Origin: Comamonas terrigena NBRC 13299
GTDB lineage: Bacteria > Pseudomonadota > Gammaproteobacteria > Burkholderiales > Burkholderiaceae_C
Reading direction: 5' to 3'
Assembly: GCF_006740045.1 (NCBI RefSeq)
Contig: NZ_AP019749.1
Location: 2,561,001 to 2,625,000, forward strand
DNA length: 64,000 nucleotides
Each line of letters begins with the position of its first letter. The stretch's first letter is position 1. The position numbers and the translations under genes were made by a program. The notes beneath the pieces were generated by a model. It did no database searches. It saw only the letters and a program-made list of their open reading frames with translations, and was not told the origin of the DNA. Positions 1 to 64,000 of the stretch are shown here, one piece after another.

Positions 1-272
1 CAGTGCTGCAGGCGCTGGGCCAGCGCCTTGGTGGTCAGGTTGGTGCCGCGTTCGTCCAGTACCACGATGCGGGTGCCGCGCGGAATCGCGGCCTCGATGC
101 GCTTGCGCTCGGCCGCATACAGCGTCTCTACCGTCTTCGAGCCGCGGGGCTCGGTCTTGACGGCCTTGAGCTCGACCTTCAGCTCCGGCGGAAAACGCTT
201 GGCGTAATCGTCGTAGGCCGTCTGCGCCCAATCGGGCACATGCTGGCCTACGGCCACGATCAGCAGCTTCAT
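1..272 (-). CDS. rlmH: 23S rRNA (pseudouridine1915-N3)-methyltransferase RlmH, C-terminus cut by window edge
   Basis: RlmH (formerly YbeA) is a small SPOUT methyltransferase that methylates pseudouridine 1915 of 23S rRNA on assembled 70S ribosomes. The visible 90 N-terminal residues begin [10 protein letters not shown] and carry the family segment [12 protein letters not shown] before the window ends; the C-terminal knot that binds SAM lies outside. The start ATG (272-270) overlaps the rsfS stop codon in an ATGA arrangement, so the two genes are translationally coupled. rsfS-rlmH is a standard pair in proteobacteria. Identification is confident; completeness cannot be judged. Confidence 0.93.
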
Positions 273-961
273 GCCTTGGCGCGGGGTGCGCGCTTGGCGG
301 CAGGCTTGGCAGTGGTCTTGGCGGTGCGCGGCGTGCTCGGCTTGACCACCACGGTCTTGATGGGCGCAGCCGCCTTCTTGGCGGCGGGCTTCTTGGCCGC
401 AGGCTTGGCGCCAGCAGCACCGGCAGCCGGCTTCTTGGCAGCCACGGTCTTCTTGGCGGCAGGCTTCTTCGCTGCGGGCTTGGCCTCGGCAGCGGCGGCA
501 GCCTTGGGCTTGCCGGGCTTCTTGGCGGCCACGGCCTTCTTGGCCGGTGCGTCAGATTCCGAGCGTGCGACCGGCTTGGCCGCACCCAGCTTCAGGCGCA
601 CGGGCTTGTCGCCCCAGATTTCTTCCAGACGGTAGTACTGGCGGATGGCCGGCTGCATGATGTGCACCACGGCCTGGCCGCAATCCACAATGATCCACTC
701 GCCGTTGTCTTCGCCTTCCTGGCGCGGCACGGGGAAACCGGCCTTCTTGACCGATTCGCGCACGCTGGAGGCCAGGGCCTTGGTCTGGCGGTTGGAGGTA
801 CCGGCGGCCACGATCACGCGCTCGAACAGCGGCGAGAGGTGCTCGGTATTGAAGACCTGAATGTCTTGCGCCTTGACGTCTTCCAGGCCATCAACGATGG
901 CTCGCTGGAGTTTGGTCACGTCCTTCTTGGCAGCGGATTCCGATTGGGTGGTGGAGCTCAT
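269..961 (-). CDS. rsfS: Ribosomal silencing factor RsfS with long lysine/alanine tail
   Basis: RsfS (Iojap/YbeB family) binds ribosomal protein uL14 and blocks subunit joining when nutrients are short. Residues about 15-125 are the normal fold, with [16 protein letters not shown] and the family-typical end [12 protein letters not shown]. About 100 further residues follow, rich in Lys, Ala and Pro, with repeated AAKKPAAKK blocks like histone H1 tails; most RsfS proteins stop near 110-140 residues. I chose the ATG at 961 because the core begins just after it; an in-frame ATG at 1018 and one at 1075 would add residues without family similarity. The stop overlaps the rlmH start. Between this gene and hemF lie 180 bp with no nadD, which normally precedes rsfS in relatives. 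Confidence 0.92.
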
Positions 962-1141
962 CAGGCAGTATGTGGTTGCGTTCCGGTCAATATAGCGCGG
1001 CAGCGCCGTACATGCCATGGGGTGGTTCTTGCCACGCCCACCATCCGGACTCAAAGGTTTTTTGAAGGTATTCACCAGTCCATCACGGACTGGCAGCTAT
1101 CGAAATTATAGTTTTCCGGCAATAACAGCGTTGCAGGCAGA

Positions 1142-2080
1142 TCAAATCCAGTCCCGACGGACCAAGAATTCATGCGCCAGCGCATGCTCGGGCGTGCCCG
1201 GTGCATCTTCGCGCTGGTAGCTCCAGCTGGCATGCGAGGGCATGGACAGCAGGATGGATTCGGTGCGCCCGCCCGACTGCAGGCCGAAATGCGTGCCCCG
1301 GTCCCAGACCAGGTTGAACTCCACATAACGGCCGCGGCGGTAGCGCTGGAACTCCACCTGCTGCGCGCCATGGGCCATGCCCTGGCGGCGTTCCACGATG
1401 GGCAGGTAGGCCCCCAGAAAGGCATCGCCCACCGCACGCAGCATGGCAAAGCTCTGGTCCTGGCCCAGCTCGGAAAAGTCGTCAAAGAAGATGCCGCCGA
1501 TGCCGCGCTGCTCGTCACGGTGCTTCAGGTAGAAGTACTCGTCGCACCAGGTCTTGAAGCGCGGGTAGAGCTGCTCGCCAAAAGGCTGCAGCGCCGCATG
1601 GCAGGCGCGGTGAAAGTGCACCGCATCCTCTTCAAAGCCATACACCGGTGTCAGGTCCATGCCGCCGCCAAACCAGCAGGTCTTGGGCTGGCCTGGATGG
1701 CCGGCCGCGATCATGCGCACATTCATGTGCACCGTCGGCACATAGGGGTTGCGCGGGTGGAACACCAGCGACACGCCCATGGCCTCGAACGGCGCCCCGG
1801 CCAGCTCCGGGCGGTGCTGGGTGGCCGAAGGCGGCAGCTGCGGGCCTTTCACATGGGAAAAGCCGCAACCCGCGCGCTCGAACACGCGGCCACCTTCCAG
1901 GATCCGGGTGACACCGTCGCCCTGCAGGCGTTCTTCCGGGCCCTTGCGCCAGGCATCGGCCAGAAAACGTGCCCCGCCCTCCCCCTCCACCCCTTCCAGG
2001 GCGGTGGTGATGCGGGACTGCAGGTCCTCCAGGTAGGCACGCACGTTCTCGGGCGTGGCCGCCATGCTCGCAGTCGTCAT
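1142..2080 (-). CDS. hemF: Oxygen-dependent coproporphyrinogen III oxidase
   Basis: HemF decarboxylates coproporphyrinogen III to protoporphyrinogen IX with O2 in haem synthesis, as a cytosolic homodimer. At 312 residues it has the usual length. Recognisable motifs are [15 protein letters not shown] near the N-terminus, [30 protein letters not shown] and [15 protein letters not shown]. The start at 2080 follows the purD stop by 11 bp, so hemF is co-transcribed with purD and yebC. An internal ATG at 2065 is an alternative start. Downstream one would expect nadD, but the next gene is rsfS. Confidence 0.96.
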
Positions 2081-2091
2081 GGACCCGCCCT

Positions 2092-3375
2092 TCAGTTCTT
2101 CACGGCGCGGAAGCCGATGTCGCGGCGGTACTGGGCACCATCGAAATGGATGCCACGGGCCACGTCATAGACCTTCTGCTGGGCCTGCTTGACGCTGTCG
2201 GCCAGCACCGTCACGCACAGCACCCGGCCGCCGCTGGTGCGCACCTGGCCGTCGGCGTCCAGCACCGTGCCGGCGTGGAAGACCATGGCATCGTCCGCAT
2301 CGGCGGGCAGGCCGCTGATGGCGTCGCCCTTGCGCGGTGCTTCGGGGTAGCCATAGGCAGCCATCACCACGCCCAGGGCGGTGCGGCGGTCCCATTCCAG
2401 TTCCACCTGGTCCAGCTTGCCGTCCACGGCCGCCAGCATGACCTCCACCAGATCGCTCTTGAGGCGCATCAGGATGGGCTGGGTCTCGGGGTCGCCCATG
2501 CGGGTGTTGAATTCCAGCGTCTTGGGATGGCCGTTGCCGTCGATCATCAGACCGGCGTACAGGAAACCGGTGAACGGCACGCCGTCCTTTTCCATGCCGC
2601 GGATGGTGGGCAGGATGATTTCGCGCATGGCACGGGCGTGCACATCGGCCGTGACCACGGGGGCGGGCGAATAGGCACCCATGCCACCGGTGTTCGGGCC
2701 TTCGTCGCCGTCCTTCAGGCGCTTGTGGTCCTGGCTGGTGGCCATGGCGACCACGTTCTTGCCGTCGCACATCACGATGAACGAGGCTTCCTCGCCGGCG
2801 AGGAACTCTTCGATCACCACGCGCGCGCCGCCGTCGTTGTGCTGCACGCCGTACTTGTTGTCCACCAGCATGAAGTCCACCGCATCGTGGGCTTCCTGCA
2901 GCGACATGGCCACCACCACACCCTTGCCGGCCGCCAGGCCGTCGGCCTTGATGACGATGGGCGCACCCAGGCGGTCCACAAAGGCGTGGGCAGCCACCGG
3001 GTCGGTGAAGGTGTCGTAATCCGCCGTGGGAATGCCATGGCGGCGCATGAAGGCCTTGGAGAAGGCCTTGGAGCTTTCCAGCTGGGCAGCCGCCTTGGTG
3101 GGGCCGAACACCTTCAGGCCGTGGGCGCGGAATTCATCCACGACACCGGCGGCCAGCGGGGCCTCGGGGCCCACCACCGTCAGTGCAATCTTGTTGTCGA
3201 TGGCCCAGGTCCGCAGTTGTTCCACATCGGTGATGGGTACGTTCTCGAACTTGTTGCTCAGCGCCGTGCCGCCGTTGCCGGGGGCCACGTACACCTTGCT
3301 CGCCTTGGGCGACTGCGCCAACTTCCACGCCAGCGCGTGCTCACGGCCACCGCCGCCAATCACCAGTATTTTCAT
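2092..3375 (-). CDS. purD: Phosphoribosylamine-glycine ligase
   Basis: PurD (GAR synthetase) is an ATP-grasp enzyme that joins phosphoribosylamine and glycine in the second step of purine synthesis. The 427 residues include the N-terminal [17 protein letters not shown], the ATP-grasp segments [13 protein letters not shown] and [10 protein letters not shown], and [11 protein letters not shown], all diagnostic. The start ATG at 3375 overlaps the yebC stop (ATGA). Full length, with no odd residues seen. The yebC-purD-hemF order is common in Comamonadaceae. Confidence 0.97.
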
Positions 3376-4106
3376 AGTTCTGCGTTGTGATAGACGTCTT
3401 GAACGTCATCCAGGTCTTCGATCATGTCCAGGAGCTTTTGCATGCGCTCGGCGTCTTCGCCAGCCAGCTCAATGGTGTTTTCTGCGCGCATGGTCACTTC
3501 GGCCACTTCGGGCTTGAATCCCGCAGCCTCCAAAGCGTTGCGCACGGCTTCAAATTCACTCGGCGCGGTCAGCACCTCGATGGCGCCGTCCTCGTCGGTG
3601 ATCACGTCTTCGGCACCGGCCTCCAGCGCCGCTTCCATCACTTTGTCCTCGTCCAGGCCGGGTGCAAAGATGATCTGTCCGCAGTGCTTGAATTGGAAGG
3701 CCACCGATCCCTCGGTGCCCATGTTGCCGCCGTATTTGCTGAAAGCGTGACGCACATCCGCCACAGTACGCACCCGATTGTCGGTCATCGTGTCCACGAT
3801 GATGGCCGCGCCGCCAATGCCGTAGCCTTCGTAACGGATTTCTTCGTAGGTCACACCTTCCAGATTGCCGGTGGCCTTGTCGATGTTGCGCTTGATGTTG
3901 TCGGCCGGCATATTGGCGGCCGGCATATTGGCGGCCTTGGCCTTGTCCACGGCCAGACGCAGGCGCGGGTTGGCCGTCAGATCGCCCCCTCCCTGGCGGG
4001 CTGCCACCATGATTTCGCGGATGATGCGCGTCCAGATCTTGCCGCGTTTCTCATCCTGGCGACCCTTGCGGTGCTGGATGTTGGCCCATTTGCTATGTCC
4101 TGCCAC
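3372..4106 (-). CDS. yebC: YebC/PmpR family protein, with a 5-residue internal duplication
   Basis: YebC-family proteins (TACO1 relatives) are annotated as transcriptional regulators; recent work ties some to relief of ribosome stalling on proline runs. The N-terminus [14 protein letters not shown] and the GSVAFQFKH segment are diagnostic. The start codon is GTG (4106-4104) with AAGGA seven bases upstream. The protein has 244 residues where I recall about 239 for relatives. The extra five come from a 15-bp tandem duplication, so residues 58-67 read [10 protein letters not shown] where the family has a single AANMP before [10 protein letters not shown]. The gene overlaps purD and starts a housekeeping operon, divergent from the HerA-like gene. 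Confidence 0.94.
3902..3936. repeat. 15-bp in-frame tandem repeat inside yebC (2.3 copies)
   Basis: Two perfect 15-bp units occupy 3902-3916 and 3917-3931, followed by the first five bases of a third. Each unit encodes AANMP on the minus strand, so the reading frame is kept. It has the form expected of a recent slippage duplication in a conserved helix. Confidence 0.9.
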
Positions 4107-4184
4107 AGGAAATCCTTTGGTCTTGATTTAATCTATCGAATCCGATTTTACTTTTGATGCCTCACCCCACGAGGAAACCCGCAT

Positions 4185-5729
<1,545 letters not shown>

Positions 5730-5944
5730 GCCCCGGGCTGCTGCGCTGCAGCGCCCCCGTAAGCACCCGTACGCCCCCCAATGGCCTGTGCCGCGTTCGC
5801 GCCGCCACAGGCCATTCCCATTCTCGACTCCCCCGCTGCAGAGCGCACCTGCGGTTTCCCTGTACGCGCCAGCCCTTGGCGAATGCGCTTTCGCAGCTAT
5901 CATCTCTGTAACTGCAACATCCAGATACAGCCTGAAAGGCCGAC

Positions 5945-6919
5945 ATGAGCGTGGTCACCTTGCCCCTGCCGACGTTTGAAGATGTGGCAGACGCTGCCGA
6001 GCGTCTGAAAAACGTGGCCCACACCACACCCGTGCTGCGTTGCGGCACGGCCGATCGCCAATACCGGGCGCAGTTCTTCTTCAAGTGCGAGAACCTGCAG
6101 CGCTCCGGCTCCTTCAAGTTCCGCGGCGCCTTCAACACGCTGGCGCGCTTCACGCCCGAGCAGCGCAAGGCCGGCGTCCTCACTTTCTCTGCAGGCAACC
6201 ACGCCCAGGCCATCGCCCTGTCGGCCCGCCTGCTGGACATGCCGGCGCTGATCGTCATGCCCGAAGACGCTGCCGCCAGCAAGATGGCCGCCACGCGCGA
6301 GTACGGTGCCCAGGTGGTGACCTACAACCCGCGCACCGAAGACCGCCAGGCCATCAGCCGCAAGCTGGCGCTGGAACGCGGCATGACCCTGGTGCCCCCC
6401 AGCGACCATGCCGACGTGATTGCCGGCCAGGGCACCGTGGCCAAGGAACTGCTGGAGCAGGTGCCCAACCTGGACTACCTGTTTGTCTGCCTGGGCGGCG
6501 GCGGCCTGCTGGCCGGCAGCGTGCTGGCCGCACAGGCGCTGGCGCCCAACTGCCAGGTGATCGGCGTGGAGCCGGAAAACGCCAACGACGGCCAGCAGTC
6601 GCTGCGCAAGGGCGAGATCGTGGAGATCCCCTACCCCACCACCATCGCCGACGGTGCGCAGGCCCCGTCGCTGGGCAAGCTGAACTTCCCCATCATCCAG
6701 CAGGGGGTGGAAGAAATCGTCACCGTATCCGACCTGCAGCTGATGCAGACCATGCGCTTCTTTGCCGAACGCATGAAGATCGTGGTCGAGCCCACCGGCG
6801 CCCTGGCCTTTGCCGGCGCCTGCAACGGCGGCATCTCCCTGGGCGGCAAGCGCGTGGGCGTGATCGTCAGCGGCGGCAATGTGGACCTCAAGCGCTACGC
6901 CCGCTTCCTGGCGGACTGA
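5945..6919 (+). CDS. Threonine/serine dehydratase (PLP fold type II)
   Basis: A single-domain, 324-residue pyridoxal-phosphate enzyme of the threonine dehydratase/serine racemase family. Lys58 in SGSFKFRGAFN is the expected Schiff-base lysine, TFSAGNHAQAIA is the substrate loop, and CLGGGGLLAG is the phosphate-binding glycine loop. It lacks the ACT-like regulatory domain of biosynthetic IlvA, so it is catabolic TdcB-like, a serine racemase, or a threo-3-hydroxyaspartate ammonia-lyase; sequence alone does not settle which. A 215-bp gap precedes it with nothing recognisable except a 12-bp GC palindrome. A strong terminator follows, so it is a single-gene unit or the end of one with the upstream ATPase. 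Confidence 0.88.
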   Translation: MSVVTLPLPTFEDVADAAERLKNVAHTTPVLRCGTADRQYRAQFFFKCENLQRSGSFKFRGAFNTLARFTPEQRKAGVLTFSAGNHAQAIALSARLLDMPALIVMPEDAAASKMAATREYGAQVVTYNPRTEDRQAISRKLALERGMTLVPPSDHADVIAGQGTVAKELLEQVPNLDYLFVCLGGGGLLAGSVLAAQALAPNCQVIGVEPENANDGQQSLRKGEIVEIPYPTTIADGAQAPSLGKLNFPIIQQGVEEIVTVSDLQLMQTMRFFAERMKIVVEPTGALAFAGACNGGISLGGKRVGVIVSGGNVDLKRYARFLAD

Positions 6920-6974
6920 TACCCTGCCCGGCCCATCCGCCGCTCCCCATGGGCTGCCGGCAGGGCACACACCA

Positions 6975-7004
6975 CAAGCTCCTTCGGGAGCTTGTTCTTT
7001 TTTT
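6975..7004 (+). terminator. Rho-independent terminator after the dehydratase gene
   Basis: A perfect 8-bp stem (6975-6982 with 6987-6994) closed by a TTCG tetraloop is followed by a T-rich tail ending in seven T. It lies 55 bp after the dehydratase stop. Confidence 0.92.
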
Positions 7005-7192
7005 GGCGGCCACACCACGGCCATGCCATGCCCCTCCACCCCCCTGGCAGGCCAAGCCCCCACCGACCCGCGGCACTGGCACGCTCCTTGCGCCAGCGCA
7101 AACAGCCCGGCCAGCAGCCTTGTGCGGGCCGTGGACAGAAAAACCGAGCCCGCCACCCGCCTGCAAGGCCGCAGTACACTGCCTGCCGACGG

Positions 7193-7237
7193 CGCGTACC
7201 GCAGGTATTGCATGTACAGCATGTACGACGTGTACCG
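7193..7237. repeat. Five degenerate 9-bp tandem units upstream of upp
   Basis: Consecutive 9-mers start at 7193, 7202, 7211, 7220 and 7229 and share the pattern C-R-N-G-T-A-Y-N-N; the third and fourth begin CATGTAC and the first and last contain GTACCG. The array ends 43 bp before the upp start, within its likely promoter or leader. Function unknown; it could bind a regulator or simply be a minisatellite. Confidence 0.7.
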
Positions 7238-7279
7238 CGCCCACCCGATTTCACCGACACACAGACAAGAAGCCATTCC

Positions 7280-7912
7280 ATGAGCCAAGTGCACCTCATC
7301 GACCACCCGCTGGTCCAACACAAACTGACCCTGATGCGCCGCAAGGAAGCGTCGACCAACAGCTTCCGCCGCATGCTGGGCGAGCTGTCCACGCTGATGG
7401 CCTACGAAATCACCCGCGACTTCCCGCTGCAGGACCTGGAAATCGAAACGCCGATGGAAAAGATGGTCGGCAAGGTCATCGACGGCAAGAAGCTGGCCCT
7501 GGTCTCCATCCTGCGCGCCGGCAACGGTTTCCTGGACGGCATGCTGAACGTGGTGCCCGGCGCCCGCATCGGCCACATCGGCCTGTACCGTGACCCCGAA
7601 ACCCTGCAGCCCGTCGAGTACTACTTCAAGATGCCCGACAACATGGGCGAACGCGACGTGATCGTGGTGGACCCCATGCTGGCCACCGGCAACTCCGCCG
7701 CCGCCGCCGTGCAGCAGCTCAAGGACAAGTGCGCCCCCAAGTCCATCAAGTTCATGTGCCTGCTGGCCGCTCCCGAAGGCATCAAGACCATGCAGGCCGC
7801 CCACCCCGACGTGGACATCTACACCGCCGCCGTGGACCGCCAGCTCAACGACCACGGCTACATCCTGCCCGGCCTGGGTGACGCCGGCGACCGTATCTTC
7901 GGCACCAAGTAA
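7280..7912 (+). CDS. upp: Uracil phosphoribosyltransferase
   Basis: Upp converts uracil and PRPP to UMP in pyrimidine salvage. The 210-residue protein is of normal length, with [15 protein letters not shown], the PRPP loop [17 protein letters not shown], and the end [11 protein letters not shown] placed the start at the ATG at 7280 ([16 protein letters not shown]), which matches the family; longer in-frame upstream extensions run through repeat DNA and are not protein-like. The gene has its own terminator and stands alone. Confidence 0.96.
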
Positions 7913-7969
7913 GCGCTGCCGTCCGGCCCTGCGGCCCGGATACCGCGGCCTTCCGCTCCAGCCTCCGCT

Positions 7970-7992
7970 GCCTCCGGCACCGGAGGCTTTTT
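7970..7992 (+). terminator. Rho-independent terminator after upp
   Basis: GCCTCCGG pairs with CCGGAGGC (7970-7977 with 7980-7987), followed by five T. It sits 58 bp after the upp stop. Confidence 0.85.
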
Positions 7993-8056
7993 CGTGGCCG
8001 ATGCCGACACATGCAAGGCGATACCCCAGGACAGCGTGCCGATTTGCAAATAGGAC

Positions 8057-8080
8057 ACATTCTCAATGTTATTAGAATGT
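8057..8080. promoter_or_regulatory. Inverted repeat operator, candidate Fur-type site before the imelysin operon
   Basis: ACATTCT (8057-8063) and AGAATGT (8074-8080) are perfect inverted arms around a 10-bp A/T-rich spacer. The site lies 33 bp before the start of the first imelysin gene, in the only markedly AT-rich stretch nearby. Imelysin operons are commonly iron-controlled, so a Fur-family operator is the favoured reading, but the match to the classical 19-bp Fur box is only partial. Confidence 0.5.
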
Positions 8081-8112
8081 ATCTTTTTCTTACGCTACTA
8101 CCTATTTCTGAC

Positions 8113-9294
8113 ATGAACCACTACCTGTTCGCCGGACTGATTGCCCTGGGTGCCTCCCACATTGCGCACGCCCAGGCTCCAGCAGCCCCCCAAACCCAAG
8201 TGCAACTCAGCGTGAACCAGGTGGTGGCGCACTACAGCACGCTGGTGTCGGCCACGTACGAAGACAGCATCCGTTCGGCCCAGCAGATGCAAAAGGCCAT
8301 CGACGCCTTCCTGGCCAAGCCCTCGGCCGCCACGCTGGCCAACGCACGCAAGGCCTGGCTGCACGCCCGTGAGTACTACGGCCAGACCGAGGCCTTCCGC
8401 TTCTACGGCGGCCCCATCGACGACGAGAACGGCCCCGAAGGCCGCATCAACGCCTGGCCCATGGACGAGTCCTATGTGGACTACGTGCAAGGCCAGCCCA
8501 AGGCCGGCCTGATCAACAACCGCAAGGAAGCCATCACCGCCGAGCGCCTGGCCGAACTGAACGAGCACGACGGCGAGGAAAACATCTCCACCGGCTGGCA
8601 CGCCATCGAATTCATGCTCTGGGGCCAGGACCTCAGCGCCACCGGCCCCGGCGACCGCCCCTACACCGACTTTGTCGACGGCAAGGCCCCCAACGCCGAC
8701 CGCCGCCGCGCCTACCTGCGCACCGTCACCGCGCTGCTGATCAAGGACCTGCAGTCCGTGGCCGCCCAATGGAAGCCCGGCGTGGCCGGCAACTTCCGCG
8801 CCGACTTCGAAAAGAACAGCAGCGACGCCGTGCGCCGCATCTTTGTGGGCCTGGGTTCGCTGTCGCGCGGCGAACTGGCCGGCGAACGCCTGGAAGTGGC
8901 CATGGCCAGCCGCGACCAGGAAGACGAACACTCCTGCTTCTCCGACAACACCCACCGCGACGCCGTGACCAACGCCATGGGCATCCAGAACGTGTGGCTG
9001 GGCAGCTACCAGCGCCTGGACGGCAAGGTCCTGCAAGGCCCCGGCCTGCGCGACTGGGTGGCCCAGCACGACCGTGGCGTGGCCGAGCAGACCACGCGCC
9101 AGATCGCCCAGTCCGTGAAGGCGGCCGAATCCATCCCGGCACCGTTCGACCAGGCCATCCAGGGTGCGCGCGACAGCGCCGCCCGCGCCACCATCCAGGC
9201 CACCATCGACAGCCTGGTGGCCCAGAGCAAGTCGCTGGTCGATGCCGCACACGCCGCGGGCATTGAACAGCTGAACCTGGTCGAACCCGAATAA
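8113..9294 (+). CDS. Imelysin family (peptidase M75-type) periplasmic iron-uptake protein
   Basis: Imelysin-like proteins (IrpA, EfeO relatives) are periplasmic, helical-bundle proteins linked to iron uptake; proteolysis has been claimed but is doubtful. The start at 8113 gives a clean Sec signal ending AHAQA near residue 21. The GxHxxE motif is present as GWHAIEFMLWG, with a family-typical SCFSDNTHRDAV later. At 393 residues it is the usual length for the long IrpA type. It heads a four-gene operon with a di-haem protein, a second imelysin and a DUF1513 protein, a combination seen in other proteobacteria. A hairpin lies just after it. Confidence 0.92.
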   Translation: MNHYLFAGLIALGASHIAHAQAPAAPQTQVQLSVNQVVAHYSTLVSATYEDSIRSAQQMQKAIDAFLAKPSAATLANARKAWLHAREYYGQTEAFRFYGGPIDDENGPEGRINAWPMDESYVDYVQGQPKAGLINNRKEAITAERLAELNEHDGEENISTGWHAIEFMLWGQDLSATGPGDRPYTDFVDGKAPNADRRRAYLRTVTALLIKDLQSVAAQWKPGVAGNFRADFEKNSSDAVRRIFVGLGSLSRGELAGERLEVAMASRDQEDEHSCFSDNTHRDAVTNAMGIQNVWLGSYQRLDGKVLQGPGLRDWVAQHDRGVAEQTTRQIAQSVKAAESIPAPFDQAIQGARDSAARATIQATIDSLVAQSKSLVDAAHAAGIEQLNLVEPE

Positions 9295-9309
9295 GAACAC
9301 CCAACCACC

Positions 9310-9349
9310 ACCGCTGCCTGGGCCGCCCGCCGGTACGGGCAGCGGTTTT
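9310..9349 (+). terminator. Intra-operon hairpin, possible partial terminator
   Basis: ACCGCTGCC (9310-9318) pairs with GGCAGCGGT (9338-9346) across a 19-bp loop, then four T. Placed between the first imelysin gene and the DUF1111 gene, it could give higher expression of the first gene. Confidence 0.5.
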
Positions 9350-9360
9350 GCATTCGCCCC

Positions 9361-10829
<1,469 letters not shown>

Positions 10830-10830
<1 letters not shown>

Positions 10831-11888
10831 TGCCCGCCTGCCTGCCCCCTCCCTACCGCCCACGCCTGCGCCGTGCGGCGCTCGCCATCGCCGCCAGCCT
10901 GGGCTTCTGGGCCGCGGCCCCCAGCCATGCCCTGGAAGTGGACGACCTGGCCACCATCGGCCACGCGCTCTACGGCCAGTGGTATCTGCCCCAGACCACC
11001 CAGGCCCTGGGCGCGGCGCAGGCACTGCAAGCCAGCCTGCAGGCCTACTGCGGCCAGCGCACCGGCAAGACCGATGCCGCCCTGCTGGGCGATGCCCGCC
11101 AGCGCTTCCAGCAGGCCGCGGACGCCTGGCAGCGCGTGGCCGCCGTCAACATGGGCCCGCTGGTGGAACGCCGTACCGACCGCATGGTCAACTTCCAGCC
11201 GCTGCGCCCGGCCCGCCTGGCCGAAGCCATCCAGCAGGCCCCCAAGACCCTGGCCGACATGGAACGCATCGGCAGCCCCGGCAAAGGCTTTCCCGCACTG
11301 GAACACCTGCTGTGGACCCAGCCAGCCCCGCCCGGCAGCCCCAGCTGCAGCTATGCCGTGATGGCCGCCGCCTCGGTCACCGATGAAATCCAGGGCCTGC
11401 GCACCGCGTTCCAGACCACCGCGGCAGCCAAGCCCGATCTGCGCGTCACCGAGGAATTCCTGAACCAGTGGATTGGCGGCCTGGAGCAGCTGCGCTGGGA
11501 ACGCATGGAAAAGCCGCTGCGCAGCGCCAGCACCACCTCCGGCAAGAAAAAGCCCCAGCTGATCCGCATGGACAGCGACAGCACGCTGGCCAGCTGGCGC
11601 GCCCAGTGGTCCGGCCTGCGCGATCTGGCCGTGGCCCCGGCCGGCGCGCCCGAGAACCAGGTCAGCATTGCCGGTCTGGTGGCCGCCCACTACCGCCCCC
11701 TCACCGCCGGCCGCTTTGCCAAGGCCGTGCAGGAAGTGGACGGCGCGTTTGCCGCACTCAACAGCACCGACCTGGAAAGCGTGCAAAAGCTCTCCACCGC
11801 ACTCAGCGGCCTCAAGCGCTGGGTGGAAGCAGACATCGCCTCGCTGCTGCAGCTGAGCATCGGCTTTTCCGACGGCGACGGGGACTGA
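10830..11888 (+). CDS. Second imelysin family protein, with altered GxHxxE motif
   Basis: A shorter imelysin paralogue of 352 residues with a Sec signal ending PSHALE. The start ATG overlaps the upstream stop (TAATG), so translation is coupled. Where the first imelysin has GWHAIE, this one has GFPALEHLLW, so the motif histidine is a proline while the glutamate remains. That substitution suggests a structural or partner role rather than the same metal site; I believe it occurs in other second-copy imelysins, so it is probably not damage. Next gene begins two bases after its stop. Confidence 0.88.
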
Positions 11889-11890
11889 GC

Positions 11891-13117
11891 ATGCCGTCCT
11901 CCTCTCCCAGCCGGCGCCAGTGGCTGCAGGCGGTGGGCCTCACCGGCTTGGGCGGCCTGGCCGGCCTGAACGGGTTGGCACCGCTGTCCGCCTGGGCAGG
12001 CTCCGCCACAGCCACTGCCCAGTCTGGACCGGTCGGCCCGCAGCGCCTGGCCGCCGCCTGGATGCAAGGCCACGATCTGTTTGCCGGCATTGTGCAGCTC
12101 ACGCTGGATGGTGCGCCGCTGCAGGTGCTGCAGTCCGAACGCATTCCCACCCGCGCCCATGGCATGACGGTGGAAGCCGATGGCGCCGTGGTCTTCACCA
12201 GCCGCCGCCCCGGTGACTGGCTGCTGCGCCTGCGCGCAGGAACGGCGCCGCAATGGGGCTGGATAGAACCGGACCGCGCCTTCACCGGCCACGTGATCCA
12301 CAGCCGGGATGGCCGCCAGCTCTACACCACAGAAACCGATCTGGAAACCGGCCAGGGCCTGATCGGCGTGCGCGATGCCGCATCGCTGGAAAAAACCGCC
12401 GAATGGCCCACCCACGGCATGGACCCGCACCAGCTGCTGCTGGATGCCGACGGCAGCCTGGTCGTCGCCAACGGCGGCATTCCCAGCCAGATCGAGACCG
12501 GCCGGCGCAAGCTGCAGCTCACGCAGATGGACTCCTCCATCGTGCGCCTGCAGCCTGCCGCCCAGGGCGCGCTGGACGGCCAGTGGCGCCTGACCGACAC
12601 CCGGCTGAGCCTGCGCCACCTGTGCTGGGGCCCGCAAGTGGCCTGGCAACCCGCACGCCGCTGGCTGGGGATTGCGCTGCAGGCCGAGCACGACGACCCC
12701 AGCACCCGCGCCCAGGCACCGGTGCTGGCCCTGTTCGATGGCCAGCAGCTGCAGGTGCAGCCCTTGCCTGCCGGCACGGCGCTGGCCGGCTACGGCGGCG
12801 ACATCGGCTGCGACGGCCAGCACTTTGCCGTCAGTTGCCCGCGTGCCGACCAGCTCACCTGGTGGCAGCCCCCGGCACGCGCCGGCGAACCCGTGCAATG
12901 GCACGGCAGCCGCCCGCTGCAAGGCGTGTACCCGGTGGCCAACCACAGCGTGTCCCCGCTGCTGCCCGCACCGTCCCCCGCCGGGCTGTGGACGGCGGGT
13001 GAAGCCGCCGCCACGCGCCTGGCGGATGCAGCCAGCCCCCAGCCTGCCCCCGCCCTGGGCACCACCCACGGCCGTGTGATGGACAACCACTGGATTCCGC
13101 TGCCGGCTACGGCGTAA
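11891..13117 (+). CDS. DUF1513 family exported protein (Tat-type signal)
   Basis: A 408-residue protein of the DUF1513 family, predicted beta-propeller-like. The N-terminus SRRQWLQAVGLTGLGGLAG looks like a twin-arginine signal, so it is probably folded before export to the periplasm. Family features include RAHGMTVEADG and TGHVIHSRDGRQLYTTE, a propeller-like repeat, and HGMDPHQL. It ends the imelysin operon and is followed by a strong terminator. Its biochemical job is unknown; its constant company with imelysins and DUF1111 proteins implies iron handling. Confidence 0.86.
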   Translation: MPSSSPSRRQWLQAVGLTGLGGLAGLNGLAPLSAWAGSATATAQSGPVGPQRLAAAWMQGHDLFAGIVQLTLDGAPLQVLQSERIPTRAHGMTVEADGAVVFTSRRPGDWLLRLRAGTAPQWGWIEPDRAFTGHVIHSRDGRQLYTTETDLETGQGLIGVRDAASLEKTAEWPTHGMDPHQLLLDADGSLVVANGGIPSQIETGRRKLQLTQMDSSIVRLQPAAQGALDGQWRLTDTRLSLRHLCWGPQVAWQPARRWLGIALQAEHDDPSTRAQAPVLALFDGQQLQVQPLPAGTALAGYGGDIGCDGQHFAVSCPRADQLTWWQPPARAGEPVQWHGSRPLQGVYPVANHSVSPLLPAPSPAGLWTAGEAAATRLADAASPQPAPALGTTHGRVMDNHWIPLPATA

Positions 13118-13199
13118 AGCCAGTGCAGCGCCACCAGCGGTTGCACTGCACCCACGTTCAGTTTGCAGCTTGCGCCACACAAGCGCACCACCCCAAAAC

Positions 13200-13231
13200 A
13201 AAAGCCGGATCCCGCAAGGCATCCGGCTTTT
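13200..13231 (+). terminator. Rho-independent terminator of the imelysin operon
   Basis: An 11-bp stem (13200-13210 with 13221-13231) of AAAAGCCGGAT and its complement around a 10-bp loop. The A/T arms make it work in either direction, so it can also stop minus-strand transcripts coming from the acireductone dioxygenase gene. Confidence 0.88.
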
Positions 13232-13260
13232 GATTGTGGGGGTTGTGTACGCCCCGGTTC

Positions 13261-13362
13261 CTACAGCAGCTTGAGCCACTCCACCAGCGCATCCATCTCC
13301 GCCGCATTCAGCTGCAAAGCCTGGTGCCTGCGTACCGTGCTGAGCACATACTTCAAGCCGTA
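13261..13362 (-). pseudogene. In-frame coding-like tail after the acireductone dioxygenase stop codon
   Basis: Directly after the TGA that ends the dioxygenase gene, the same frame reads on for 33 codons to a TAG at 13263-13261, ending LNAAEMDALVEWLKLL. The composition is protein-like (amphipathic helix) and resembles the last helix of small c-type cytochromes, but I cannot identify it. It may be the surviving 3' end of a deleted neighbour gene. A normal dioxygenase already ends at the TGA. Confidence 0.35.
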
Positions 13363-13911
13363 TCAGGCGTCCACGGCCATCGGCCCGGCTTCGCGTGCGG
13401 TGTACTGCGCCACCCAGCCTGCGCTGTCGGTAAACAGACGCAGCGCCTTGATACGGCGTTCCGCCGTCAGCGTGAAGCGGTGCTCTGCCCCGGCGGGCAC
13501 ACGCAGATAGTCGCCCGGCCCCACCCGTACGGTGTGTTCGCGCCCCTGGGCATCAAAGAAGCCGAACAGCCCGGCGCCATCCACGATGTAGCGCACCTCG
13601 TCGTCGGCATGGGTGTGCGGGCGGTCAAACCGCGCCAAGGTCTCCTCCAGGCCCGGCGTGTCCGGGTGCAGCACCACCAGGTCCATGCTCTGGTAGCCGT
13701 GGGCAATGCACACATCGATCAGCCCGGCGCCCAGCGCCTGCACCACCGTGGCCTTAGCGCCGTCATCCAGCGCCGGCTGGGCCAGCAAGGCCGCCAGACC
13801 GGGCTCGGGCTGCAACGGCCGGTGCTGCCAGTCCACCCCCAGGTCGGTAACGGCGCTGCGCAGCACAGCGGAGGCAGTCAGCCCTGCGGCAATGTTCGAT
13901 GGTTCTTGCAT
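13363..13911 (-). CDS. mtnD: Acireductone dioxygenase (ARD)
   Basis: ARD is a cupin enzyme of methionine salvage that cleaves acireductone, giving the 2-oxo acid precursor of methionine with Fe(II). The metal ligands are all visible: His99, His101 and Glu105 in [13 protein letters not shown], and His144 in [10 protein letters not shown]. At 182 residues it matches the family. No other salvage genes (mtnA, mtnB, mtnC) are in the window. Its position beside metNI suggests a sulphur or methionine theme, but a terminator separates the two units. Confidence 0.93.
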
Positions 13912-14071
13912 GGCTTGTTCTCTTTTTTAAACAATGGTCCAGCATGCCGCGCCGGGGCCGCGCGGCGCTTGATGTGGCACAAGCTGTGCCGCGCCCGCCT
14001 GCTGGCACCCTGGCGCTGGATGGCGATCGCCACCAGCCGGTGCACCGGCACAGACCGCATCAACGACCAAG

Positions 14072-14105
14072 AAAAAAGCCGCAGCGGCACGGTGCAGCTG
14101 CGGCT
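14072..14105 (-). terminator. Rho-independent terminator of the metNI operon
   Basis: Read on the minus strand, AGCCGCAGC and GCTGCGGCT form a 9-bp stem around an 11-base loop, followed by a run of six T (14077-14072). It lies 44 bp after the metI stop. Confidence 0.9.
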
Positions 14106-14148
14106 TGTGTGCATGACAGGCCCGCTCACGCGCCCGCCCTGTGCCAGA

Positions 14149-14814
14149 TCACTTGTGGCTGATACGGCGCACCACCCAGTCACCCAGGCTCTGGATGGCT
14201 TGCACAAAGAAGATCAGGATGACCACCACCGCCAGCATGATGTCCGGCAGGAAACGCTGGTAACCATAACGGATACCCAGGTCACCCAGGCCGCCGCCGC
14301 CAATGGCGCCCGCCATGGCGGAGTAGCCGGTCAGCGACACAAAGCTGATGGTCAGGCCGGCCACGATGCCGGGCATGGCTTCGGGCAGCAGCACCTTCCA
14401 GACGATCTGGCTGGTCGACGCACCCATGGACTGGGCCGCTTCCACCAGGCCGCCATCCACTTCACGCAGCGCGGTTTCCACCAGACGGGCAATGAACGGG
14501 GCCGCCGCAATCGTCAACGGCACCACGGCCGCCCAGGTCCCGATGGACGAACCGGTGATGAAACGGGTGAACGGGATGATGGCCACCAGCAAAATAATGA
14601 ACGGCGTGGAACGCACGGCATTCACAATCCAGCCCACGGTGCTGTTGAGCGCCGTGTTCTGCAGCACGCCGCCCTTGTCGGTCAGGCGCAGGAACACGCC
14701 CAGCGGAATCCCGATCAGGCCACCCAGAATCCCCGAGATGCCGACCATGATCAGCGTCTCCCACAGCGAGTCGATGAACAACTCGATCATCATTTCCGAA
14801 AAGTTCTCGAACAT
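14149..14814 (-). CDS. metI: D-methionine ABC transporter permease MetI
   Basis: MetI is the inner-membrane subunit of the MetNIQ importer for D- and L-methionine. The 221 residues contain five hydrophobic helices and the cytoplasmic coupling loop EAAQSMGASTSQIVWKVLLPEA (seen at roughly residues 127-148), then the typical SAMAGAIGGGGLGDLGIRYG. It begins three bases after the metN stop. No metQ binding-protein gene is adjacent, which is unusual since metNIQ generally stay together. Confidence 0.95.
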   Translation of the reverse strand: MFENFSEMMIELFIDSLWETLIMVGISGILGGLIGIPLGVFLRLTDKGGVLQNTALNSTVGWIVNAVRSTPFIILLVAIIPFTRFITGSSIGTWAAVVPLTIAAAPFIARLVETALREVDGGLVEAAQSMGASTSQIVWKVLLPEAMPGIVAGLTISFVSLTGYSAMAGAIGGGGLGDLGIRYGYQRFLPDIMLAVVVILIFFVQAIQSLGDWVVRRISHK

Positions 14815-14817
14815 CGC

Positions 14818-15876
14818 TTACCCCTTCACCGGCGCCGCCACGGGCACCACCTGCACCACCACACCGCTGCTGCGCAGGTGGCTGATGGCCGATTCAATCT
14901 TCACCGCCTCGCCGCTGGCATACACCGCCAGCGAACCAAAGGTCTGCTCCTGGATTTCGTCGATCTGGCCGTGCAGGATCGACAGATCCAGCCCCAGCGT
15001 GCGAATCAGGTGCGACAGAATGGGTTCATACGCGCTCTCGCCCGCATACGACAGGCGCAGCAACTGGCCGCTGGTGCCCGCCGTCAGACGCGCCGACAGG
15101 GCCTGCACGCGCTGCATCACGCTGGCAGGCAGCTCCTGGGGAACGATCTCGTCGATCAGGCTCTTGGTAATGGCCTGCTGCGGCTGGGTGAACACATCGA
15201 TCACCGAACCCAGCTCGGCAATCCGGCCAGCGTCGATCACCGCCACGCGGTCGGCAATCTGCTTGATCACCTGCATCTGGTGGGTAATCAGCACTACCGT
15301 CACCCCCAGCTCGCGGTTTACCTTGCGCAGCAGATCCAGAATGGAACGGGTGGTTTCCGGGTCCAGCGCGCTGGTGGCTTCATCCGACAGCAGCACCTTG
15401 GGGTTGGACGCCAGTGCGCGCGCAATGCCCACGCGCTGCTTCTGCCCACCCGAGATTTGCGCCGGGTAACGGTCGGCCAGGTGGTCCAGGCCCACCAGCT
15501 TCAGCAGCGGATCGATGCGCTTCTGGATCTCGGCCTTGGACATGCCGGCCAGCTCCAGCGGCAGCGCGGCGTTGTCATACACAGTGCGCGAAGACAGCAG
15601 ATTGAAATGCTGGAACACCATGCCGATCTCGCGGCGGGCTTCACGCAACTGGGAGTCGCTGAGCTTCAGCAGATCGCGGCCGCCCACGATCATCTGGCCG
15701 CTGGTGGGACGGTTGAGCAAATTGATGCAGCGCACCAGCGAGCTTTTGCCGGCGCCGCTGCGGCCGATGATGCCGAAGATCTCGCCCTGCTCGATGTGCA
15801 GGTTGATGTGTTGGAGGGCTTCGACCGGCCCCTTGGGGCCTTGGTAGGTCAGGGACAGATCCCGAATGTCGATCAT
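14818..15876 (-). CDS. metN: D-methionine ABC transporter ATP-binding protein MetN
   Basis: MetN is the ATPase of the methionine importer. Residues include Walker [10 protein letters not shown] near 39, the signature [14 protein letters not shown] near 142, and Walker [13 protein letters not shown]. The C-terminal 100 residues are the NIL regulatory domain that binds methionine and closes the transporter (trans-inhibition), ending [13 protein letters not shown]. At 352 residues it is of normal size. It is the first gene of the unit; its upstream region holds two direct repeats that may be regulatory. Confidence 0.96.
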
Positions 15877-16287
15877 GGAGTCAGCCAGGCGGCCGCAGGC
15901 ACATCCGCACGCGCTTGCAGCACAGGGTTCAAGAAGGAAGTAGCGAAATGTAGCGCTCCGTTATAAGAACGCCAACTATCGAAAAATCAAGTAATAAGAC
16001 ATAACCGTTATAAGAGCATGTCTCGTGCAAACCCCTAATGATGCCCGAATTGCCAGCCTGTTACCGAAGGTGAACGCAAAACCTTGAGCGGGATGCAGTG
16101 TCGCCCCCGGCGTGCACCACGGCACCACGCACAGGCACCAGTACGGGATTAGCCCATGCAGTTGCCCTCGCCTGCTCTGCTGGCGCGCTCTGCCTGAAAG
16201 CGCCTGCAGGCACATTACAGGTAAAGCGCAACAGCAGCGTGACTAAAGGAGCTGATCACCCGAAGCGGACCACGGCCAGGTACTGCT
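15877..16287. promoter_or_regulatory. Long upstream region of metN with paired CCGTTATAAGA repeats
   Basis: This 411-bp stretch has no convincing gene. Near metN it is AT-rich, and the 11-mer CCGTTATAAGA occurs at 15958-15968 and again at 16005-16015, 47 bp apart (about 4.5 helical turns), which looks like a pair of binding sites or a remnant duplication. I see no SAM riboswitch. The rest, up to 16287, is featureless; a 79-codon minus-strand reading frame there looks non-coding. Confidence 0.45.
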
Positions 16288-16500
16288 TCACTGCGGCTGC
16301 ACGCCGTAGCGTTGCATGGCGCCGGCGATCTGGCCTGCTTCTGTGGTGGTGGCCGGAAACAGGCGGTAGCTGGGGGCGATGATGGGGTGCACCGCATCCA
16401 CGTCCGTCAGCAGCACGGCATGCAGCGGAAAACGCGGTCCTAGCAGCGGGTACAAGGGCGCAGCCCAGCGTTCAAAGTCTGCATCCTGCGGGTACAGCAC
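16288..16500 (-). pseudogene. Gene fragment or short GTG-start ORF of unknown family
   Basis: From a GTG at 16500 the frame encodes 70 residues (LYPQDADFERWAAPLYPLLG, then a segment with PLHAVLLTDVDAVHPIIAP and a tail GAMQRYGVQPQ). The sequence looks like real protein, but it has no good ribosome site, an in-frame stop lies just upstream at about 16518, and the region beyond is repeat-rich. I read it as the 3' end of a decayed gene. I do not recognise the family. Confidence 0.35.
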
Positions 16501-16584
16501 GCGGCACCCGCCTTGGAGCTAGAAGCCCTTTTGCGCAAAGAAGACCCAGTCTGCGCAGAGGGGGCTGAGCGGGCGCGTCTAGAA

Positions 16585-16612
16585 GGTCGAGGGTCGAGGG
16601 TCGAGGGTCGAG
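16585..16612. repeat. Four perfect copies of a 7-bp repeat (GGTCGAG)
   Basis: Units start at 16585, 16592, 16599 and 16606. Not in a gene; seven-base units would shift any reading frame when the copy number changes. A GCGTCGT/ACGACGC hairpin (16621-16639) lies just beyond it. Confidence 0.9.
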
Positions 16613-16731
16613 AGTGAACGGCGTCGTTATCGACGACGCTGCCAGCCGCCGCCTTGCAGTAGCGTGGCCACTACGTGGTGCGCGGTCATCGGGGGCCAGC
16701 GCTGCCTGTGCAGCTTCAGGCGACTGAGCGC

Positions 16732-17427
16732 CTACCACTTGCCCTTGGCCGGCCGGTTGGCGCGCACCGCAGTGGACAACAGTTGCACCATGAAATCGCG
16801 GTCGGAGCGGCGGGCAAAGTCCACCGCCGTCTGGCCTTGCTGGTTGCGCAGGCTCACATCGGCGCCCTCTTCCAACAGCAGCTTGACCATGGCCTCGCTG
16901 GAATACTGGGCCGCCAGCATCAGCGGTGTGCTGCCATTGGGCGAGGCGGCGTCGATGTAGGCGCTGTGCTCCAGCAGGTAGCTGGCAATGGCCACGCTGT
17001 GCTCCAGCCCGGCCGATGCCGCGTAGTGCAGCGGGGCCCAGCCTTCGCGGTTGATGTCGGCGCCGCGCTCTACCAGCTTCTGCACCAGTTCCAGATTGCC
17101 CTTGATGGCGGCCATCATCAGCGGGGTTTCGCCCTGGCGGTTGGCCAGGTTCAGATCGATGCCCGGGGCCAGCAGCAGGGTGTCCACCACGCGCCAGGAT
17201 TCCTGGCGCATGGCCAGGGTCAGGCCGGTGCGCCCACGCTCGTCCGGGGTGTTGGGGTTGAAGCCGCGCAGCAGCCAGGTCATCACATCGCGGTACTGGT
17301 CGCGCACGACGGCGGTGAAGAATTCGCTGGTTGCATCGGCCCGTGCCGGCAGCATGGGCAGCGCCACCAGCACGCCCCCCGCCAGCCGGGCTGCCATGCG
17401 CTGCAGCGCCTGGCGGCGGCGCATCAT
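16732..17427 (-). CDS. Exported ankyrin-repeat protein
   Basis: A 231-residue protein with a Sec signal (VLVALPMLPARADATSEF, cleavage near residue 31) followed by about five ankyrin repeats; the clearest are GRTGLTLAMRQESWRVVDTLL, GETPLMMAAIKGNLELVQKLV, WAPLHYAASAGLEH and GSTPLMLAAQYSSEAMVKLLL, each given here in part. Ankyrin repeats bind proteins; the partner is unknown. The start overlaps the tatD stop by four bases (ATGA), so the two are co-translated. This ankyrin-after-tatD arrangement is common in Comamonadaceae as I recall it. Confidence 0.88.
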   Translation of the reverse strand: MMRRRQALQRMAARLAGGVLVALPMLPARADATSEFFTAVVRDQYRDVMTWLLRGFNPNTPDERGRTGLTLAMRQESWRVVDTLLLAPGIDLNLANRQGETPLMMAAIKGNLELVQKLVERGADINREGWAPLHYAASAGLEHSVAIASYLLEHSAYIDAASPNGSTPLMLAAQYSSEAMVKLLLEEGADVSLRNQQGQTAVDFARRSDRDFMVQLLSTAVRANRPAKGKW

Positions 17428-18230
17428 GCCACCACGCCGGCGAACAGCCGGTCAAAGTTGGCGCTGGTGATCCGCCCCACCTCTTCGGCACTGATGCCGC
17501 GCAACTGTGCCACCTGCTGCGCCACATAGGGCACATAGGACGGGTTGTTGGTCTTGCCCCGGTATGGCACGGGGGCCAGATAAGGACTGTCGGTTTCGAT
17601 CAGCATGCGGTCAATGGGGATGTAGGCGGCGACATCGCGCAGATCCTGCGCGTTCTTGAACGTGAGAATGCCAGAGAACGAGATGTAATAGCCAATATCC
17701 AGCGCGGCCTTGGCGACTTCCATGGTTTCGGTGAAGCAGTGGAACACGCCGCCGGCCTGCCGGGCCGAACCATCTTCCCCCTCTTCCTTCAGGATGGCCA
17801 GGGTGTCCGCAGACGAGGCACGGGTGTGGATGACCAGCGGCTTGCGGCAGGCCTGGGCGGCGCGGATGTGGGTGCGAAAGCGCTCGCGCTGCCATTCCAG
17901 ATCGGCAATCGTGCGGCCGCCCTTGCGGTCTTCCATGCCGTAGTAGTCCAGCCCGGTTTCCCCGATGCCCACCACACGGGGCAGCGCCGCGCGCTCCAGC
18001 AGATCCTGCACGCTGGGCTCGGTCATGTCCTCGGTGTCCGGGTGCACGCCCACGGTGCACCACAGGTTGTCATGCCCCAGGGCCAGGGCATGCACGTCGG
18101 GGAATTCTTCCATGGTGCAGGAAATGCACAGCGCCCGCGTGACCTGGGCCTGCTGCATGGCGGTCAGAATCTCGGGCAGCTTGGCTTGCAGGTCGGGAAA
18201 GCTCAGGTGGCAGTGCGAATCGGTAAACAT
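17424..18230 (-). CDS. TatD family metal-dependent hydrolase (DNase)
   Basis: TatD/YcfH-type hydrolases are TIM-barrel, two-metal enzymes with 3'-5' exonuclease activity. Metal ligands lie in FTDSHCHLSF at the N-terminus, in GETGLDYY and in VIHTRAS, with ETDSPYLAP near the C-terminus, all canonical. At 268 residues it is full length. It follows holB after a 305-bp gap; in many betaproteobacteria a pilZ gene fills that position. Confidence 0.93.
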   Translation of the reverse strand: MFTDSHCHLSFPDLQAKLPEILTAMQQAQVTRALCISCTMEEFPDVHALALGHDNLWCTVGVHPDTEDMTEPSVQDLLERAALPRVVGIGETGLDYYGMEDRKGGRTIADLEWQRERFRTHIRAAQACRKPLVIHTRASSADTLAILKEEGEDGSARQAGGVFHCFTETMEVAKAALDIGYYISFSGILTFKNAQDLRDVAAYIPIDRMLIETDSPYLAPVPYRGKTNNPSYVPYVAQQVAQLRGISAEEVGRITSANFDRLFAGVVA

Positions 18231-18535
18231 GGGGTTCCAACAGAAAGCAGGCCCGGGGCGGCAGCCACGGGCAAATCGCTATTTTCCACCGAGATGCGGT
18301 ATGCCTGCAGGCGCGCCGCAGGCCGCCCCTTGCAACAACTCGGCAGGCATCGCCCTTGTGCCCCTGCCCTGCCGCCCTCGCTCAGGTGCACGCGGTGCGT
18401 CACGGCATAGCCCCGTGGTGACTCCGGGCGCCCGGGGTTGGCGGACAGCCCCAAGCACAAGCTCGAGCACAGCCCAGACACCACCCCGCAATCGGCCCGG
18501 TCAGCCCCCAGGGCACCAGCGGTCCGCTACAGGGC
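18231..18535. other. 305-bp gap between holB and tatD with no gene seen
   Basis: I read all frames and found nothing resembling a PilZ domain, which is often encoded here. A 93-codon minus-strand frame (18484-18203) runs into tatD out of frame and has a composition unlike protein. The promoter of tatD may lie here, around the TTTTCC-rich stretch near 18285. Confidence 0.6.
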
Positions 18536-19573
18536 TCAGTGCCGCGCCTGCAGCACGCTGCGGGCCTGGGCTACCAGCGCTTCCAGCATCAGGCCGGCAT
18601 TGAAGGGGTGTTCGGCCGTGCGCGCCTCCTGCGCCAGCGACTTGGCCCAGCGCGCCAGCACCATCTGCGACGGCGCCTTGGGCAGGTCCTGCGGCTGGAA
18701 ATAGCGCGGCTGCGCACCGCTGGCCACGCTCATCAGGTCGTGGCACAGCTTCTGCAGGCTTTCCACCACCACGGGCGGCGGCATATCGGCCAGGGCCGTC
18801 ACATCCCCGGCGGCCACGGCCTTGGGCAGGCGGGCCCAGGCCGCCACGTCGCGCCCGCTGCGCGACAGGGCCAGCGCATCTTCCGGCCGCCCGCCGGCGG
18901 CACGCAGCCAGGCACGGGCCGCATCCTCGGCCAGGCCCTGCTGTTGCAGCCAGGTCAGCATCTGGTCCTCCTGCGGCCAGCGCATGGTGTGCGACAGGCA
19001 GCGGCTGCGGATGGTGGGCAGCAACTGGTGCACCGCCTCGGTGGCCAGCACAAAGCGCACGTCACCGGGCGGCTCCTCCAGCGTCTTCAGCAGCGCATTG
19101 GCGGTGATGGCATTCATCCGTTCGGCCGGGTAGACCAGCACGGCCTTGCCTTTGCCGCGCGCACTGGTGCGCTGGCAGAACTCCACCGCATCGCGCATGG
19201 CATCCACACGGATGTCCTTGCTGGGCTTGCGCTTCTTGTCGTCGATCTCGGCCTGGGCCTTTTCCGGCAACGGCCAGCCCAAGGCCAGCATGGCGGTCTC
19301 GGGCATCAGCACGCACAGGTCGGCGTGGGTGTGCACGTCAATGGCATGGCAGCTGCCGCAGTGGCCGCAGGCGCCCTGCTCTCCAGGCTGGTCGCACAGC
19401 CAGGCCCGCACCAGGGACATACCCAGCGGGAACTGCCCCAGGCCCGAAGGCCCTTGCAGCAGCCAGGCATGGCCGCGCTGGGCCAGCAGCTCATTGCGCT
19501 GGCTGGCCAGCCAGGGGGCCAGCTGCATGCCGTCCTGCACCACAGGGGTTTCTGCACTCATGCCAACGCTCAT
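18536..19573 (-). CDS. holB: DNA polymerase III subunit delta prime
   Basis: HolB is a clamp-loader subunit that helps place the beta clamp on DNA. The protein has the degenerate P-loop [12 protein letters not shown], the zinc-binding cysteines in [11 protein letters not shown], and the typical [20 protein letters not shown] and RSRC sensor motifs. The ATG at 19573 overlaps the tmk stop (ATGA); an ATG at 19561 is an alternative. About 345 residues, normal for betaproteobacteria. Confidence 0.94.
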
Positions 19574-20265
19574 GCCAGCACTCCCGGCTGCAGCCAGCCT
19601 TTGGCCTGCAGCACATCGGCCACCTGCTGCCACACGGCCTCACGGCTGGTGTTGGCGTCAATGCGGGCAAAGCGCTGCGGCGCCGCCTCCGCGCGGCGGG
19701 CGTAGCCACCGGCCACGGCGGCAAAAAATGCGCCGGGCTGGGCCTCGAACTTGTCGGGCACTCGGGCCGTGGTCAGGCGCTCGGCAGCCACGGCCGCCGG
19801 CAGGTCGAACCAGATGGTCAGGTCCGGCTGGCGGATGGCCGCTTCCGGATGCTGCGCCCCCAGGCCTTCCAGCGCCGGCACGGCCTGCACCAGTTGTTCC
19901 AGCTGACAAAGCTTGTCCCAGTCGAAGCCGCGCCCGGCACCCTGGTAGGCAAAGGTGGCGTCGGTGAAACGGTCGCTGATCACCACATCGCCCCGTGCCA
20001 GTGCCGGCTCGATCACCTGCACCAGGTGGTCGCGGCGGGCGGCAAAGGCCACCAGGGCCTCGGTCAGCGGGTCCATGGCGTCGTGCAGCAGCAGGGCGCG
20101 CAGCTTTTCGGCCAGCGGCGTGCCGCCGGGCTCGCGCGTGAGGGTGACGCAGCGGCCACTGTCGCGAAAGGCCTGGGCTGTGCGCTCGATGTGGCTGGAC
20201 TTGCCGGCCCCATCAATGCCTTCAAAGGTGAGAAAAATGCCCTGCGGGAGCTGGGACGCTGTCAT
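19570..20265 (-). CDS. tmk: Thymidylate kinase
   Basis: Tmk phosphorylates dTMP to dTDP. P-loop [11 protein letters not shown] is near residue 12, the DRX motif [17 protein letters not shown] follows in the middle, and [11 protein letters not shown] is typical. I placed the start at the ATG at 20265 ([16 protein letters not shown]), since the extra residues from the upstream GTG-type start do not resemble the family. It gives 231 residues. It overlaps holB and follows mltG by 60 bp. Confidence 0.95.
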
Positions 20266-20325
20266 GCAAATAGCCAATCTGTGGGCGGCAGACCGCACGG
20301 GCCTGCCACCGGTTCATCGAAAAAT

Positions 20326-21321
20326 TCAGTTCCCGCCACGCTGGTAGCGGTTGACGGCGCGGTTGTGCTCATCCAGCGTGGCACTGAAGTGGCTGCTGCC
20401 GTCGCCGCGTGCCACAAAGTACAGGGCCTTGGTGGCTGCGGGCTGCACCGCCGCCATCAGCGCGGCCTTGCCGGGCATGGCAATCGGCGTGGGCGGCAGG
20501 CCGGGGCGGGTGTAGGTGTTCCACGGCGTGTCGGTGCGCAGGTCGTTGCGGCGCAGATTGCCGTCAAACTTCTCGCCCATGCCGTAGATCACGGTGGGGT
20601 CGGTCTGCAGCAGCATGCCCACGCGCAGGCGGTTCACGAACACGCCCGCAATCTGGCCCCGGTCGGCCGCGGTGCCGGTTTCCTTTTCCACAATGCTGGC
20701 CAGGATCAGCGCCTCGTCGGGCGACTTGAGCGGCAGGTCGGCCGTGCGCAGCGCCCAGACCTGGTCCAGGCGGCGGTCCATGGCATGGGCGGCACGCTTG
20801 AGCACGGCCAGCCCGCTGCTGCCCTTGGCATAGGTATAGGTATCGGGGAAGAAACGCCCTTCGGCGGCCACACCGGGCTTGCCCAGGGCGGTCATGATGT
20901 CGGCCTCACTCAGCGCGGCGGTGTCCTGCTTCAGGAATTCATCCTTGGCCATGGCGGCGCGCATCTGGCGGAAGGTCCAGCCTTCGACAAAGGTGATGGC
21001 GCGCAGGCTTTCCTCGCCGCGTGCCAGCTTCTGTAGCAGCTCGTACGGCGTGGTGCCCGCCGGGATCTCGTAGTTGCCCGCCTTGATCTTGCGGTCCTGA
21101 CCCGACAGGCGGAACCAGGCGTACAGCAGGCGGGCATCGGTCTGGATACCGCTTTTAACCACCTCGCGGGCCACGCCGCGCGGCGTGGTGCCGGGCTCGA
21201 TCTCCAGCTCCGTGGTCTGCCCGTTCATGGGCAGGGGTTGGCCCAGCCACCATGCGGCCACACCGGCGGCCATGACAGCCAGCAAAATCAGACACAGCAG
21301 CCCTTGGAGCAATCGACGCAC
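20326..21321 (-). CDS. mltG: Endolytic murein transglycosylase MltG
   Basis: MltG cleaves nascent peptidoglycan glycan strands in the periplasm and terminates their growth. The start codon is GTG at 21321 (with GAGGG nearby). A single N-terminal membrane helix (LLCLILLAVMAAGVAAWW) is followed by a LysM-like region (GTTPYELLQKLARGEES) and the YceG domain with catalytic-site sequence ILASIVEKETG and NRLRVGMLLQTDPTVIYG. The 331 residues are full length. It is the first gene of the mltG-tmk-holB unit. Confidence 0.95.
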   Translation of the reverse strand: MRRLLQGLLCLILLAVMAAGVAAWWLGQPLPMNGQTTELEIEPGTTPRGVAREVVKSGIQTDARLLYAWFRLSGQDRKIKAGNYEIPAGTTPYELLQKLARGEESLRAITFVEGWTFRQMRAAMAKDEFLKQDTAALSEADIMTALGKPGVAAEGRFFPDTYTYAKGSSGLAVLKRAAHAMDRRLDQVWALRTADLPLKSPDEALILASIVEKETGTAADRGQIAGVFVNRLRVGMLLQTDPTVIYGMGEKFDGNLRRNDLRTDTPWNTYTRPGLPPTPIAMPGKAALMAAVQPAATKALYFVARGDGSSHFSATLDEHNRAVNRYQRGGN

Positions 21322-21369
21322 AAGCCCTCACCGTCAGAAAGTAGGTAGACCGGGGATCATAATTCACCC

Positions 21370-22272
21370 ATGACCGCTCCTTTGCAAGGCATTGCCACCC
21401 TCACCCACCTGGGCGTCATTCGCGCACAAGGTGCCGACGCCGCCAGCTTTCTGCACGGCCAGCTGACCCAGGACTTCGCCCTGCTGGACACCCAGCACGC
21501 CCGCTTGGCCGCCTACTGCTCGGCCAAGGGCCGCATGCTGGCCAGCTTCATCGGCTTCAAGACCGGGCCGGAAGAAATCCTGCTGCTGTGCAGCCAGGAC
21601 CTGCTGCCCGCCATGCTCAAGCGCCTGTCCATGTTTGTGCTGCGCGCCAAGTGCAAGCTCAGCGATGCCACGGCCGACTATGCGCTGTGTGGCCTGGCCG
21701 GCGACAGCGCAGCCCAGGCCACCGGCAACGCGGCGCCCTGGACGCTGCGCAGCGTGGATGCCGCCCATGTGGTGCAGCTCTACCCCGCTGGCGACACCCC
21801 GCGCGCGCTGTGGATCGCCCCGGCCGGCAGCGCTGTGCCTGCAGGCCCGGCCCTGGACAACGCCGCCTGGCTGTGGAGCGAAGTGGCCAGCGGCATCGCC
21901 ACCTTGAGCCTGCCGGTGCAGGAACAGTTCGTGCCGCAGATGCTGAACTACGAATCCGTGGGCGGCGTGAACTTCAAGAAAGGCTGCTACCCCGGCCAGG
22001 AAGTGGTGGCCCGCAGCCAGTTCCGCGGCACGCTCAAGCGCCGCGCCTACATCGCACACGCCGAACAGCCGCTGACCGTGGGCGCCGAAGTGTTTGCCGC
22101 CAGCGATGCCGAGCAGCCCGTGGGCATGGTGGTGCAGTCCGCCGCAGCCCCTGCGGGAGGATTCGATGCCATTGTCTCGCTGCAGATCGCCTCGACCGAC
22201 GAAGCCCTGAACGCCGGCGGCGTGGCCCTGGCGCTGCAGCCCCTGCCCTACGAGCTGCTGGCAGACATCTAA
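21370..22272 (+). CDS. ygfZ: Folate-binding YgfZ protein (tRNA modification/Fe-S repair factor)
   Basis: YgfZ is a folate-dependent protein needed for Fe-S enzymes such as MiaB. The diagnostic K-G-C-Y-x-G-Q-E motif is present as KKGCYPGQEVVARSQFRG, and the GcvT-like N-terminal segment DAASFLHGQLTQD is typical. The length of 300 residues is normal. It is divergent from mltG with 48 bp between the starts, an arrangement found throughout the Comamonadaceae as I recall. Confidence 0.93.
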   Translation: MTAPLQGIATLTHLGVIRAQGADAASFLHGQLTQDFALLDTQHARLAAYCSAKGRMLASFIGFKTGPEEILLLCSQDLLPAMLKRLSMFVLRAKCKLSDATADYALCGLAGDSAAQATGNAAPWTLRSVDAAHVVQLYPAGDTPRALWIAPAGSAVPAGPALDNAAWLWSEVASGIATLSLPVQEQFVPQMLNYESVGGVNFKKGCYPGQEVVARSQFRGTLKRRAYIAHAEQPLTVGAEVFAASDAEQPVGMVVQSAAAPAGGFDAIVSLQIASTDEALNAGGVALALQPLPYELLADI

Positions 22273-22472
22273 GCCAAGCCCCGGCGCAGGCACCCTGCAC
22301 ACTGCCGGGCGGTACGCACTGCCGCCCAGGCCACCGTCCGATCCGGCCACAGCTGCCGGGCGGCCGTGGGGCCACAGATTCTGGCTGACACGCTTTGACA
22401 AGCGCCGCCTCCATGCGCACCCTGGCAGCCAGGGCAGACTGAAGCTGCCCCGCCTGCAGCCAAGGAGCGCGC

Positions 22473-23168
22473 ATGCACCCCACCACGCACATCCCGCCCG
22501 CCACGCCGGTCACGCCCATTGCCCACACCGCCTGTGCGTTGCTGGCCCTGCGCACCTTCGGCCTGTACACCGACAGCCCCTTCCCCCAGCACGACTACCT
22601 GCTCGACCCCGTCTCGCTGGGTCTGGCCGGTCTGGTGGTGGCCCTGCTCACGCTGCGCTGGTGGCTGCAGGGGCCGCAGGCCATAGCGTTGTCGTCTGCA
22701 CCTGCGTCTGCATCGACATCTGCGGCGCCTGCATCTGGGTCCTCCGCCACGTCGGCAGACACCGCGGCGCCAGCGCCCAGCCTGGACGCCCCGCTGGCCC
22801 AGCTGAAAACGGCCATGTTCGCCGGCTTCTGGTACCTGGGCTACCTGTTCCCGCGCCGCAAGATCGCCGCCATCCTGCAGGAAAACCACCCGGGCCAGGC
22901 CAGCACATTCGACACGCACTTCGGCCTGTACCAGGGGATTGTGCAGATCCGCCACTTTCTGCTGGCCCACGGACTGGCCCTGCTGATGGCCGCCTATGCG
23001 CTGGGCGAAGGCGAAGCATTCACCGGAGGTGCCGTGGTGCAGGCGGTAGGCCCCGGCTGGATGCTGCTGTGCTGGAGCGTGTGCATCTACAGCAGCTGCT
23101 GGCTGTTGCTGGGCGCCGGCATGGCGCTGCGCCGCCTGGTGCTGCGTTCACGGCCTCCGGCAGGCTGA
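22473..23168 (+). CDS. Membrane protein of unknown function
   Basis: I do not recognise this 231-residue protein. It has about four hydrophobic stretches (VSLGLAGLVVALLTLRWW, AMFAGFWYLGYLF, FLLAHGLALLMAAYAL, WMLLCWSVCIYSSCWLLLG), so it is an inner-membrane protein. Residues about 70-105 are an Ala/Ser/Thr linker of low complexity (ASASTSAAPASGSSATSAD). A good ribosome site AAGGAG precedes the ATG by seven bases. Codon use looks native. No functional context from its neighbours. Confidence 0.75.
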   Translation: MHPTTHIPPATPVTPIAHTACALLALRTFGLYTDSPFPQHDYLLDPVSLGLAGLVVALLTLRWWLQGPQAIALSSAPASASTSAAPASGSSATSADTAAPAPSLDAPLAQLKTAMFAGFWYLGYLFPRRKIAAILQENHPGQASTFDTHFGLYQGIVQIRHFLLAHGLALLMAAYALGEGEAFTGGAVVQAVGPGWMLLCWSVCIYSSCWLLLGAGMALRRLVLRSRPPAG

Positions 23169-23260
23169 TTGCCGTCCCTGCCGCGCCCCCCAGGTTCCCC
23201 AACCTCCAGTGTCCCAGTCACCCACGTGCCTGGGCATCGCTGGGCCTGCCGGTGTCCGGC

Positions 23261-24115
23261 TTACAGCACCCGGCGCATGGTGATGTGGTCGATGCCGGCT
23301 TCGGCGTAGACCTCGCCTTCGGGTACAAATCCGGCGCGGGCGTAGAAGTTCTGGGCATGGCACTGGGCGTGCAGCACCACCTCGCGGTCGCCCCGGGTAC
23401 GGGCGGCCTCGACCAGGCGGTCCAGCACCTGGCGGCCCACGCGGCTGCCGCGCAGCTCACGGGCCACCGCCATGCGACCGATGCGGCCCACGCCGGGGGC
23501 ATCACTGACCAGGCGGCCAGTGCCAACCGCCTGATTCAGGCGGTTGAACGCCACCACATGGCGACAGATGGGGTCGAACTCGTCCATCTCGATCTCGGGC
23601 GGCACGCCCTGCTCGCGCACAAAAACGTCTACCCGCAGGCGCTCAGCGGAACGGCCCAGGTCGTTCCAGCTGCCCGACTCCAGGCGCACCATCTCTTCAC
23701 CGGCTTCAAACGCTGTGAGCAGATCGCGCAGCGCCTGGTGCACGGGCTGGGGCGTGCGTCCGGCGTCGGCAAACACGTACACCAGATGCAAGGTGTTCAG
23801 CAACTGGCGGCCCCGGAAGATGCCGCATTCAAACTGCAGCGAGGTGTTGCCTTGCTTGACGCAGCGTATGCCCACATCCAGCACATCGCCCATCACGGCC
23901 GCAGCGTGGTAGGTGACTTCGGCCTTCTTCACATACAGCTCGCCGCCCAACAGGGCCCAGCTGGCTTCATAAGGCATGGCGACCTGGCGCCAGTATTCGG
24001 TGACGGCCACGTCGGCATACATCATGTAATGCGCATTGAAGACGATTCTTTGCGCGTCCACTTCGGACCAGCGCACCACCAGACGGTGCTTGCAGCGGAA
24101 ATCTTCGAGTTGCAT
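23261..24115 (-). CDS. Fusion of YbgC/FadM-type acyl-CoA thioesterase and GNAT acetyltransferase
   Basis: Residues about 1-140 form a hotdog thioesterase (WSEVDAQRIVFNAHYMMYAD, then AEVTYHAAAVMGD), with the aspartate expected at the YbgC active site. Residues about 145-284 are a GNAT acetyltransferase of the ElaA-like type: RVDVFVREQGVPPEIEMDEF, RIGRMAVARELRGSRVGRQV (acetyl-CoA loop) and NFYARAGFVPEGE. The substrates are unknown. I chose the ATG at 24115; a GTG at 24127 is possible. Two acyl-CoA-using domains in one chain suggest linked handling of an acyl-CoA, but this is inference. Similar fusions may exist in relatives. Confidence 0.85.
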   Translation of the reverse strand: MQLEDFRCKHRLVVRWSEVDAQRIVFNAHYMMYADVAVTEYWRQVAMPYEASWALLGGELYVKKAEVTYHAAAVMGDVLDVGIRCVKQGNTSLQFECGIFRGRQLLNTLHLVYVFADAGRTPQPVHQALRDLLTAFEAGEEMVRLESGSWNDLGRSAERLRVDVFVREQGVPPEIEMDEFDPICRHVVAFNRLNQAVGTGRLVSDAPGVGRIGRMAVARELRGSRVGRQVLDRLVEAARTRGDREVVLHAQCHAQNFYARAGFVPEGEVYAEAGIDHITMRRVL

Positions 24116-24155
24116 GGCGATTCTCACAAAAAGGAAAGGGGGAAAGTGCTGACTC

Positions 24156-25220
24156 TCAGTGTGCGCCCAAAGCCGCTTTCAGTGCTTTGGCCGCATCGGC
24201 CTGCGCCTGGCGGGCTTCGGGGATGGCGCGGCCCATCTTGATGAACTCGTGCGTCACGCCGCGGTAGATCTCCAGATCGACCGCCACACCGGCCATGCGC
24301 AGCTTGTCAGCATAGGCCACGCCCTCGTCCACCAGCGGGTCCAGCTCGGCCAGGCAGATGAAGGCCGGAGCTACACCGTCCACGTCCGGGGCCAGCAGCG
24401 GGGCAAAGCGCCAGTCGGCGCGGTCGGCGTCGTCGCGCACATAGTTGCTGAAGAACCAGGCAATGCCTTCCTTTTCCAGCAGCAGGCCGTGGGCAAAGGT
24501 CTCGTGCGAATCCGTGTCCTGGTGGGCGGTGGTGCCGGGGTAGATCAGCAGCTGCAGCGCCAGCGGCAGGCCCGCATCGCGCGCCAGGATGGCACAGCTG
24601 GCGGCCAGCGTGCCGCCGGCACTGTCGCCGCCCACGGCCATGCGGGAGGTGTCCAGCCCCAGCGCCGTGCCTTCGGCGGCCAGCCATTGCAGCGCATCCC
24701 AGGCATCGTTGCTGGCGGTGGGGAACTGCCATTCCGGCGCCAGGCGGTAGTTCAGCGACACCACGGCGCAGCCCGCCTGGTGGGCCAGGCTGCGGCACAG
24801 CTGGTCGTGGGTGTCGATGCTGCCCACGGTAAACCCGCCGCCGTGCAGATACATCAGCACCGGCAGCGGCCGGCCCTCGCCCTCGCCCTCGCCCTCGCCT
24901 ACACCCTGTGCCTGCGCCTGCGCCTGGGGCGCATACAGGCGCGCGGCCAGCAGGGCGCCGTCGCGGGCGGGAATCTGCAGCTCCTCCACCCGCGGCAGCG
25001 CGATCTTGGCGATTTCCAGCACGCCGGCACCGGCCTCATAGGCCGCGCGGGCCTGCTGGGGCGTGAGCTGGTGCATATGCGGGCGGTTGGCCCGTGCCAT
25101 GCGGCGCAGCACATCGCGCATCGCAGGGGTCAGGGGGTACTGGGGCAGGAAGTCGGTGGCGTCGTTCACGGCGGACAAGGCAGTCAAGCGAGGGCAGCGC
25201 CACCACGCTTGCAGCGGCAC
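24156..25220 (-). CDS. Alpha/beta hydrolase, hormone-sensitive lipase family
   Basis: An esterase of the HSL family. The oxyanion-hole motif HGGG is in YLHGGGFTVGS, the nucleophile elbow is GGDSAGG, the acid is in ELDPLVDEG, and the histidine is in GVTHEFI. Residues about 100-116 are an AQAQAQ and GEGEGEGEG linker coded by short tandem repeats, placed just before the HGGG strand. The start is uncertain: a GTG at 25220 gives 354 residues, another GTG at 25169 gives 337; neither has an ideal ribosome site. Substrate unknown. The 226 bp upstream, to the divergent alcohol dehydrogenase, hold only promoters. Confidence 0.85.
   Translation of the reverse strand: MPLQAWWRCPRLTALSAVNDATDFLPQYPLTPAMRDVLRRMARANRPHMHQLTPQQARAAYEAGAGVLEIAKIALPRVEELQIPARDGALLAARLYAPQAQAQAQGVGEGEGEGEGRPLPVLMYLHGGGFTVGSIDTHDQLCRSLAHQAGCAVVSLNYRLAPEWQFPTASNDAWDALQWLAAEGTALGLDTSRMAVGGDSAGGTLAASCAILARDAGLPLALQLLIYPGTTAHQDTDSHETFAHGLLLEKEGIAWFFSNYVRDDADRADWRFAPLLAPDVDGVAPAFICLAELDPLVDEGVAYADKLRMAGVAVDLEIYRGVTHEFIKMGRAIPEARQAQADAAKALKAALGAH
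24874..24900. repeat. Hexanucleotide array (CCCTCG x4) inside the esterase gene
   Basis: Four perfect CCCTCG units run from 24874 to 24897, with a second small array of CCTGCG units at 24911-24925. They encode the Gly-Glu and Ala-Gln linkers. Six-base units keep frame, so copy-number change would vary linker length only. Confidence 0.9.
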
Positions 25221-25446
25221 GGCCTCCCTGAAGAGAGGGAAAGCTGTGCATCATGCAGCAAAAACACCGCCCTGGCGGGCAGACGGGCGTTGCCGCGGCG
25301 GGGGCTCCCCCTCTAACGGCCCTGCACTGTCGCGCAGTGGACGGTCTGCCCGCCCGCCTGCGGGTTACAGCGCTTGGCAGCGCCCCTGCCCCGCCCTACA
25401 TTGAAACGTTTTTCCATCTCTGGTTTGCTTTGGAGCGATTCCCCAC

Positions 25447-26583
25447 ATGGCTTTCATCAACTACGTCACCCAGATCCAGTTCGACTTTGGCGCCGTGAAG
25501 CTGCTGCGCCAGGAATGCGAACGCGTGGGCATCAGCAAACCGCTGATCGTGACCGACCCCGGCGTCAAGGCGGCGGGCATCCTGCAAAAGGCCGTGGATG
25601 CGCTGGGCGACCTGCCCCACGCCGTGTTTGACCAGACCCCCAGCAACCCCACGGAAGCCGCAGTGCGCGCCGCCGCAGCCCTCTACCAGGCCCAGGGCTG
25701 CGACGGCCTGATTGCCGTCGGGGGCGGCAGCGCCATCGACTGCGCCAAGGGCGTGGCCATTGCCGCCACGCACGCAGGGCCGCTGTCCCACTACGCCACC
25801 ATCGAAGGCGGCTCGCCCCGCATCACCGAACAGGTCGCCCCGCTGATTGCCGTGCCCACCACCAGCGGCACCGGCAGCGAAGTGGCGCGCGGCGCCATCA
25901 TCATCGTGGACGACCACCGCAAGCTGGGCTTCCACAGCTGGCACCTGGTGCCCAAGACCGCCATCTGCGACCCGGAGCTGACCTACGGCCTGCCCCCGCT
26001 GCTGACCGCCGCCACCGGCATGGACGCCATTGCCCACTGCATGGAAACCTTCATGTCCGCCGCGTTCAACCCGCCGGCCGACGGCATTGCGCTGGACGGG
26101 CTGACCCGGGGCTGGGCCCATATCGAGGCCGCCACCCGCAACGGCCAGGACGCCGAGGCGCGCCGCCAGCTGATGAGTGCCAGCATGCAGGGCGCCATGG
26201 CCTTCCAGAAAGGGCTGGGCTGCGTGCACAGCCTCAGCCACAGCCTGGGCGGCGTGAACCCGCGCCTGCACCACGGCACGCTCAACGCCATGTTCCTGCC
26301 GGCGGTGGTGCGCTTCAACGCCGCCGCCGACAGCGTGCAGCGCGAAGACCGCCTGAACCGCATGGCCCACGCCATGGGCCTGCGCAGCGGCAGCGACATT
26401 CCCGAAGCCATCCGCGACATGAACGCCCGCCTGGGCCTGCCCGCCGGCCTGGCCGCCATGGGCGTGGAGACCGGCTGGTATGCCCAGGTGATTGCCGGTG
26501 CGCTGAAAGACCACTGCCACGGCACCAACCCGCGCATCGCCTCGGCCCAGGATTACGAGGACATGCTGGCCACCTCGATGTAA
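25447..26583 (+). CDS. Iron-containing alcohol dehydrogenase
   Basis: A 378-residue group III (iron-activated) NAD(P)-dependent alcohol dehydrogenase. NAD-binding GGGSAIDCAKG and PTTSGTGSEVA are present, and the iron ligands are visible as Asp and His in GMDAIAHCMET, His in GCVHSLSHSLGG, and His in HHGTLNA. Substrate specificity cannot be told; relatives act on short-chain alcohols, 4-hydroxybutyrate or lactaldehyde. The ATG follows a weak GGAGCG site. It is transcribed alone, facing the AI-2E-type gene at its 3' end. Confidence 0.92.
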   Translation: MAFINYVTQIQFDFGAVKLLRQECERVGISKPLIVTDPGVKAAGILQKAVDALGDLPHAVFDQTPSNPTEAAVRAAAALYQAQGCDGLIAVGGGSAIDCAKGVAIAATHAGPLSHYATIEGGSPRITEQVAPLIAVPTTSGTGSEVARGAIIIVDDHRKLGFHSWHLVPKTAICDPELTYGLPPLLTAATGMDAIAHCMETFMSAAFNPPADGIALDGLTRGWAHIEAATRNGQDAEARRQLMSASMQGAMAFQKGLGCVHSLSHSLGGVNPRLHHGTLNAMFLPAVVRFNAAADSVQREDRLNRMAHAMGLRSGSDIPEAIRDMNARLGLPAGLAAMGVETGWYAQVIAGALKDHCHGTNPRIASAQDYEDMLATSM

Positions 26584-26584
26584 A

Positions 26585-26605
26585 CGGCCGGCGCAGGGCC
26601 GGCCG
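26585..26605. terminator. GC-rich hairpin between two convergent genes
   Basis: CGGCCGGC (26585-26592) and GCCGGCCG (26598-26605) form an 8-bp stem with a 5-base loop directly after the alcohol dehydrogenase stop. No T-run follows on either strand, so intrinsic termination would be weak. Confidence 0.4.
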
Positions 26606-26670
26606 GGACCAGATGGTCCTGCGCTGGCCATCACACTGGCAACCCCAGCGCTGCCAGGTCCGCCTGCCCC

Positions 26671-29247
26671 CTAGCTCGTCTCACCTGTCTCACCCGCCGC
26701 ACGCGGCCCGCCATCGGCCGGCGGCGATGGCGGCGGTGCCAAGGGCGGCGTACCCCCCGCACCGGGGGGCGCCGCGGCGGCGTCGGCCTGCACCGCCGCC
26801 ATCACCTCCTGCGCCATCAGGCCCAGCAGCGTCAGTTCTTCCGCGCTGATGCCACGCAGCGCATCGTGCAGGATGCACAGGCTGCCCAGCACCCGGCCCT
26901 TGCCATCCACCAGCGGTACCCCGGCGTAAAAGCGCACCTGGGCGGCGGCCAGCACCGGGTTGTCGGCAAAGCGGGGGTCGCGGGCCACATCGTTCACCAC
27001 CACCGGCGCATGGTCGTGCACCACATAGGAACAGATGGCCTGGTCGCGCGGCAGACCGGCCTGCTCGGGCGGCGTGCCGTCGGCCACCAGCAGCCCGCCG
27101 GGGGTGTGCACCCAGTCCCGGTCCACCAGCGAGACCTGGGCGTACTTCACGCCAAAGGCATGGGCGGCTTTCTGCGCCGCATCGTGGAACAGGCGCACCG
27201 GTGGGTGCTGCAGCAGGCCGCTGGCGTGCAGTGCCTGCAGGCGCTCCGCCTCGTCGTCGGGCAGCGCTGCGGGCACATGGCCGCCGGGCGCCGCCCCATC
27301 GGCGGCTTCCAGCTGCTGCAGGCGCAGCACCAGCTCCTGCACGCTGGTGACCACGGCCTGCACCCCCAGGCGCTGGGCCGTGCCCTCGCCCAGCAGGTGG
27401 CTGGGGGCGTTCCACAGCGCCAGCACCACCTGGATCCGGGGCGTCTGCTGGTGCAGGCGGCGCAGCCGCCGCAGGATGAAGCGCACCTGGGCCTGGGGCT
27501 GCGGGTGCAGCACGGACAGCACCAGCCAGCGCACGTCCTGCCAGCCGGCGATTTCGGCCTGCTCGATGGCGCTGCTCAGCGGCTGTCCGGCATGGCTGGC
27601 GGCATAGCCATGCAGCGCCAGGCTGTGGGCGGCCATCTGGGCGGCCAGGGCGTCCATGTCCCAGCGTGCTCCCACACAGTGCACCCGGCCGCTGCGCGTG
27701 GCGGCGGGCGGCGGGAAGGCTTCGTACAGCTCCTCCAGCAGCTCGTCCAGGCCGGAAGACAGCCGCAGCCGGTGCTCGGCCGTGGCGACATCGGCATAGT
27801 GGTTGCTGACCAGGCGCAGCGTGGAAATGCCGCCGCTGTCGTAGAAGCCCTGCACCGCCGTGGCGCGGTCGGCAGCACGGGTGGCCGGGCTGTGCTGGCT
27901 GGATTGGGGGCGCTCCGGCACGGCCGCCTCGATGGTGTGGACGGCCAGGTCCACGGCCTCTTCCACATCGTCGGCCAGCAGGCGCTGGTACAGGCGGTGG
28001 GGCAGATCCAGCACCGGCTCGCTGCCCAGCAGCACCTCCATGAACTGCAGCGACGGGATGTAGCGCCCCAGCACCAGCAGGCAGACCGTGAGCGGCGTGG
28101 ACAGAATCAACCCAATGGGCCCCCACAGCGCCGTCCAGAACGTGGCGGCCAGAATGATGGACAGCGTGGACAGGCCGGTGCTGCTGCCATAGAGCCAGGG
28201 CTCGATGACGTTGTTGCTCAGGAGCTCCAGCAGCAGGATCAGGCCCAGCGTCCACAGCAGCATCTCCCAGCCCGGGGCCACGGCAAAGGCCAGCGCCAGC
28301 GGGAAGATGGCCGAGATCAGGGGTCCCACATAGGGCACAAAACGCATCACCGTGGCCAGCACGCCCCACAGCACCGCCCCCGGCACACCGATGAACCACA
28401 GGCCCACGGCCATGGGAAAACCGTAGGTGACGTTGACGATGAACTGCATGCGCAGGTAGCTGCCGATGCGCTCGGACGCCTCGTCCAGCGCATCCGTGGC
28501 CACGTGCAGATTGCCCCCCATCAGCCGCAGCAAGCGGTCGCGCAGGCCATCGCGGTCCAGCAAAATCAGAATCACGAACAGCAGCACGATGCCGGCCGTG
28601 GCAATCGGGGCGCTGATCTTGGCCAGCCAGCCCAGCACCTGTTCCCAGGACCGGCCGTCCGGCCGCTGGATCTCCACCTTTTGCACCCGCTCCGGCGGGC
28701 CGGCGGCCACGGCGATCTCCTTTTCCACCGTGTCATAGGTCTTGATCGCCCCGTCCCACATGCTGGGTCCCTTGACCAGATTGCGCAGATTGCGCAGCTT
28801 CTTGCGGATCGTGCTCTGGTAGGTGGGCAGGTCGGCGCTGAGCTCGCTGACCTGGTTGGTCAGGTAGGCGCCCATGCCGCCCAGCCCGCCCAGCGCAATC
28901 GCCACCACCAGCAAGGTGGCCGCCATGCGCGGCAGGCCCCAGCGCTTGATGCGGCTGACTGCCGGGTCGAGCAGAAAACCCAGCAGCACGGCCAGGGCCA
29001 GCGGAATCAGGATGTCCCGCCCGAAATACAGGGCCGCTATCACCAGCGCGGCAATCAGCAGCCCCACCAGCAGGCGCAGCGCCGGCAACATGGCCGCCAT
29101 GGCTCCCAGCGCATGGGCCGTGCCGTGCGGCAGGGCCTCCTCGTTGCGCCAGCGCGCGGCACGCGCCGCAGACGGGTCGCGCGCCATCCGGGGCGGCCCC
29201 GAGGGGGCATCGGCGGCAGGAGATGACGGGGGAACGTGCTCGGGCAT
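26671..29247 (-). CDS. AI-2E family (PerM/TqsA-like) membrane protein with C-terminal signalling domains including GAF
   Basis: The N-terminal half (to about residue 410) is an AI-2E family permease: seven to eight membrane helices, with the family segments DILIPLALAVLLGFLLDP and FVPYVGPLISAIFP. The second half is cytoplasmic. Residues about 530-650 look like an alpha/beta three-layer domain resembling receiver or B12-binding folds (VHCVGARWDMDALA, WLVLSVLHPQPQA, RIQVVLALWNAP), but without clear phosphoacceptor residues. A GAF domain follows at about 690-830 (AQVSLVDRDWVHTPGG, RDQAICSYVVHD, FYAGVPLVDGKGRVLGSLCI). The end is Pro/Gly-rich. I chose the ATG at 29247; a GTG at 29277 adds ten residues. 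The exporter's substrate is unknown. Confidence 0.85.
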   Translation of the reverse strand: MPEHVPPSSPAADAPSGPPRMARDPSAARAARWRNEEALPHGTAHALGAMAAMLPALRLLVGLLIAALVIAALYFGRDILIPLALAVLLGFLLDPAVSRIKRWGLPRMAATLLVVAIALGGLGGMGAYLTNQVSELSADLPTYQSTIRKKLRNLRNLVKGPSMWDGAIKTYDTVEKEIAVAAGPPERVQKVEIQRPDGRSWEQVLGWLAKISAPIATAGIVLLFVILILLDRDGLRDRLLRLMGGNLHVATDALDEASERIGSYLRMQFIVNVTYGFPMAVGLWFIGVPGAVLWGVLATVMRFVPYVGPLISAIFPLALAFAVAPGWEMLLWTLGLILLLELLSNNVIEPWLYGSSTGLSTLSIILAATFWTALWGPIGLILSTPLTVCLLVLGRYIPSLQFMEVLLGSEPVLDLPHRLYQRLLADDVEEAVDLAVHTIEAAVPERPQSSQHSPATRAADRATAVQGFYDSGGISTLRLVSNHYADVATAEHRLRLSSGLDELLEELYEAFPPPAATRSGRVHCVGARWDMDALAAQMAAHSLALHGYAASHAGQPLSSAIEQAEIAGWQDVRWLVLSVLHPQPQAQVRFILRRLRRLHQQTPRIQVVLALWNAPSHLLGEGTAQRLGVQAVVTSVQELVLRLQQLEAADGAAPGGHVPAALPDDEAERLQALHASGLLQHPPVRLFHDAAQKAAHAFGVKYAQVSLVDRDWVHTPGGLLVADGTPPEQAGLPRDQAICSYVVHDHAPVVVNDVARDPRFADNPVLAAAQVRFYAGVPLVDGKGRVLGSLCILHDALRGISAEELTLLGLMAQEVMAAVQADAAAAPPGAGGTPPLAPPPSPPADGGPRAAGETGETS

Positions 29248-29531
29248 GGGGGATTCGGCAGACAAGGACGGTGACACTGGAATTGCACTGCGACCGGCGG
29301 GCCGCAGCTGTCAGCCGGTTGCCCGACTGTGGTCCGTCCATTTCAAAGCTTTTTGGCCGTTGACACAATCCACAGCGGCACCAGCAGCTATCACTTTAGG
29401 GATTTGCCGCCTGCGGGGCGCCGATGGCCGTACCGGCAGGCTGCCGAGCTGCGGGGCTGCCTGTCGCCCGCTGGCGGGCCGGCCGCCCGCGCGCAGGCAT
29501 CCCCGGCAGGGACAGCACTACAGCGTGCCGC

Positions 29532-30329
29532 TCAAAAACCGGAATGCATCCAGCGGGAAGTGTCCTGCTGCATCACCACATCCATGTCCAGCCCCATGGC
29601 CACCCCCACCTCGGAAGGGAAGGACAGCGCGGTGCTGCGCTCGTCCCACTGGGCGGCCTGGGTGCGGATGCGCCACACCGCCAGGTGCAGCACGCCGGCC
29701 ATGGGTTCGAACTGGTCGAAGGCCAGCGGATTTTCCATGCACTGCAAGCTGTCCACCAGCTCGCGCGGCAGGCGCCACTGCTTGAGCAGTGCCGCAGTGG
29801 TGTGCGTGGCGCAGTGCCCCCAGTGCCGCTCCTCCATGCGCGCGCGGCGCGGGTCCCAGATGTCCATGGCCTCGTCCAGCGGCGCGGTCGCCACCGACTG
29901 GGTGTGGTGCAGCATCAGTTGCCCCATGCCGTGCAGCAGCCCGGCGGCATAGGCGGCGCTGCCGTCCATGTGGGCCATGCCCGCCAGGGAGCGCGCCAGC
30001 TTGGCCGTCATCAGGCTGTACCGCCAGAACGGCTCCAGCGCCATGCCCTGCACCACCCGCACTGCCATGCCTTTCTGCGCCCCGTTCACCAGCATGCGCA
30101 GCTGCGACACCCCCAGCAAGGCCAGCGCCTGGGGGATGCCGCGCACCATGCCCGCCATCTGGTACTCCGGCGAATTGGCCAGCGCCAGCAGCTTGGCGGC
30201 CAGCACCGGGTCGCAGCCAAACAGCTGGTTGACGCGGCGCAGATTGGGCATGTCACTGAGCAGCTCGCTCAGCAGCAAGGCCACAACCCGCGGCTGGCAG
30301 GGCAAGGCAAGGTCTTCGGTGGTCTGCAT
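29532..30329 (-). CDS. HDOD domain protein
   Basis: HDOD domains are non-catalytic HD-related modules found in signalling proteins. This 265-residue, single-domain protein shows the family pattern: PNLRRVNQLFGCDPVLAAKLLALANSP (in part), the ALALLGVSQLRMLV helix, and AAYAAGLLHGMGQLML, which carries His and Gly but not a full HD metal site. It lies downstream of the two-component genes on the same strand, with an 81-bp AT-rich gap that may hold its own promoter. Its target is unknown; a link to motility or c-di-GMP control is common for this family but not shown here. Confidence 0.87.
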   Translation of the reverse strand: MQTTEDLALPCQPRVVALLLSELLSDMPNLRRVNQLFGCDPVLAAKLLALANSPEYQMAGMVRGIPQALALLGVSQLRMLVNGAQKGMAVRVVQGMALEPFWRYSLMTAKLARSLAGMAHMDGSAAYAAGLLHGMGQLMLHHTQSVATAPLDEAMDIWDPRRARMEERHWGHCATHTTAALLKQWRLPRELVDSLQCMENPLAFDQFEPMAGVLHLAVWRIRTQAAQWDERSTALSFPSEVGVAMGLDMDVVMQQDTSRWMHSGF

Positions 30330-30410
30330 GCAAAAAGTGAAGGGAAAGTGCGGACTGCGGCAAGCATAGCCGCTGTCTTTACATTTCTACACAAACTCAT
30401 TGACCACAGA

Positions 30411-31277
30411 TCAAGAAATTGCATCGGCGGGCACCACCACCCGCACGCAGGTGCCGCGGCCCGGGCTGCTCTCCAGCGCAAACTGCGCCCCGATGCGCTG
30501 GGCACGGGCCCGCATGCCGTCCACCCCCCAGCCCCGCCCGGACTGACTGCGGCCAGCGCGTGGCACGGGCGCGTCTTCCATGCCGCAGCCGTCGTCCGCC
30601 ACCTCCAGGGTCCAGGAACCGACGGGCACGGGCTGCAGTTCCACGCGCAGAGAGGTCCCCTTGGAATGCTGCAAGGCATTGCTCATGGCCTCTTGCGCCA
30701 GAAAGGCCAGCTGCAGCCCTTTTTCCGCACGCGGGCTGGTGTCCGCCTCGTCCATCGGCATGTTCCACTGCATGACCATGCCACGTTCGCTCAGCAGCGG
30801 CTGCAGACGCCAGCGCATGGAGGCCAGGCGCTCGATCAGCGAGGCGTCCGCGTCGTCCAGTGCTTCCATCTCCACGCGCAGCGCAAACATGGCGTGTTCC
30901 ACGGCGTGCCGCACCTGCGCCAGATTCGGCTGCGGGGTCTCCAGCAGCGCCAGGGCCCCGGACAGGTGGCTGCCTGCACCATCGTGCAGGTCCTGGGCAA
31001 TGCGTTCGCGCTCGGCCCGCACTTCGGGCGAAACCCGCAGGCTGCTGCGGCGGCGCCAGCGCAACACCTTGGGCCACATCAGCCCGAACCAGGTGGCGGT
31101 GAGCAGGTGCAGCACCACGATCACGGCCCAGTTCTGCCATTCGTACAGCGCATCCGGCGATGCTGCCCCCAGATGCCAGTACAGGATGGCGGCAATCTCC
31201 AGCAGCCACAGCGCCGTGCCCGCCCCCAGCATCCAGGCGGGATGGCGCTGCGACCTGCGCTGGTGACGCCGCGGCAT
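30411..31277 (-). CDS. NarL/UhpB-type sensor histidine kinase
   Basis: A 288-residue membrane kinase. Two helices (TALWLLEIAAILYWHL and VIVVLHLLTATWFGLMW) leave almost no periplasmic loop, so it probably senses in or near the membrane. The HisKA_3 phosphoacceptor box is RERIAQDLHDGAGSHLSG (His near residue 99), followed by HATPase boxes: AQEAMSNALQHSKG, ADDGCGM, GWGVDGMRARAQRIGA and PGRGTCV. It starts 14 bp after the response regulator gene, so they form one unit. It is divergent from the CsgG-like operon, which is its likely target through the regulator. Confidence 0.92.
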   Translation of the reverse strand: MPRRHQRRSQRHPAWMLGAGTALWLLEIAAILYWHLGAASPDALYEWQNWAVIVVLHLLTATWFGLMWPKVLRWRRRSSLRVSPEVRAERERIAQDLHDGAGSHLSGALALLETPQPNLAQVRHAVEHAMFALRVEMEALDDADASLIERLASMRWRLQPLLSERGMVMQWNMPMDEADTSPRAEKGLQLAFLAQEAMSNALQHSKGTSLRVELQPVPVGSWTLEVADDGCGMEDAPVPRAGRSQSGRGWGVDGMRARAQRIGAQFALESSPGRGTCVRVVVPADAIS

Positions 31278-31291
31278 TCCGGCTTCGGCCG

Positions 31292-32053
31292 CTACAGCAG
31301 CCCCTGCGTCAAGGCCGCACGCACCGCCTGCGCCCGGCTGCGCACCTGTAGCTTGCGGTAGATGTTGCGCACATGGGTGTTGACGGTCAGCAGCGCAATT
31401 TCCAGCCTTTGCGAGATTTCCTGGCTGGTATAGCCATTGGCCACGTGGCGCAGGATGTCGCGCTCGCGCTCGGAGAGTTTTTCCGGCACACAGGCCTTGG
31501 CGTCGCGCTCCCCGCAGTTGCCGCGCAACCGCTGCAACAGCCGCCGTGCCAGGTGCGGCGTGATGGACGCGCCGCCATTGGCCACCTGCAGCACCGCCTG
31601 CACATAGCTGCCAAACCAGGAGTGCTTGACCAGATAGCCGGCCGCCCCCTGCTCGATCGCGCGCAGCAGCTGCGTATCCCCTTCCATCACCGAGATGATG
31701 ACCGTCTCCGCCGCAGGGCGCAGCGCACGCTGCAGGCCCATCAGGTCAAAGCCAGTGCCGTCTTCCAGGTTCAGATCGGCCAGCAGCACATCGAAAGCCT
31801 CCGCCCGCATCAGGCGCCGGGCTTCCTTGACGCTGGCGGCCTGCCCGACCAGCAAAACGCGCGAATCCCCCATCAGCTCCCGCCCTACCACGCTGCGGAT
31901 GTGCGCGTCGTCGTCCACCAGCAGCACACGCACCGGCTTCTCGCTCTGGCCCACCATGAAATCGGGCCACAACGACCTGTCCACAGCACCGGCACTGCCC
32001 GCCGAAAGCAGTGCAGCGTCGCAAACATACGGAGCTTCTTGTTCGGTGTGCAT
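31292..32053 (-). CDS. LuxR/NarL-type response regulator, likely controller of the divergent CsgG-like operon
   Basis: Receiver domain at about residues 40-155 with the acidic pocket LLVDDDAH, phosphoacceptor Asp in LLADLNLEDG, Ser/Thr in VIISVMEG and Lys in GYLVKHS. A LuxR-type helix-turn-helix is at about 190-250 (LSERERDILRHVANGYTSQE, then VNTHVRNIYRKLQVRSR). The ATG at 32053 gives 253 residues; the N-terminal 40 precede the receiver and are unusual. It is transcribed away from the repeat-protein operon across 326 bp, a layout typical of a local regulator, comparable in logic (not in sequence order) to CsgD of curli. Confidence 0.92.
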   Translation of the reverse strand: MHTEQEAPYVCDAALLSAGSAGAVDRSLWPDFMVGQSEKPVRVLLVDDDAHIRSVVGRELMGDSRVLLVGQAASVKEARRLMRAEAFDVLLADLNLEDGTGFDLMGLQRALRPAAETVIISVMEGDTQLLRAIEQGAAGYLVKHSWFGSYVQAVLQVANGGASITPHLARRLLQRLRGNCGERDAKACVPEKLSERERDILRHVANGYTSQEISQRLEIALLTVNTHVRNIYRKLQVRSRAQAVRAALTQGLL

Positions 32054-32379
32054 CACGGTGCGCCCTCCATCACTGTCTTTCAATGCTTACATGTAGTCAC
32101 TACCTAATTTTTTACCGCGTTTCCTGCCTCCCGCCTGTCAGCAGAAGCCTCGACCCCATTGCCACCGCACTCGGAAAGCGCGCGTTTTCCCGGAGGTGTG
32201 CAGACGTAGTACCCACTTACCAAATTTACGGGATTGGTTGTCAAAGCACGCAAACGGACACTTTCAACCAGGCCAGCAAGTGTTGCCAACCACGCGGACC
32301 AGCACCCACAGGCCGACCCGCAGAGATGGGCTCTGCGAGTCAACGGATGGACGTCACGAAATCTTCTAGGAGCGCAACC
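32054..32379. promoter_or_regulatory. Divergent regulatory region with a repeated CACT-ACC-AATTT motif
   Basis: This 326-bp gap is far more AT-rich than its surroundings. Two similar elements occur in the same orientation: GTAGT then CACTACCTAATTTTTTACCG (32093-32117), and GTAGTACC then CACTTACCAAATTTACGGG (32206-32232). They are 113 bp apart, one near each divergent start region, as expected for sites of the LuxR-type regulator encoded next door. The long leader before the repeat-protein gene (about 150 bp after the second element) ends in CTAGGAGCG, a good ribosome site. Confidence 0.55.
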
Positions 32380-32850
32380 ATGAAAAAAGTAATCGCAGTC
32401 GTTTCTCTGAGCCTGCTCGCCGCCTCTGCCTTCGCTGGCAAGCCCGGCGGCCACCCCGGCGGCCACGACGATGACAAGGACACCGGCCCCGCCATCTACC
32501 TGGACGGCAAGACCGTGCAAGTGACGTCGCTGAGCTGGAGCGCTGTCAGCAACAAGGCCTCATCCGGCGGCGATGCCCGCCAGAACATCTCGTCTAACAC
32601 CGGCAACGTGAACGTGGGTGCCGCACTGACGCAGATGACGTTCGGCAAGCTGGCCTACATCGGCAACAAAGCTGAATCGGGCGGCGATGCACGCCAGAAC
32701 CTGGCCACCAACGTAGGCAAGGTCGACATCGCCAAGCAACTGACCCAGGTGGTGGCGCTGAAGGGCTCGGCCGTGATGAACCACGCTTCCAGCGGCTCGT
32801 CGGCGGTGCAGAACATCTCCACCAACAACGGCTGCCAGACCTGCCAGTAA
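32380..32850 (+). CDS. Small secreted protein of 38-residue repeats, candidate fibre subunit
   Basis: I know no named family for this 156-residue protein. It has a Sec signal (MKKVIAVVSLSLLAASAFAG, cleavage near 19), then a Gly/His/Asp-rich stretch (PGGHPGGHDDDKD), then three gapless repeats: residues 48-85, 86-123 and 124-156. The core of each is N-K/H-A-x-S-G-G-x-A-x-Q-N-I/L-S/A-S/T-N-x-G, and the first two end LTQ. Regular Asn, Gln, Ser and Gly with alternate hydrophobics recall curlin and holdfast-type amyloid repeats, though the exact curlin motif is absent. The end GCQTCQ has two cysteines. It is first in an operon with a CsgG-like secretion lipoprotein, so it is the best candidate for the exported subunit. 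Confidence 0.82.
   Translation: MKKVIAVVSLSLLAASAFAGKPGGHPGGHDDDKDTGPAIYLDGKTVQVTSLSWSAVSNKASSGGDARQNISSNTGNVNVGAALTQMTFGKLAYIGNKAESGGDARQNLATNVGKVDIAKQLTQVVALKGSAVMNHASSGSSAVQNISTNNGCQTCQ
32521..32847 (+). repeat. Three 114-bp coding repeats (38 residues each, last one truncated)
   Basis: Units are 32521-32634, 32635-32748 and 32749-32847. The protein units align without gaps; SGGDARQN is identical in units 1 and 2. The DNA copies have diverged, so the duplication is not recent and the pattern has been kept by selection. Confidence 0.85.
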
Positions 32851-32859
32851 GGCCAGGCC

Positions 32860-32883
32860 CTGCCGCAACCCCGGTTGCGGCAG
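32860..32883 (+). terminator. Strong hairpin after the repeat-protein gene, no T-run
   Basis: CTGCCGCAACC pairs with GGTTGCGGCAG (11 bp possible, tight loop). With no T-run it is more likely an mRNA-stabilising or partial-termination hairpin, which would give more of the first protein than of the downstream export proteins. Confidence 0.55.
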
Positions 32884-32957
32884 ACGGCTGTCAGTGCGTG
32901 GAGCCACCACCCGGCTGACTCCACGCCCTTCCCCCTCATCGCCTCCCGGAGGTTCCC

Positions 32958-33371
32958 ATGCCTGCTTCCCCTCTTTTGCGCAGCCTCGTGATGGCCAGCT
33001 GCCTTGGCGTGACCGGACTCACGATGGCAGCGCCTGGCGAAGACACCATCCAGTTGCAGAACCCGGTGGAACATCTGCAGCTGCCCACGGGCAGCACCAC
33101 CAAGCCCCAGGGTCTGGGCAGCGATGCGGACGGCGTGCCCATGCACCTGCGCGCCAAGATCGCACGCTACGAAGCCCAGACCTTCAACGACCAGACCAGC
33201 GGCATCTACACCGATGGCGATGTGAACCGCATCGTCGGTGCACAGGCCAACCGCAAGACCTGCATCCAGGATGTGGGCAGCAACACCAATGCCACAGGCG
33301 CCACCCGCACGGGTAACGGACAGCAGCAGATCGTGGTGTTGCGTGGTGATTTGGTGAACATTTGCCGCTAA
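32958..33371 (+). CDS. Small secreted protein, possible assembly partner (HfaA/CsgF-like role guessed)
   Basis: A 137-residue protein with a Sec signal (SLVMASCLGVTGLTMAAPGE, cleavage near 25). I do not recognise a family with certainty. The middle has a run LRAKIARYEAQTFNDQTSGI, and the C-terminal third, CIQDVGSNTNATGATRTGNG followed by QQQIVVLRGDLVNICR, has two cysteines and an Asn/Thr/Gly-rich, beta-prone character like the tails of HfaA-type and other surface proteins. An excellent ribosome site (CGGAGG) precedes it. Its place between the repeat protein and the CsgG-like gene suggests a minor subunit or nucleator. Confidence 0.8.
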   Translation: MPASPLLRSLVMASCLGVTGLTMAAPGEDTIQLQNPVEHLQLPTGSTTKPQGLGSDADGVPMHLRAKIARYEAQTFNDQTSGIYTDGDVNRIVGAQANRKTCIQDVGSNTNATGATRTGNGQQQIVVLRGDLVNICR

Positions 33372-33428
33372 AAGCAAAGCAGCGCCCGAGCACCAGGGCG
33401 GCCACTAGGAAAACATCGAGAGGGAATC

Positions 33429-35078
33429 ATGCGCACCACCTTCGCACCCAGGAACCTGTGTCGTCCTCGCCTGCTCGCCGTCACCAGCCTGCTCAGCGCA
33501 GCAGGCCTGCTGACAGGCTGTGCGCCCATGAATCCGGCCAAGGATGCGGGCTACCACGCGCAGGCCAACGAAATCAACCGGCCAGTCGTGCGCCCCACGC
33601 GGTCGATCTCCAGTTTCTCCGATTCGCTGATGTGCATGGACCACCTGTTCCGTGAAACCGGCATGAGCACCGTGCTGATCACCAGCAAGTCCATCCCCGA
33701 CTACTCCGGCAAGATTGCCGTAGCCACCAAGGAAATGATCGTCACGGCGCTGTCGCAGATGTCGCGCGTCAGCAATGCCTTCCGCTTTGTGGACTATGAA
33801 GTCAATATCGCCCAGCAGGATACGGTGCAGAACCTGACCACCCTGCTGCTGAACAACAACCAGATACGCCTGCAGCGCCCCGCCCTCTATGTGTCCGGCG
33901 CCGTGGCCTTTGTGGACCAGCAGGTCACCGCCAACAACGTCGACATGGGCACCTCGGCCTCCCGCCTGGAAACCGGCTACAGCCAGAGCCGCCGTTCCTC
34001 GGTCATCGGCATGGAACTGCACCTGGGGGATTTCCGCAGCCGCACCATCATTCCCGGCCTGGACTCGGCCAATGAAATCGTCATCGGCAGCGGCGGTCAG
34101 GGCCTGGACCTGTCGGGCCGCATCGGCAACTACGGCGTGCAGTTCAATGTGGGCCGTGATTACACCCAGGGCTCGGGCCCGGCCATCCGCACCCTGGTGG
34201 AGCTGGCCATGATCGAGCTGCTGGGCAAATGGGCGCGTGTCCCCTACTGGCAATGCCTGACGCTGGAACAGACCCACCCCGAATTCATGCGCCAGATGCG
34301 CGAATGGTATGAAGATGCCAGCCCGGCCACACGGGGCCAGCTGGTGCGCCGCTCCCTGCTGCGCCGCGGCTATCTGCTCACGGAGAACCCGGACGACGCA
34401 ACCTTGCACACGGCACTGGCCCGCTTTCAGACCGATGAACGCATGGTCGTCACCGGCGTGGTGGACTTCCCCACCTATGAACGCAGCCTGCGCAATTTCG
34501 TCACCCTCTCGCCCGACGGCCACCTGCAGCGCATCGGCTGGGAAACGGCACCGAACAACAACACCACGGCGGCCGCCATCACCACCGACAAGCAAGGCCA
34601 GCCGCCCGAAGTGGATCTGCAGGTGGAAAACATCATGCTGGGCCGCTCCGGGTTCGAGCAGGGCGAACAGATCTTCCTGTCCGCCACCGTCTCCCGCTCC
34701 TCCTATCTGTCCTGCTACATGCGCAATGCGCGCAACGAAGTCATCCGCATCCTGCCCAATGCCACCAACAAGTCCGGCTGGGTGCCAGGCAACCAGGCGG
34801 TGCGCATTCCGGACTGGATGAGCCCCACCCCGGGCTTTGTGATGGATGCCGGCCTGCCGGGCCAGGAAACCGTGGGCTGCTTTGCCAGCGACAAGAACGT
34901 CAGCACGCAATTGCCGGCATCACTCCAGAAACCGGCCTTCCAGCCACTGCCCGGCATCACCAGCATGGAGCAGATTGCCGCGCAGATGCGTGAGGCAGCC
35001 GGGACCGGCTCCACCATCGGCCTGGCCCAGCTGCAATGGGAGGTCACGCCCAAGCGCCCCACCGCCCCCGGCAACTGA
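33429..35078 (+). CDS. CsgG/HfaB-like outer-membrane lipoprotein with added peptidoglycan-binding and DUF4384-like domains
   Basis: Lipobox LLTGC places the acylated Cys at residue 31. Residues about 60-275 resemble the CsgG/HfaB fold (SGKIAVATKEMIVTALSQMS, RPALYVSGAVAFVDQQV, GMELHLGDFRSRTIIPG, RTLVELAMIELLGKWARVPYW), which in curli forms a nonameric secretion channel. Residues about 305-360 look like a peptidoglycan-binding domain (LVRRSLLRRGYLL, TLHTALARFQTDERMVVTG). Residues about 395-480 resemble DUF4384 (GFEQGEQIFLSATVSRSSYL, then ARNEVIRILPN). At 549 residues it is about twice the size of CsgG. It is the third gene of the operon and the likely exporter for the two small proteins. Domain calls are by eye. 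Confidence 0.82.
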   Translation: MRTTFAPRNLCRPRLLAVTSLLSAAGLLTGCAPMNPAKDAGYHAQANEINRPVVRPTRSISSFSDSLMCMDHLFRETGMSTVLITSKSIPDYSGKIAVATKEMIVTALSQMSRVSNAFRFVDYEVNIAQQDTVQNLTTLLLNNNQIRLQRPALYVSGAVAFVDQQVTANNVDMGTSASRLETGYSQSRRSSVIGMELHLGDFRSRTIIPGLDSANEIVIGSGGQGLDLSGRIGNYGVQFNVGRDYTQGSGPAIRTLVELAMIELLGKWARVPYWQCLTLEQTHPEFMRQMREWYEDASPATRGQLVRRSLLRRGYLLTENPDDATLHTALARFQTDERMVVTGVVDFPTYERSLRNFVTLSPDGHLQRIGWETAPNNNTTAAAITTDKQGQPPEVDLQVENIMLGRSGFEQGEQIFLSATVSRSSYLSCYMRNARNEVIRILPNATNKSGWVPGNQAVRIPDWMSPTPGFVMDAGLPGQETVGCFASDKNVSTQLPASLQKPAFQPLPGITSMEQIAAQMREAAGTGSTIGLAQLQWEVTPKRPTAPGN

Positions 35079-35087
35079 AAGACCGCC

Positions 35088-36269
35088 ATGCGCCTTGTAC
35101 CCACCGCCCATGGACAGACTGTCGGCGGCGGGGCCTGGAACACCTCCAGGCTCTGCGTGCCGCTCGGGCTGGGGCTCGCCCTGCTGTGCAGCCCTGCCTT
35201 CGCACAGCCCCGACAAAGCCCCAGCCCCACCATCACCTTCCAGGAAGCGCAGACACCGCCCCGCATCGATGCGGACCAACTGCGCGGCCGCCGCCCCGCC
35301 GTCCAGCTGGAGGCCGACCAGCTCGGCAAGTCCACTGCCATCCAGCAGCTGCAGGCACAGGCCACGGCACCGCTGCCCAAGGGCGAGCGCACCGAGGCCA
35401 GCATCCGCGCCCAACGCGAAGCCGCCTGGCAATGGGGGCTGCTGCAACTGCACGGCCTGCACACGCCCCTGCAACCGGTACAGGCCCAGCAAAGCTTTGA
35501 GCGCGCCCAGGCACTGGGCCACCCCCTGGCAGCCGCCGGCCTGGCCTGGTGTGCCATCGATGGCTGCGGCCAGCGCCCCGAGCCCGAGGCCGCACGGCAA
35601 TGGATCCAGGCACTGCGCAAAACCGCCCCGGGCCGCGCCGCCTATTTGGAATGGCTGCTGCTCGACGATGTGGCGCCGCTGGATGAGGCCGTGCCGTCCA
35701 CTGCCCGGCGTGAAGGCATCAACACGGCCGGACGCAAACAGCAGCTGCTGCGCCAGGCGGCGGAAGCCGGCGATCCCAATGCCCGGGTGGAACTGGGCAT
35801 GGAACTTGCCGCCCAGGGCAAGACCAATGAAGCCATGGAACAGTTCCGCAGCGCCGCCAAAAGCTCGCAAGCGGCCAAACACAATCTGAACGTGCTCAGC
35901 GACCAGAAAGGCACCTTCAAATCACGCCCGTCCGGCAACGCCGGCCAGGCCGGTGGTGCCTGGCAGACCTTCAAGCAGGCCCGGGTCTACCACCGCGGCG
36001 AAGGCGTGCCCGCCAACTACACCGAAGCGATCCGGCTGTACAAGCGCGCCTCCGACATGGGCAGCGAGCCGGCCAAGCGCATGCTGGCCCTGATCTATTC
36101 CCGCCCCACGCCCGCCGGCGGTATCGATATCGGGTGGATGCAGCAGCTCGCCTACATGGATGTCACCCAGGATGGCGCCATCCCGCTGACGGCACCGACC
36201 GCCCCCACCAGCCTGACCCGCGACCCTACCCCGCTGTGGGATTACATCGCCCCCAGGTGGCGCAACTGA
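35088..36269 (+). CDS. Sel1/TPR-like repeat exported protein of the CsgG-like operon
   Basis: A 393-residue protein starting nine bases after the CsgG-like stop. A long N-region precedes a signal sequence (CVPLGLGLALLCSPAFAQ, cleavage near residue 40). Sel1-type helical repeats are visible: SFERAQALGHPLAAAGLAWC, LLRQAAEAGDPNARVELGME, and AIRLYKRASDMGSEPAKRML with YHRGEGVPANYTEA before it. Such repeats mediate protein contacts; a periplasmic scaffold or CsgE-like adaptor for the channel is a reasonable guess. A strong bidirectional terminator follows, so the operon has exactly four genes. Confidence 0.82.
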   Translation: MRLVPTAHGQTVGGGAWNTSRLCVPLGLGLALLCSPAFAQPRQSPSPTITFQEAQTPPRIDADQLRGRRPAVQLEADQLGKSTAIQQLQAQATAPLPKGERTEASIRAQREAAWQWGLLQLHGLHTPLQPVQAQQSFERAQALGHPLAAAGLAWCAIDGCGQRPEPEAARQWIQALRKTAPGRAAYLEWLLLDDVAPLDEAVPSTARREGINTAGRKQQLLRQAAEAGDPNARVELGMELAAQGKTNEAMEQFRSAAKSSQAAKHNLNVLSDQKGTFKSRPSGNAGQAGGAWQTFKQARVYHRGEGVPANYTEAIRLYKRASDMGSEPAKRMLALIYSRPTPAGGIDIGWMQQLAYMDVTQDGAIPLTAPTAPTSLTRDPTPLWDYIAPRWRN

Positions 36270-36312
36270 ACACGCCGCGTGCACCCCGGCAGCCGCGGAC
36301 TGTCAGACCATG

Positions 36313-36340
36313 AAAAAAGCGGCCCAGTGGGCCGCTTTTT
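36313..36340. terminator. Bidirectional terminator between the CsgG-like operon and tex
   Basis: AAAAAGCGGCCC (36314-36325) pairs with GGGCCGCTTTTT (36329-36340) around a 3-base loop; T-runs exist on both strands. It ends the plus-strand operon and the minus-strand tex gene. Confidence 0.93.
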
Positions 36341-36358
36341 CTTTCAGAGAGCAGGGCT

Positions 36359-38737
36359 TTATTTCTTCAGGCCCTGCAGCTTGGCAAAGGCCGATGCCAT
36401 GGCGTTCTGCTGCTCCGGCTGGTTGCCGCGCTGGGGCTGGGCATAGCCGCCCCGGTTGCCACCATGGCTGTTGCCGCGGCCGGCACTTTCAAAGCGGTTA
36501 TCGCGGGGGCCGTCGCGGCGTGCCGGTGCGGCGTCCAGCTTCATGCTCAGGCTGATGCGCTTGCGGGCCACGTCCACGTCCAGCACCTTGACCTTGACGA
36601 TCTGGCCGGTCTTGACGACCTCGCGCGCATCCTCCACGAACTTGTGGCTCATCTGGCTCACATGGACCAGTCCGTCCTGGTGCACGCCCAGGTCCACAAA
36701 GGCGCCGAACTGGGCCACGTTGCTCACCGTGCCTTCCAGCGTCATGCCTTCCTTCAGGTCCTTGATGTCCTCCACCCCGTCGTTGAAGCGGGCCACCACA
36801 AAGTCGGGGCGCGGATCGCGGCCGGGCTTTTCCAGCTCACCCAGAATGTCCTTGATGGTCACGGCACCGAACTTCTCGCTGGCGAACTGCTCGGGCTTGA
36901 GGCCCTTGAGCACATCGGCGCGGCCCATGATCTGGTCCACCGGCTTGCCTGTGGCCACAATGATCTGCTCCACCACGGCATAGGTCTCGGGGTGCACGCC
37001 GGTGATGTCCAGCGGATTGTCGCCACCGCGGATGCGCAGGAAACCGGCCGCCTGCTCGAAGGTCTTGGCGCCCAGGCCGGCCACCTCCATCAACTGCTTG
37101 CGGTTCTGGAACGAGCCATTGGCATCGCGCCAGCGCACCACCGACTTGGCGACCGCGCCCGACAGGCCCGAGACGCGGCTGAGCAGCGGGGCCGACGCGG
37201 TGTTCAGGTCCACGCCCACGGAGTTCACGCAGTCTTCGACCACGGCGTCCAGCTGGCGGGCCAACTCGCTCTGGTTCACATCGTGCTGGTACTGGCCCAC
37301 ACCGATGCTCTTGGGGTCGATCTTCACCAGCTCGGCCAGCGGATCCTGCAGGCGGCGCGCAATCGAGGCCGCGCCGCGCAGGCTCACGTCCACATCGGGC
37401 ATCTCCAGCGCCGCAAACTCGCTGGCCGAATACACCGAGGCACCGGCTTCGCTGACCACCACCTTCTCGATGGCCTTGTCGGCCTTGGCGGCGATCTTGA
37501 TCAGATCGGCCGCCAGCTTGTCGGTTTCACGGCTGGCCGTGCCGTTGCCGATGGCAATCAGGTTCACGCCATGCTTTTCCACCAGGCGCGCCAGCACCGC
37601 CAGCGAACCGTCCCAGTCGCGGCGCGGCTCGTGCGGGTAGATGGTAGTGGTGTCCACCAGCTTGCCGGTGCTGTCCACCACCGCCACCTTGACCCCGGTG
37701 CGGATGCCCGGGTCCAGGCCGATCACGGTGCGCTGGCCCGCCGGGGCGGCCAGCAGCAGATCGCGCAGGTTGTCGCCAAACACCTTGATGGCCACTTTTT
37801 CCGCGTCTTCACGCAGGCGGCTGAACAGGTCGCGCTCGGTCGACAGGCTCAGCTTGACGCGCCAGGTCCAGGCCACGCACTTGCGCAGCAGGTCGTCGGA
37901 CGCGCGCTTGGCATGGCTCCAGCCCAGGTGCAGGGCAATCCGGCCTTCGGCCAGGCTGGGCTGGCCGGGTTCCGGCTCCAGCGGCTGCACCAGCTTGGCT
38001 TCCAGCACTTCCAGTGCCCGGCCCCGGAACACGGCCAGCGCACGGTGCGAGGGCACGCGGCCAATGGGCTCGTCGTAGTCGAAATAGTCGCGGAACTTGG
38101 CGACCTCGGGGTCGTCCTCGTTCTTGCCCTCCACCTTCTTGGAGCGCAGCAGACCTTCCGCCCACAGCCATTCGCGCAGCTTCTGCACCAGGGACGGGTC
38201 TTCGGCCCAGCGCTCGGACAGGATGTCGCGCACGCCATCCAGCACCGCGAAGGTGGTCGAGAAATCAGGTCCCGGCTTGCCATCGTCCAGCGTGGTCGCC
38301 GGCTGGCAGAAGGCCTCGGCCTCCTTGTGCGGGTCCAGCGTGGGGTCGGCAAACAGCTTGTCGGCCAGTGGCTCGATGCCGAATTCCTTGGCAATCTGGC
38401 CCTTGGTGCGGCGCTTTTGCTTGAAAGGCAGGTAAATGTCTTCCAGTTCCTGCTTGGTCGGCGCCTGGGCAATGGCCAGACGCAGCACATCGGTCAGCTT
38501 GCCCTGCTCGTCGATGGCCTTGAGCACGGTCTCGCGGCGGTCTTCCAGCTCGCGCAGATAGGTCAGGCGCTCGTCCAGCGTGCGCAGCTGGGTATCGTCC
38601 AGGCCGCCCGTGACCTCCTTGCGGTAACGCGCCACAAACGGAACCGTGGCGCCGCCGTCGAGCAGTTCCACCGCCGCGCTCACCTGCTGCGGCTTGACAT
38701 TCAGTTCCTGGGCAATCTGGCCAATGATCTTTTGCAT
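36359..38737 (-). CDS. tex: Tex family RNA-binding transcription accessory protein
   Basis: Tex is a conserved S1-domain protein linked to transcription and RNA metabolism. The ATG at 38737 gives 792 residues starting MQKIIGQIAQELNVKPQQV, as in relatives; longer upstream reading is spurious. Recognisable parts are VPFVARYRKEVTGGLDDTQL near the N-terminus, the YqgF-like core VIGLDPGIRTGVKVAVVDS, helix-hairpin-helix sequence around LNTASAPLLSRVSGLSG, and the S1 domain GTVSNVAQFGAFVDLGVHQD near residue 660. The end is a Gly/Arg/Asn-rich tail. It stands alone. Confidence 0.96.
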   Translation of the reverse strand: MQKIIGQIAQELNVKPQQVSAAVELLDGGATVPFVARYRKEVTGGLDDTQLRTLDERLTYLRELEDRRETVLKAIDEQGKLTDVLRLAIAQAPTKQELEDIYLPFKQKRRTKGQIAKEFGIEPLADKLFADPTLDPHKEAEAFCQPATTLDDGKPGPDFSTTFAVLDGVRDILSERWAEDPSLVQKLREWLWAEGLLRSKKVEGKNEDDPEVAKFRDYFDYDEPIGRVPSHRALAVFRGRALEVLEAKLVQPLEPEPGQPSLAEGRIALHLGWSHAKRASDDLLRKCVAWTWRVKLSLSTERDLFSRLREDAEKVAIKVFGDNLRDLLLAAPAGQRTVIGLDPGIRTGVKVAVVDSTGKLVDTTTIYPHEPRRDWDGSLAVLARLVEKHGVNLIAIGNGTASRETDKLAADLIKIAAKADKAIEKVVVSEAGASVYSASEFAALEMPDVDVSLRGAASIARRLQDPLAELVKIDPKSIGVGQYQHDVNQSELARQLDAVVEDCVNSVGVDLNTASAPLLSRVSGLSGAVAKSVVRWRDANGSFQNRKQLMEVAGLGAKTFEQAAGFLRIRGGDNPLDITGVHPETYAVVEQIIVATGKPVDQIMGRADVLKGLKPEQFASEKFGAVTIKDILGELEKPGRDPRPDFVVARFNDGVEDIKDLKEGMTLEGTVSNVAQFGAFVDLGVHQDGLVHVSQMSHKFVEDAREVVKTGQIVKVKVLDVDVARKRISLSMKLDAAPARRDGPRDNRFESAGRGNSHGGNRGGYAQPQRGNQPEQQNAMASAFAKLQGLKK

Positions 38738-38883
38738 GCAATCGGGCGCCCCATGGCGCTGTAATTGGGAAACAAACGAGTGTGCCACAAGCATCCGGGC
38801 CCACCGCCGTCCCCGTGCCGCCCAGGCTGTGACCGAATGCAAATACGGATCGACGGCCTGCCGCGCCTTTCTAGAATGCAGCC

Positions 38884-39312
38884 ATGCCCGCCCTCCGGCC
38901 GCCCTTCCAGACCCTGCAGCTGTTCCCCCTGCGCGTGCCCTGCCCGCCCGGGGCCTGCATCTGCGGGCATGCAGCGCTGCTGGAATCCGGCCAGGGCGAC
39001 CACCGCATCCTGCTGCTGACACGCGAAGAAGAGGCCAAACTGGCCGAGCGGCTGGAACAGGCCCAGACCCTGGCCGAGCTGCGCCAGCTGCAGCAGCGCA
39101 TGGTCGACCAGCTGGGCCTGCAGCTGCACATCGCCCCCGGCCGCCAGGGCACGCAAGGCCTGCGCGGACTGGAGATCGAGCTCGCACCCATGCCCGGCCT
39201 GTGCCGCAAAACCCGCAAGGCCCTGCCCGAAGCCGTGCGCCGCTGCATGGAGCACCGCCCCGAGATCGCCCATGCTCTGCTGGATGAGGGCAGTCTGTTT
39301 GCGGGCTTGTGA
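38884..39312 (+). CDS. Conserved-looking protein of unknown function
   Basis: A 142-residue cytosolic protein without signal or membrane segment. The N-terminal part has PCPPGACICGHAALLES, with closely placed cysteines; the middle is a helix, EEEAKLAERLEQAQTLAELR; the end is basic (GLCRKTRKALPEAVRRCMEH). I recognise no family. It is divergent from tex and ends 38 bp before the DUF72 gene, so the two probably share a transcript. Codon use fits the genome. Confidence 0.72.
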   Translation: MPALRPPFQTLQLFPLRVPCPPGACICGHAALLESGQGDHRILLLTREEEAKLAERLEQAQTLAELRQLQQRMVDQLGLQLHIAPGRQGTQGLRGLEIELAPMPGLCRKTRKALPEAVRRCMEHRPEIAHALLDEGSLFAGL

Positions 39313-39350
39313 ATCCCGCTACAGTCCACAGGCCATTTTCACCAGACGGC

Positions 39351-40454
39351 ATGCAAGACGATTTGTTTGGCGCCCCGCCCGCGCCACCGCCCCCTTCTCT
39401 CCCCGCGGCAGCCCCCTCGCCGGCTGCCTCCATGCCTGCGGCGCCTGCTGCCCCCCGCAAGGCCGCGCGCGGCGTGCTGCCCGCCCCGGACGGGGAAAGC
39501 TGGCGCGCCCTGGCGGCGCAGCTGCCTGCGGGCCTGCGCATGGGTGTGTCCACCTGGTCCTACCCCGGCTGGGACGGCCTGGTGTGGGACGGCGTGTACG
39601 ACGCCAGCACCCTGTCCAAGAAAGGCCTCACCGCCTATGGCCAGCATCCGCTGCTGCGCACCGTCAGCGTAGACCGCAGTTTCTGGCGTCCCCTGACCAC
39701 CGAGCAGTACGCCCAGATGGCCGTGCAGGTGCCGCCGGACTTCCGCTTTCTGGTCAAGTGTCCCAATGTGGTGACCGATGCCCAGGTGCGCAGCGAAGAC
39801 GGCAAGGGCCAGTCCCCCAACCCGGTGTTTCTGGCGCCGGAGCTGGCCGTGCAGCAGTTCGTCCAGCCCGCGCTGGACGGCCTGGGCGAAAAGCTGGGCG
39901 TGCTGGTGTTCCAGCTCAGCCCCCTGCCCTGGGACTGGCTGCGCCGCAGCGGCGCGCTGCTGGAGCGGCTGGCACAGATGCTGGCCGCGGTGCGCCTGGC
40001 CCTGGCCGCCCACCCGCAGGTGATTGTGGCCGTGGAAGTGCGCGACCCCGAGCTGCTGACCCCGGAGCTGGCCCGCGTGCTGAAGGCCCAGGGCTGCACC
40101 TACTGCCTGGGCCTGCACGGCAAGATGCCGCCGATCGAAGCACAGCTGCCCCTGCTGCGCGCACTGTGGCCCGGCCCCCTGGTCTGCCGCTGGAGCCTGA
40201 ACCGCTGCTTCGGCGCCTACGGCTACCAGGACGCACAGAAAAAGCACGACCCCTTCAACGAAATCCGCTCCGAAGACCTGCACACCCGCAGCGTGCTGGC
40301 CACGACCATCGCCGGCATCACCGGCGCAGGCCAGCCCGCGTTCGTCACCATCAGCAACGATGCCGAAGGCTGCGCCCCGCGCTCCATCGCGCTGCTGGCC
40401 CAGGCCCTGGTGGCCGGGCAGCCACAGCCGTCTCAGCCCTCTCAGTCGCCATAG
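39351..40454 (+). CDS. DUF72 domain protein
   Basis: DUF72 (YecE-like) proteins are TIM-barrel-like and of unknown function. After a Pro/Ala-rich N-terminal 45 residues (APPAPPPPSLPAAAPSPAAS), the domain starts LRMGVSTWSYPGWDGLVW and includes FRFLVKCPNVVTDA, VAVEVRDPELLTPE, and the end TISNDAEGCAPRSI. I use the ATG at 39351 (MQDDLFGAP); an upstream in-frame start at 39309 overlaps the preceding gene. The protein has 367 residues, longer than the usual 240-300 because of its N-terminal linker and an extended middle. Confidence 0.88.
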   Translation: MQDDLFGAPPAPPPPSLPAAAPSPAASMPAAPAAPRKAARGVLPAPDGESWRALAAQLPAGLRMGVSTWSYPGWDGLVWDGVYDASTLSKKGLTAYGQHPLLRTVSVDRSFWRPLTTEQYAQMAVQVPPDFRFLVKCPNVVTDAQVRSEDGKGQSPNPVFLAPELAVQQFVQPALDGLGEKLGVLVFQLSPLPWDWLRRSGALLERLAQMLAAVRLALAAHPQVIVAVEVRDPELLTPELARVLKAQGCTYCLGLHGKMPPIEAQLPLLRALWPGPLVCRWSLNRCFGAYGYQDAQKKHDPFNEIRSEDLHTRSVLATTIAGITGAGQPAFVTISNDAEGCAPRSIALLAQALVAGQPQPSQPSQSP

Positions 40455-40708
40455 CGCCACAGGCAGCACCAGAAGCAGTACCAGAAGCAGCACCCACGCC
40501 TGCTCCGTCACCTGCTCCATCGCCTGTGCCGCACTACCTACGGCGACACTGCGGGTGTGGCCCGCCACGCAGCCGGCGTCAGAACCAGCTTTGTGAGGCA
40601 GGCCGGTCTCCCTCGGTGGGCCGCTTTTTTGCAACAGACTTGCCCTGCGGTAGAGCCTGAAGGCAATTGGCCATAGGATGTGTCATCACCCACCAGCGGA
40701 TTGCCCAC
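40455..40708. other. 254-bp gap, no convincing gene
   Basis: Contains the direct repeat CCAGAAGCAG (twice, near 40475) and a T6 run at 40625-40630 after a weak GC hairpin, perhaps the terminator for the DUF72 transcript. A minus-strand frame here encodes a hydrophobic run (WVLLLVLLLVLPVALW), but it continues antisense through the DUF72 gene and has no ribosome site. Confidence 0.5.
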
Positions 40709-41086
40709 ATGGAACACCACGTCAAAACCTTGAAGGGGCTTTTGGGTCATCTCCAGAAAGCACTTGCCGTCAACCTCGATGGCTCCAGCGCATTCAAATA
40801 CAGTGATGCCGTCATCACGGCCGACCCTGGATCCAACCACGACTACGCATCGTTCCTTCTCAAGTTCAGTTACCCGAACCTGCCGCTGATTTCGGTCACG
40901 CTTCATTTTGAGAAGGCGGAGTGCATCGAAGGCCAGTTCACCGTCAGACTCCCTGAATTGCGCATTTCATTTGGCAACTACTCGTTCGGGGCGTTTTCGG
41001 GTGCAGAGTCCGGGCTCATTCTGGCCAATGCCAACCAATTGCTGTGCGTCGTGGACGAAGCGGCCAAGGACTACTGCCGCAGTTGA
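40709..41086 (+). CDS. Orphan protein of unusual composition
   Basis: I do not recognise this 125-residue protein (from the ATG at 40709; an in-frame start at 40667 is possible). It has no signal or membrane helix and looks like a mixed alpha/beta domain: a helical start VKTLKGLLGHLQKALAV, then strands such as SFLLKFSYPNLPLISVTLHF and RISFGNYSFGAFSG. Its DNA is visibly less GC-rich than its neighbours and uses codons such as CAA, TTT and ATT more often, which suggests acquisition from elsewhere. Small single genes of this kind are often immunity proteins, but no toxin gene is nearby. Confidence 0.7.
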   Translation: MEHHVKTLKGLLGHLQKALAVNLDGSSAFKYSDAVITADPGSNHDYASFLLKFSYPNLPLISVTLHFEKAECIEGQFTVRLPELRISFGNYSFGAFSGAESGLILANANQLLCVVDEAAKDYCRS

Positions 41087-41114
41087 CAGCTGCGATAGAT
41101 CGCAGATCGCAAGC

Positions 41115-41140
41115 AAGCCCGCACCAAGCGGGCTTTTCTT
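41115..41140 (+). terminator. Rho-independent terminator after the orphan gene
   Basis: AAGCCCGC (41115-41122) pairs with GCGGGCTT (41128-41135), followed by a T-rich tail. It is 28 bp after the stop. Confidence 0.85.
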
Positions 41141-41413
41141 TGGCGGTCCCTGCCCCTGCCTCCTCCCGGTCCTCCCGCGCTGGCGCGCACGCGAGGGGCT
41201 CGCCATGGCCCGACGCGTCCGAGAGACTCCTGCATGGAATACGGCTGATGAAAGCGGGAGCACACAGCAAACCGCCCACCGCGAAAGACCTTCGGGGTGG
41301 ACGGCAGGGGCAAAGCAGATACAAGCGCCCAGGCAGGCACGCGGCCTGCGCCTGGCACCCGCGCTGTGCGCCAGGGAACGGCCGCCATCCACCAGGGACG
41401 GCGGCCTGCAGGT
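41141..41413. other. Gap before the 3' end of gcd, no gene seen
   Basis: Together with the terminator this makes a 327-bp gap. Near its right end GGCCGCC (41380-41386) can pair with GGCGGCC (41400-41406), a hairpin just past the gcd stop but without a T-run. No reading frame looks coding. Confidence 0.5.
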
Positions 41414-43855
41414 TCAGGGCTTGGCCTTGGGCAGGGCGTAGCCCACCAGGTAGTCGCCCGGCTGGGTCTGCATCAGGTTGTGGCCGCCGGCGGCGATCAC
41501 CACAAACTGGCGGCCGCTGTCCCTGGACACATAGGTCATGGGCGTGGCGTTGCCACCGGCAGGCAGACGGCCTTTCCACAGCACATCGCCGGTCTTCAGG
41601 TCCATGGCGCGCAGCGACTGTTCGCCGGACGCCGCCACAAACACCAGACCGCCCTTGGTGGTGATGGAGCCACCCAGGCCCGGCACCCCCATGGGGATGG
41701 GCAGGCGGGTGCGGATACCGGCCACGCCGGAATCTTCCGCCGTGCCGCTGCGGCGCTCCCAGATCACCTTCTGGGTGTTCAGGTCCACGGCCGTCACCAA
41801 GGCGAACGGCGGTGCAATGCACGGCGCACCCATGGGCGAGAGGAAAGGCTTCAGGTCAGCGGCATACGGCACGCCTTCCTGGGGCACGGCGCCACCCACC
41901 GAGGTGCCGGGCGAACCGTCGGCCGCCTTCAGGCCGCGCCGGTTGGCCTCCTCCCGGTCGATCAGCTTGAGCAGCATGGGCACGCGGTTCCAGTTGCCCA
42001 CCATGATCTGGCGTTCCGGGTCAAACGACACGCTGCCCCAGTTCGATCCACCCAGCGAGCCGGGGAAGAAGAACACGGTATCGGTGCCGGCCGGGGTCAT
42101 CGGACCTTCCCAGCGCGCCTTCTTGAACTGGATGCGGCACCACAGCTGGTCCAGCATGGTCATGCCCCACATGTCCTTCTCGCCCACGCCATAGGTTTCC
42201 TCGGCATCCAGGCCGGCAAACGTGGGCATGCCGGTGGAATGCGGCTGGGTCTTGGACAGGCGGGCCGGGTCTTCCACACCGCCCTGCGGCGCCGGCAACT
42301 CCTGCACGTCGAACACGGGCTTGCCGGTGCGGCGGTCCAGCACAAAGTTCTGGCCGCGTTTGGTGGGCTGCACCAGCACGGGCACGGTCTCGCCCCGGAT
42401 CTTCAGATCCAGCAGGCTGGGCTGGGACGCCACGTCGTAGTCCCACACGTCGTAGTGCGTGGTCTGGAAGTTCCACACCAGCTTGCCGTTGTCGGCATTG
42501 ATGCCCAGCACCGAGCCGCTGAACTTGTTGTCCAGCTCGGTGCGGTGGCCCGCGTAGTAGTCGGGCGTGGCGTTGCCGGTGGGGATGTAGACCATGCCGA
42601 GCTGGTCGTCCGCACTGATCGGGCCCCAGGAATTGGGGGTGCCGCGGGTGTAGTGCTCGCCGGCGGCCGGTTCGCCGTGGAAGTCCGGCTTGCCCATGTC
42701 GAAGGCCCAGGCGAAGGCGCCGGTGGTGGCGTCGAACGCGCGGATCACGCCCGAAGGCTCGCCCGTCATCTGGCCATCCGACACCCAGCCGCCCATCACC
42801 ACCTTGCCACGCACCACCTGGGGCATGGAGCTGACGTAGTAATAGCCGGGAATGATCTCGCCCATGCCCTTTTTCAGATCGACCTGGCCGTTCACGCCGA
42901 AGTCGGCGCAAGGCTGACCGGTCTTGGCATCCACGGCCAGCAGGCGCGCATCCACGGTCGGGCCGTAGATCCGTTCCTGGCACACGCCGCCGGGCTGCGG
43001 TTCGGGCAGCTTGGTGTAGGCCACACCGCGGCAGGCGGCCGAGCCGGTCACACCGCGCAGATTGACCTGGGCGTTGAAGCGCCAGCGCTCCTCACCGGTT
43101 TCGGCGTTCAGCGCCACGATGTCGTTGCGCGGCGTGCAGAAGTACAGGCTGTCGCCGATCTTCAGCGGCGTGGCTTCAAAACGGCGGTTCGGGCCTTCGC
43201 TGGGCGGATAGTCGCCGGTGCGGTAGGTCCAGGCCACTTCCAGGCCCTGGACGTTGTCCGGCGTCAGCTGCTCCAGCGGCGAAAAGCGCTGGCCGCCCTG
43301 GTTGTTGCCGTAGTAATGCCACTCGTCCTGTGGCGCATCGCCCACCACGGTCTGCTGGATCTCGGGCAGCGCCTGTGCGGCCTTGGTTTCATGCTTATCG
43401 CCCTGGGCCAGGCCCACCACCACCAAGGCAGCCATGGCCACGGCCAGCGCGCCGGCAGCGGCCTTGCCACCCTGGGCGGAGATGGGGCCACACACCACGG
43501 TACGGCGGTACAGCGGCGTCAGCAGCCACAGGCCCAGCACGAACAGCAGAGCCAGTCGCGGCAGCAGGGTCCAGAAGTCCAGACCGACTTCGGCCAGCGA
43601 CCACACCAGCGTCCAGGCCAGCATCAGCGCATACAGCCAGCCGCCCAGCGCGTTGCCGCGCCAGACCAGCACGCTGCTGGCCAGCAGCGCCACGCCGGTG
43701 ACCAGGTAATACCACGAGCCGCCCAGGCCCGCGAGCTGGCCGCCGCCGATGGCGAGGACCAGCCCCAGAAGAAAAAGAAGGGCCGGATAGATGCGGGCCG
43801 GGCGCTGGGCCGTGGCCCCGCCTGCCCTCGCCTGGCCTTGTTGTTGCTTTGTCAT
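41414..43855 (-). CDS. gcd: Membrane-bound PQQ-dependent glucose/quinate/shikimate dehydrogenase
   Basis: An 813-residue quinoprotein that oxidises aldoses (or quinate/shikimate) in the periplasm and passes electrons to ubiquinone. The N-terminal 150 residues hold five membrane helices; the rest is the eight-bladed PQQ propeller, with WHYYGNNQGGQRFSPLEQLT, the cysteine-containing CRGVAYTKLPEP, FQTTHYDVWDYDVASQPSLL (a PQQ-site segment) and GGSITTKGGLVFVAASGEQ. Length and order match the Gcd family. Choice between glucose and quinate cannot be made by eye; no PQQ-synthesis genes are in the window. It is divergent from a TetR gene. Confidence 0.9.
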   Translation of the reverse strand: MTKQQQGQARAGGATAQRPARIYPALLFLLGLVLAIGGGQLAGLGGSWYYLVTGVALLASSVLVWRGNALGGWLYALMLAWTLVWSLAEVGLDFWTLLPRLALLFVLGLWLLTPLYRRTVVCGPISAQGGKAAAGALAVAMAALVVVGLAQGDKHETKAAQALPEIQQTVVGDAPQDEWHYYGNNQGGQRFSPLEQLTPDNVQGLEVAWTYRTGDYPPSEGPNRRFEATPLKIGDSLYFCTPRNDIVALNAETGEERWRFNAQVNLRGVTGSAACRGVAYTKLPEPQPGGVCQERIYGPTVDARLLAVDAKTGQPCADFGVNGQVDLKKGMGEIIPGYYYVSSMPQVVRGKVVMGGWVSDGQMTGEPSGVIRAFDATTGAFAWAFDMGKPDFHGEPAAGEHYTRGTPNSWGPISADDQLGMVYIPTGNATPDYYAGHRTELDNKFSGSVLGINADNGKLVWNFQTTHYDVWDYDVASQPSLLDLKIRGETVPVLVQPTKRGQNFVLDRRTGKPVFDVQELPAPQGGVEDPARLSKTQPHSTGMPTFAGLDAEETYGVGEKDMWGMTMLDQLWCRIQFKKARWEGPMTPAGTDTVFFFPGSLGGSNWGSVSFDPERQIMVGNWNRVPMLLKLIDREEANRRGLKAADGSPGTSVGGAVPQEGVPYAADLKPFLSPMGAPCIAPPFALVTAVDLNTQKVIWERRSGTAEDSGVAGIRTRLPIPMGVPGLGGSITTKGGLVFVAASGEQSLRAMDLKTGDVLWKGRLPAGGNATPMTYVSRDSGRQFVVIAAGGHNLMQTQPGDYLVGYALPKAKP

Positions 43856-44030
43856 TGCTGAACTTTTGAGTGTGGATGTTCTGCCCTGCCCGCCGCTGCA
43901 GCGGCTGCAGGCCGGCGGGTGATGGCGCTTGCCCTGCCAGTTTTTGCCGGGCAGTCTTCGATAAGAGACAAGACTTGGGCGATTTTATTAAAAAGATACC
44001 GAAAGGTTAAATTTTGACACTTATGCCATC
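43856..44030. promoter_or_regulatory. AT-rich divergent promoter region between gcd and the TetR gene
   Basis: Bases 43975-44025 are strongly AT-rich (TTTTATTAAAAAGATACCG), with a TTGACA hexamer at 44014-44019 facing the TetR gene. No long inverted repeat typical of a TetR operator stood out. Confidence 0.4.
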
Positions 44031-44099
44031 ATGCGCGACCAAGAACATTTGCCTCTTTACCCACGCATGTCTAAAACGGGTATAAGCCCCCACGCTCCG

Positions 44100-44831
44100 A
44101 TGACCGCGCGCCCTCCTGCCGCCGCACAGTCCCGCACCTGTGCCACCCCCACCGGCGATGCCGGTGGGACCCGCCGCCGCACCCCGCGCGGCCCCAGCCC
44201 GCAAAAGACCGAAGCCACACGCCTGTCCATCATTGATGCGGCGTTTGCCGAATTTCTGGAACATGGCTACGCCCGGGGCACCACCGCATCGGTGGCCCGC
44301 CGCGCCGGCCTGTCCAAGGTCACGCTGTTTCGCTATTTCGACACCAAGGAAGCGCTGTTCGAAGCCGTGATGCAGCGCCACATCGCCTCGGCCACGCTGG
44401 CGCTGCAGTCCAGCCCCATGCAGGACAACGAGAGCGTGGGCGCCTTCTTGCTGCGCGCCGTAGCCCCGGCCATGGACGTGATCGACAGCAGCGGCCGCTC
44501 CGCCACCGCACGCCTGGTGATTGCCGAAGGGCTGGAATTTCCCCAGCTGGCGCAGATGTACCGGCGTACCGCCCATGAGCCGCTGGTGGCCCGCATCCGC
44601 GGCCTGGCCGAGCTGGCCCAGTCGCGCGGCGAGCTCAAGGAACCGGCCCTGCTGGACTACCCCGAGCTGCTGCTGGGCCCGCTGTGGCTGGCCATGATGA
44701 ACAACACCGTGCTGCACCCGCAGATGCCGCTGGACGCCGGCCTGCTGTTCCGTCTGCAGGTGGGCCTGCTGTTTGGCAGCGCCCCGCAGCGCAGTCCTTC
44801 CGGGCGCCGCAAGGCGGCAAGCGGCGGCTGA
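44100..44831 (+). CDS. TetR/AcrR family transcriptional regulator
   Basis: The helix-turn-helix is IIDAAFAEFLEHGYARGTTA followed by SVARRAGLSKVTLFRYFDTK, with an AefR-like C-terminal ligand domain (ARLVIAEGLEFPQLAQMYRR). I use the ATG at 44100; in-frame ATGs at 44031 and 44067 would add 23 or 11 residues rich in non-family sequence. A basic N-terminal arm (GTRRRTPRGPSPQKTE) precedes the HTH. It converges with the RND efflux operon, whose 3' end lies 167 bp away, and diverges from gcd. It may control the pump, as many AcrR-type genes do, but it is not in the usual divergent position. Confidence 0.88.
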   Translation: MTARPPAAAQSRTCATPTGDAGGTRRRTPRGPSPQKTEATRLSIIDAAFAEFLEHGYARGTTASVARRAGLSKVTLFRYFDTKEALFEAVMQRHIASATLALQSSPMQDNESVGAFLLRAVAPAMDVIDSSGRSATARLVIAEGLEFPQLAQMYRRTAHEPLVARIRGLAELAQSRGELKEPALLDYPELLLGPLWLAMMNNTVLHPQMPLDAGLLFRLQVGLLFGSAPQRSPSGRRKAASGG

Positions 44832-44845
44832 AGCCCTGCCCCGCC

Positions 44846-44890
44846 GGTACGGCGTACGCAGCGCGTACACGGCATGCGCCGCATGCACAG
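44846..44890. repeat. Degenerate GTAC/GCATG-rich short repeats after the TetR gene
   Basis: Units CATGCGCCG (44873-44881) and CATGCACAG (44882-44890) are adjacent 9-mers, preceded by three GTAC tetramers at 44847, 44854 and 44865. They resemble the 9-bp units upstream of upp, but spacing is less regular. Confidence 0.45.
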
Positions 44891-44916
44891 CAACCGCCTG
44901 GCTGTGCGGCGGCCCC

Positions 44917-44943
44917 AAAGAAAACAGCGCCCGCAGGCGCTGT
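44917..44943 (-). terminator. Terminator of the RND efflux operon
   Basis: On the minus strand ACAGCGCC and GGCGCTGT form an 8-bp stem with a 4-base loop, followed by TTTTCTTTG. It is 55 bp after the outer-membrane channel stop. Confidence 0.8.
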
Positions 44944-44998
44944 CATCAGTGTCCAAGACCCACCCTGGCCCTGAACGGACCCGGGGTGGCGCTGCGCG

Positions 44999-46471
44999 TC
45001 AGGACGCTGCGCCGGTGGGTGCCACGCCCGTGGCCGCAGCCCCCGGCTGCTCGCCGCCCAGCACCTTCCACAAGGTCACGCGGTTGAGCTGCTCCGACAG
45101 GCGCAGCCCGATCAGTGTCTGCTGCGCGGTGTACAGGCTGCGCTGCGCATCCAGCACCGTCAGGTAGTTGTCCACGCCCGCCTTGAAGCGCGCATCCGAC
45201 AGATCGAACGCCTTTTGCGTGTTGGCCACCATGCTGGTCTGGGCCTGCAGGCGGTTGCCCCACTGGGCCCGGTCGGCCAGCACATCAGCGGTTTCCTTGA
45301 AGGCCGTCTGCACGGCCTTCTCGTACTGGCTGACGGCAATGCGCTGGTTGCTCTCGGCCACCTCGATATTGGCGCGGTTGCGGCCCCCGTCGAAGATCGG
45401 CAGCTTCACCAGCGGCACAAAGCTCCAGGTGCGGTTGCCGCTGCCGAACAGCGCATCCAGCTCGCGGCTACCCGTGCCCACGCTGGCCGTCAGGCTGATG
45501 GTGGGGAACAGCGCCGCGCGCGCCGCACCGATGTTGGCGTTCATGGCGCGCAGATTGTGTTCCGCCGCCTGGATGTCCGGGCGCTGCAGCAGCACGCTGG
45601 ACGGCAGCGGCGTGGGCACCGGCAGCAAGGCCGCGCTGTCCGTACCACCGGCCAGTGTCTGGGCCGATGGCAGCAGGTTCTGCGGCACCGGGCCGCCCAC
45701 CAGCAGTTGCAGTGCATTGCGGTCGCGGTCGACCTGGGCGGTGTAGCTGGCCACATCACCCCGTGCGGTGTCCACCGTGGTCTGGTTCTGCGCCAGCACC
45801 AGGCCCGAGGTCGAGCCGATCTGGTGCATGCGCTGGGTCAGCGCAAAGGCTTTCTCGCGGCTGGCCAGCGTGTCCTGCGCCAGCTGCAGACGGGCCTGGT
45901 CGGCCGCCAGGGTCAGCCAGGCCGTGGCCACATCGGCCACCAGGCCCAGCTGCACATTGCGCTGGTTGTCCTGGCTCTGCAGAAATTGCTGCAGGGCTGC
46001 GTCGTTCAGGTTGCGGATGCGGCCCCACAGGTCCACCTCGTAGCTGGCAAAACCCAGCTGTGCGGTGTACTGCGTGGTCGTGGTGCTCGCGCCGGTGCTG
46101 CTCAGGTCGGCCGCCGTGCGCGCACGGTTGCCCTGGGCCTGGGCGGTCACGCTGGGCAGCAGATCGGCCCGGGTGATGCCGTACTGGGCACGGGCTTTCT
46201 CGATGTTCTCGATCGCCACGCGCAGGTCGCGGTTGTGTGTCAGCGCCAGCGCCACCACATCCCGCAAGGGGGCCGACTGCAGCCATTGCAGGGCCTGGGC
46301 CTGTTGCAGCGCTGCCTCGCTGGCCACCACCGGGGTAGCCCTGGCCGTCACGGTGTCGGGCACGGCGCCCTGCGGCGTCTGGTAGCGCGGGGCCAGGTTG
46401 CAGCCGGCCAGCAGCGCGGTCAGTGCCGCAGCAGCCGCCACGGTCGAAGTCTTCATCATCAGGCGCTTCAT
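44999..46471 (-). CDS. RND efflux outer-membrane channel lipoprotein (NodT/OprM family)
   Basis: A TolC-like channel of the NodT family: lipobox LLAGCNLAPRY near residue 24, two OEP repeats (ALTHNRDLRVAIENIEKARA in the first, ADVLADRAQW in the second), and the PDIQAAEHNLRAMNANIGAA motif typical of OprM. At 490 residues it is full length. Its ATG overlaps the pump gene stop (ATGA). It completes a tripartite pump with the two upstream genes. Confidence 0.94.
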   Translation of the reverse strand: MKRLMMKTSTVAAAAALTALLAGCNLAPRYQTPQGAVPDTVTARATPVVASEAALQQAQALQWLQSAPLRDVVALALTHNRDLRVAIENIEKARAQYGITRADLLPSVTAQAQGNRARTAADLSSTGASTTTTQYTAQLGFASYEVDLWGRIRNLNDAALQQFLQSQDNQRNVQLGLVADVATAWLTLAADQARLQLAQDTLASREKAFALTQRMHQIGSTSGLVLAQNQTTVDTARGDVASYTAQVDRDRNALQLLVGGPVPQNLLPSAQTLAGGTDSAALLPVPTPLPSSVLLQRPDIQAAEHNLRAMNANIGAARAALFPTISLTASVGTGSRELDALFGSGNRTWSFVPLVKLPIFDGGRNRANIEVAESNQRIAVSQYEKAVQTAFKETADVLADRAQWGNRLQAQTSMVANTQKAFDLSDARFKAGVDNYLTVLDAQRSLYTAQQTLIGLRLSEQLNRVTLWKVLGGEQPGAAATGVAPTGAAS

Positions 46472-49400
46472 GCTGCGCTCTCCTCGTTCACGGCCGGTGT
46501 GGCGTCTTGGCGCGAGCGGCTCTTGAACCAGCTGCGGACCAGCAGGAAGAACACCGGCACCAGGAAGATGCCCAGCACCGTGGATGCCACCATGCCGCCC
46601 AGCACCGCCGTGCCGATGGCATTGCGGCCGCCCGCACCGGCCCCGGTGCCGATGGCCAGCGGGATCACACCGAAACCGAAGGCCAGCGACGTCATCAGAA
46701 TGGGGCGCAGGCGCAGGCGCACGGCTTCCACCGTGGCATCGAACAGTTTCTTGCCCTGTTCCTGCAGCTGCACCGCGAACTCCACGATCAGGATGGCGTT
46801 CTTCGCCGCCAGCCCCACCGTGGTCAGCAGGCCCACCTGGAAGTACACGTCATTGGTCAGGCCCCGCGTATAGGTCGCCGCCAGCGCGCCGATCACGCCC
46901 AGCGGCACGGCCAGCATCACCGACAGCGGCACCGTCCAGCTCTCGTACAGCGCGGCCAGGCACAGGAACACGAACAGGATGGAGATGGCATACAGCATGG
47001 GCGCCTGCGCACCCGACTGGCGCTCCTGCAGGGAAGCGCCCGTCCACTCGTAGGTGATGCCGGCAGGCAGCTTCTGCAAAATGGCTTCCACCGTTTCCAT
47101 GGCCGTGCCCGAGCTGATACCGTGCGCCGCACGCCCTTCGAACTCGTAGGCGGGGCTGCCGTTGTAGCGCAGCAGCTGGGGCGAACCATAGGCCCAGTAG
47201 GTGCTGGAGAAGGCCCCGAACGGCACCATCTCGCCGTTCTTGTTGCGCACGGTCCACTTGGCAATGTCCTGCGGCAGCATGCGGTGCGGGGCATCGCCCA
47301 TGATGTAGACACGCTTGACGCGGCCGTTGTTCAGGAAGTCGTTCACATAGGTGCCGCCCATGGCGCTGGACAGCACGCTGTTGACATCGCTGTAGGACAG
47401 GCCCAGCGCTGCTGCCTTGCGGTCGTCCACGTCCACGCGCAGCTCGGTGGCGTCTTCCAGGTTGGTGGTGCGCACCGCCGTCAGCAGCGGACTGGCCCGC
47501 ATCTCGCTGAGCACCTGGTCGCGCGCCGCCAGCAAGGCCGCGTGGCCCACCGCATTCACGTCCTTGAGCATGAAGTTGTAGCCCGAGCTGGAGCCCAGAC
47601 CGCGCACGGCCGGCGGCAGAATGACCTGCACACGGGCATCCCGGATGCGCGACAGGTCCTGCGTGGCCTTGTTGGCAATCGCCGCGGCCGACTGCGACGG
47701 CAAGGGGCGCGCGCTCCAGGGCTTGAGGCGGATGAAGCCGCGCGCCGAGCTCTGGTCGCCATTGAGGCCCGAGACCTGGTTGAAACTGATCACATCGGGC
47801 TGGGCGGCCAGGTAGTTGCGCACCTCGTCCAGCACCTCCTGCAGGCGGGCGTCGGACGCCCCGGCCGGCAGGTTCACGTTGACGTAGACAAAGCCCTGGT
47901 CTTCATCGGGCAGGAACGAGGTGGGCAGCTTGGCCATCAGCAGCCACACGCCCAGCAGCACCGCCAGGAAGATCAGCATCATGCGCTTGGAGCGCCCCAG
48001 GCTGAAGGCCACCGTGCGCTGGTAGCGGTTGGCAGTGGCATCGAAATGGTGGTTGAACCAGCGGAAGAACCGGTCGTTGATACCCAGCAGACCCGCCCGG
48101 ATGGGACGCTCATGGGAGTCGCCATGCGAGCGGTCCGGCGCCTTGAGCAAGGTCGCGCACAGCGCCGGCGTCAGGGTCAGCGCCACGAACACCGACAGGC
48201 CCATGGCCGCCACGATGGTGATCGAGAACTGGCGGTAGATCACGCCGGTGGAGCCGCCGAAGAAGGCCATGGGCACGAACACCGCCGACAGCGTCACCCC
48301 GATGCCCACCAGGGCGGAGGTGATCTCCTTCATGGACAGGCGCGTGGCTTCCTTCGGTGAAAGCCCGGTCTCGTGCATGACCCGCTCCACGTTCTCCACC
48401 ACCACAATCGCATCGTCCACCAGCAGGCCGATGGCCAGCACCATGGCGAACATGGTCAGGGTGTTGATGGAGTAGCCCGCAATCGACAGCACGCCAAAGG
48501 TGCCCAGCAGCACCACCGGCACGGCAATCGCGGGGATCAGCGTGGCGCGGAAGTTCTGCAGGAAGATGAACATCACGATCACCACCAGCACCATGGCTTC
48601 ACCCAGGGCGTGCATCACCTCGTTGATCGAGGCGCGCACGAACGGGGTGGAGTCCGAGCTGACGAAGTACTCGATCCGGTTCGGGAAAAAGGGCTTGAGC
48701 TCGGCCAGCTTGGCGGCCACCGCATCCGACACCGCCATGGCGTTGGCGCCGTCGGCCAGGATGATGCCCATGCCCGCGCCGGGCATGCCGTTGAGCTTGG
48801 TCTGGATGGACAGGTTGTCGGCCCCCAGCTCCACGCGCGCCACGTCCTTCATCGTGACCACCGAGCCGTCGGTGGACGACTTGATCACGATCGCCTCGAA
48901 CTCTTCCGGCGTCTTGAGCTTGGTGCGTGCCGTGATGGTGGCATTGAGCTGCTGGTTCTGCACCGCCGGCAGCGCACCGATCTGGCCGGCCGAAACCTGG
49001 GCGTTCTGCGCGTTCAGCGCCGTGACCAGGTCCGAGGGCATCAGCGCATACTTCTCCATCTTGGCTGGGTCCATCCAGATGCGCAGCGCATAGTTGGTCC
49101 CGAACACGCTGATGTCGCCCACCCCTTCGATGCGGCCGATGATGTCCACCAGATTGCTGTTGATGTAGTCGCCGATGTCCACCGCGCTGATGGCTTCATC
49201 CGGCGAGTAGAAGCTGTAGGTCACCAGAAAGTCCTGGCCGCCCTTGTTGATGAACACCCCGCGGGTCTTCACCGCATCCGGCAGGCGGTTGATCGCCCCC
49301 TGGATCTTGTTCTGCACCTGCACCTGGGCCACGTCCACATTGGTGCCGGGCGCAAAGGTCAGGGTGATGCGGGCCTGTCCCGACGCATTGCTCGTCGAGC

Positions 49401-49635
49401 TCATGTAGAGCATGTTGTCGATGCCCTTGATCTGCTGCTCGATGATCTGCGTGACCGAGTTTTCCACGGTCTCGGCCGAGGCACCGGTGTACTGCGCGCC
49501 GATGGTCACACGCGGCGGCGCGATGTCGGGGTACTGCTCCAGCGGCAGGGTCTTGATCGACAAGGCCCCGCCCAGCATGATGATGATGGCAATGACCCAT
49601 GCAAAGATGGGCCGGTTGATGAAGAACTGAGCCAT
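46468..49635 (-). CDS. RND multidrug efflux permease (AcrB/MexB, HAE1 family)
   Basis: A 1055-residue inner-membrane pump. It shows the N-terminus MAQFFINRPIFAWVIAIIIM, the proton-relay pair DD in GLLVDDAIVVVENVERVM, the partner Lys in GLAAKNAILIVEFA, and the FFGGSTGVIYRQFS segment. The hydrophobic drug pocket residues were not checked. Length and order match the HAE1 class for drugs, solvents and detergents. It starts 18 bp after the adaptor gene and overlaps the channel gene. Substrates cannot be told. Confidence 0.96.
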   Translation of the reverse strand: MAQFFINRPIFAWVIAIIIMLGGALSIKTLPLEQYPDIAPPRVTIGAQYTGASAETVENSVTQIIEQQIKGIDNMLYMSSTSNASGQARITLTFAPGTNVDVAQVQVQNKIQGAINRLPDAVKTRGVFINKGGQDFLVTYSFYSPDEAISAVDIGDYINSNLVDIIGRIEGVGDISVFGTNYALRIWMDPAKMEKYALMPSDLVTALNAQNAQVSAGQIGALPAVQNQQLNATITARTKLKTPEEFEAIVIKSSTDGSVVTMKDVARVELGADNLSIQTKLNGMPGAGMGIILADGANAMAVSDAVAAKLAELKPFFPNRIEYFVSSDSTPFVRASINEVMHALGEAMVLVVIVMFIFLQNFRATLIPAIAVPVVLLGTFGVLSIAGYSINTLTMFAMVLAIGLLVDDAIVVVENVERVMHETGLSPKEATRLSMKEITSALVGIGVTLSAVFVPMAFFGGSTGVIYRQFSITIVAAMGLSVFVALTLTPALCATLLKAPDRSHGDSHERPIRAGLLGINDRFFRWFNHHFDATANRYQRTVAFSLGRSKRMMLIFLAVLLGVWLLMAKLPTSFLPDEDQGFVYVNVNLPAGASDARLQEVLDEVRNYLAAQPDVISFNQVSGLNGDQSSARGFIRLKPWSARPLPSQSAAAIANKATQDLSRIRDARVQVILPPAVRGLGSSSGYNFMLKDVNAVGHAALLAARDQVLSEMRASPLLTAVRTTNLEDATELRVDVDDRKAAALGLSYSDVNSVLSSAMGGTYVNDFLNNGRVKRVYIMGDAPHRMLPQDIAKWTVRNKNGEMVPFGAFSSTYWAYGSPQLLRYNGSPAYEFEGRAAHGISSGTAMETVEAILQKLPAGITYEWTGASLQERQSGAQAPMLYAISILFVFLCLAALYESWTVPLSVMLAVPLGVIGALAATYTRGLTNDVYFQVGLLTTVGLAAKNAILIVEFAVQLQEQGKKLFDATVEAVRLRLRPILMTSLAFGFGVIPLAIGTGAGAGGRNAIGTAVLGGMVASTVLGIFLVPVFFLLVRSWFKSRSRQDATPAVNEESAA

Positions 49636-49653
49636 GTGCGCTGCCTCGCCGTC

Positions 49654-50961
49654 TTACTTGCTGGCAGGCTGGGCCGCTGGCGCGTCTGCGGCAGCTTGTA
49701 CCGGGGGCTCGCCGCGCGTGCTCTTGCGGGCCGCCTTGGCCTGCATGTCCACTTCCACGGGCTTGACCTTGTCACCGGCCTTGACGCGCTGGAACCCGTC
49801 CACCACCACGCGCTCGCCGGCCTTCAGCCCGCTTTGCAGCAGCCACTGGCTGCCCACGGCACGGTCCAGTTCCACATCGCGTTTCTCCAGCACATCGCCT
49901 TCCTTGGCCACCAGCACGCTGGGGCGGCCGGTCAGGTCGCGCGTCACCGACTGCTGGGGCACCAGCAGCGCATCCGGCGCCAGCGCCGTGGGCAGCAGCG
50001 CCTGCACATACATGCCGGGCATCAGCAGGCCTTCGGGATTGGGCACCACGGCGCGCAAGGTCAGCGTGCCCGTGGTGTCGTTGACGATCACGCCGGCAAA
50101 CGCCAGCTTGCCCTGGTGGGCGTAGTCGCTGCCGTCGTCCAGCTTGATGCGCACGGCAATCTTGTCGCCCTCCACCTTGGCAAAGCGGCCGGCTTCCAGC
50201 TCCCGCTTGAGCTGCACCACATCCGCACTGGACTGGGTGAAGTCCACATACATGGGGTCCATCTGCACGATGGTGGTCAGCGCCGTGGTCTGGTTGGCCG
50301 TCACCAGCGCACCCGGGGTCACGGCAGACAGCGCAATACGCCCGCTGATGGGCGCCTCGATGCGGCTGTATTTCAGGTTGATGCGCGCCGTCTCCAGGCT
50401 GGCCTTGGCCACGGCCACATCGGACTGGGCCTGGAGCGCAGCGGCCTGGCTTTCCTCATAGGCCTGCTGGCTGATGGCGTCGATCTTCACCAGCTCCGCA
50501 TTGCGGCGCGCGGTGGCGGCCAGCGTGCGCTGGCTGGCTTCGGCCTTGGCCACGGCCGCCGCGGCACTGCGCTCGGTGGCCTGCAGCGACGCCGCATCGA
50601 TCTGGTACAGCGGCTGGCCCTGCTTGACCACCGCCCCTTCGGTGAACAGGCGCTTCTGGATGATGCCCGAGACCTGAGGGCGCACTTCCGCCGTCAGAAA
50701 GGCCCGGGTGCGGCCCGGCAGGCTGGCGTCCAGCTGCTGGCTCTGCGGCTGCAGGGTCACCACGCCCACCTGCACCGCCTGCTTGCCCACAGGCGCTGCC
50801 GGCTCGCCGCCTTTGGAGCAGGCCGCCAGCAGCAGCGCCGCGCCCACTGCGCACCACCACCCCCCATACGCTGCACGTTGCGGACCGTGTGAATCAGAAT
50901 GGGGCACACGGGAGGCAGACGCCTGCGCTTGGTGCAGGCGTGCAGTGATGGCAGTCTTCAT
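49654..50961 (-). CDS. RND efflux periplasmic adaptor lipoprotein (AcrA/MexA family)
   Basis: Lipobox LLAACSKGG (Cys48) follows an unusually long N-region. Family sequence includes VRPQVSGIIQKRLFTEGAVV (lipoyl half), LKYSRIEAPISGRI, and VPQQSVTRDLTGRPSVLV in the membrane-proximal part; the tail is Ala/Pro-rich. I favour the ATG at 50961; one at 50979 adds six residues. Neither has a clear Shine-Dalgarno, and a hairpin sits just upstream, so translation may be controlled. It is the first gene of the pump operon. Confidence 0.93.
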   Translation of the reverse strand: MKTAITARLHQAQASASRVPHSDSHGPQRAAYGGWWCAVGAALLLAACSKGGEPAAPVGKQAVQVGVVTLQPQSQQLDASLPGRTRAFLTAEVRPQVSGIIQKRLFTEGAVVKQGQPLYQIDAASLQATERSAAAAVAKAEASQRTLAATARRNAELVKIDAISQQAYEESQAAALQAQSDVAVAKASLETARINLKYSRIEAPISGRIALSAVTPGALVTANQTTALTTIVQMDPMYVDFTQSSADVVQLKRELEAGRFAKVEGDKIAVRIKLDDGSDYAHQGKLAFAGVIVNDTTGTLTLRAVVPNPEGLLMPGMYVQALLPTALAPDALLVPQQSVTRDLTGRPSVLVAKEGDVLEKRDVELDRAVGSQWLLQSGLKAGERVVVDGFQRVKAGDKVKPVEVDMQAKAARKSTRGEPPVQAAADAPAAQPASK

Positions 50962-50984
50962 GGGGGAGAGGTCGATCATCAGAA

Positions 50985-51002
50985 AGGGGCCATTCTGGCC
51001 CC
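50985..51002 (-). promoter_or_regulatory. Leader hairpin before the efflux adaptor gene
   Basis: On the minus strand GGGGCCA and TGGCCCC form a 7-bp stem with a GAA loop, followed by TTTCT just before the start codons. It could act as an attenuator or sequester the ribosome site. Confidence 0.5.
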
Positions 51003-51008
51003 CTTATG

Positions 51009-51038
51009 TTTACGTTTCGTAAAGCCTACAAATGTAGG
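51009..51038. promoter_or_regulatory. Two adjacent inverted repeats, candidate repressor operator of the efflux operon
   Basis: TTTACG-TTT-CGTAAA (51009-51023) and CCTACA-AA-TGTAGG (51025-51038) sit side by side, 50-80 bp upstream of the adaptor start, in the AT-rich promoter stretch. Both are of the size bound by TetR/AcrR or MarR dimers; the nearby TetR gene at 44100 is the obvious candidate. Confidence 0.6.
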
Positions 51039-51163
51039 GCAATTCCTGCATGGGCGGCGGCAAAAGCTGTCGCACGCCCATGCCGCCATTGGGAGCCATC
51101 TGTCACCAGCAAGTTCCCTGCCATGGCGCAGACCGCACTCTCCCCGCGGGCCTGCGCCCTGGC

Positions 51164-52084
51164 TTACGCCGCCGCAGCCGCTGCGCGCAGTGCCTCGCGC
51201 AGCTGCTGCCCGACTTCGGGGCGGCCCGCGAATGCATCGGTCGGGTTGCGCAGCTGCAGGATGTCCTCCATCCGCGCCTGCACATTGCCCAGGGCATGGG
51301 GGTGGCTGAAGATATAGAACTGCTCCTCGGCCATGGCCGCAAACACTTTCTCGGCAATGTGGGTGGCCGTGACCTTGCCCGAGCCCACGGCCTTTTGCGA
51401 CATGGCCCGCGCCACCTTCTGGCTGGCGGTCAGCGTGGCGTTGCTCATGTCGGCGGGGCGGTTGCGTTCGCTGTCAGCGATGCCGGTCGGCACGAAATAC
51501 GGGCACAGCAGGCTGCAGTGCACCTGGTCGGTCACCAGGCGCAGGTCCTGGTACAGGGTCTCGGTCAACGCCACCACGGCGTGCTTGCTGACGTTGTAGA
51601 CCGCCATGTTCGGCGGCGCCAGCATGCCCGCCATGCTGGCAGTGTTGACGATGTGGCCGCGCCACTGCGGGTCCTGGCGCGCGGCCTCCAGCATCATGGG
51701 GGTGAACAGGCGCACCCCGTGGATCACGCCCCACAGGTTGACGCCCAGAATCCACTGCCAGTCGGCCTCGGTCTGCTCCCACACCAGGCCGCCGCCGCCC
51801 ACCCCCGCGTTGTTGAACACGAAGTGCGGCGCGCCAAAACGCTGCTTCACTTCCTGCGCCAGCACCGCCATGGCCTCGCCGCTGGACACGTCCACGCGCC
51901 GCGCCAGCACATCGGCCGCCCCCAGCGCCTTTGCCTCGGCCGCCGCGCGCTCCAGCGCATCGGCCTGCACATCCACCAGCACCAGCTTCATGCCGGCGCG
52001 CGCGCCGATGCGCGCGCACTCCAGGCCGAAGCCCGAGCCGGCACCGGTCAGCACCGCCGTCTTGCCTTGCAGGTCTTTCAGCAT
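51164..52084 (-). CDS. Short-chain dehydrogenase/reductase
   Basis: A 306-residue SDR: cofactor motif TGAGSGFGLE near residue 13, NNAG in VFNNAGVGGGG, catalytic Ser and the YNVSKHAVVAL Tyr/Lys pair. An acidic residue at the end of strand 2 (LVLVDVQADALE) favours NAD. Substrate unknown. It lies downstream of an MDR reductase gene but is separated from it by a terminator-like hairpin, so it may have its own promoter. Neighbours suggest a catabolic cluster for ketones or acyl compounds. Confidence 0.9.
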   Translation of the reverse strand: MLKDLQGKTAVLTGAGSGFGLECARIGARAGMKLVLVDVQADALERAAAEAKALGAADVLARRVDVSSGEAMAVLAQEVKQRFGAPHFVFNNAGVGGGGLVWEQTEADWQWILGVNLWGVIHGVRLFTPMMLEAARQDPQWRGHIVNTASMAGMLAPPNMAVYNVSKHAVVALTETLYQDLRLVTDQVHCSLLCPYFVPTGIADSERNRPADMSNATLTASQKVARAMSQKAVGSGKVTATHIAEKVFAAMAEEQFYIFSHPHALGNVQARMEDILQLRNPTDAFAGRPEVGQQLREALRAAAAAA

Positions 52085-52132
52085 CTTGTCTGTCTCCTTG
52101 TTATGGTTGTCACACGGGCACCGAGCGCCCGG

Positions 52133-52164
52133 AAAAAAGGCGCCTGCCGTTGCCGGGGGCGCCT
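52133..52164 (-). terminator. Terminator after the MDR reductase gene
   Basis: On the minus strand AGGCGCC (52164-52158) pairs with GGCGCCT (52144-52138 plus strand complement), followed by six T. It lies 15 bp after the reductase stop and before the next SDR gene. Confidence 0.85.
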
Positions 52165-52178
52165 GGGGCCGGTCTCAT

Positions 52179-53195
52179 TCAGACCAGTTTGACCAGCTGT
52201 TTGCCGAAGTTCTTGCCCTTGAGCATGCCCAGGAACGCTTCGGGCGCCGCCGCCAGGCCCTGCGCCACCGATTCGCGCGGGCGCAGCTTGCCCAGCTGCA
52301 CCAGGTCCGACAGCTCGGCCAGGGCCTTGGGCCACATGCCCATGTGCTCGCTGACGATGAAGCCCTGCACCTTCAGGCGGTTGATCAGAATCAGCGCCGG
52401 ATTGGCCATGGGCAGGGGCTGTCCGTCGTAGCCGGCAATCATCCCGCACAGGGCGATGCGGCCGAAGGCGTTCATGCGCAGCAGCACGGCGTCCAGGATG
52501 TAGCCGCCCACGTTTTCAAAATAGCCGTCGATGCCGTCCGGGCAGGCCGCCTTCAGCGCCCCGGCCATGGACTTCACATCCGGGTGGGCGCGGTAGTCGA
52601 TGCAGTGGTCAAACCCCAGCTCCTTGACGGCATAGGCGCATTTCTCCGGCCCGCCGGCAATGCCCACCACGCGGCACTTGCGCGCCCGGGCCAGGGCCGC
52701 GAACGCGCTGCCCACGGCGCCGGTGGCCGCGCTGACCACCAGGGTGTCGCCCTCCTTGGGCGCAATGATCTGGTCCAGGCCGTACCAGGCCGTCACCCCG
52801 GGCATGCCCACGGCGCCCAGGTAGTACGACAGCGGCACATGGGCCGTGTCCACCTTGCGCAGCATGCCCGGCGCATCGCCGTCCACCACGCTGTAGGTCT
52901 GCCAGCCGCCCATGCCGACCACGCTGTCGCCGGGCTGAAAGCGCGGGTGGCGGCTTTCCTCCACCACGCCCACGGTGCCGCCCTGCATGACCTGGCCCAG
53001 GGGCTGGGGGGCTGCATAGCTCTTGGAATCGTTCATGCGCCCGCGCATGTACGGGTCCAGGCTCAGGTAGTGGTGGCGCACCAGCACCTGGCCTGGGGCC
53101 AGGGCGGGCGTGTCGGCTTCCGTCAGGCGGAAGTTGTCGACTGTGGCTTCGCCCTGGGGGCGGTTGTCCAGCAGGATCTGCGGGTTACGGGGCAT
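52179..53195 (-). CDS. NADP-dependent zinc-free MDR oxidoreductase (leukotriene B4 dehydrogenase/CurA-like)
   Basis: A 338-residue medium-chain reductase that reduces C=C bonds of enones. Family segments are RHHYLSLDPYMRGRMND, TAWYGLDQI, the Rossmann glycines in VVSAATGAVGSAFAALAR, and YFENVGGYILDAVL. No zinc-binding cysteines are apparent. The ATG at 53195 has a strong site (GAAGGAGATGAC), so the upstream in-frame start at 53234 is not used. The thioesterase and second SDR genes upstream on the same strand are likely co-transcribed. Confidence 0.92.
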   Translation of the reverse strand: MPRNPQILLDNRPQGEATVDNFRLTEADTPALAPGQVLVRHHYLSLDPYMRGRMNDSKSYAAPQPLGQVMQGGTVGVVEESRHPRFQPGDSVVGMGGWQTYSVVDGDAPGMLRKVDTAHVPLSYYLGAVGMPGVTAWYGLDQIIAPKEGDTLVVSAATGAVGSAFAALARARKCRVVGIAGGPEKCAYAVKELGFDHCIDYRAHPDVKSMAGALKAACPDGIDGYFENVGGYILDAVLLRMNAFGRIALCGMIAGYDGQPLPMANPALILINRLKVQGFIVSEHMGMWPKALAELSDLVQLGKLRPRESVAQGLAAAPEAFLGMLKGKNFGKQLVKLV

Positions 53196-53318
53196 GTCAT
53201 CTCCTTCGGTTGTGTTCGCTGCGTACGCGCCCATGCGGGTGCGCTGCAGCCTTTCTTACCTTGCAAAATCAACACCCCGCCGCCGCGCCGCCCCCTGGCG
53301 GGCGCCGCGCGCAGGGGT

Positions 53319-53756
53319 TCAGTCCGTGGCGATCACGGTGTCCTTTGTATCCTTGCTGCCCGGGCGCACGGTGCGCGGCATGTATTTGAACGTACCGGTG
53401 GCATGGCTGCACAGGCGGCCTTCGCCGTCATAGACCTTGCCTTCGCAATAGGCCATGGTCTTGGTGCGGTGCAGCACCAGCCCCTTGGACACCAGCAGGC
53501 CGCGCGCCGGCTGCATGAAACTGGTCTTCATCTCGATGGTGACGCAGCCGAAGTCGTCGCTCTCCAGGCTGCGCGCCGCCACGGCCATGGTCACGTCCAG
53601 CAGGGTCATGCTGGCGCCGCCATGGGTCACGCCAAAGGTGTTCAAGTGGTCGGGCTGGGCTTCGTAGCGCAGCTCGGACTCGCCGTTTTCCATCTTGTGC
53701 AGGGTGAAACCCAGATGTTCGACGAAGGGAATGGGGATGGCGCCAAAGCTCAACAC
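53319..53756 (-). CDS. PaaI-family hotdog thioesterase
   Basis: A small acyl-CoA thioesterase: VTHGGASMTLLDVTMAVAA carries the HGG motif and the Asp of the PaaI family. The start is not obvious: the frame opens at a TTG (53771), but a GTG at 53756 has GGAG nine bases upstream and gives 145 residues starting with LSFGAIPIPF, which I prefer. Substrate unknown. It sits between two oxidoreductases in a probable catabolic operon. Confidence 0.88.
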   Translation of the reverse strand: MLSFGAIPIPFVEHLGFTLHKMENGESELRYEAQPDHLNTFGVTHGGASMTLLDVTMAVAARSLESDDFGCVTIEMKTSFMQPARGLLVSKGLVLHRTKTMAYCEGKVYDGEGRLCSHATGTFKYMPRTVRPGSKDTKDTVIATD

Positions 53757-53873
53757 AGGGAGAGTCTCCAAAAATTCGGGGGAAGTCCCCGAGCATAGCG
53801 GCGCTGGCCGCCCGCGCGGACCACATTGCTGTCACCTACGCGCTTGGACGACAGTCCCATTCCACACCGGCCG

Positions 53874-54665
53874 TCAGCCGCCCACCAGCGCGCTGACGCC
53901 GCCGTCCACCGCCATCCACTGGCCGGTGATGTGCTTGCCCGCCGCGCTGGCATACAGCAAGGTGATGCCCTTCAGGTCCTCATCGTCGCCCAGGCGCTGC
54001 AGCGGCGCATGGCTGCTCATCTGCTCCTCGCCCAGGGTGTCGATCAGCACCTCCGCCATCTTGGTGCGGAAGAACCCCGGGCAGATGGCGTTCACCGTGA
54101 TGCCGTAGCGCCCCCACTCCCCGGCCAGTGCACGGGTGAAATTCAGCACCGCGCCCTTGGAGGTGTTGTAGGCAATGGTCTTCATCGCCACCGGGTTGCC
54201 GCCCAGCGCCGCGATGGACGCCAGGTTGATGATGCGGCCGCTGCGGCGCGGGATCATGCTGCGCTTGGCAATCTGCTGGCTCAGCAGGAAATAGCCACGC
54301 ACATTCAGGTTCATCACCTTGTCCCAGGCGCTCAGCGGGTGGTCTTCGGCCGGAGCCCCCCAGCTGGCACCGGCGTTGTTGACCAGAATGTCCACGTGAC
54401 CCAGGCGCTGCAGGGTCTCGGTTGCCAGGCGTTCGATGTCGTCCTCGCGGGCGCAGTCGGCGGCAATCCAGCTGGCGTCAATGCCCTGGGCCTGCAGCGT
54501 GGCGGCGGCCTGCTCCAGGTCCACCGCCTTGCGCGAGCTCAGCACAATCCGGGCCCCCGCCTCGCCCAGCGCCTGGGCCATCTGCAGCCCCAGGCCGCGC
54601 GAGCCCCCGGTCACCAGGGCGGTCTTGCCCTGCAAATCGAACAATTGCTGCACGGTATGTGCCAT
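53874..54665 (-). CDS. Short-chain dehydrogenase/reductase (3-oxoacyl/gluconate-type)
   Basis: A 263-residue classical SDR: TGGSRGLGLQ near residue 18, VNNAG with ASWGAPA, Ser in NLASIAALGG, YNTSKGAV with Tyr/Lys, and the end ITGQWMAVDGG typical of FabG and gluconate 5-dehydrogenase relatives. The Arg after strand 2 (LSSRKAVDLE) favours NADP. ATG at 54665; the longer frame upstream is not protein-like. It is the first gene of the catabolic group running down to 51164. Confidence 0.92.
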   Translation of the reverse strand: MAHTVQQLFDLQGKTALVTGGSRGLGLQMAQALGEAGARIVLSSRKAVDLEQAAATLQAQGIDASWIAADCAREDDIERLATETLQRLGHVDILVNNAGASWGAPAEDHPLSAWDKVMNLNVRGYFLLSQQIAKRSMIPRRSGRIINLASIAALGGNPVAMKTIAYNTSKGAVLNFTRALAGEWGRYGITVNAICPGFFRTKMAEVLIDTLGEEQMSSHAPLQRLGDDEDLKGITLLYASAAGKHITGQWMAVDGGVSALVGG

Positions 54666-54766
54666 GGTGTGTCTCCTTTTTATCCCCCTCCATACGCGCT
54701 GGCTGTGCCATGCGTTGGCGGGTGGTGGTTGTTTGCCAGGCATTGTGCAAGTGCGCTGCCAGCCCC

Positions 54767-54793
54767 CCTGTCACCTGTGCGCAAGCTGACAGG
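54767..54793. promoter_or_regulatory. Inverted repeat CCTGTCA-N13-TGACAGG upstream of the SDR gene
   Basis: Perfect 7-bp arms (54767-54773 and 54787-54793) 102 bp upstream of the SDR start. Spacing of about two helical turns between arm centres fits a dimeric regulator. No regulator gene for this cluster is in view. Confidence 0.4.
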
Positions 54794-54840
54794 CCCCCCA
54801 TGGAGCACGGACGCACCGCTGCGCGCGCCCGCCGGCGGCA

Positions 54841-54990
54841 GCCTGAAAAGAAGACCGAAAGAAGACCAAAAGAAGATCGCGAGACGACCGCAAAAGGGTC
54901 GTGAATGGGCCGTAAAAGAGCCGCGGAAGAGCTGCAAAAAGGCCGCTAAAGGACCGTTAAAGGACCGCGAGAGGGTCGCGAGAAGCCCCG
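54841..54990. repeat. Degenerate 11-bp purine-rich tandem repeat
   Basis: About a dozen imperfect units of the type GAAGACCRAAA, later drifting to GGACCGYTAAA and GGTCGCGAGA, run through a 340-bp gap between the SDR gene and ogt. One strand is mostly purine with C. No gene fits the stretch; a plus-strand open frame through it encodes only Lys/Arg-rich repeats. Confidence 0.75.
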
Positions 54991-55005
54991 AAGCAGGCCG
55001 CGCGG

Positions 55006-55791
55006 CTATTCGAACAGCGAACGCGTGCCGCCCCAGGCTGCGCCCTCCAGCTCCAGCATGCGCAGCTTGGTCAGCGCCCCCTGCCCGCCGGAAAAACCGC
55101 CGGGCTCCCGCCCTGCAGCCAGCACGCGGTGGCAGGGCACCACGGGCGCAAACGGATTGGCCCCCAGCGCCTGCCCCACGGCCCGGGCCAAGCCGGGCCC
55201 GCCCAGATCGGCCGCCAGGTCGCCATAGGTGCGCGTCTGTCCCGGCGCAATGGCGCGTGCCAGCGCGTACACATTGCGGGCAAATTCCGGTACACCCTGC
55301 CAGTCCAGCGCAATCTCCAGCAGATGGGGCAGCGCCTGCCTCTCGGCAGCGGTGGCGGGGAGCGGTGCCGCAGCGGGGTGGTAGCCCGCCCGCAGATCGC
55401 CCAGCACCTGGGCGTCGCCGGCGCCGGGCCAGTGCAGCGCGCTCTCCCCACCCTCGCCCTCTTCCGCCTCGCCCGCAGCGGCACGCCAGCCGGCCATCAG
55501 CTGCTGCACCCCGGCCACGGCCTGCACCGCGCACTCCGGCATCTGGGCGGCGCTGTGCGCCTGCAACCAATCCGCCTGCGGCGGCACATCGGCACCGGTC
55601 AGGCGCTGGGCCAGCTCCTGCAGCATGCGCGCCCGCGTGGACTGGCCGTCCACTTCGGGCAGCTGCAGCGCCAGCACGGCCTGGGGCTGCCAGGCCACAG
55701 CGCACACGCCGATGCGGGTGGCAAACAGCGCATGGCCATAGCCAAGCGAGGCATCGGCCAGATCAACACGGAAAGCAGCAGCAGCGGACAT
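55006..55791 (-). CDS. ogt: Methylated-DNA-protein cysteine methyltransferase
   Basis: Ogt/MGMT proteins repair O6-methylguanine by moving the methyl group to their own cysteine. The active site PCHRV is present in FAPVVPCHRVLAAGREPGGF, with ARAVGQALGANPF before it (DNA-binding helix). The N-terminal half (residues about 1-130) is a longer than usual ribonuclease-like domain with a Gly/Glu linker (GEAEEGEGGE), giving 261 residues against about 170 for E. coli Ogt. No Ada-type zinc domain. It is divergent from a small gene, and the LexA-type boxes between them may also affect it. Confidence 0.9.
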   Translation of the reverse strand: MSAAAAFRVDLADASLGYGHALFATRIGVCAVAWQPQAVLALQLPEVDGQSTRARMLQELAQRLTGADVPPQADWLQAHSAAQMPECAVQAVAGVQQLMAGWRAAAGEAEEGEGGESALHWPGAGDAQVLGDLRAGYHPAAAPLPATAAERQALPHLLEIALDWQGVPEFARNVYALARAIAPGQTRTYGDLAADLGGPGLARAVGQALGANPFAPVVPCHRVLAAGREPGGFSGGQGALTKLRMLELEGAAWGGTRSLFE

Positions 55792-55858
55792 CCCAGGCAC
55801 CTCCACACGGAAGCCACCATTGTGCGCCGCTGCGATGCGGCATAAAAAACACAGACCA

Positions 55859-55874
55859 CTGTACACACGCACAG
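55859..55874. promoter_or_regulatory. LexA (SOS) box 1
   Basis: CTGT-ACACACGC-ACAG, a perfect CTGT-N8-ACAG, the LexA consensus of beta- and gammaproteobacteria. It lies 62 bp before the 101-residue gene and 68 bp before ogt. Confidence 0.75.
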
Positions 55875-55881
55875 TGTTTAA

Positions 55882-55897
55882 CTGTATATTTACACAG
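55882..55897. promoter_or_regulatory. LexA (SOS) box 2
   Basis: CTGT-ATATTTAC-ACAG, again perfect CTGT-N8-ACAG with an AT-rich centre (the extended form is TAACTGTATATTTACACAG). It is 23 bp from box 1 (centre to centre) and 24 bp before the start of the plus-strand gene, so binding would block that promoter or leader. Confidence 0.85.
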
Positions 55898-55920
55898 TCA
55901 TCAACTCTTTTATCTGCAGC

Positions 55921-56226
55921 ATGGACACCGCAGAAGCCTTTTTCACCGTCTCCCTGTGCGACTTTGATGGTTTGCCGGAGGCCGCTCGCGCCAAAGCCGA
56001 AGAACGCTACGCCAAGGTGCTGACCCGCCAGCTGGGCGGTTCGGACCAGGTCTGTGAAACCCTGCACTGGGTGCAGCAACTGGAAGAAGACCCGCCCGAG
56101 GAAATCACCGAAGAGGTCAAGACCGGCTTTGCCCGCTGGATGAAGGCCGTGCGCGCCGCCACCGAAGCCGGCATGCAGGGCCTGGGCGAAGGCGAAGGCT
56201 GCTACTTCGAGGTGCGCGGCGCCTGA
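55921..56226 (+). CDS. Small acidic protein of unknown function, likely SOS-induced
   Basis: A 101-residue cytosolic protein, MDTAEAFFTVSLCDFDGLPE at the start, then a helical AARAKAEERYAKVL, an acidic middle (VQQLEEDPPEEITEEVKTG), and an end GEGEGCYFEVRGA. I recognise no family. It is clearly real: good codon use, helix-forming pattern and its own promoter region. Two perfect LexA boxes sit just upstream, so it should be repressed in normal growth and induced by DNA damage. It neighbours the DNA-repair gene ogt. Small acidic SOS proteins can be inhibitors of division or nucleoprotein mimics; that is speculation here. Confidence 0.8.
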   Translation: MDTAEAFFTVSLCDFDGLPEAARAKAEERYAKVLTRQLGGSDQVCETLHWVQQLEEDPPEEITEEVKTGFARWMKAVRAATEAGMQGLGEGEGCYFEVRGA

Positions 56227-56334
56227 ACGCCGGGCCGCGACCGCAGCACCTGGCGCTGCGCTATTTCCGCCCGCGCCACCCTGCTGTCCTGGGCTGCATA
56301 CACTGGCGGACTTTTCCGTGCTCCTGTTTTGTGT

Positions 56335-57357
56335 ATGCAGCCCTTGCTCGACGCCATCGCTCAAATGGCCTACCCCACCGACGCCCAGCGCCTCTTCCAT
56401 GGCCGTGGCGGCCGCTACCCGGGCTGTGAACAGCTGTCGCTGGACGCCTTCCCGCCCGCCCTGGTGCTGACCAGTTTTGCGCCGCTGGCCGATGAGGCGC
56501 TGGCCGCCGTGGGCGCTGCGCTGGCGCAGCGCTGGCAGCAGATCGCCCCGGCCGACCAGCCGCTGACCTGGGTCTTCCAGACCCGGGAAGCCGGCGGCAA
56601 GGTCGAGACCCGCACCATGGCCGGTGCCCTGCCCGAGCCCCATGTGGTGACCGAAAACGGCGCCCAGTACCTGCTGCACATCGGGCGCGGCCAGAACCAC
56701 GGCCTGTTCCTGGACATGGCCGCCGGCCGCGACTGGGTGCGCCAGCAGGTGCAGGCCCACCCCCGGCCCGCACGCATGAAGGTGCTCAACCTGTTCGCCT
56801 ACACCTGCGCGTTCTCGGTGGTGGCCAAGCTGGCCGGCGCCGGCCAGGTGCTGAACATGGACATGAGCAAGGGCGCGCTGGCCACGGGCCAGCACAACCA
56901 CCAGCTCAACGGCGTCAAGGCCGGTGCCAGCTTTGCCGCGCACGACATCTTCAGCAGCTGGGGCAAGATCAACCGCAGCGGGCCGTACGACCTGATCATC
57001 GTGGACCCGCCCAGCTACCAGAAGGGCAGCTTCATCGCGACCAAGGACTACGCCCGCCTGATGCGCCGCCTGCCCGACCTGCTGGCCCCGGACGGCCAGG
57101 TGCTGCTGTGCCTGAACGCGCCCGAGCTGGGCACCGCCTTTCTGCGCGAGCAGATGAGCGAGATCGCCCCGGAGCTGCACTTCACGCAGCGCATTCCCAA
57201 TCCGCCGGTGTTTGCCGATGTGGACGAGGAACGCAGCCTGAAGGTGCTGGTCTACCGTGCGCCGGGCCTGCCGGGCGCGAGTTCGGAGGCCACGGTGGCA
57301 CCGGCGGCCCCGGCCGCTGTGGTCGGTGCTGTGGGTGCCGCCGGCACTGCGGCCTGA
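56335..57357 (+). CDS. Class I SAM-dependent methyltransferase, RlmI/RlmK-like
   Basis: A 340-residue methyltransferase resembling the catalytic part of 23S rRNA methyltransferases RlmI/RlmK. The SAM-binding part is VLNLFAYTCAFSVVAKLAGA with NMDMSKGAL after it, and the catalytic-type motif IIVDPPSYQKGSF is present. An N-terminal domain of about 120 residues includes NHGLFLDMAAGRDWV. The end is an Ala/Val-rich tail. The ATG at 56335 is used; the frame opens at a TTG six bases earlier. RNA target is inferred only from the family. Confidence 0.88.
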   Translation: MQPLLDAIAQMAYPTDAQRLFHGRGGRYPGCEQLSLDAFPPALVLTSFAPLADEALAAVGAALAQRWQQIAPADQPLTWVFQTREAGGKVETRTMAGALPEPHVVTENGAQYLLHIGRGQNHGLFLDMAAGRDWVRQQVQAHPRPARMKVLNLFAYTCAFSVVAKLAGAGQVLNMDMSKGALATGQHNHQLNGVKAGASFAAHDIFSSWGKINRSGPYDLIIVDPPSYQKGSFIATKDYARLMRRLPDLLAPDGQVLLCLNAPELGTAFLREQMSEIAPELHFTQRIPNPPVFADVDEERSLKVLVYRAPGLPGASSEATVAPAAPAAVVGAVGAAGTAA

Positions 57358-57410
57358 ATCCTGCAGACAGCCCCCTGCCCCGCCCCGCACGCCACCCCAC
57401 TCCAAGTGCC

Positions 57411-58439
57411 ATGACCGCTTCCGCCTCTCCAGACCTTTCCGATCTTTCCGCGCTCGACCCGGCCCTGGCCCGCACCCTGCAGCGCTTTGCCCGGCTGGAC
57501 GCCGACACGCCCACCCCGCAGCTGGACTACGCCGGGCGCCGCCGGCTGCTGAGCACCCTGCAGGCCCAGCTGCTGCGCAGCCCGCTGCCGGGCATGGTCC
57601 GCACCGACCATTTCGTGCCTGCACCGGGCCGTGAAATCACCGTGCGCAGCTACCAGAAAGGCAGCGCCCCCAGCCCGCAGACCCTGGTCTGGCTGCACGG
57701 CGGCGGCTGGATGGTGGGCGATCTGAACACCCACGACGATCTGTGCGAACACCTGGCGCAGTTCACCGGCCACACCGTGCTCAGCGTGCACTACCGCCGC
57801 ACGCCGGAAAACCCTTTCCCCGCACCGCTGGACGATGTGACGGCCGTGCTGCAGTGGCTGCACCGCATGCAGGGCGTGCTGCCCTTTGCCCGGGACAGCG
57901 TGCTGCTGGGCGGCGACAGCGCCGGCGCCCACCTGGCCCTGGCCTGCGCGCTGCGCCATGCGGCTGCACCACAGCCCGCAGACGCGGGCCAGCCAGCGCG
58001 GCCGGCCAGGCTGCACGGCCTGCTGCTGTTCTACCCGCCGATTGCGCCGGAGCAGGACCACCCCAGCATGCAGGCCTTCAGCGAAGGCTTTGGCCTGACC
58101 CGCAGCGCCATGGCCCGCTACTGGCAGGAACTGGGCGGCGCCGAAGGCGCGGATGCACGCTGCCGCCTGCCGGCCAGCTGCACCGACACCCTGCCCCGGC
58201 TGCCGCCCGCCGTGGTCTGCACCGCCAGCCACGACATCCTGCGCGATGAAGGCGAAGCCTTTGCCCGCCAGCTGCAGGCGGCCGGCGTGCCCACCCGGCT
58301 GCTGCGAGCGCCTGGCATGGTGCACGGCTTTGCCCGCATGCTGACCGCCAGCCCCCAGGCCCGCCAGCAGGTGGAGCAGGCCTGCCATGCGCTGGCCGCG
58401 CTGCTGCACGGCGCCACGGCCGGCAGCGCAGCTGCCTAG
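57411..58439 (+). CDS. Alpha/beta hydrolase, hormone-sensitive lipase family
   Basis: A 342-residue esterase. HGGG is in WLHGGGWMVGD, the nucleophile is in LLGGDSAGAHLA, the acid is in TASHDILRDEG and the histidine in GMVHGFARM, completing the triad. It is a paralogue-type relative of the esterase at 24156. Starts 53 bp after the methyltransferase, so they may share a transcript. Substrate unknown. Confidence 0.9.
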   Translation: MTASASPDLSDLSALDPALARTLQRFARLDADTPTPQLDYAGRRRLLSTLQAQLLRSPLPGMVRTDHFVPAPGREITVRSYQKGSAPSPQTLVWLHGGGWMVGDLNTHDDLCEHLAQFTGHTVLSVHYRRTPENPFPAPLDDVTAVLQWLHRMQGVLPFARDSVLLGGDSAGAHLALACALRHAAAPQPADAGQPARPARLHGLLLFYPPIAPEQDHPSMQAFSEGFGLTRSAMARYWQELGGAEGADARCRLPASCTDTLPRLPPAVVCTASHDILRDEGEAFARQLQAAGVPTRLLRAPGMVHGFARMLTASPQARQQVEQACHALAALLHGATAGSAAA

Positions 58440-58484
58440 CGCAGCCTACACAGACCGGCCCAGGCTGACACCCAGCCACCCCAC

Positions 58485-58515
58485 AAAAAACAACGCCCCT
58501 TTCACAGGGGCGTTG
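58485..58515 (-). terminator. Terminator of the chemoreceptor gene
   Basis: CAACGCCCCT (58491-58500) pairs with AGGGGCGTTG (58506-58515); on the minus strand six T follow. It is 49 bp beyond the chemoreceptor stop and could also slow plus-strand transcripts. Confidence 0.9.
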
Positions 58516-58563
58516 TCGTTGCAGGGCCTGCCCACCCATAACAGGCGGCGGGCCATCTGGGGC

Positions 58564-60174
58564 CTAGCGCTCCCAGCGCGCGGTGTGCGCCAGGGCGGCC
58601 GGTGCTCGCGGGGCCGGCACGGCGGCCTGCGCCAGCCCTCCTTCATCGCTGTGCAGCTGGAACACGGCCACCGCCTGCACCAGTTGCTGGGCCTGGTTGC
58701 GCAGGCTGTCGGCAGCGGCCGCGCTTTCTTCCACCAGGGCCGCGTTCTGCTGGGTGACCTGGTCCATCTGGGTGACGGCGTCACCCACCTGGGCCACACC
58801 GCTGGCCTGTTCCTGGCTGGCGGCGCTGATCTCGTTGACGATATCGGCCACGCGGTGGATGGCGGCCACCACCTCGTCCATGGTGGCGCCGGCGCGGTCC
58901 ACCTGGTCGCTGCCTTGCTGCACGCGGTCCACACTGGCCGTGATCAGGGTCTTGATTTCCTTGGCGGCAGTGGCCGAACGCTGCGCCAGCGAACGCACCT
59001 CGCTGGCCACCACGGCAAAACCACGCCCCTGCTCGCCGGCACGGGCGGCTTCCACCGCGGCATTCAGCGCCAGGATATTGGTCTGGAAGGCGATGGAGTC
59101 GATCACGCCAATGATGTCGGCAATGCGCTGGCTGGCGCCCTGGATATCGCGCATGGTGGCCACCACCTGGCCCACCACCTCGCCGCCCTGCGCAGCCACG
59201 CGCGAGGCACTGGCGGCCAGTTCGCTGGCCTGGCGTGCATGGGCAGCGTTCTGCTGCACCGACGACGTCAGCTCCTCCATGGATGCCGCGGTTTCTTCCA
59301 GTGCACTGGCCTGCTGTTCGGTACGGGCCGACAGATCGTGGTTGCCGTGGGAAATCTGGGTGCTTGCCGATGCCACGCTGTGCGCGTTCTGGCGCACGCC
59401 CTGCACCACCTGGGACAGGGCGGTCTGCATGCCGTGCAAGGCATTGAGCAGCAGCGCAATCTCGTCCCGCCCGGCGCTGGGCTGCGCGGCGGTCAGGTTG
59501 CCAGCCGCCACCGCCCGCGCCACCTGCACGGCGGCCTCCAGCGGGCGCACCACCGCACGGCTGAACAGCAGGGCCGTGCCAATGCCCAGCACGCAGACCG
59601 TCAGCATCACCACCAGGCTGATCCAGATGGCGCGCGTGGCGTCCGTACCGGCCTGCGCGGCCACGGCGGCGGCACTGCGCTGGATCAGCGCACCGGCTTC
59701 ATCCAGCAGCCGGGTCGGTTCCCGGTCGATGCCCTGCACCGCCTGGTCCCCCGCCACCGCATCCATGCCGGCGGCCTGGAAGGCCTGGTAGCCACTGCGG
59801 TAGGCCTGGCCCATGCGCTGGTGGGCCTGGGCAAAGCCTTCCACGCGGCTGCGGCTGTCGCCGGCCGGCAGGCCCGCCAGCAGTGCGCGGGCGGCCTCCT
59901 GCACCACGGCTTCCTGCTTCTCAAAGGCGTTCCAGTAGCGCGCGCGCTGCGCCTCGTCCTTGCCCCGCAGCAGCACGTTCTTCCACTCCTGGGTCTGAAG
60001 CTTGAAGCTGTCGAGCATGTGGTTGACGGCACGCTCCTGGTCGGCATGCACGGCCACCGTGGTCTGGTAGGTGGTCAGGGCCTGGCGCAGCTGGGCAATG
60101 CCAAACAGCGCGGCCGCCAGCAGCACCAGCAGGGCGGCGGCAAACGCCAGGGGGAGCTTGGTGGCCAGCTTCAT
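58564..60174 (-). CDS. Methyl-accepting chemotaxis protein
   Basis: A 536-residue chemoreceptor. TM1 is [20 protein letters not shown] near residue 9, a four-helix periplasmic domain of about 150 residues ([20 protein letters not shown] at its start) follows, TM2 is [20 protein letters not shown] near 190, then HAMP ([18 protein letters not shown]) and the signalling domain with its conserved tip [20 protein letters not shown]. No C-terminal CheR-binding pentapeptide of the NWETF type is seen. The ATG at 60174 starts the hydrophobic segment directly. It is divergent from a solitary amino-acid binding protein across 410 bp, which may be its ligand carrier. Confidence 0.94.
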
Positions 60175-60584
60175 CGCGCGACCTCCAGACAATGCGCAGC
60201 GTGACTGCCGCCTGGGTTGCTGAACGTGTCCATCACTCACCTCTTCTCTTGGTACCGCGGTGCCGGCCACGCGCAGTCCCATCGAAAGGATGGGTTGCGC
60301 GGACCATGCTGTTTTTCGAATATGTGCTGGCCCGGGTGTGCGCCGGTGCGCTGCCCTGGCTTCACCGGCAGGCGCACATCAGTAGCCGCACACTCCCCGG
60401 CCGGCGGCAAGGCTAAGGCCTCGCGCAAACCCTTAGCTTTCGCCAGTCTTTCGCCTGCCTTTCGGCCCACTCCGACCGCCCTTTTTCGCCACCCCGTCTG
60501 CGCGTTAAGCCCGATGGCCGCCGCCGCAGGCACATGAAATGCTTGTGCCCTTGTCGACATTCACTGCACGAGGAGCACTGTTTC
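60175..60584. promoter_or_regulatory. 410-bp divergent region with inverted repeat GCTAAGG-N12-CCTTAGC
   Basis: No gene fits this gap between the chemoreceptor and the binding-protein gene. Perfect 7-bp arms lie at 60412-60418 and 60431-60437. An AGGAG ribosome site for the binding protein is at 60570-60574. Confidence 0.45.
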
Positions 60585-61505
60585 ATGCGTCACATGTTTT
60601 CTGCCATGGCCACCGCCTGCCTGCTGGCCCTGGGCGGCAACGCTTTTGCCCAGGAGGCCGAAGCCTCCCCCACCTTCGACAAGATCAAGAGCTCCGGCAA
60701 AGTGGTGCTGGGCGTGCGCGAAAGCTCGGCCCCCATGGCCTATGCCCTTGGCTCCATGCAGAAGTACGTGGGCTACCACGTGGAGCTGTGCGAGAAGGTG
60801 CTGGACAAGATCGCCCCCAAGGCCCAGCGCGAATACATGGCGCTGACCGCGCAGAACACCCTGCCCCTGGTGCAGAACGGCACGGTGGACATCGGCTGCG
60901 GCCCCACCACCAACAACCTGGCGCGGCAAAAGCAGGTGGCGTTTGCCGTCACCACCTATGTCAGCGAGGTGCGCGCCGCCGTGCGCGCCGACTCCCCCGT
61001 CAAGTCCTTCAAGGAACTGGACAACCAGACCCTGGCCGCTTCCGCCGGCACCACGGCCGTGCAGCTGCTGCGCAAATACAGCCGCGACCACAGCACCAAG
61101 TTCGACGTGCAGCTGGGCAAGGACCATTTCGAGAGCTTTCTGATGCTGGAGTCCGGCCGCGCCCAGGCTTTTGTGCTGGACGCCAACCTGCTGGCCGGCG
61201 TGATCGCCAACTCCAAGAACCCCACGGGCTACAAGATCGTCGGCGAGGTGCTGGGGGCCGAGCCCATTGCGCTGCTGTTCCGCCACGGCGACGCCCCGTT
61301 CAAGAAGGCCGTAGACGGCGCCATCGGCGAGCTGATGCAAAGCGGCGAAATGGCCAAGCTCTATGACAAATGGTTCATGCAGCCCATCCCGCCCAAGAAC
61401 GCGGCGCTGAACCTGCCGCTGAGCCCCATGCTCAAGGGCCTGTTCCAGCAGCCCAACGACAAGCCCCTGGAGGCCTACCAGGACAAGGACGGCAGCGGCG
61501 CCTGA
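60585..61505 (+). CDS. Solitary amino-acid ABC transporter substrate-binding protein (GltI-like)
   Basis: A periplasmic binding protein of the polar amino acid family (306 residues). Sec signal MFSAMATACLLALGGNAFAQ cleaves near residue 23; GKVVLGVRESSAPMAYALGS and VDIGCGPTTNNLARQKQVAF are typical of glutamate/aspartate binders, the latter containing the ligand-site segment. Start ATG at 60585. No permease or ATPase gene is adjacent. It may serve a remote transporter, or present ligand to the divergent chemoreceptor. Confidence 0.9.
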   Translation: MRHMFSAMATACLLALGGNAFAQEAEASPTFDKIKSSGKVVLGVRESSAPMAYALGSMQKYVGYHVELCEKVLDKIAPKAQREYMALTAQNTLPLVQNGTVDIGCGPTTNNLARQKQVAFAVTTYVSEVRAAVRADSPVKSFKELDNQTLAASAGTTAVQLLRKYSRDHSTKFDVQLGKDHFESFLMLESGRAQAFVLDANLLAGVIANSKNPTGYKIVGEVLGAEPIALLFRHGDAPFKKAVDGAIGELMQSGEMAKLYDKWFMQPIPPKNAALNLPLSPMLKGLFQQPNDKPLEAYQDKDGSGA

Positions 61506-61573
61506 GCTGCGCTGCGCTGCGCCCCCAGCGTGGTGCGCACCACGCTGTCTGGACACACTGCCTGCCCCGGCAT

Positions 61574-61599
61574 AAAAAAAGGTCCGCCAATGGCGGACC
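61574..61599 (-). terminator. Terminator of the Bug-type binding-protein gene
   Basis: GGTCCGCC (61581-61588) pairs with GGCGGACC (61592-61599); seven T follow on the minus strand. It is 33 bp after the gene's stop. Confidence 0.92.
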
Positions 61600-61631
61600 C
61601 AAACTTTCCCCGGTACCCCTGCGAGCGGAGT

Positions 61632-62630
61632 TCAGTCCAGTGACAGGCCTTCACGCTGGATGGCGCCACCCCATTCCTGCACTTCCTTGTTGATGCGCTG
61701 GCTGAATTTGCCGGGCTCCAGCATCACCACCTCGCCCAGCGACGCCAGGGCGGCCGTGGCACGCGCATCCTGGGCCAGGCTCTTGGAGGCGTCGTACAGC
61801 TTCTGCACGATGGGCTGGGGCAGATTGGCCGGACCCAGCAGGCCCAGCCAGAAGATCACGTTGAAATTGTCATAGCCGGCCTCGGCCATGGTGGGCACAT
61901 TGGGCAGCTGCTTCATGCGCTGCGGCGCCGTCACCGCCAGGGCCTTGAGCTTGCCTGCCTGGATCTGCGGCAGCGCCGCCCAGGTCTCGAACATGGTGTC
62001 CAGCTCGCCGCTCATCACCGCCATCTGCGCCTGGGCCGATCCCTTGTACGGCACATGGGTCATGCGCGTGCTGGTGCGATTGCCCCAGGAGGTGAAGCTC
62101 AGGTGGGCGATATTGCCCGGCCCGGCCGAGCCGTAGCTGATGCGGTCCGGATTGCGCTGGGCATAGCCGATCATGTCCTTGGGGTTCTGGATATTGTTCT
62201 TCTGCGTCCAGGCCGGATTGGCGATCAGGATGAAGGGCGCATCCACCGCCACCGTGATGGGCGTGAAATCCTTGGCCTTGTACGGGCTCTTCTTGTAGAG
62301 CTGGGGGTTGATGGTGATGCTGCTGGAATTGGTGAACAGCAGGGTGTAGCCGTCCGCCGTGGCGCGCGCCACCTCCCCCACCCCCAGCGAGCCGTTGGCG
62401 CCGGGCTTGTTTTCCACCACCACGGGCTGGCCCAGGGTCTTGCTCAGGTGGTCAGACATGATGCGGGCCACCGTGTCGGTGATGGAGCCGGCGGGAAAGC
62501 CCACCACCATGCGGATGGGCTTGGTGGGCCAGTCGCTCTGGGCCTGCGCGGCGGTCAGCGGCAGTCCCAGGGCCAGGACGGCGGCGGCGCCCAGCTGCAG
62601 GCTGCGGCGGCGGGTGGAAATGGTTGGCAT
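61632..62630 (-). CDS. Bug-family (tripartite tricarboxylate transporter type) substrate-binding protein
   Basis: Bug proteins are periplasmic solute binders expanded in Bordetella and Comamonadaceae. The 332 residues have a signal (RRRSLQLGAAAVLALGLPLT, ending AQAQS), then WPTKPIRMVVGFPAGSITDT, VVENKPGANGSLGVGEVAR, and PFNVIFWLGLLGPAN-like family sequence near the C-terminus. Such proteins usually bind a carboxylate. It follows a CaiB-type CoA-transferase gene on the same strand, a pairing common in this family of bacteria, so its ligand is probably an organic acid activated by that enzyme. TctA/TctB permease genes are not adjacent. Confidence 0.93.
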   Translation of the reverse strand: MPTISTRRRSLQLGAAAVLALGLPLTAAQAQSDWPTKPIRMVVGFPAGSITDTVARIMSDHLSKTLGQPVVVENKPGANGSLGVGEVARATADGYTLLFTNSSSITINPQLYKKSPYKAKDFTPITVAVDAPFILIANPAWTQKNNIQNPKDMIGYAQRNPDRISYGSAGPGNIAHLSFTSWGNRTSTRMTHVPYKGSAQAQMAVMSGELDTMFETWAALPQIQAGKLKALAVTAPQRMKQLPNVPTMAEAGYDNFNVIFWLGLLGPANLPQPIVQKLYDASKSLAQDARATAALASLGEVVMLEPGKFSQRINKEVQEWGGAIQREGLSLD

Positions 62631-62816
62631 GGCGTTGTCTCCTTCTCTATAGGTATGTGCTTGCCGCCCGGGCACGACAGATGCAACGGATGCAACCGGT
62701 GCGTCTGTCGTGTCCAGGCAGCCCTGGGGCCAGGGCCTTGGACCGCCCTGGCTCCCCGATGCGCTGCACCGCCCCGGCCGGTGCGGCCAGCGGGGTGCGG
62801 GGTGCAGCGTCCCGTT

Positions 62817-64000
62817 TCAACCGCAAACTGCGGGCTTGGCCGGGCGGGCCTGCCCCCTCGGGGCAGTGTTTGCAGCGGCCTTGCCCGGTGCCTTGGCCCG
62901 GGCTTCGGTGCCAATCACGCCGCTGGCCTCCAGGGCCTGCAGCTGCTCCGGTTTCAGCTGCAGCAGCCGCTGCAGCACGGCGTGCGTGTGCTCGCCCAGC
63001 GTGGGCGCCACGCGCGGCATGGGCATGGGCCGTCCGTCCTGGCGGAAGATGGTGGTGCTGGAGATGTAGCTGCCCACATAGGGCCGCTCCACCGTGCGCC
63101 AGAACGCTCGCTGCTGCAGGTGCGGGTCCTGCAGCAGCTGGCCCAGGGTGCGCACCGCGCCGGCGGGCACGGCGGCCTGCTGCAGCGCCTGCATGGCGTC
63201 GTCGTCGCTGCGGCCCAGGGTCCACTGCGTGATGCCCGCATCCAGCTCCGCCTGGCGGGCGCGCCGGCCTGGGGCATGGGCCAGGGCCGCATCGGCGGCC
63301 CAGTCGGCCCGCCCCAGCAGCCGGCACAGGGCCTGCCACTGCGCGTCGTCCGCCACGCTGAGCACCAGCCAGGCATCGTCCCCGGCGCAGCGGTAGCAGC
63401 CATGCGGCGCATGCACCGCGTGGCGGTTGCCCTGGCGCTCCGGCACGCTGCCGGTCAGCGACTGCTCGATCAGGAACGGCGCGGTCAGCGGCAACATGCC
63501 TTCGACCTGCGACATATTGATGTGCCGCCCCTGGCCCGTCGCCTGCTGCACCAGCAGGCCCAGCAGCAGCGCCGCCGAAGCGTTGAAGCCGCCCATGGGG
63601 TCGCCGTAGGCATAGGACGTCATGGCCGGCGGGCCGTCGGCATGGCCGGTGTACAGCGGCAGGCCGCTGGCCTGCTCCAGCGTGCCGCCGTAGGCGCGGG
63701 TATTGCTCCAGGCGTTGTCCAGGCCGAAGGCCGGCATGGACAGCATCACCACGCGCGGGTTCACCTGGCGCAGCGCCGCATAGTCCAGCCCCAGCTTGGG
63801 CAGCACCTCGGCCGAATAGTTCTCCACCACCGCATCGGCGCCGTGCACCAGCTCCTTGAGCAGGCGCTTGCCTTCGGCCTGGGTCAGGTCCAGGGTGATG
63901 CCGAACTTGCCCCGGTTCATCAGGTTGAAATTCGACTTCTTCTCATACAGCCGGTCGCGGTAGAACTCTTCGGTGTAATTGGTGCCGCGCCACCAGTCCG
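62817..64000 (-). CDS. CaiB/BaiF family CoA-transferase, N-terminus cut by window edge
   Basis: Type III CoA-transferases move CoA between carboxylic acids. The visible 394 residues contain LMNRGKFGITLDLTQAEGKR, LVHGADAVVENYSAEVLPKL (the Asp of HGADAVVEN is the expected active-site position for some members, to be checked against the family), NPRVVMLSMPAFG, YGGTLEQASGLPL, and DPMGGFNASAALL. The frame is open to the right edge (RGTNYTEEFYRDRLYEKKSN upstream of the internal Met), so the true start is outside. It ends with a basic Ala/Pro-rich tail. Followed by the Bug-type gene after 186 bp. Confidence 0.92.
   Translation of the reverse strand, partial: DWWRGTNYTEEFYRDRLYEKKSNFNLMNRGKFGITLDLTQAEGKRLLKELVHGADAVVENYSAEVLPKLGLDYAALRQVNPRVVMLSMPAFGLDNAWSNTRAYGGTLEQASGLPLYTGHADGPPAMTSYAYGDPMGGFNASAALLLGLLVQQATGQGRHINMSQVEGMLPLTAPFLIEQSLTGSVPERQGNRHAVHAPHGCYRCAGDDAWLVLSVADDAQWQALCRLLGRADWAADAALAHAPGRRARQAELDAGITQWTLGRSDDDAMQALQQAAVPAGAVRTLGQLLQDPHLQQRAFWRTVERPYVGSYISSTTIFRQDGRPMPMPRVAPTLGEHTHAVLQRLLQLKPEQLQALEASGVIGTEARAKAPGKAAANTAPRGQARPAKPAVCG

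Follow-up and report, generated by a model that had tools for sequence, protein, structure and literature searches.

What kind of system is built around a CsgG-like lipoprotein gene in a bacterium with no recognisable curli partners? We addressed this question for a block of six genes lying in a 64,000-nucleotide window of the Comamonas terrigena NBRC 13299 genome, for which the original prediction was a curli- or holdfast-like surface system with its own regulator. The evidence makes it probable that the locus is a dedicated surface-export system built on a channel of the CsgG/HfaB superfamily. The coordinates of the genes are unchanged from the original prediction, and the features of the block are as follows (positions are those of the window).

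30411..31277, minus strand: sensor histidine kinase (Pfam/NCBIfam; positional match in 20 of the 22 related loci)
31292..32053, minus strand: NarL/LuxR-type response regulator, diverging from the operon (Pfam/NCBIfam; positional match in 20 of the 22 related loci)
32087..32105, plus strand: conserved element TTACA-N7-ACTACCT, candidate operator or promoter element (motif search)
32380..32850, plus strand: sp1, secreted-looking repeat protein (repeat and cysteine analysis)
32851..32892, plus strand: strong predicted RNA hairpin, candidate attenuator or mRNA stabiliser (folding z-score)
32958..33371, plus strand: sp2, small secreted-looking protein (invariant cysteines, C-terminal motif)
33429..35078, plus strand: CsgG/HfaB-like lipoprotein (profile comparison, structure prediction)
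35088..36269, plus strand: Sel1/TPR protein, secreted-looking (Pfam; match in 21 of 22 related loci)
36313..36341, no strand assigned: palindrome with A/T ends, candidate terminator (by eye)

The kinase is composed of HisKA_3 and HATPase_c domains and a short N-terminal membrane part, the latter recognised by eye. The minus-strand position and the Pfam/NCBIfam domains of the first two genes bear out the prediction of a sensor kinase and a LuxR-type regulator diverging from the operon. The four co-oriented genes are separated by 107, 57 and 9 bp; thus, the first gap is less tight than the prediction had it. At 36313-36341, a palindrome with a T-run, read by eye, separates the operon from a convergent Tex-like gene and is likely a two-way terminator. 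This probable terminator, a shared one in the prediction, was not listed by a simple terminator scan, which returned six terminator-like sites, about equal to the 4.7 in shuffles (sd 2.0). On the other side of the block, an HDOD-domain gene (29532-30329) lies directly downstream of the kinase gene. The same arrangement occurs in L003, whereas the HDOD-domain gene adjoins the Tex-like gene instead in L005, L007, L008, L014, L016 and L022.

A scan of a genome collection yielded 22 related loci, labelled as Comamonas, Acidovorax, Delftia, Polaromonas, Corticibacter and Diaphorobacter, with one Pantoea sp. 18069; four are metagenome-assembled genomes labelled only as Comamonadaceae, Burkholderiales or Gammaproteobacteria or similar. 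The kinase, regulator, sp1, sp2 and lipoprotein genes keep an identical order and orientation in 20 of the 22, the Sel1 gene is present in 21, and all six genes are present in 19, some being missing from L009, L014 and L019 at contig ends. The four-gene set is thus conserved together with the two-component system in the Comamonadaceae. Among the 20 loci whose upstream sequence is available, 11 showed none of the six outer neighbours of the window block (some flanks are short), and the block therefore looks like a unit; two or more of these neighbours occur in eight loci, and L011 has only a 30% partial match. The distribution is patchy. At E <=1e-20, the lipoprotein was detected in 18 of the 37 genomes from its GTDB genus, counting its own, and in 19 of all 61 genomes searched. 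A lipoprotein profile at E <=1e-5 matched 14 of 300 genomes sampled from the order and 8 of 369 sampled from the class; each count includes the own genome, and some of the matches are distant.

The lipoprotein, 97% identical to a protein recorded under the name Comamonas terrigena, consists of a channel domain (approximately residues 59-279) followed by about 270 further residues, which include a peptidoglycan-binding-like region (307-351, below the Pfam cut-off) and a DUF4384 domain (PF14326, residues 409-489, 46.5 bits against a cut-off of 27). As for the other proteins of the locus, its secretion signal was judged by eye or by a simple pattern: LTGC occupies residues 28-31 of the window protein, and 22 of 23 sequences match the lipoprotein pattern, L019 being cut off. 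The matches in L007, L008 and L022 fall at residues 3-6 and are not credible, and in L008 an LLSGC occurs further on. The Pfam CsgG family, PF03783, does not match the lipoprotein, though it matches two other ORFs of the same genome. These, L001 (around 4,422,193) and L002 (around 2,366,000), are in different gene company, and L001 is followed by two small lipoprotein-like genes, as judged by eye. The NCBIfam HfaB model aligned with residues 27-111 of the lipoprotein at E 7e-4, with 18.8 bits against a cut-off of 300, so that the equivalog score was missed. Profile comparison by hhalign gave, in single comparisons, 99.1% against HfaB for the whole family and 96.8% for the Comamonadaceae alone, and against CsgG 94.0% and 3.9%, respectively. 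The HfaB set held nine sequences, four of them over the NCBIfam cut-off, and omitted L093 because its start was badly placed; the CsgG set held ten, nine of them with a CsgF-like neighbour. As judged from these comparisons, the lipoprotein belongs to the CsgG/HfaB channel superfamily and is nearer to HfaB than to CsgG. The description "CsgG-like" therefore holds at the level of profile comparison and predicted structure, while PF03783 is silent and the closer relative is HfaB.

The predicted structure of the 33429-35078 product has the CsgG/HfaB channel fold with two long β-hairpins suited to the membrane, and the predicted fold is hence not one unrelated to CsgG. The TM-scores by target against CsgG in Foldseek (E <=1e-3) were low, at 0.41-0.58, with rmsd values of 9-13; apart from one exception, the best targets were truncated CsgG chains, with TM-scores of 0.55-0.58. 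The hairpin tips of the model have pLDDT values of about 53-72. An initial AlphaFold2 model, built from 42 close relatives, was poor (pLDDT 56.2) and was kept out of the fold searches, and a PDB sequence search gave a single match, at E 1.

The eyelet of CsgG is usually taken as the feature that controls amyloid export. In the window protein, the conserved Asp of a D-x-S/T-G motif and the next conserved Met are separated by 13 residues, as counted by hand on the sequences, in comparison with 25 in the CsgG of L100, 21 in the HfaB of L090 and 20 in the distant subgroup L061; the stretch is thus 12 residues shorter than in curli CsgG, which has the constriction loop, and 8 shorter than in HfaB. 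The CsgG stretch QYKP..S.FST, which carries Tyr66, Asn70 and Phe71, is missing both from the window family and from the nearer of its distant relatives. In E. coli CsgG, these three residues form the three rings of the constriction, as a passage of PMC7304575 describes. On the evidence of the aligned sequences, the constriction loop is absent from the lipoprotein family.

The first small gene was predicted to encode a repeat protein, and this proved correct: sp1 of the window contains three 38-residue repeats, with a best lag of 38 residues that none of 500 shuffles equalled. The period is 38-40 residues in all 21 homologues; no shuffle of 500 was as good in 17 of them, and p was 0.002-0.048 in the other four. 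Longer relatives have more repeat units, as seen by eye. In all 21 homologues, the cysteines of sp1 are confined to a C-terminal group of two or three, and the window protein has only two, both C-terminal (NNGCQTCQ). The curlin-type motif QXGXXN was found in none of the 21 sp1 proteins of the Comamonadaceae group, while the controls CsgA and CsgB contain 10 and 3 copies. Neither sp1 nor sp2 has a Pfam match at E <=1.

sp2 has two invariant cysteines and a C-terminal stretch CIQDVGSN...QIVVLRGDLVNICR. Beyond residue 31, one cysteine lies 32-40 residues from the end and the other next to last in 21 of 21 sequences. A profile search returned 496 relatives at E <=1e-3, and those with names among the 120 matches listed are hypothetical proteins. 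The Comamonadaceae sp2 is related to the small protein beside the distant channels (96.6% in the profile comparison). With models built without the tested locus, sp2 was detected in 10 of the 12 distant loci that form the nearer group (E 9e-13 to 0.048; the detection in L067 was aided by the inclusion of its close relative L068), in all five loci of a second Comamonas type, and in none of the six farther-group loci. The matches in L066, L070 and L071 are weak, and in L066 sp2 lies 1.3 kb from the channel gene. Since the same search gave stray matches lacking the motif (E 0.014-0.039), and also matched the repeat protein of all five second-type loci (E 0.0006-0.016), these three weak calls rest on the C-terminal motif as read by eye.

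The second type of locus (L109-L113) occurs in other genomes of the genus and encodes a lipoprotein 38-39% identical to that of the window, with different repeat proteins; in four of the five, a pentapeptide-like protein is located downstream (Pfam-checked in L109 only). In none of these five loci did a gene called up to five places from the channel gene match the kinase or the regulator. A regulator of its own is thus plausible for the system in the Comamonadaceae loci, in which the two-component genes are conserved with the set, while the pair was not found at this distance in the second type. The gene context of the distant loci was derived with a home-made ORF picker, and neighbour calls there are therefore approximate. 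In 9 of the 12 nearer-group loci, repeat-like frames occur no farther than 3.5 kb from the channel gene, and L070 has one by a separate scan; the repeat-frame scan was run without a shuffle control and picks up wrong frames as well. The repeat proteins beside the distant channels differ in sequence. In a QXGXXN test of six nearer-group loci, each protein of L067, L068, L070 and L071 had 4-12 copies, where shuffles averaged 0.14-1.05, L069 had a one-residue-longer form and L064 had one copy; two second-type repeat proteins had none. In L067 (2137-5414), the channel with curlin-like repeats is adjoined by a caspase-domain/Sel1 protein and an autotransporter-domain protein. ECF-sigma-like genes, recognised by eye, lie near the distant channels at L071:10195-10782 and L072:4041-5323, where the Comamonadaceae have the two-component system. 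The farther relatives L074 and L075 adjoin frames of more than 1,200 residues with a 28-residue period.

The element TTACA-N7-ACTACCT lies 293 bp upstream of sp1 in the window and is found with at most two mismatches in 18 of 21 loci, 253-319 bp before the sp1 start codon. For the starts chosen, this spacing from sp1 is more constant than that from the regulator gene, which ranges over 26-397 bp in those loci. In the 15 less redundant loci, which are related and not independent, the mismatches sum to 21, as compared to a mean of 63.8 and a minimum of 55 in 200 shuffles; the element had emerged only when a palindrome was tried and was then tested in this form, and because the pattern was chosen after viewing these sequences, the comparison with shuffles is on the optimistic side. 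Within the channel genes, the mismatches to the pattern sum to 54 over 14 of these 15 loci. The exact element occurs once in the 4.67-Mb genome, a single contig, at 32087-32105. Allowing one mismatch, the genome has 8 matches against 4 for a backwards control pattern, and shuffles of the window have a mean of 0.04. The other seven genomic matches are the identical sequence TAACAGTCTTGTACTACCT, six of which form two runs at intervals of about 5.6 kb, and perhaps mark rRNA operons. Upstream of sp1, k-mer enrichment did not exceed shuffles, nor did a second possible box seen by eye about 110 bp from the gene (GACACTG..CCAGACAA). A simple scan returned no sigma-70 promoter-like site (0.7 in shuffles). 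The gap between sp1 and sp2 (32851-32957) has an RNA folding z-score of -3.34. Of 21 loci, 17 were tested, and the z-score of this gap was below -2 in 14, while that of the next gap, after sp2, was below -2 in 2 of 17 (four gaps were trimmed to 150 bases). Such a predicted hairpin would suit an attenuator or stabiliser placed behind a cargo gene with high expression.

Several other readings of the locus have to be weighed against a dedicated export system. The main rival sees in the lipoprotein a periplasmic ring or lid with the CsgG fold, comparable to PelC or FlgT and supporting polysaccharide export or the flagellum, with no protein exported and with sp1 and sp2 as periplasmic structural proteins. 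We regard this reading as unlikely. These envelope proteins have the CsgG fold; they match the window lipoprotein more weakly and differ in gene company, and the window model has long hairpins. A diverged HfaABD holdfast anchor of the Caulobacterales kind, holding a surface polysaccharide with the lipoprotein as HfaB, sp2 as HfaA and sp1 as HfaD, draws on several points of likeness. HfaB is the closest profile match, the channel gene is immediately preceded by a small secreted-looking gene, as it is in three Hfa loci (HfaA by position), and both blocks contain a repeat-rich secreted-looking protein. Nevertheless, the HfaB equivalog score is far off, and the profile comparisons of sp2 with HfaA and of sp1 with HfaD gave only 1.6% and 0.2%, a weak test since only three HfaA and two HfaD sequences, chosen by position, were available. 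Moreover, the window has a peptidoglycan-binding-like region, DUF4384, a kinase/regulator pair and a Sel1 protein, unlike HfaABD. True HfaABD identity is therefore disfavoured and seems rather less probable than a periplasmic ring.

A true curli system that sequence searches fail to recognise would share the channel fold with its two β-hairpins, predicted here, and QXGXXN curlin-core repeats do occur beside some distant relatives of the window channel. In curli, csgD encodes a LuxR-type regulator beside the operon; inspection by eye showed LuxR-like genes close to csgG in L100 and L104, and a LuxR-type regulator lies beside the window operon. On the other hand, CsgE (PF10627), CsgF (PF10614) and the curlin repeat (PF07012) had no match at E <=1 anywhere in the genome, as the original prediction had it, and the E. 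coli controls for CsgE and CsgF were detected. Together with the 38-40-residue period of sp1, its lack of QXGXXN and the missing constriction loop, this led us to reject true curli, which we consider very improbable. Position had also suggested sp2 as a CsgF, and this was rejected at 0.3% in the profile comparison. The curli- or holdfast-like proposal is thus partly supported: the predicted HfaB/CsgG-type fold bears it out, and no likeness of the small proteins to HfaA, HfaD or CsgF was seen, with few HfaA and HfaD sequences in the comparison.

In the surface-export reading that we prefer, the lipoprotein would reach the outer membrane and oligomerise, with two β-hairpins per subunit crossing the membrane, and the periplasmic extension formed by the peptidoglycan-binding-like region and DUF4384 may tie the pore to the cell wall or the cargo. 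The cargo, sp1, would probably cross unfolded and then stack as a β-rich surface element, possibly adhesive, with the C-terminal cysteines as a cap. sp2 would be a conserved partner that aids sp1, perhaps as a plug, nucleator or anchor, and the Sel1/TPR protein, probably periplasmic, could serve as a scaffold there. The two-component system would switch the operon on, probably via the upstream element, and the hairpin after sp1 may hold cargo mRNA in excess over channel mRNA.

Among the matches listed in the open-licence literature, judged by title and start of abstract, we found no description of this locus, nothing on such a locus in the DUF4384 literature, nothing joining DUF4384 with CsgG and nothing on curli, CsgG or amyloid in Comamonas. 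What is new is a member of the CsgG/HfaB superfamily that fails the curli-defining tests and stays below the HfaB equivalog score, and beside which no protein resembling HfaA or HfaD was found. If our reading is right, this would be an undescribed surface-export system in bacteria of water, soil and sludge. As a family without the eyelet, it would test the need for that feature in CsgG, and proteins databased as hypothetical or DUF4384 would gain a conserved partner, sp2, and a regulatory handle. A bolder proposal, which we hold as possible but doubtful, is that CsgG-type export has a third branch in addition to the curli and holdfast systems. Here an eyelet-less, peptidoglycan-tethered outer-membrane pore with an obligate cysteine-pair partner, sp2, would export rapidly evolving proteins of 30-40-residue repeats, with a cysteine cap in the Comamonadaceae, to form a disulphide-fixed, β-solenoid-like surface fibre. 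The branch would extend over the Betaproteobacteria, other orders of their GTDB class and some Alphaproteobacteria, and may be the source of some unidentified surface amyloids and adhesins of Comamonadaceae and Rhodocyclaceae. By description, the window family also resembles the MafA pathway of Neisseria, an outer-membrane lipoprotein with a dedicated cargo whose properties are compared with those of CsgG in PMC7738311; there, the cargo is a toxin.
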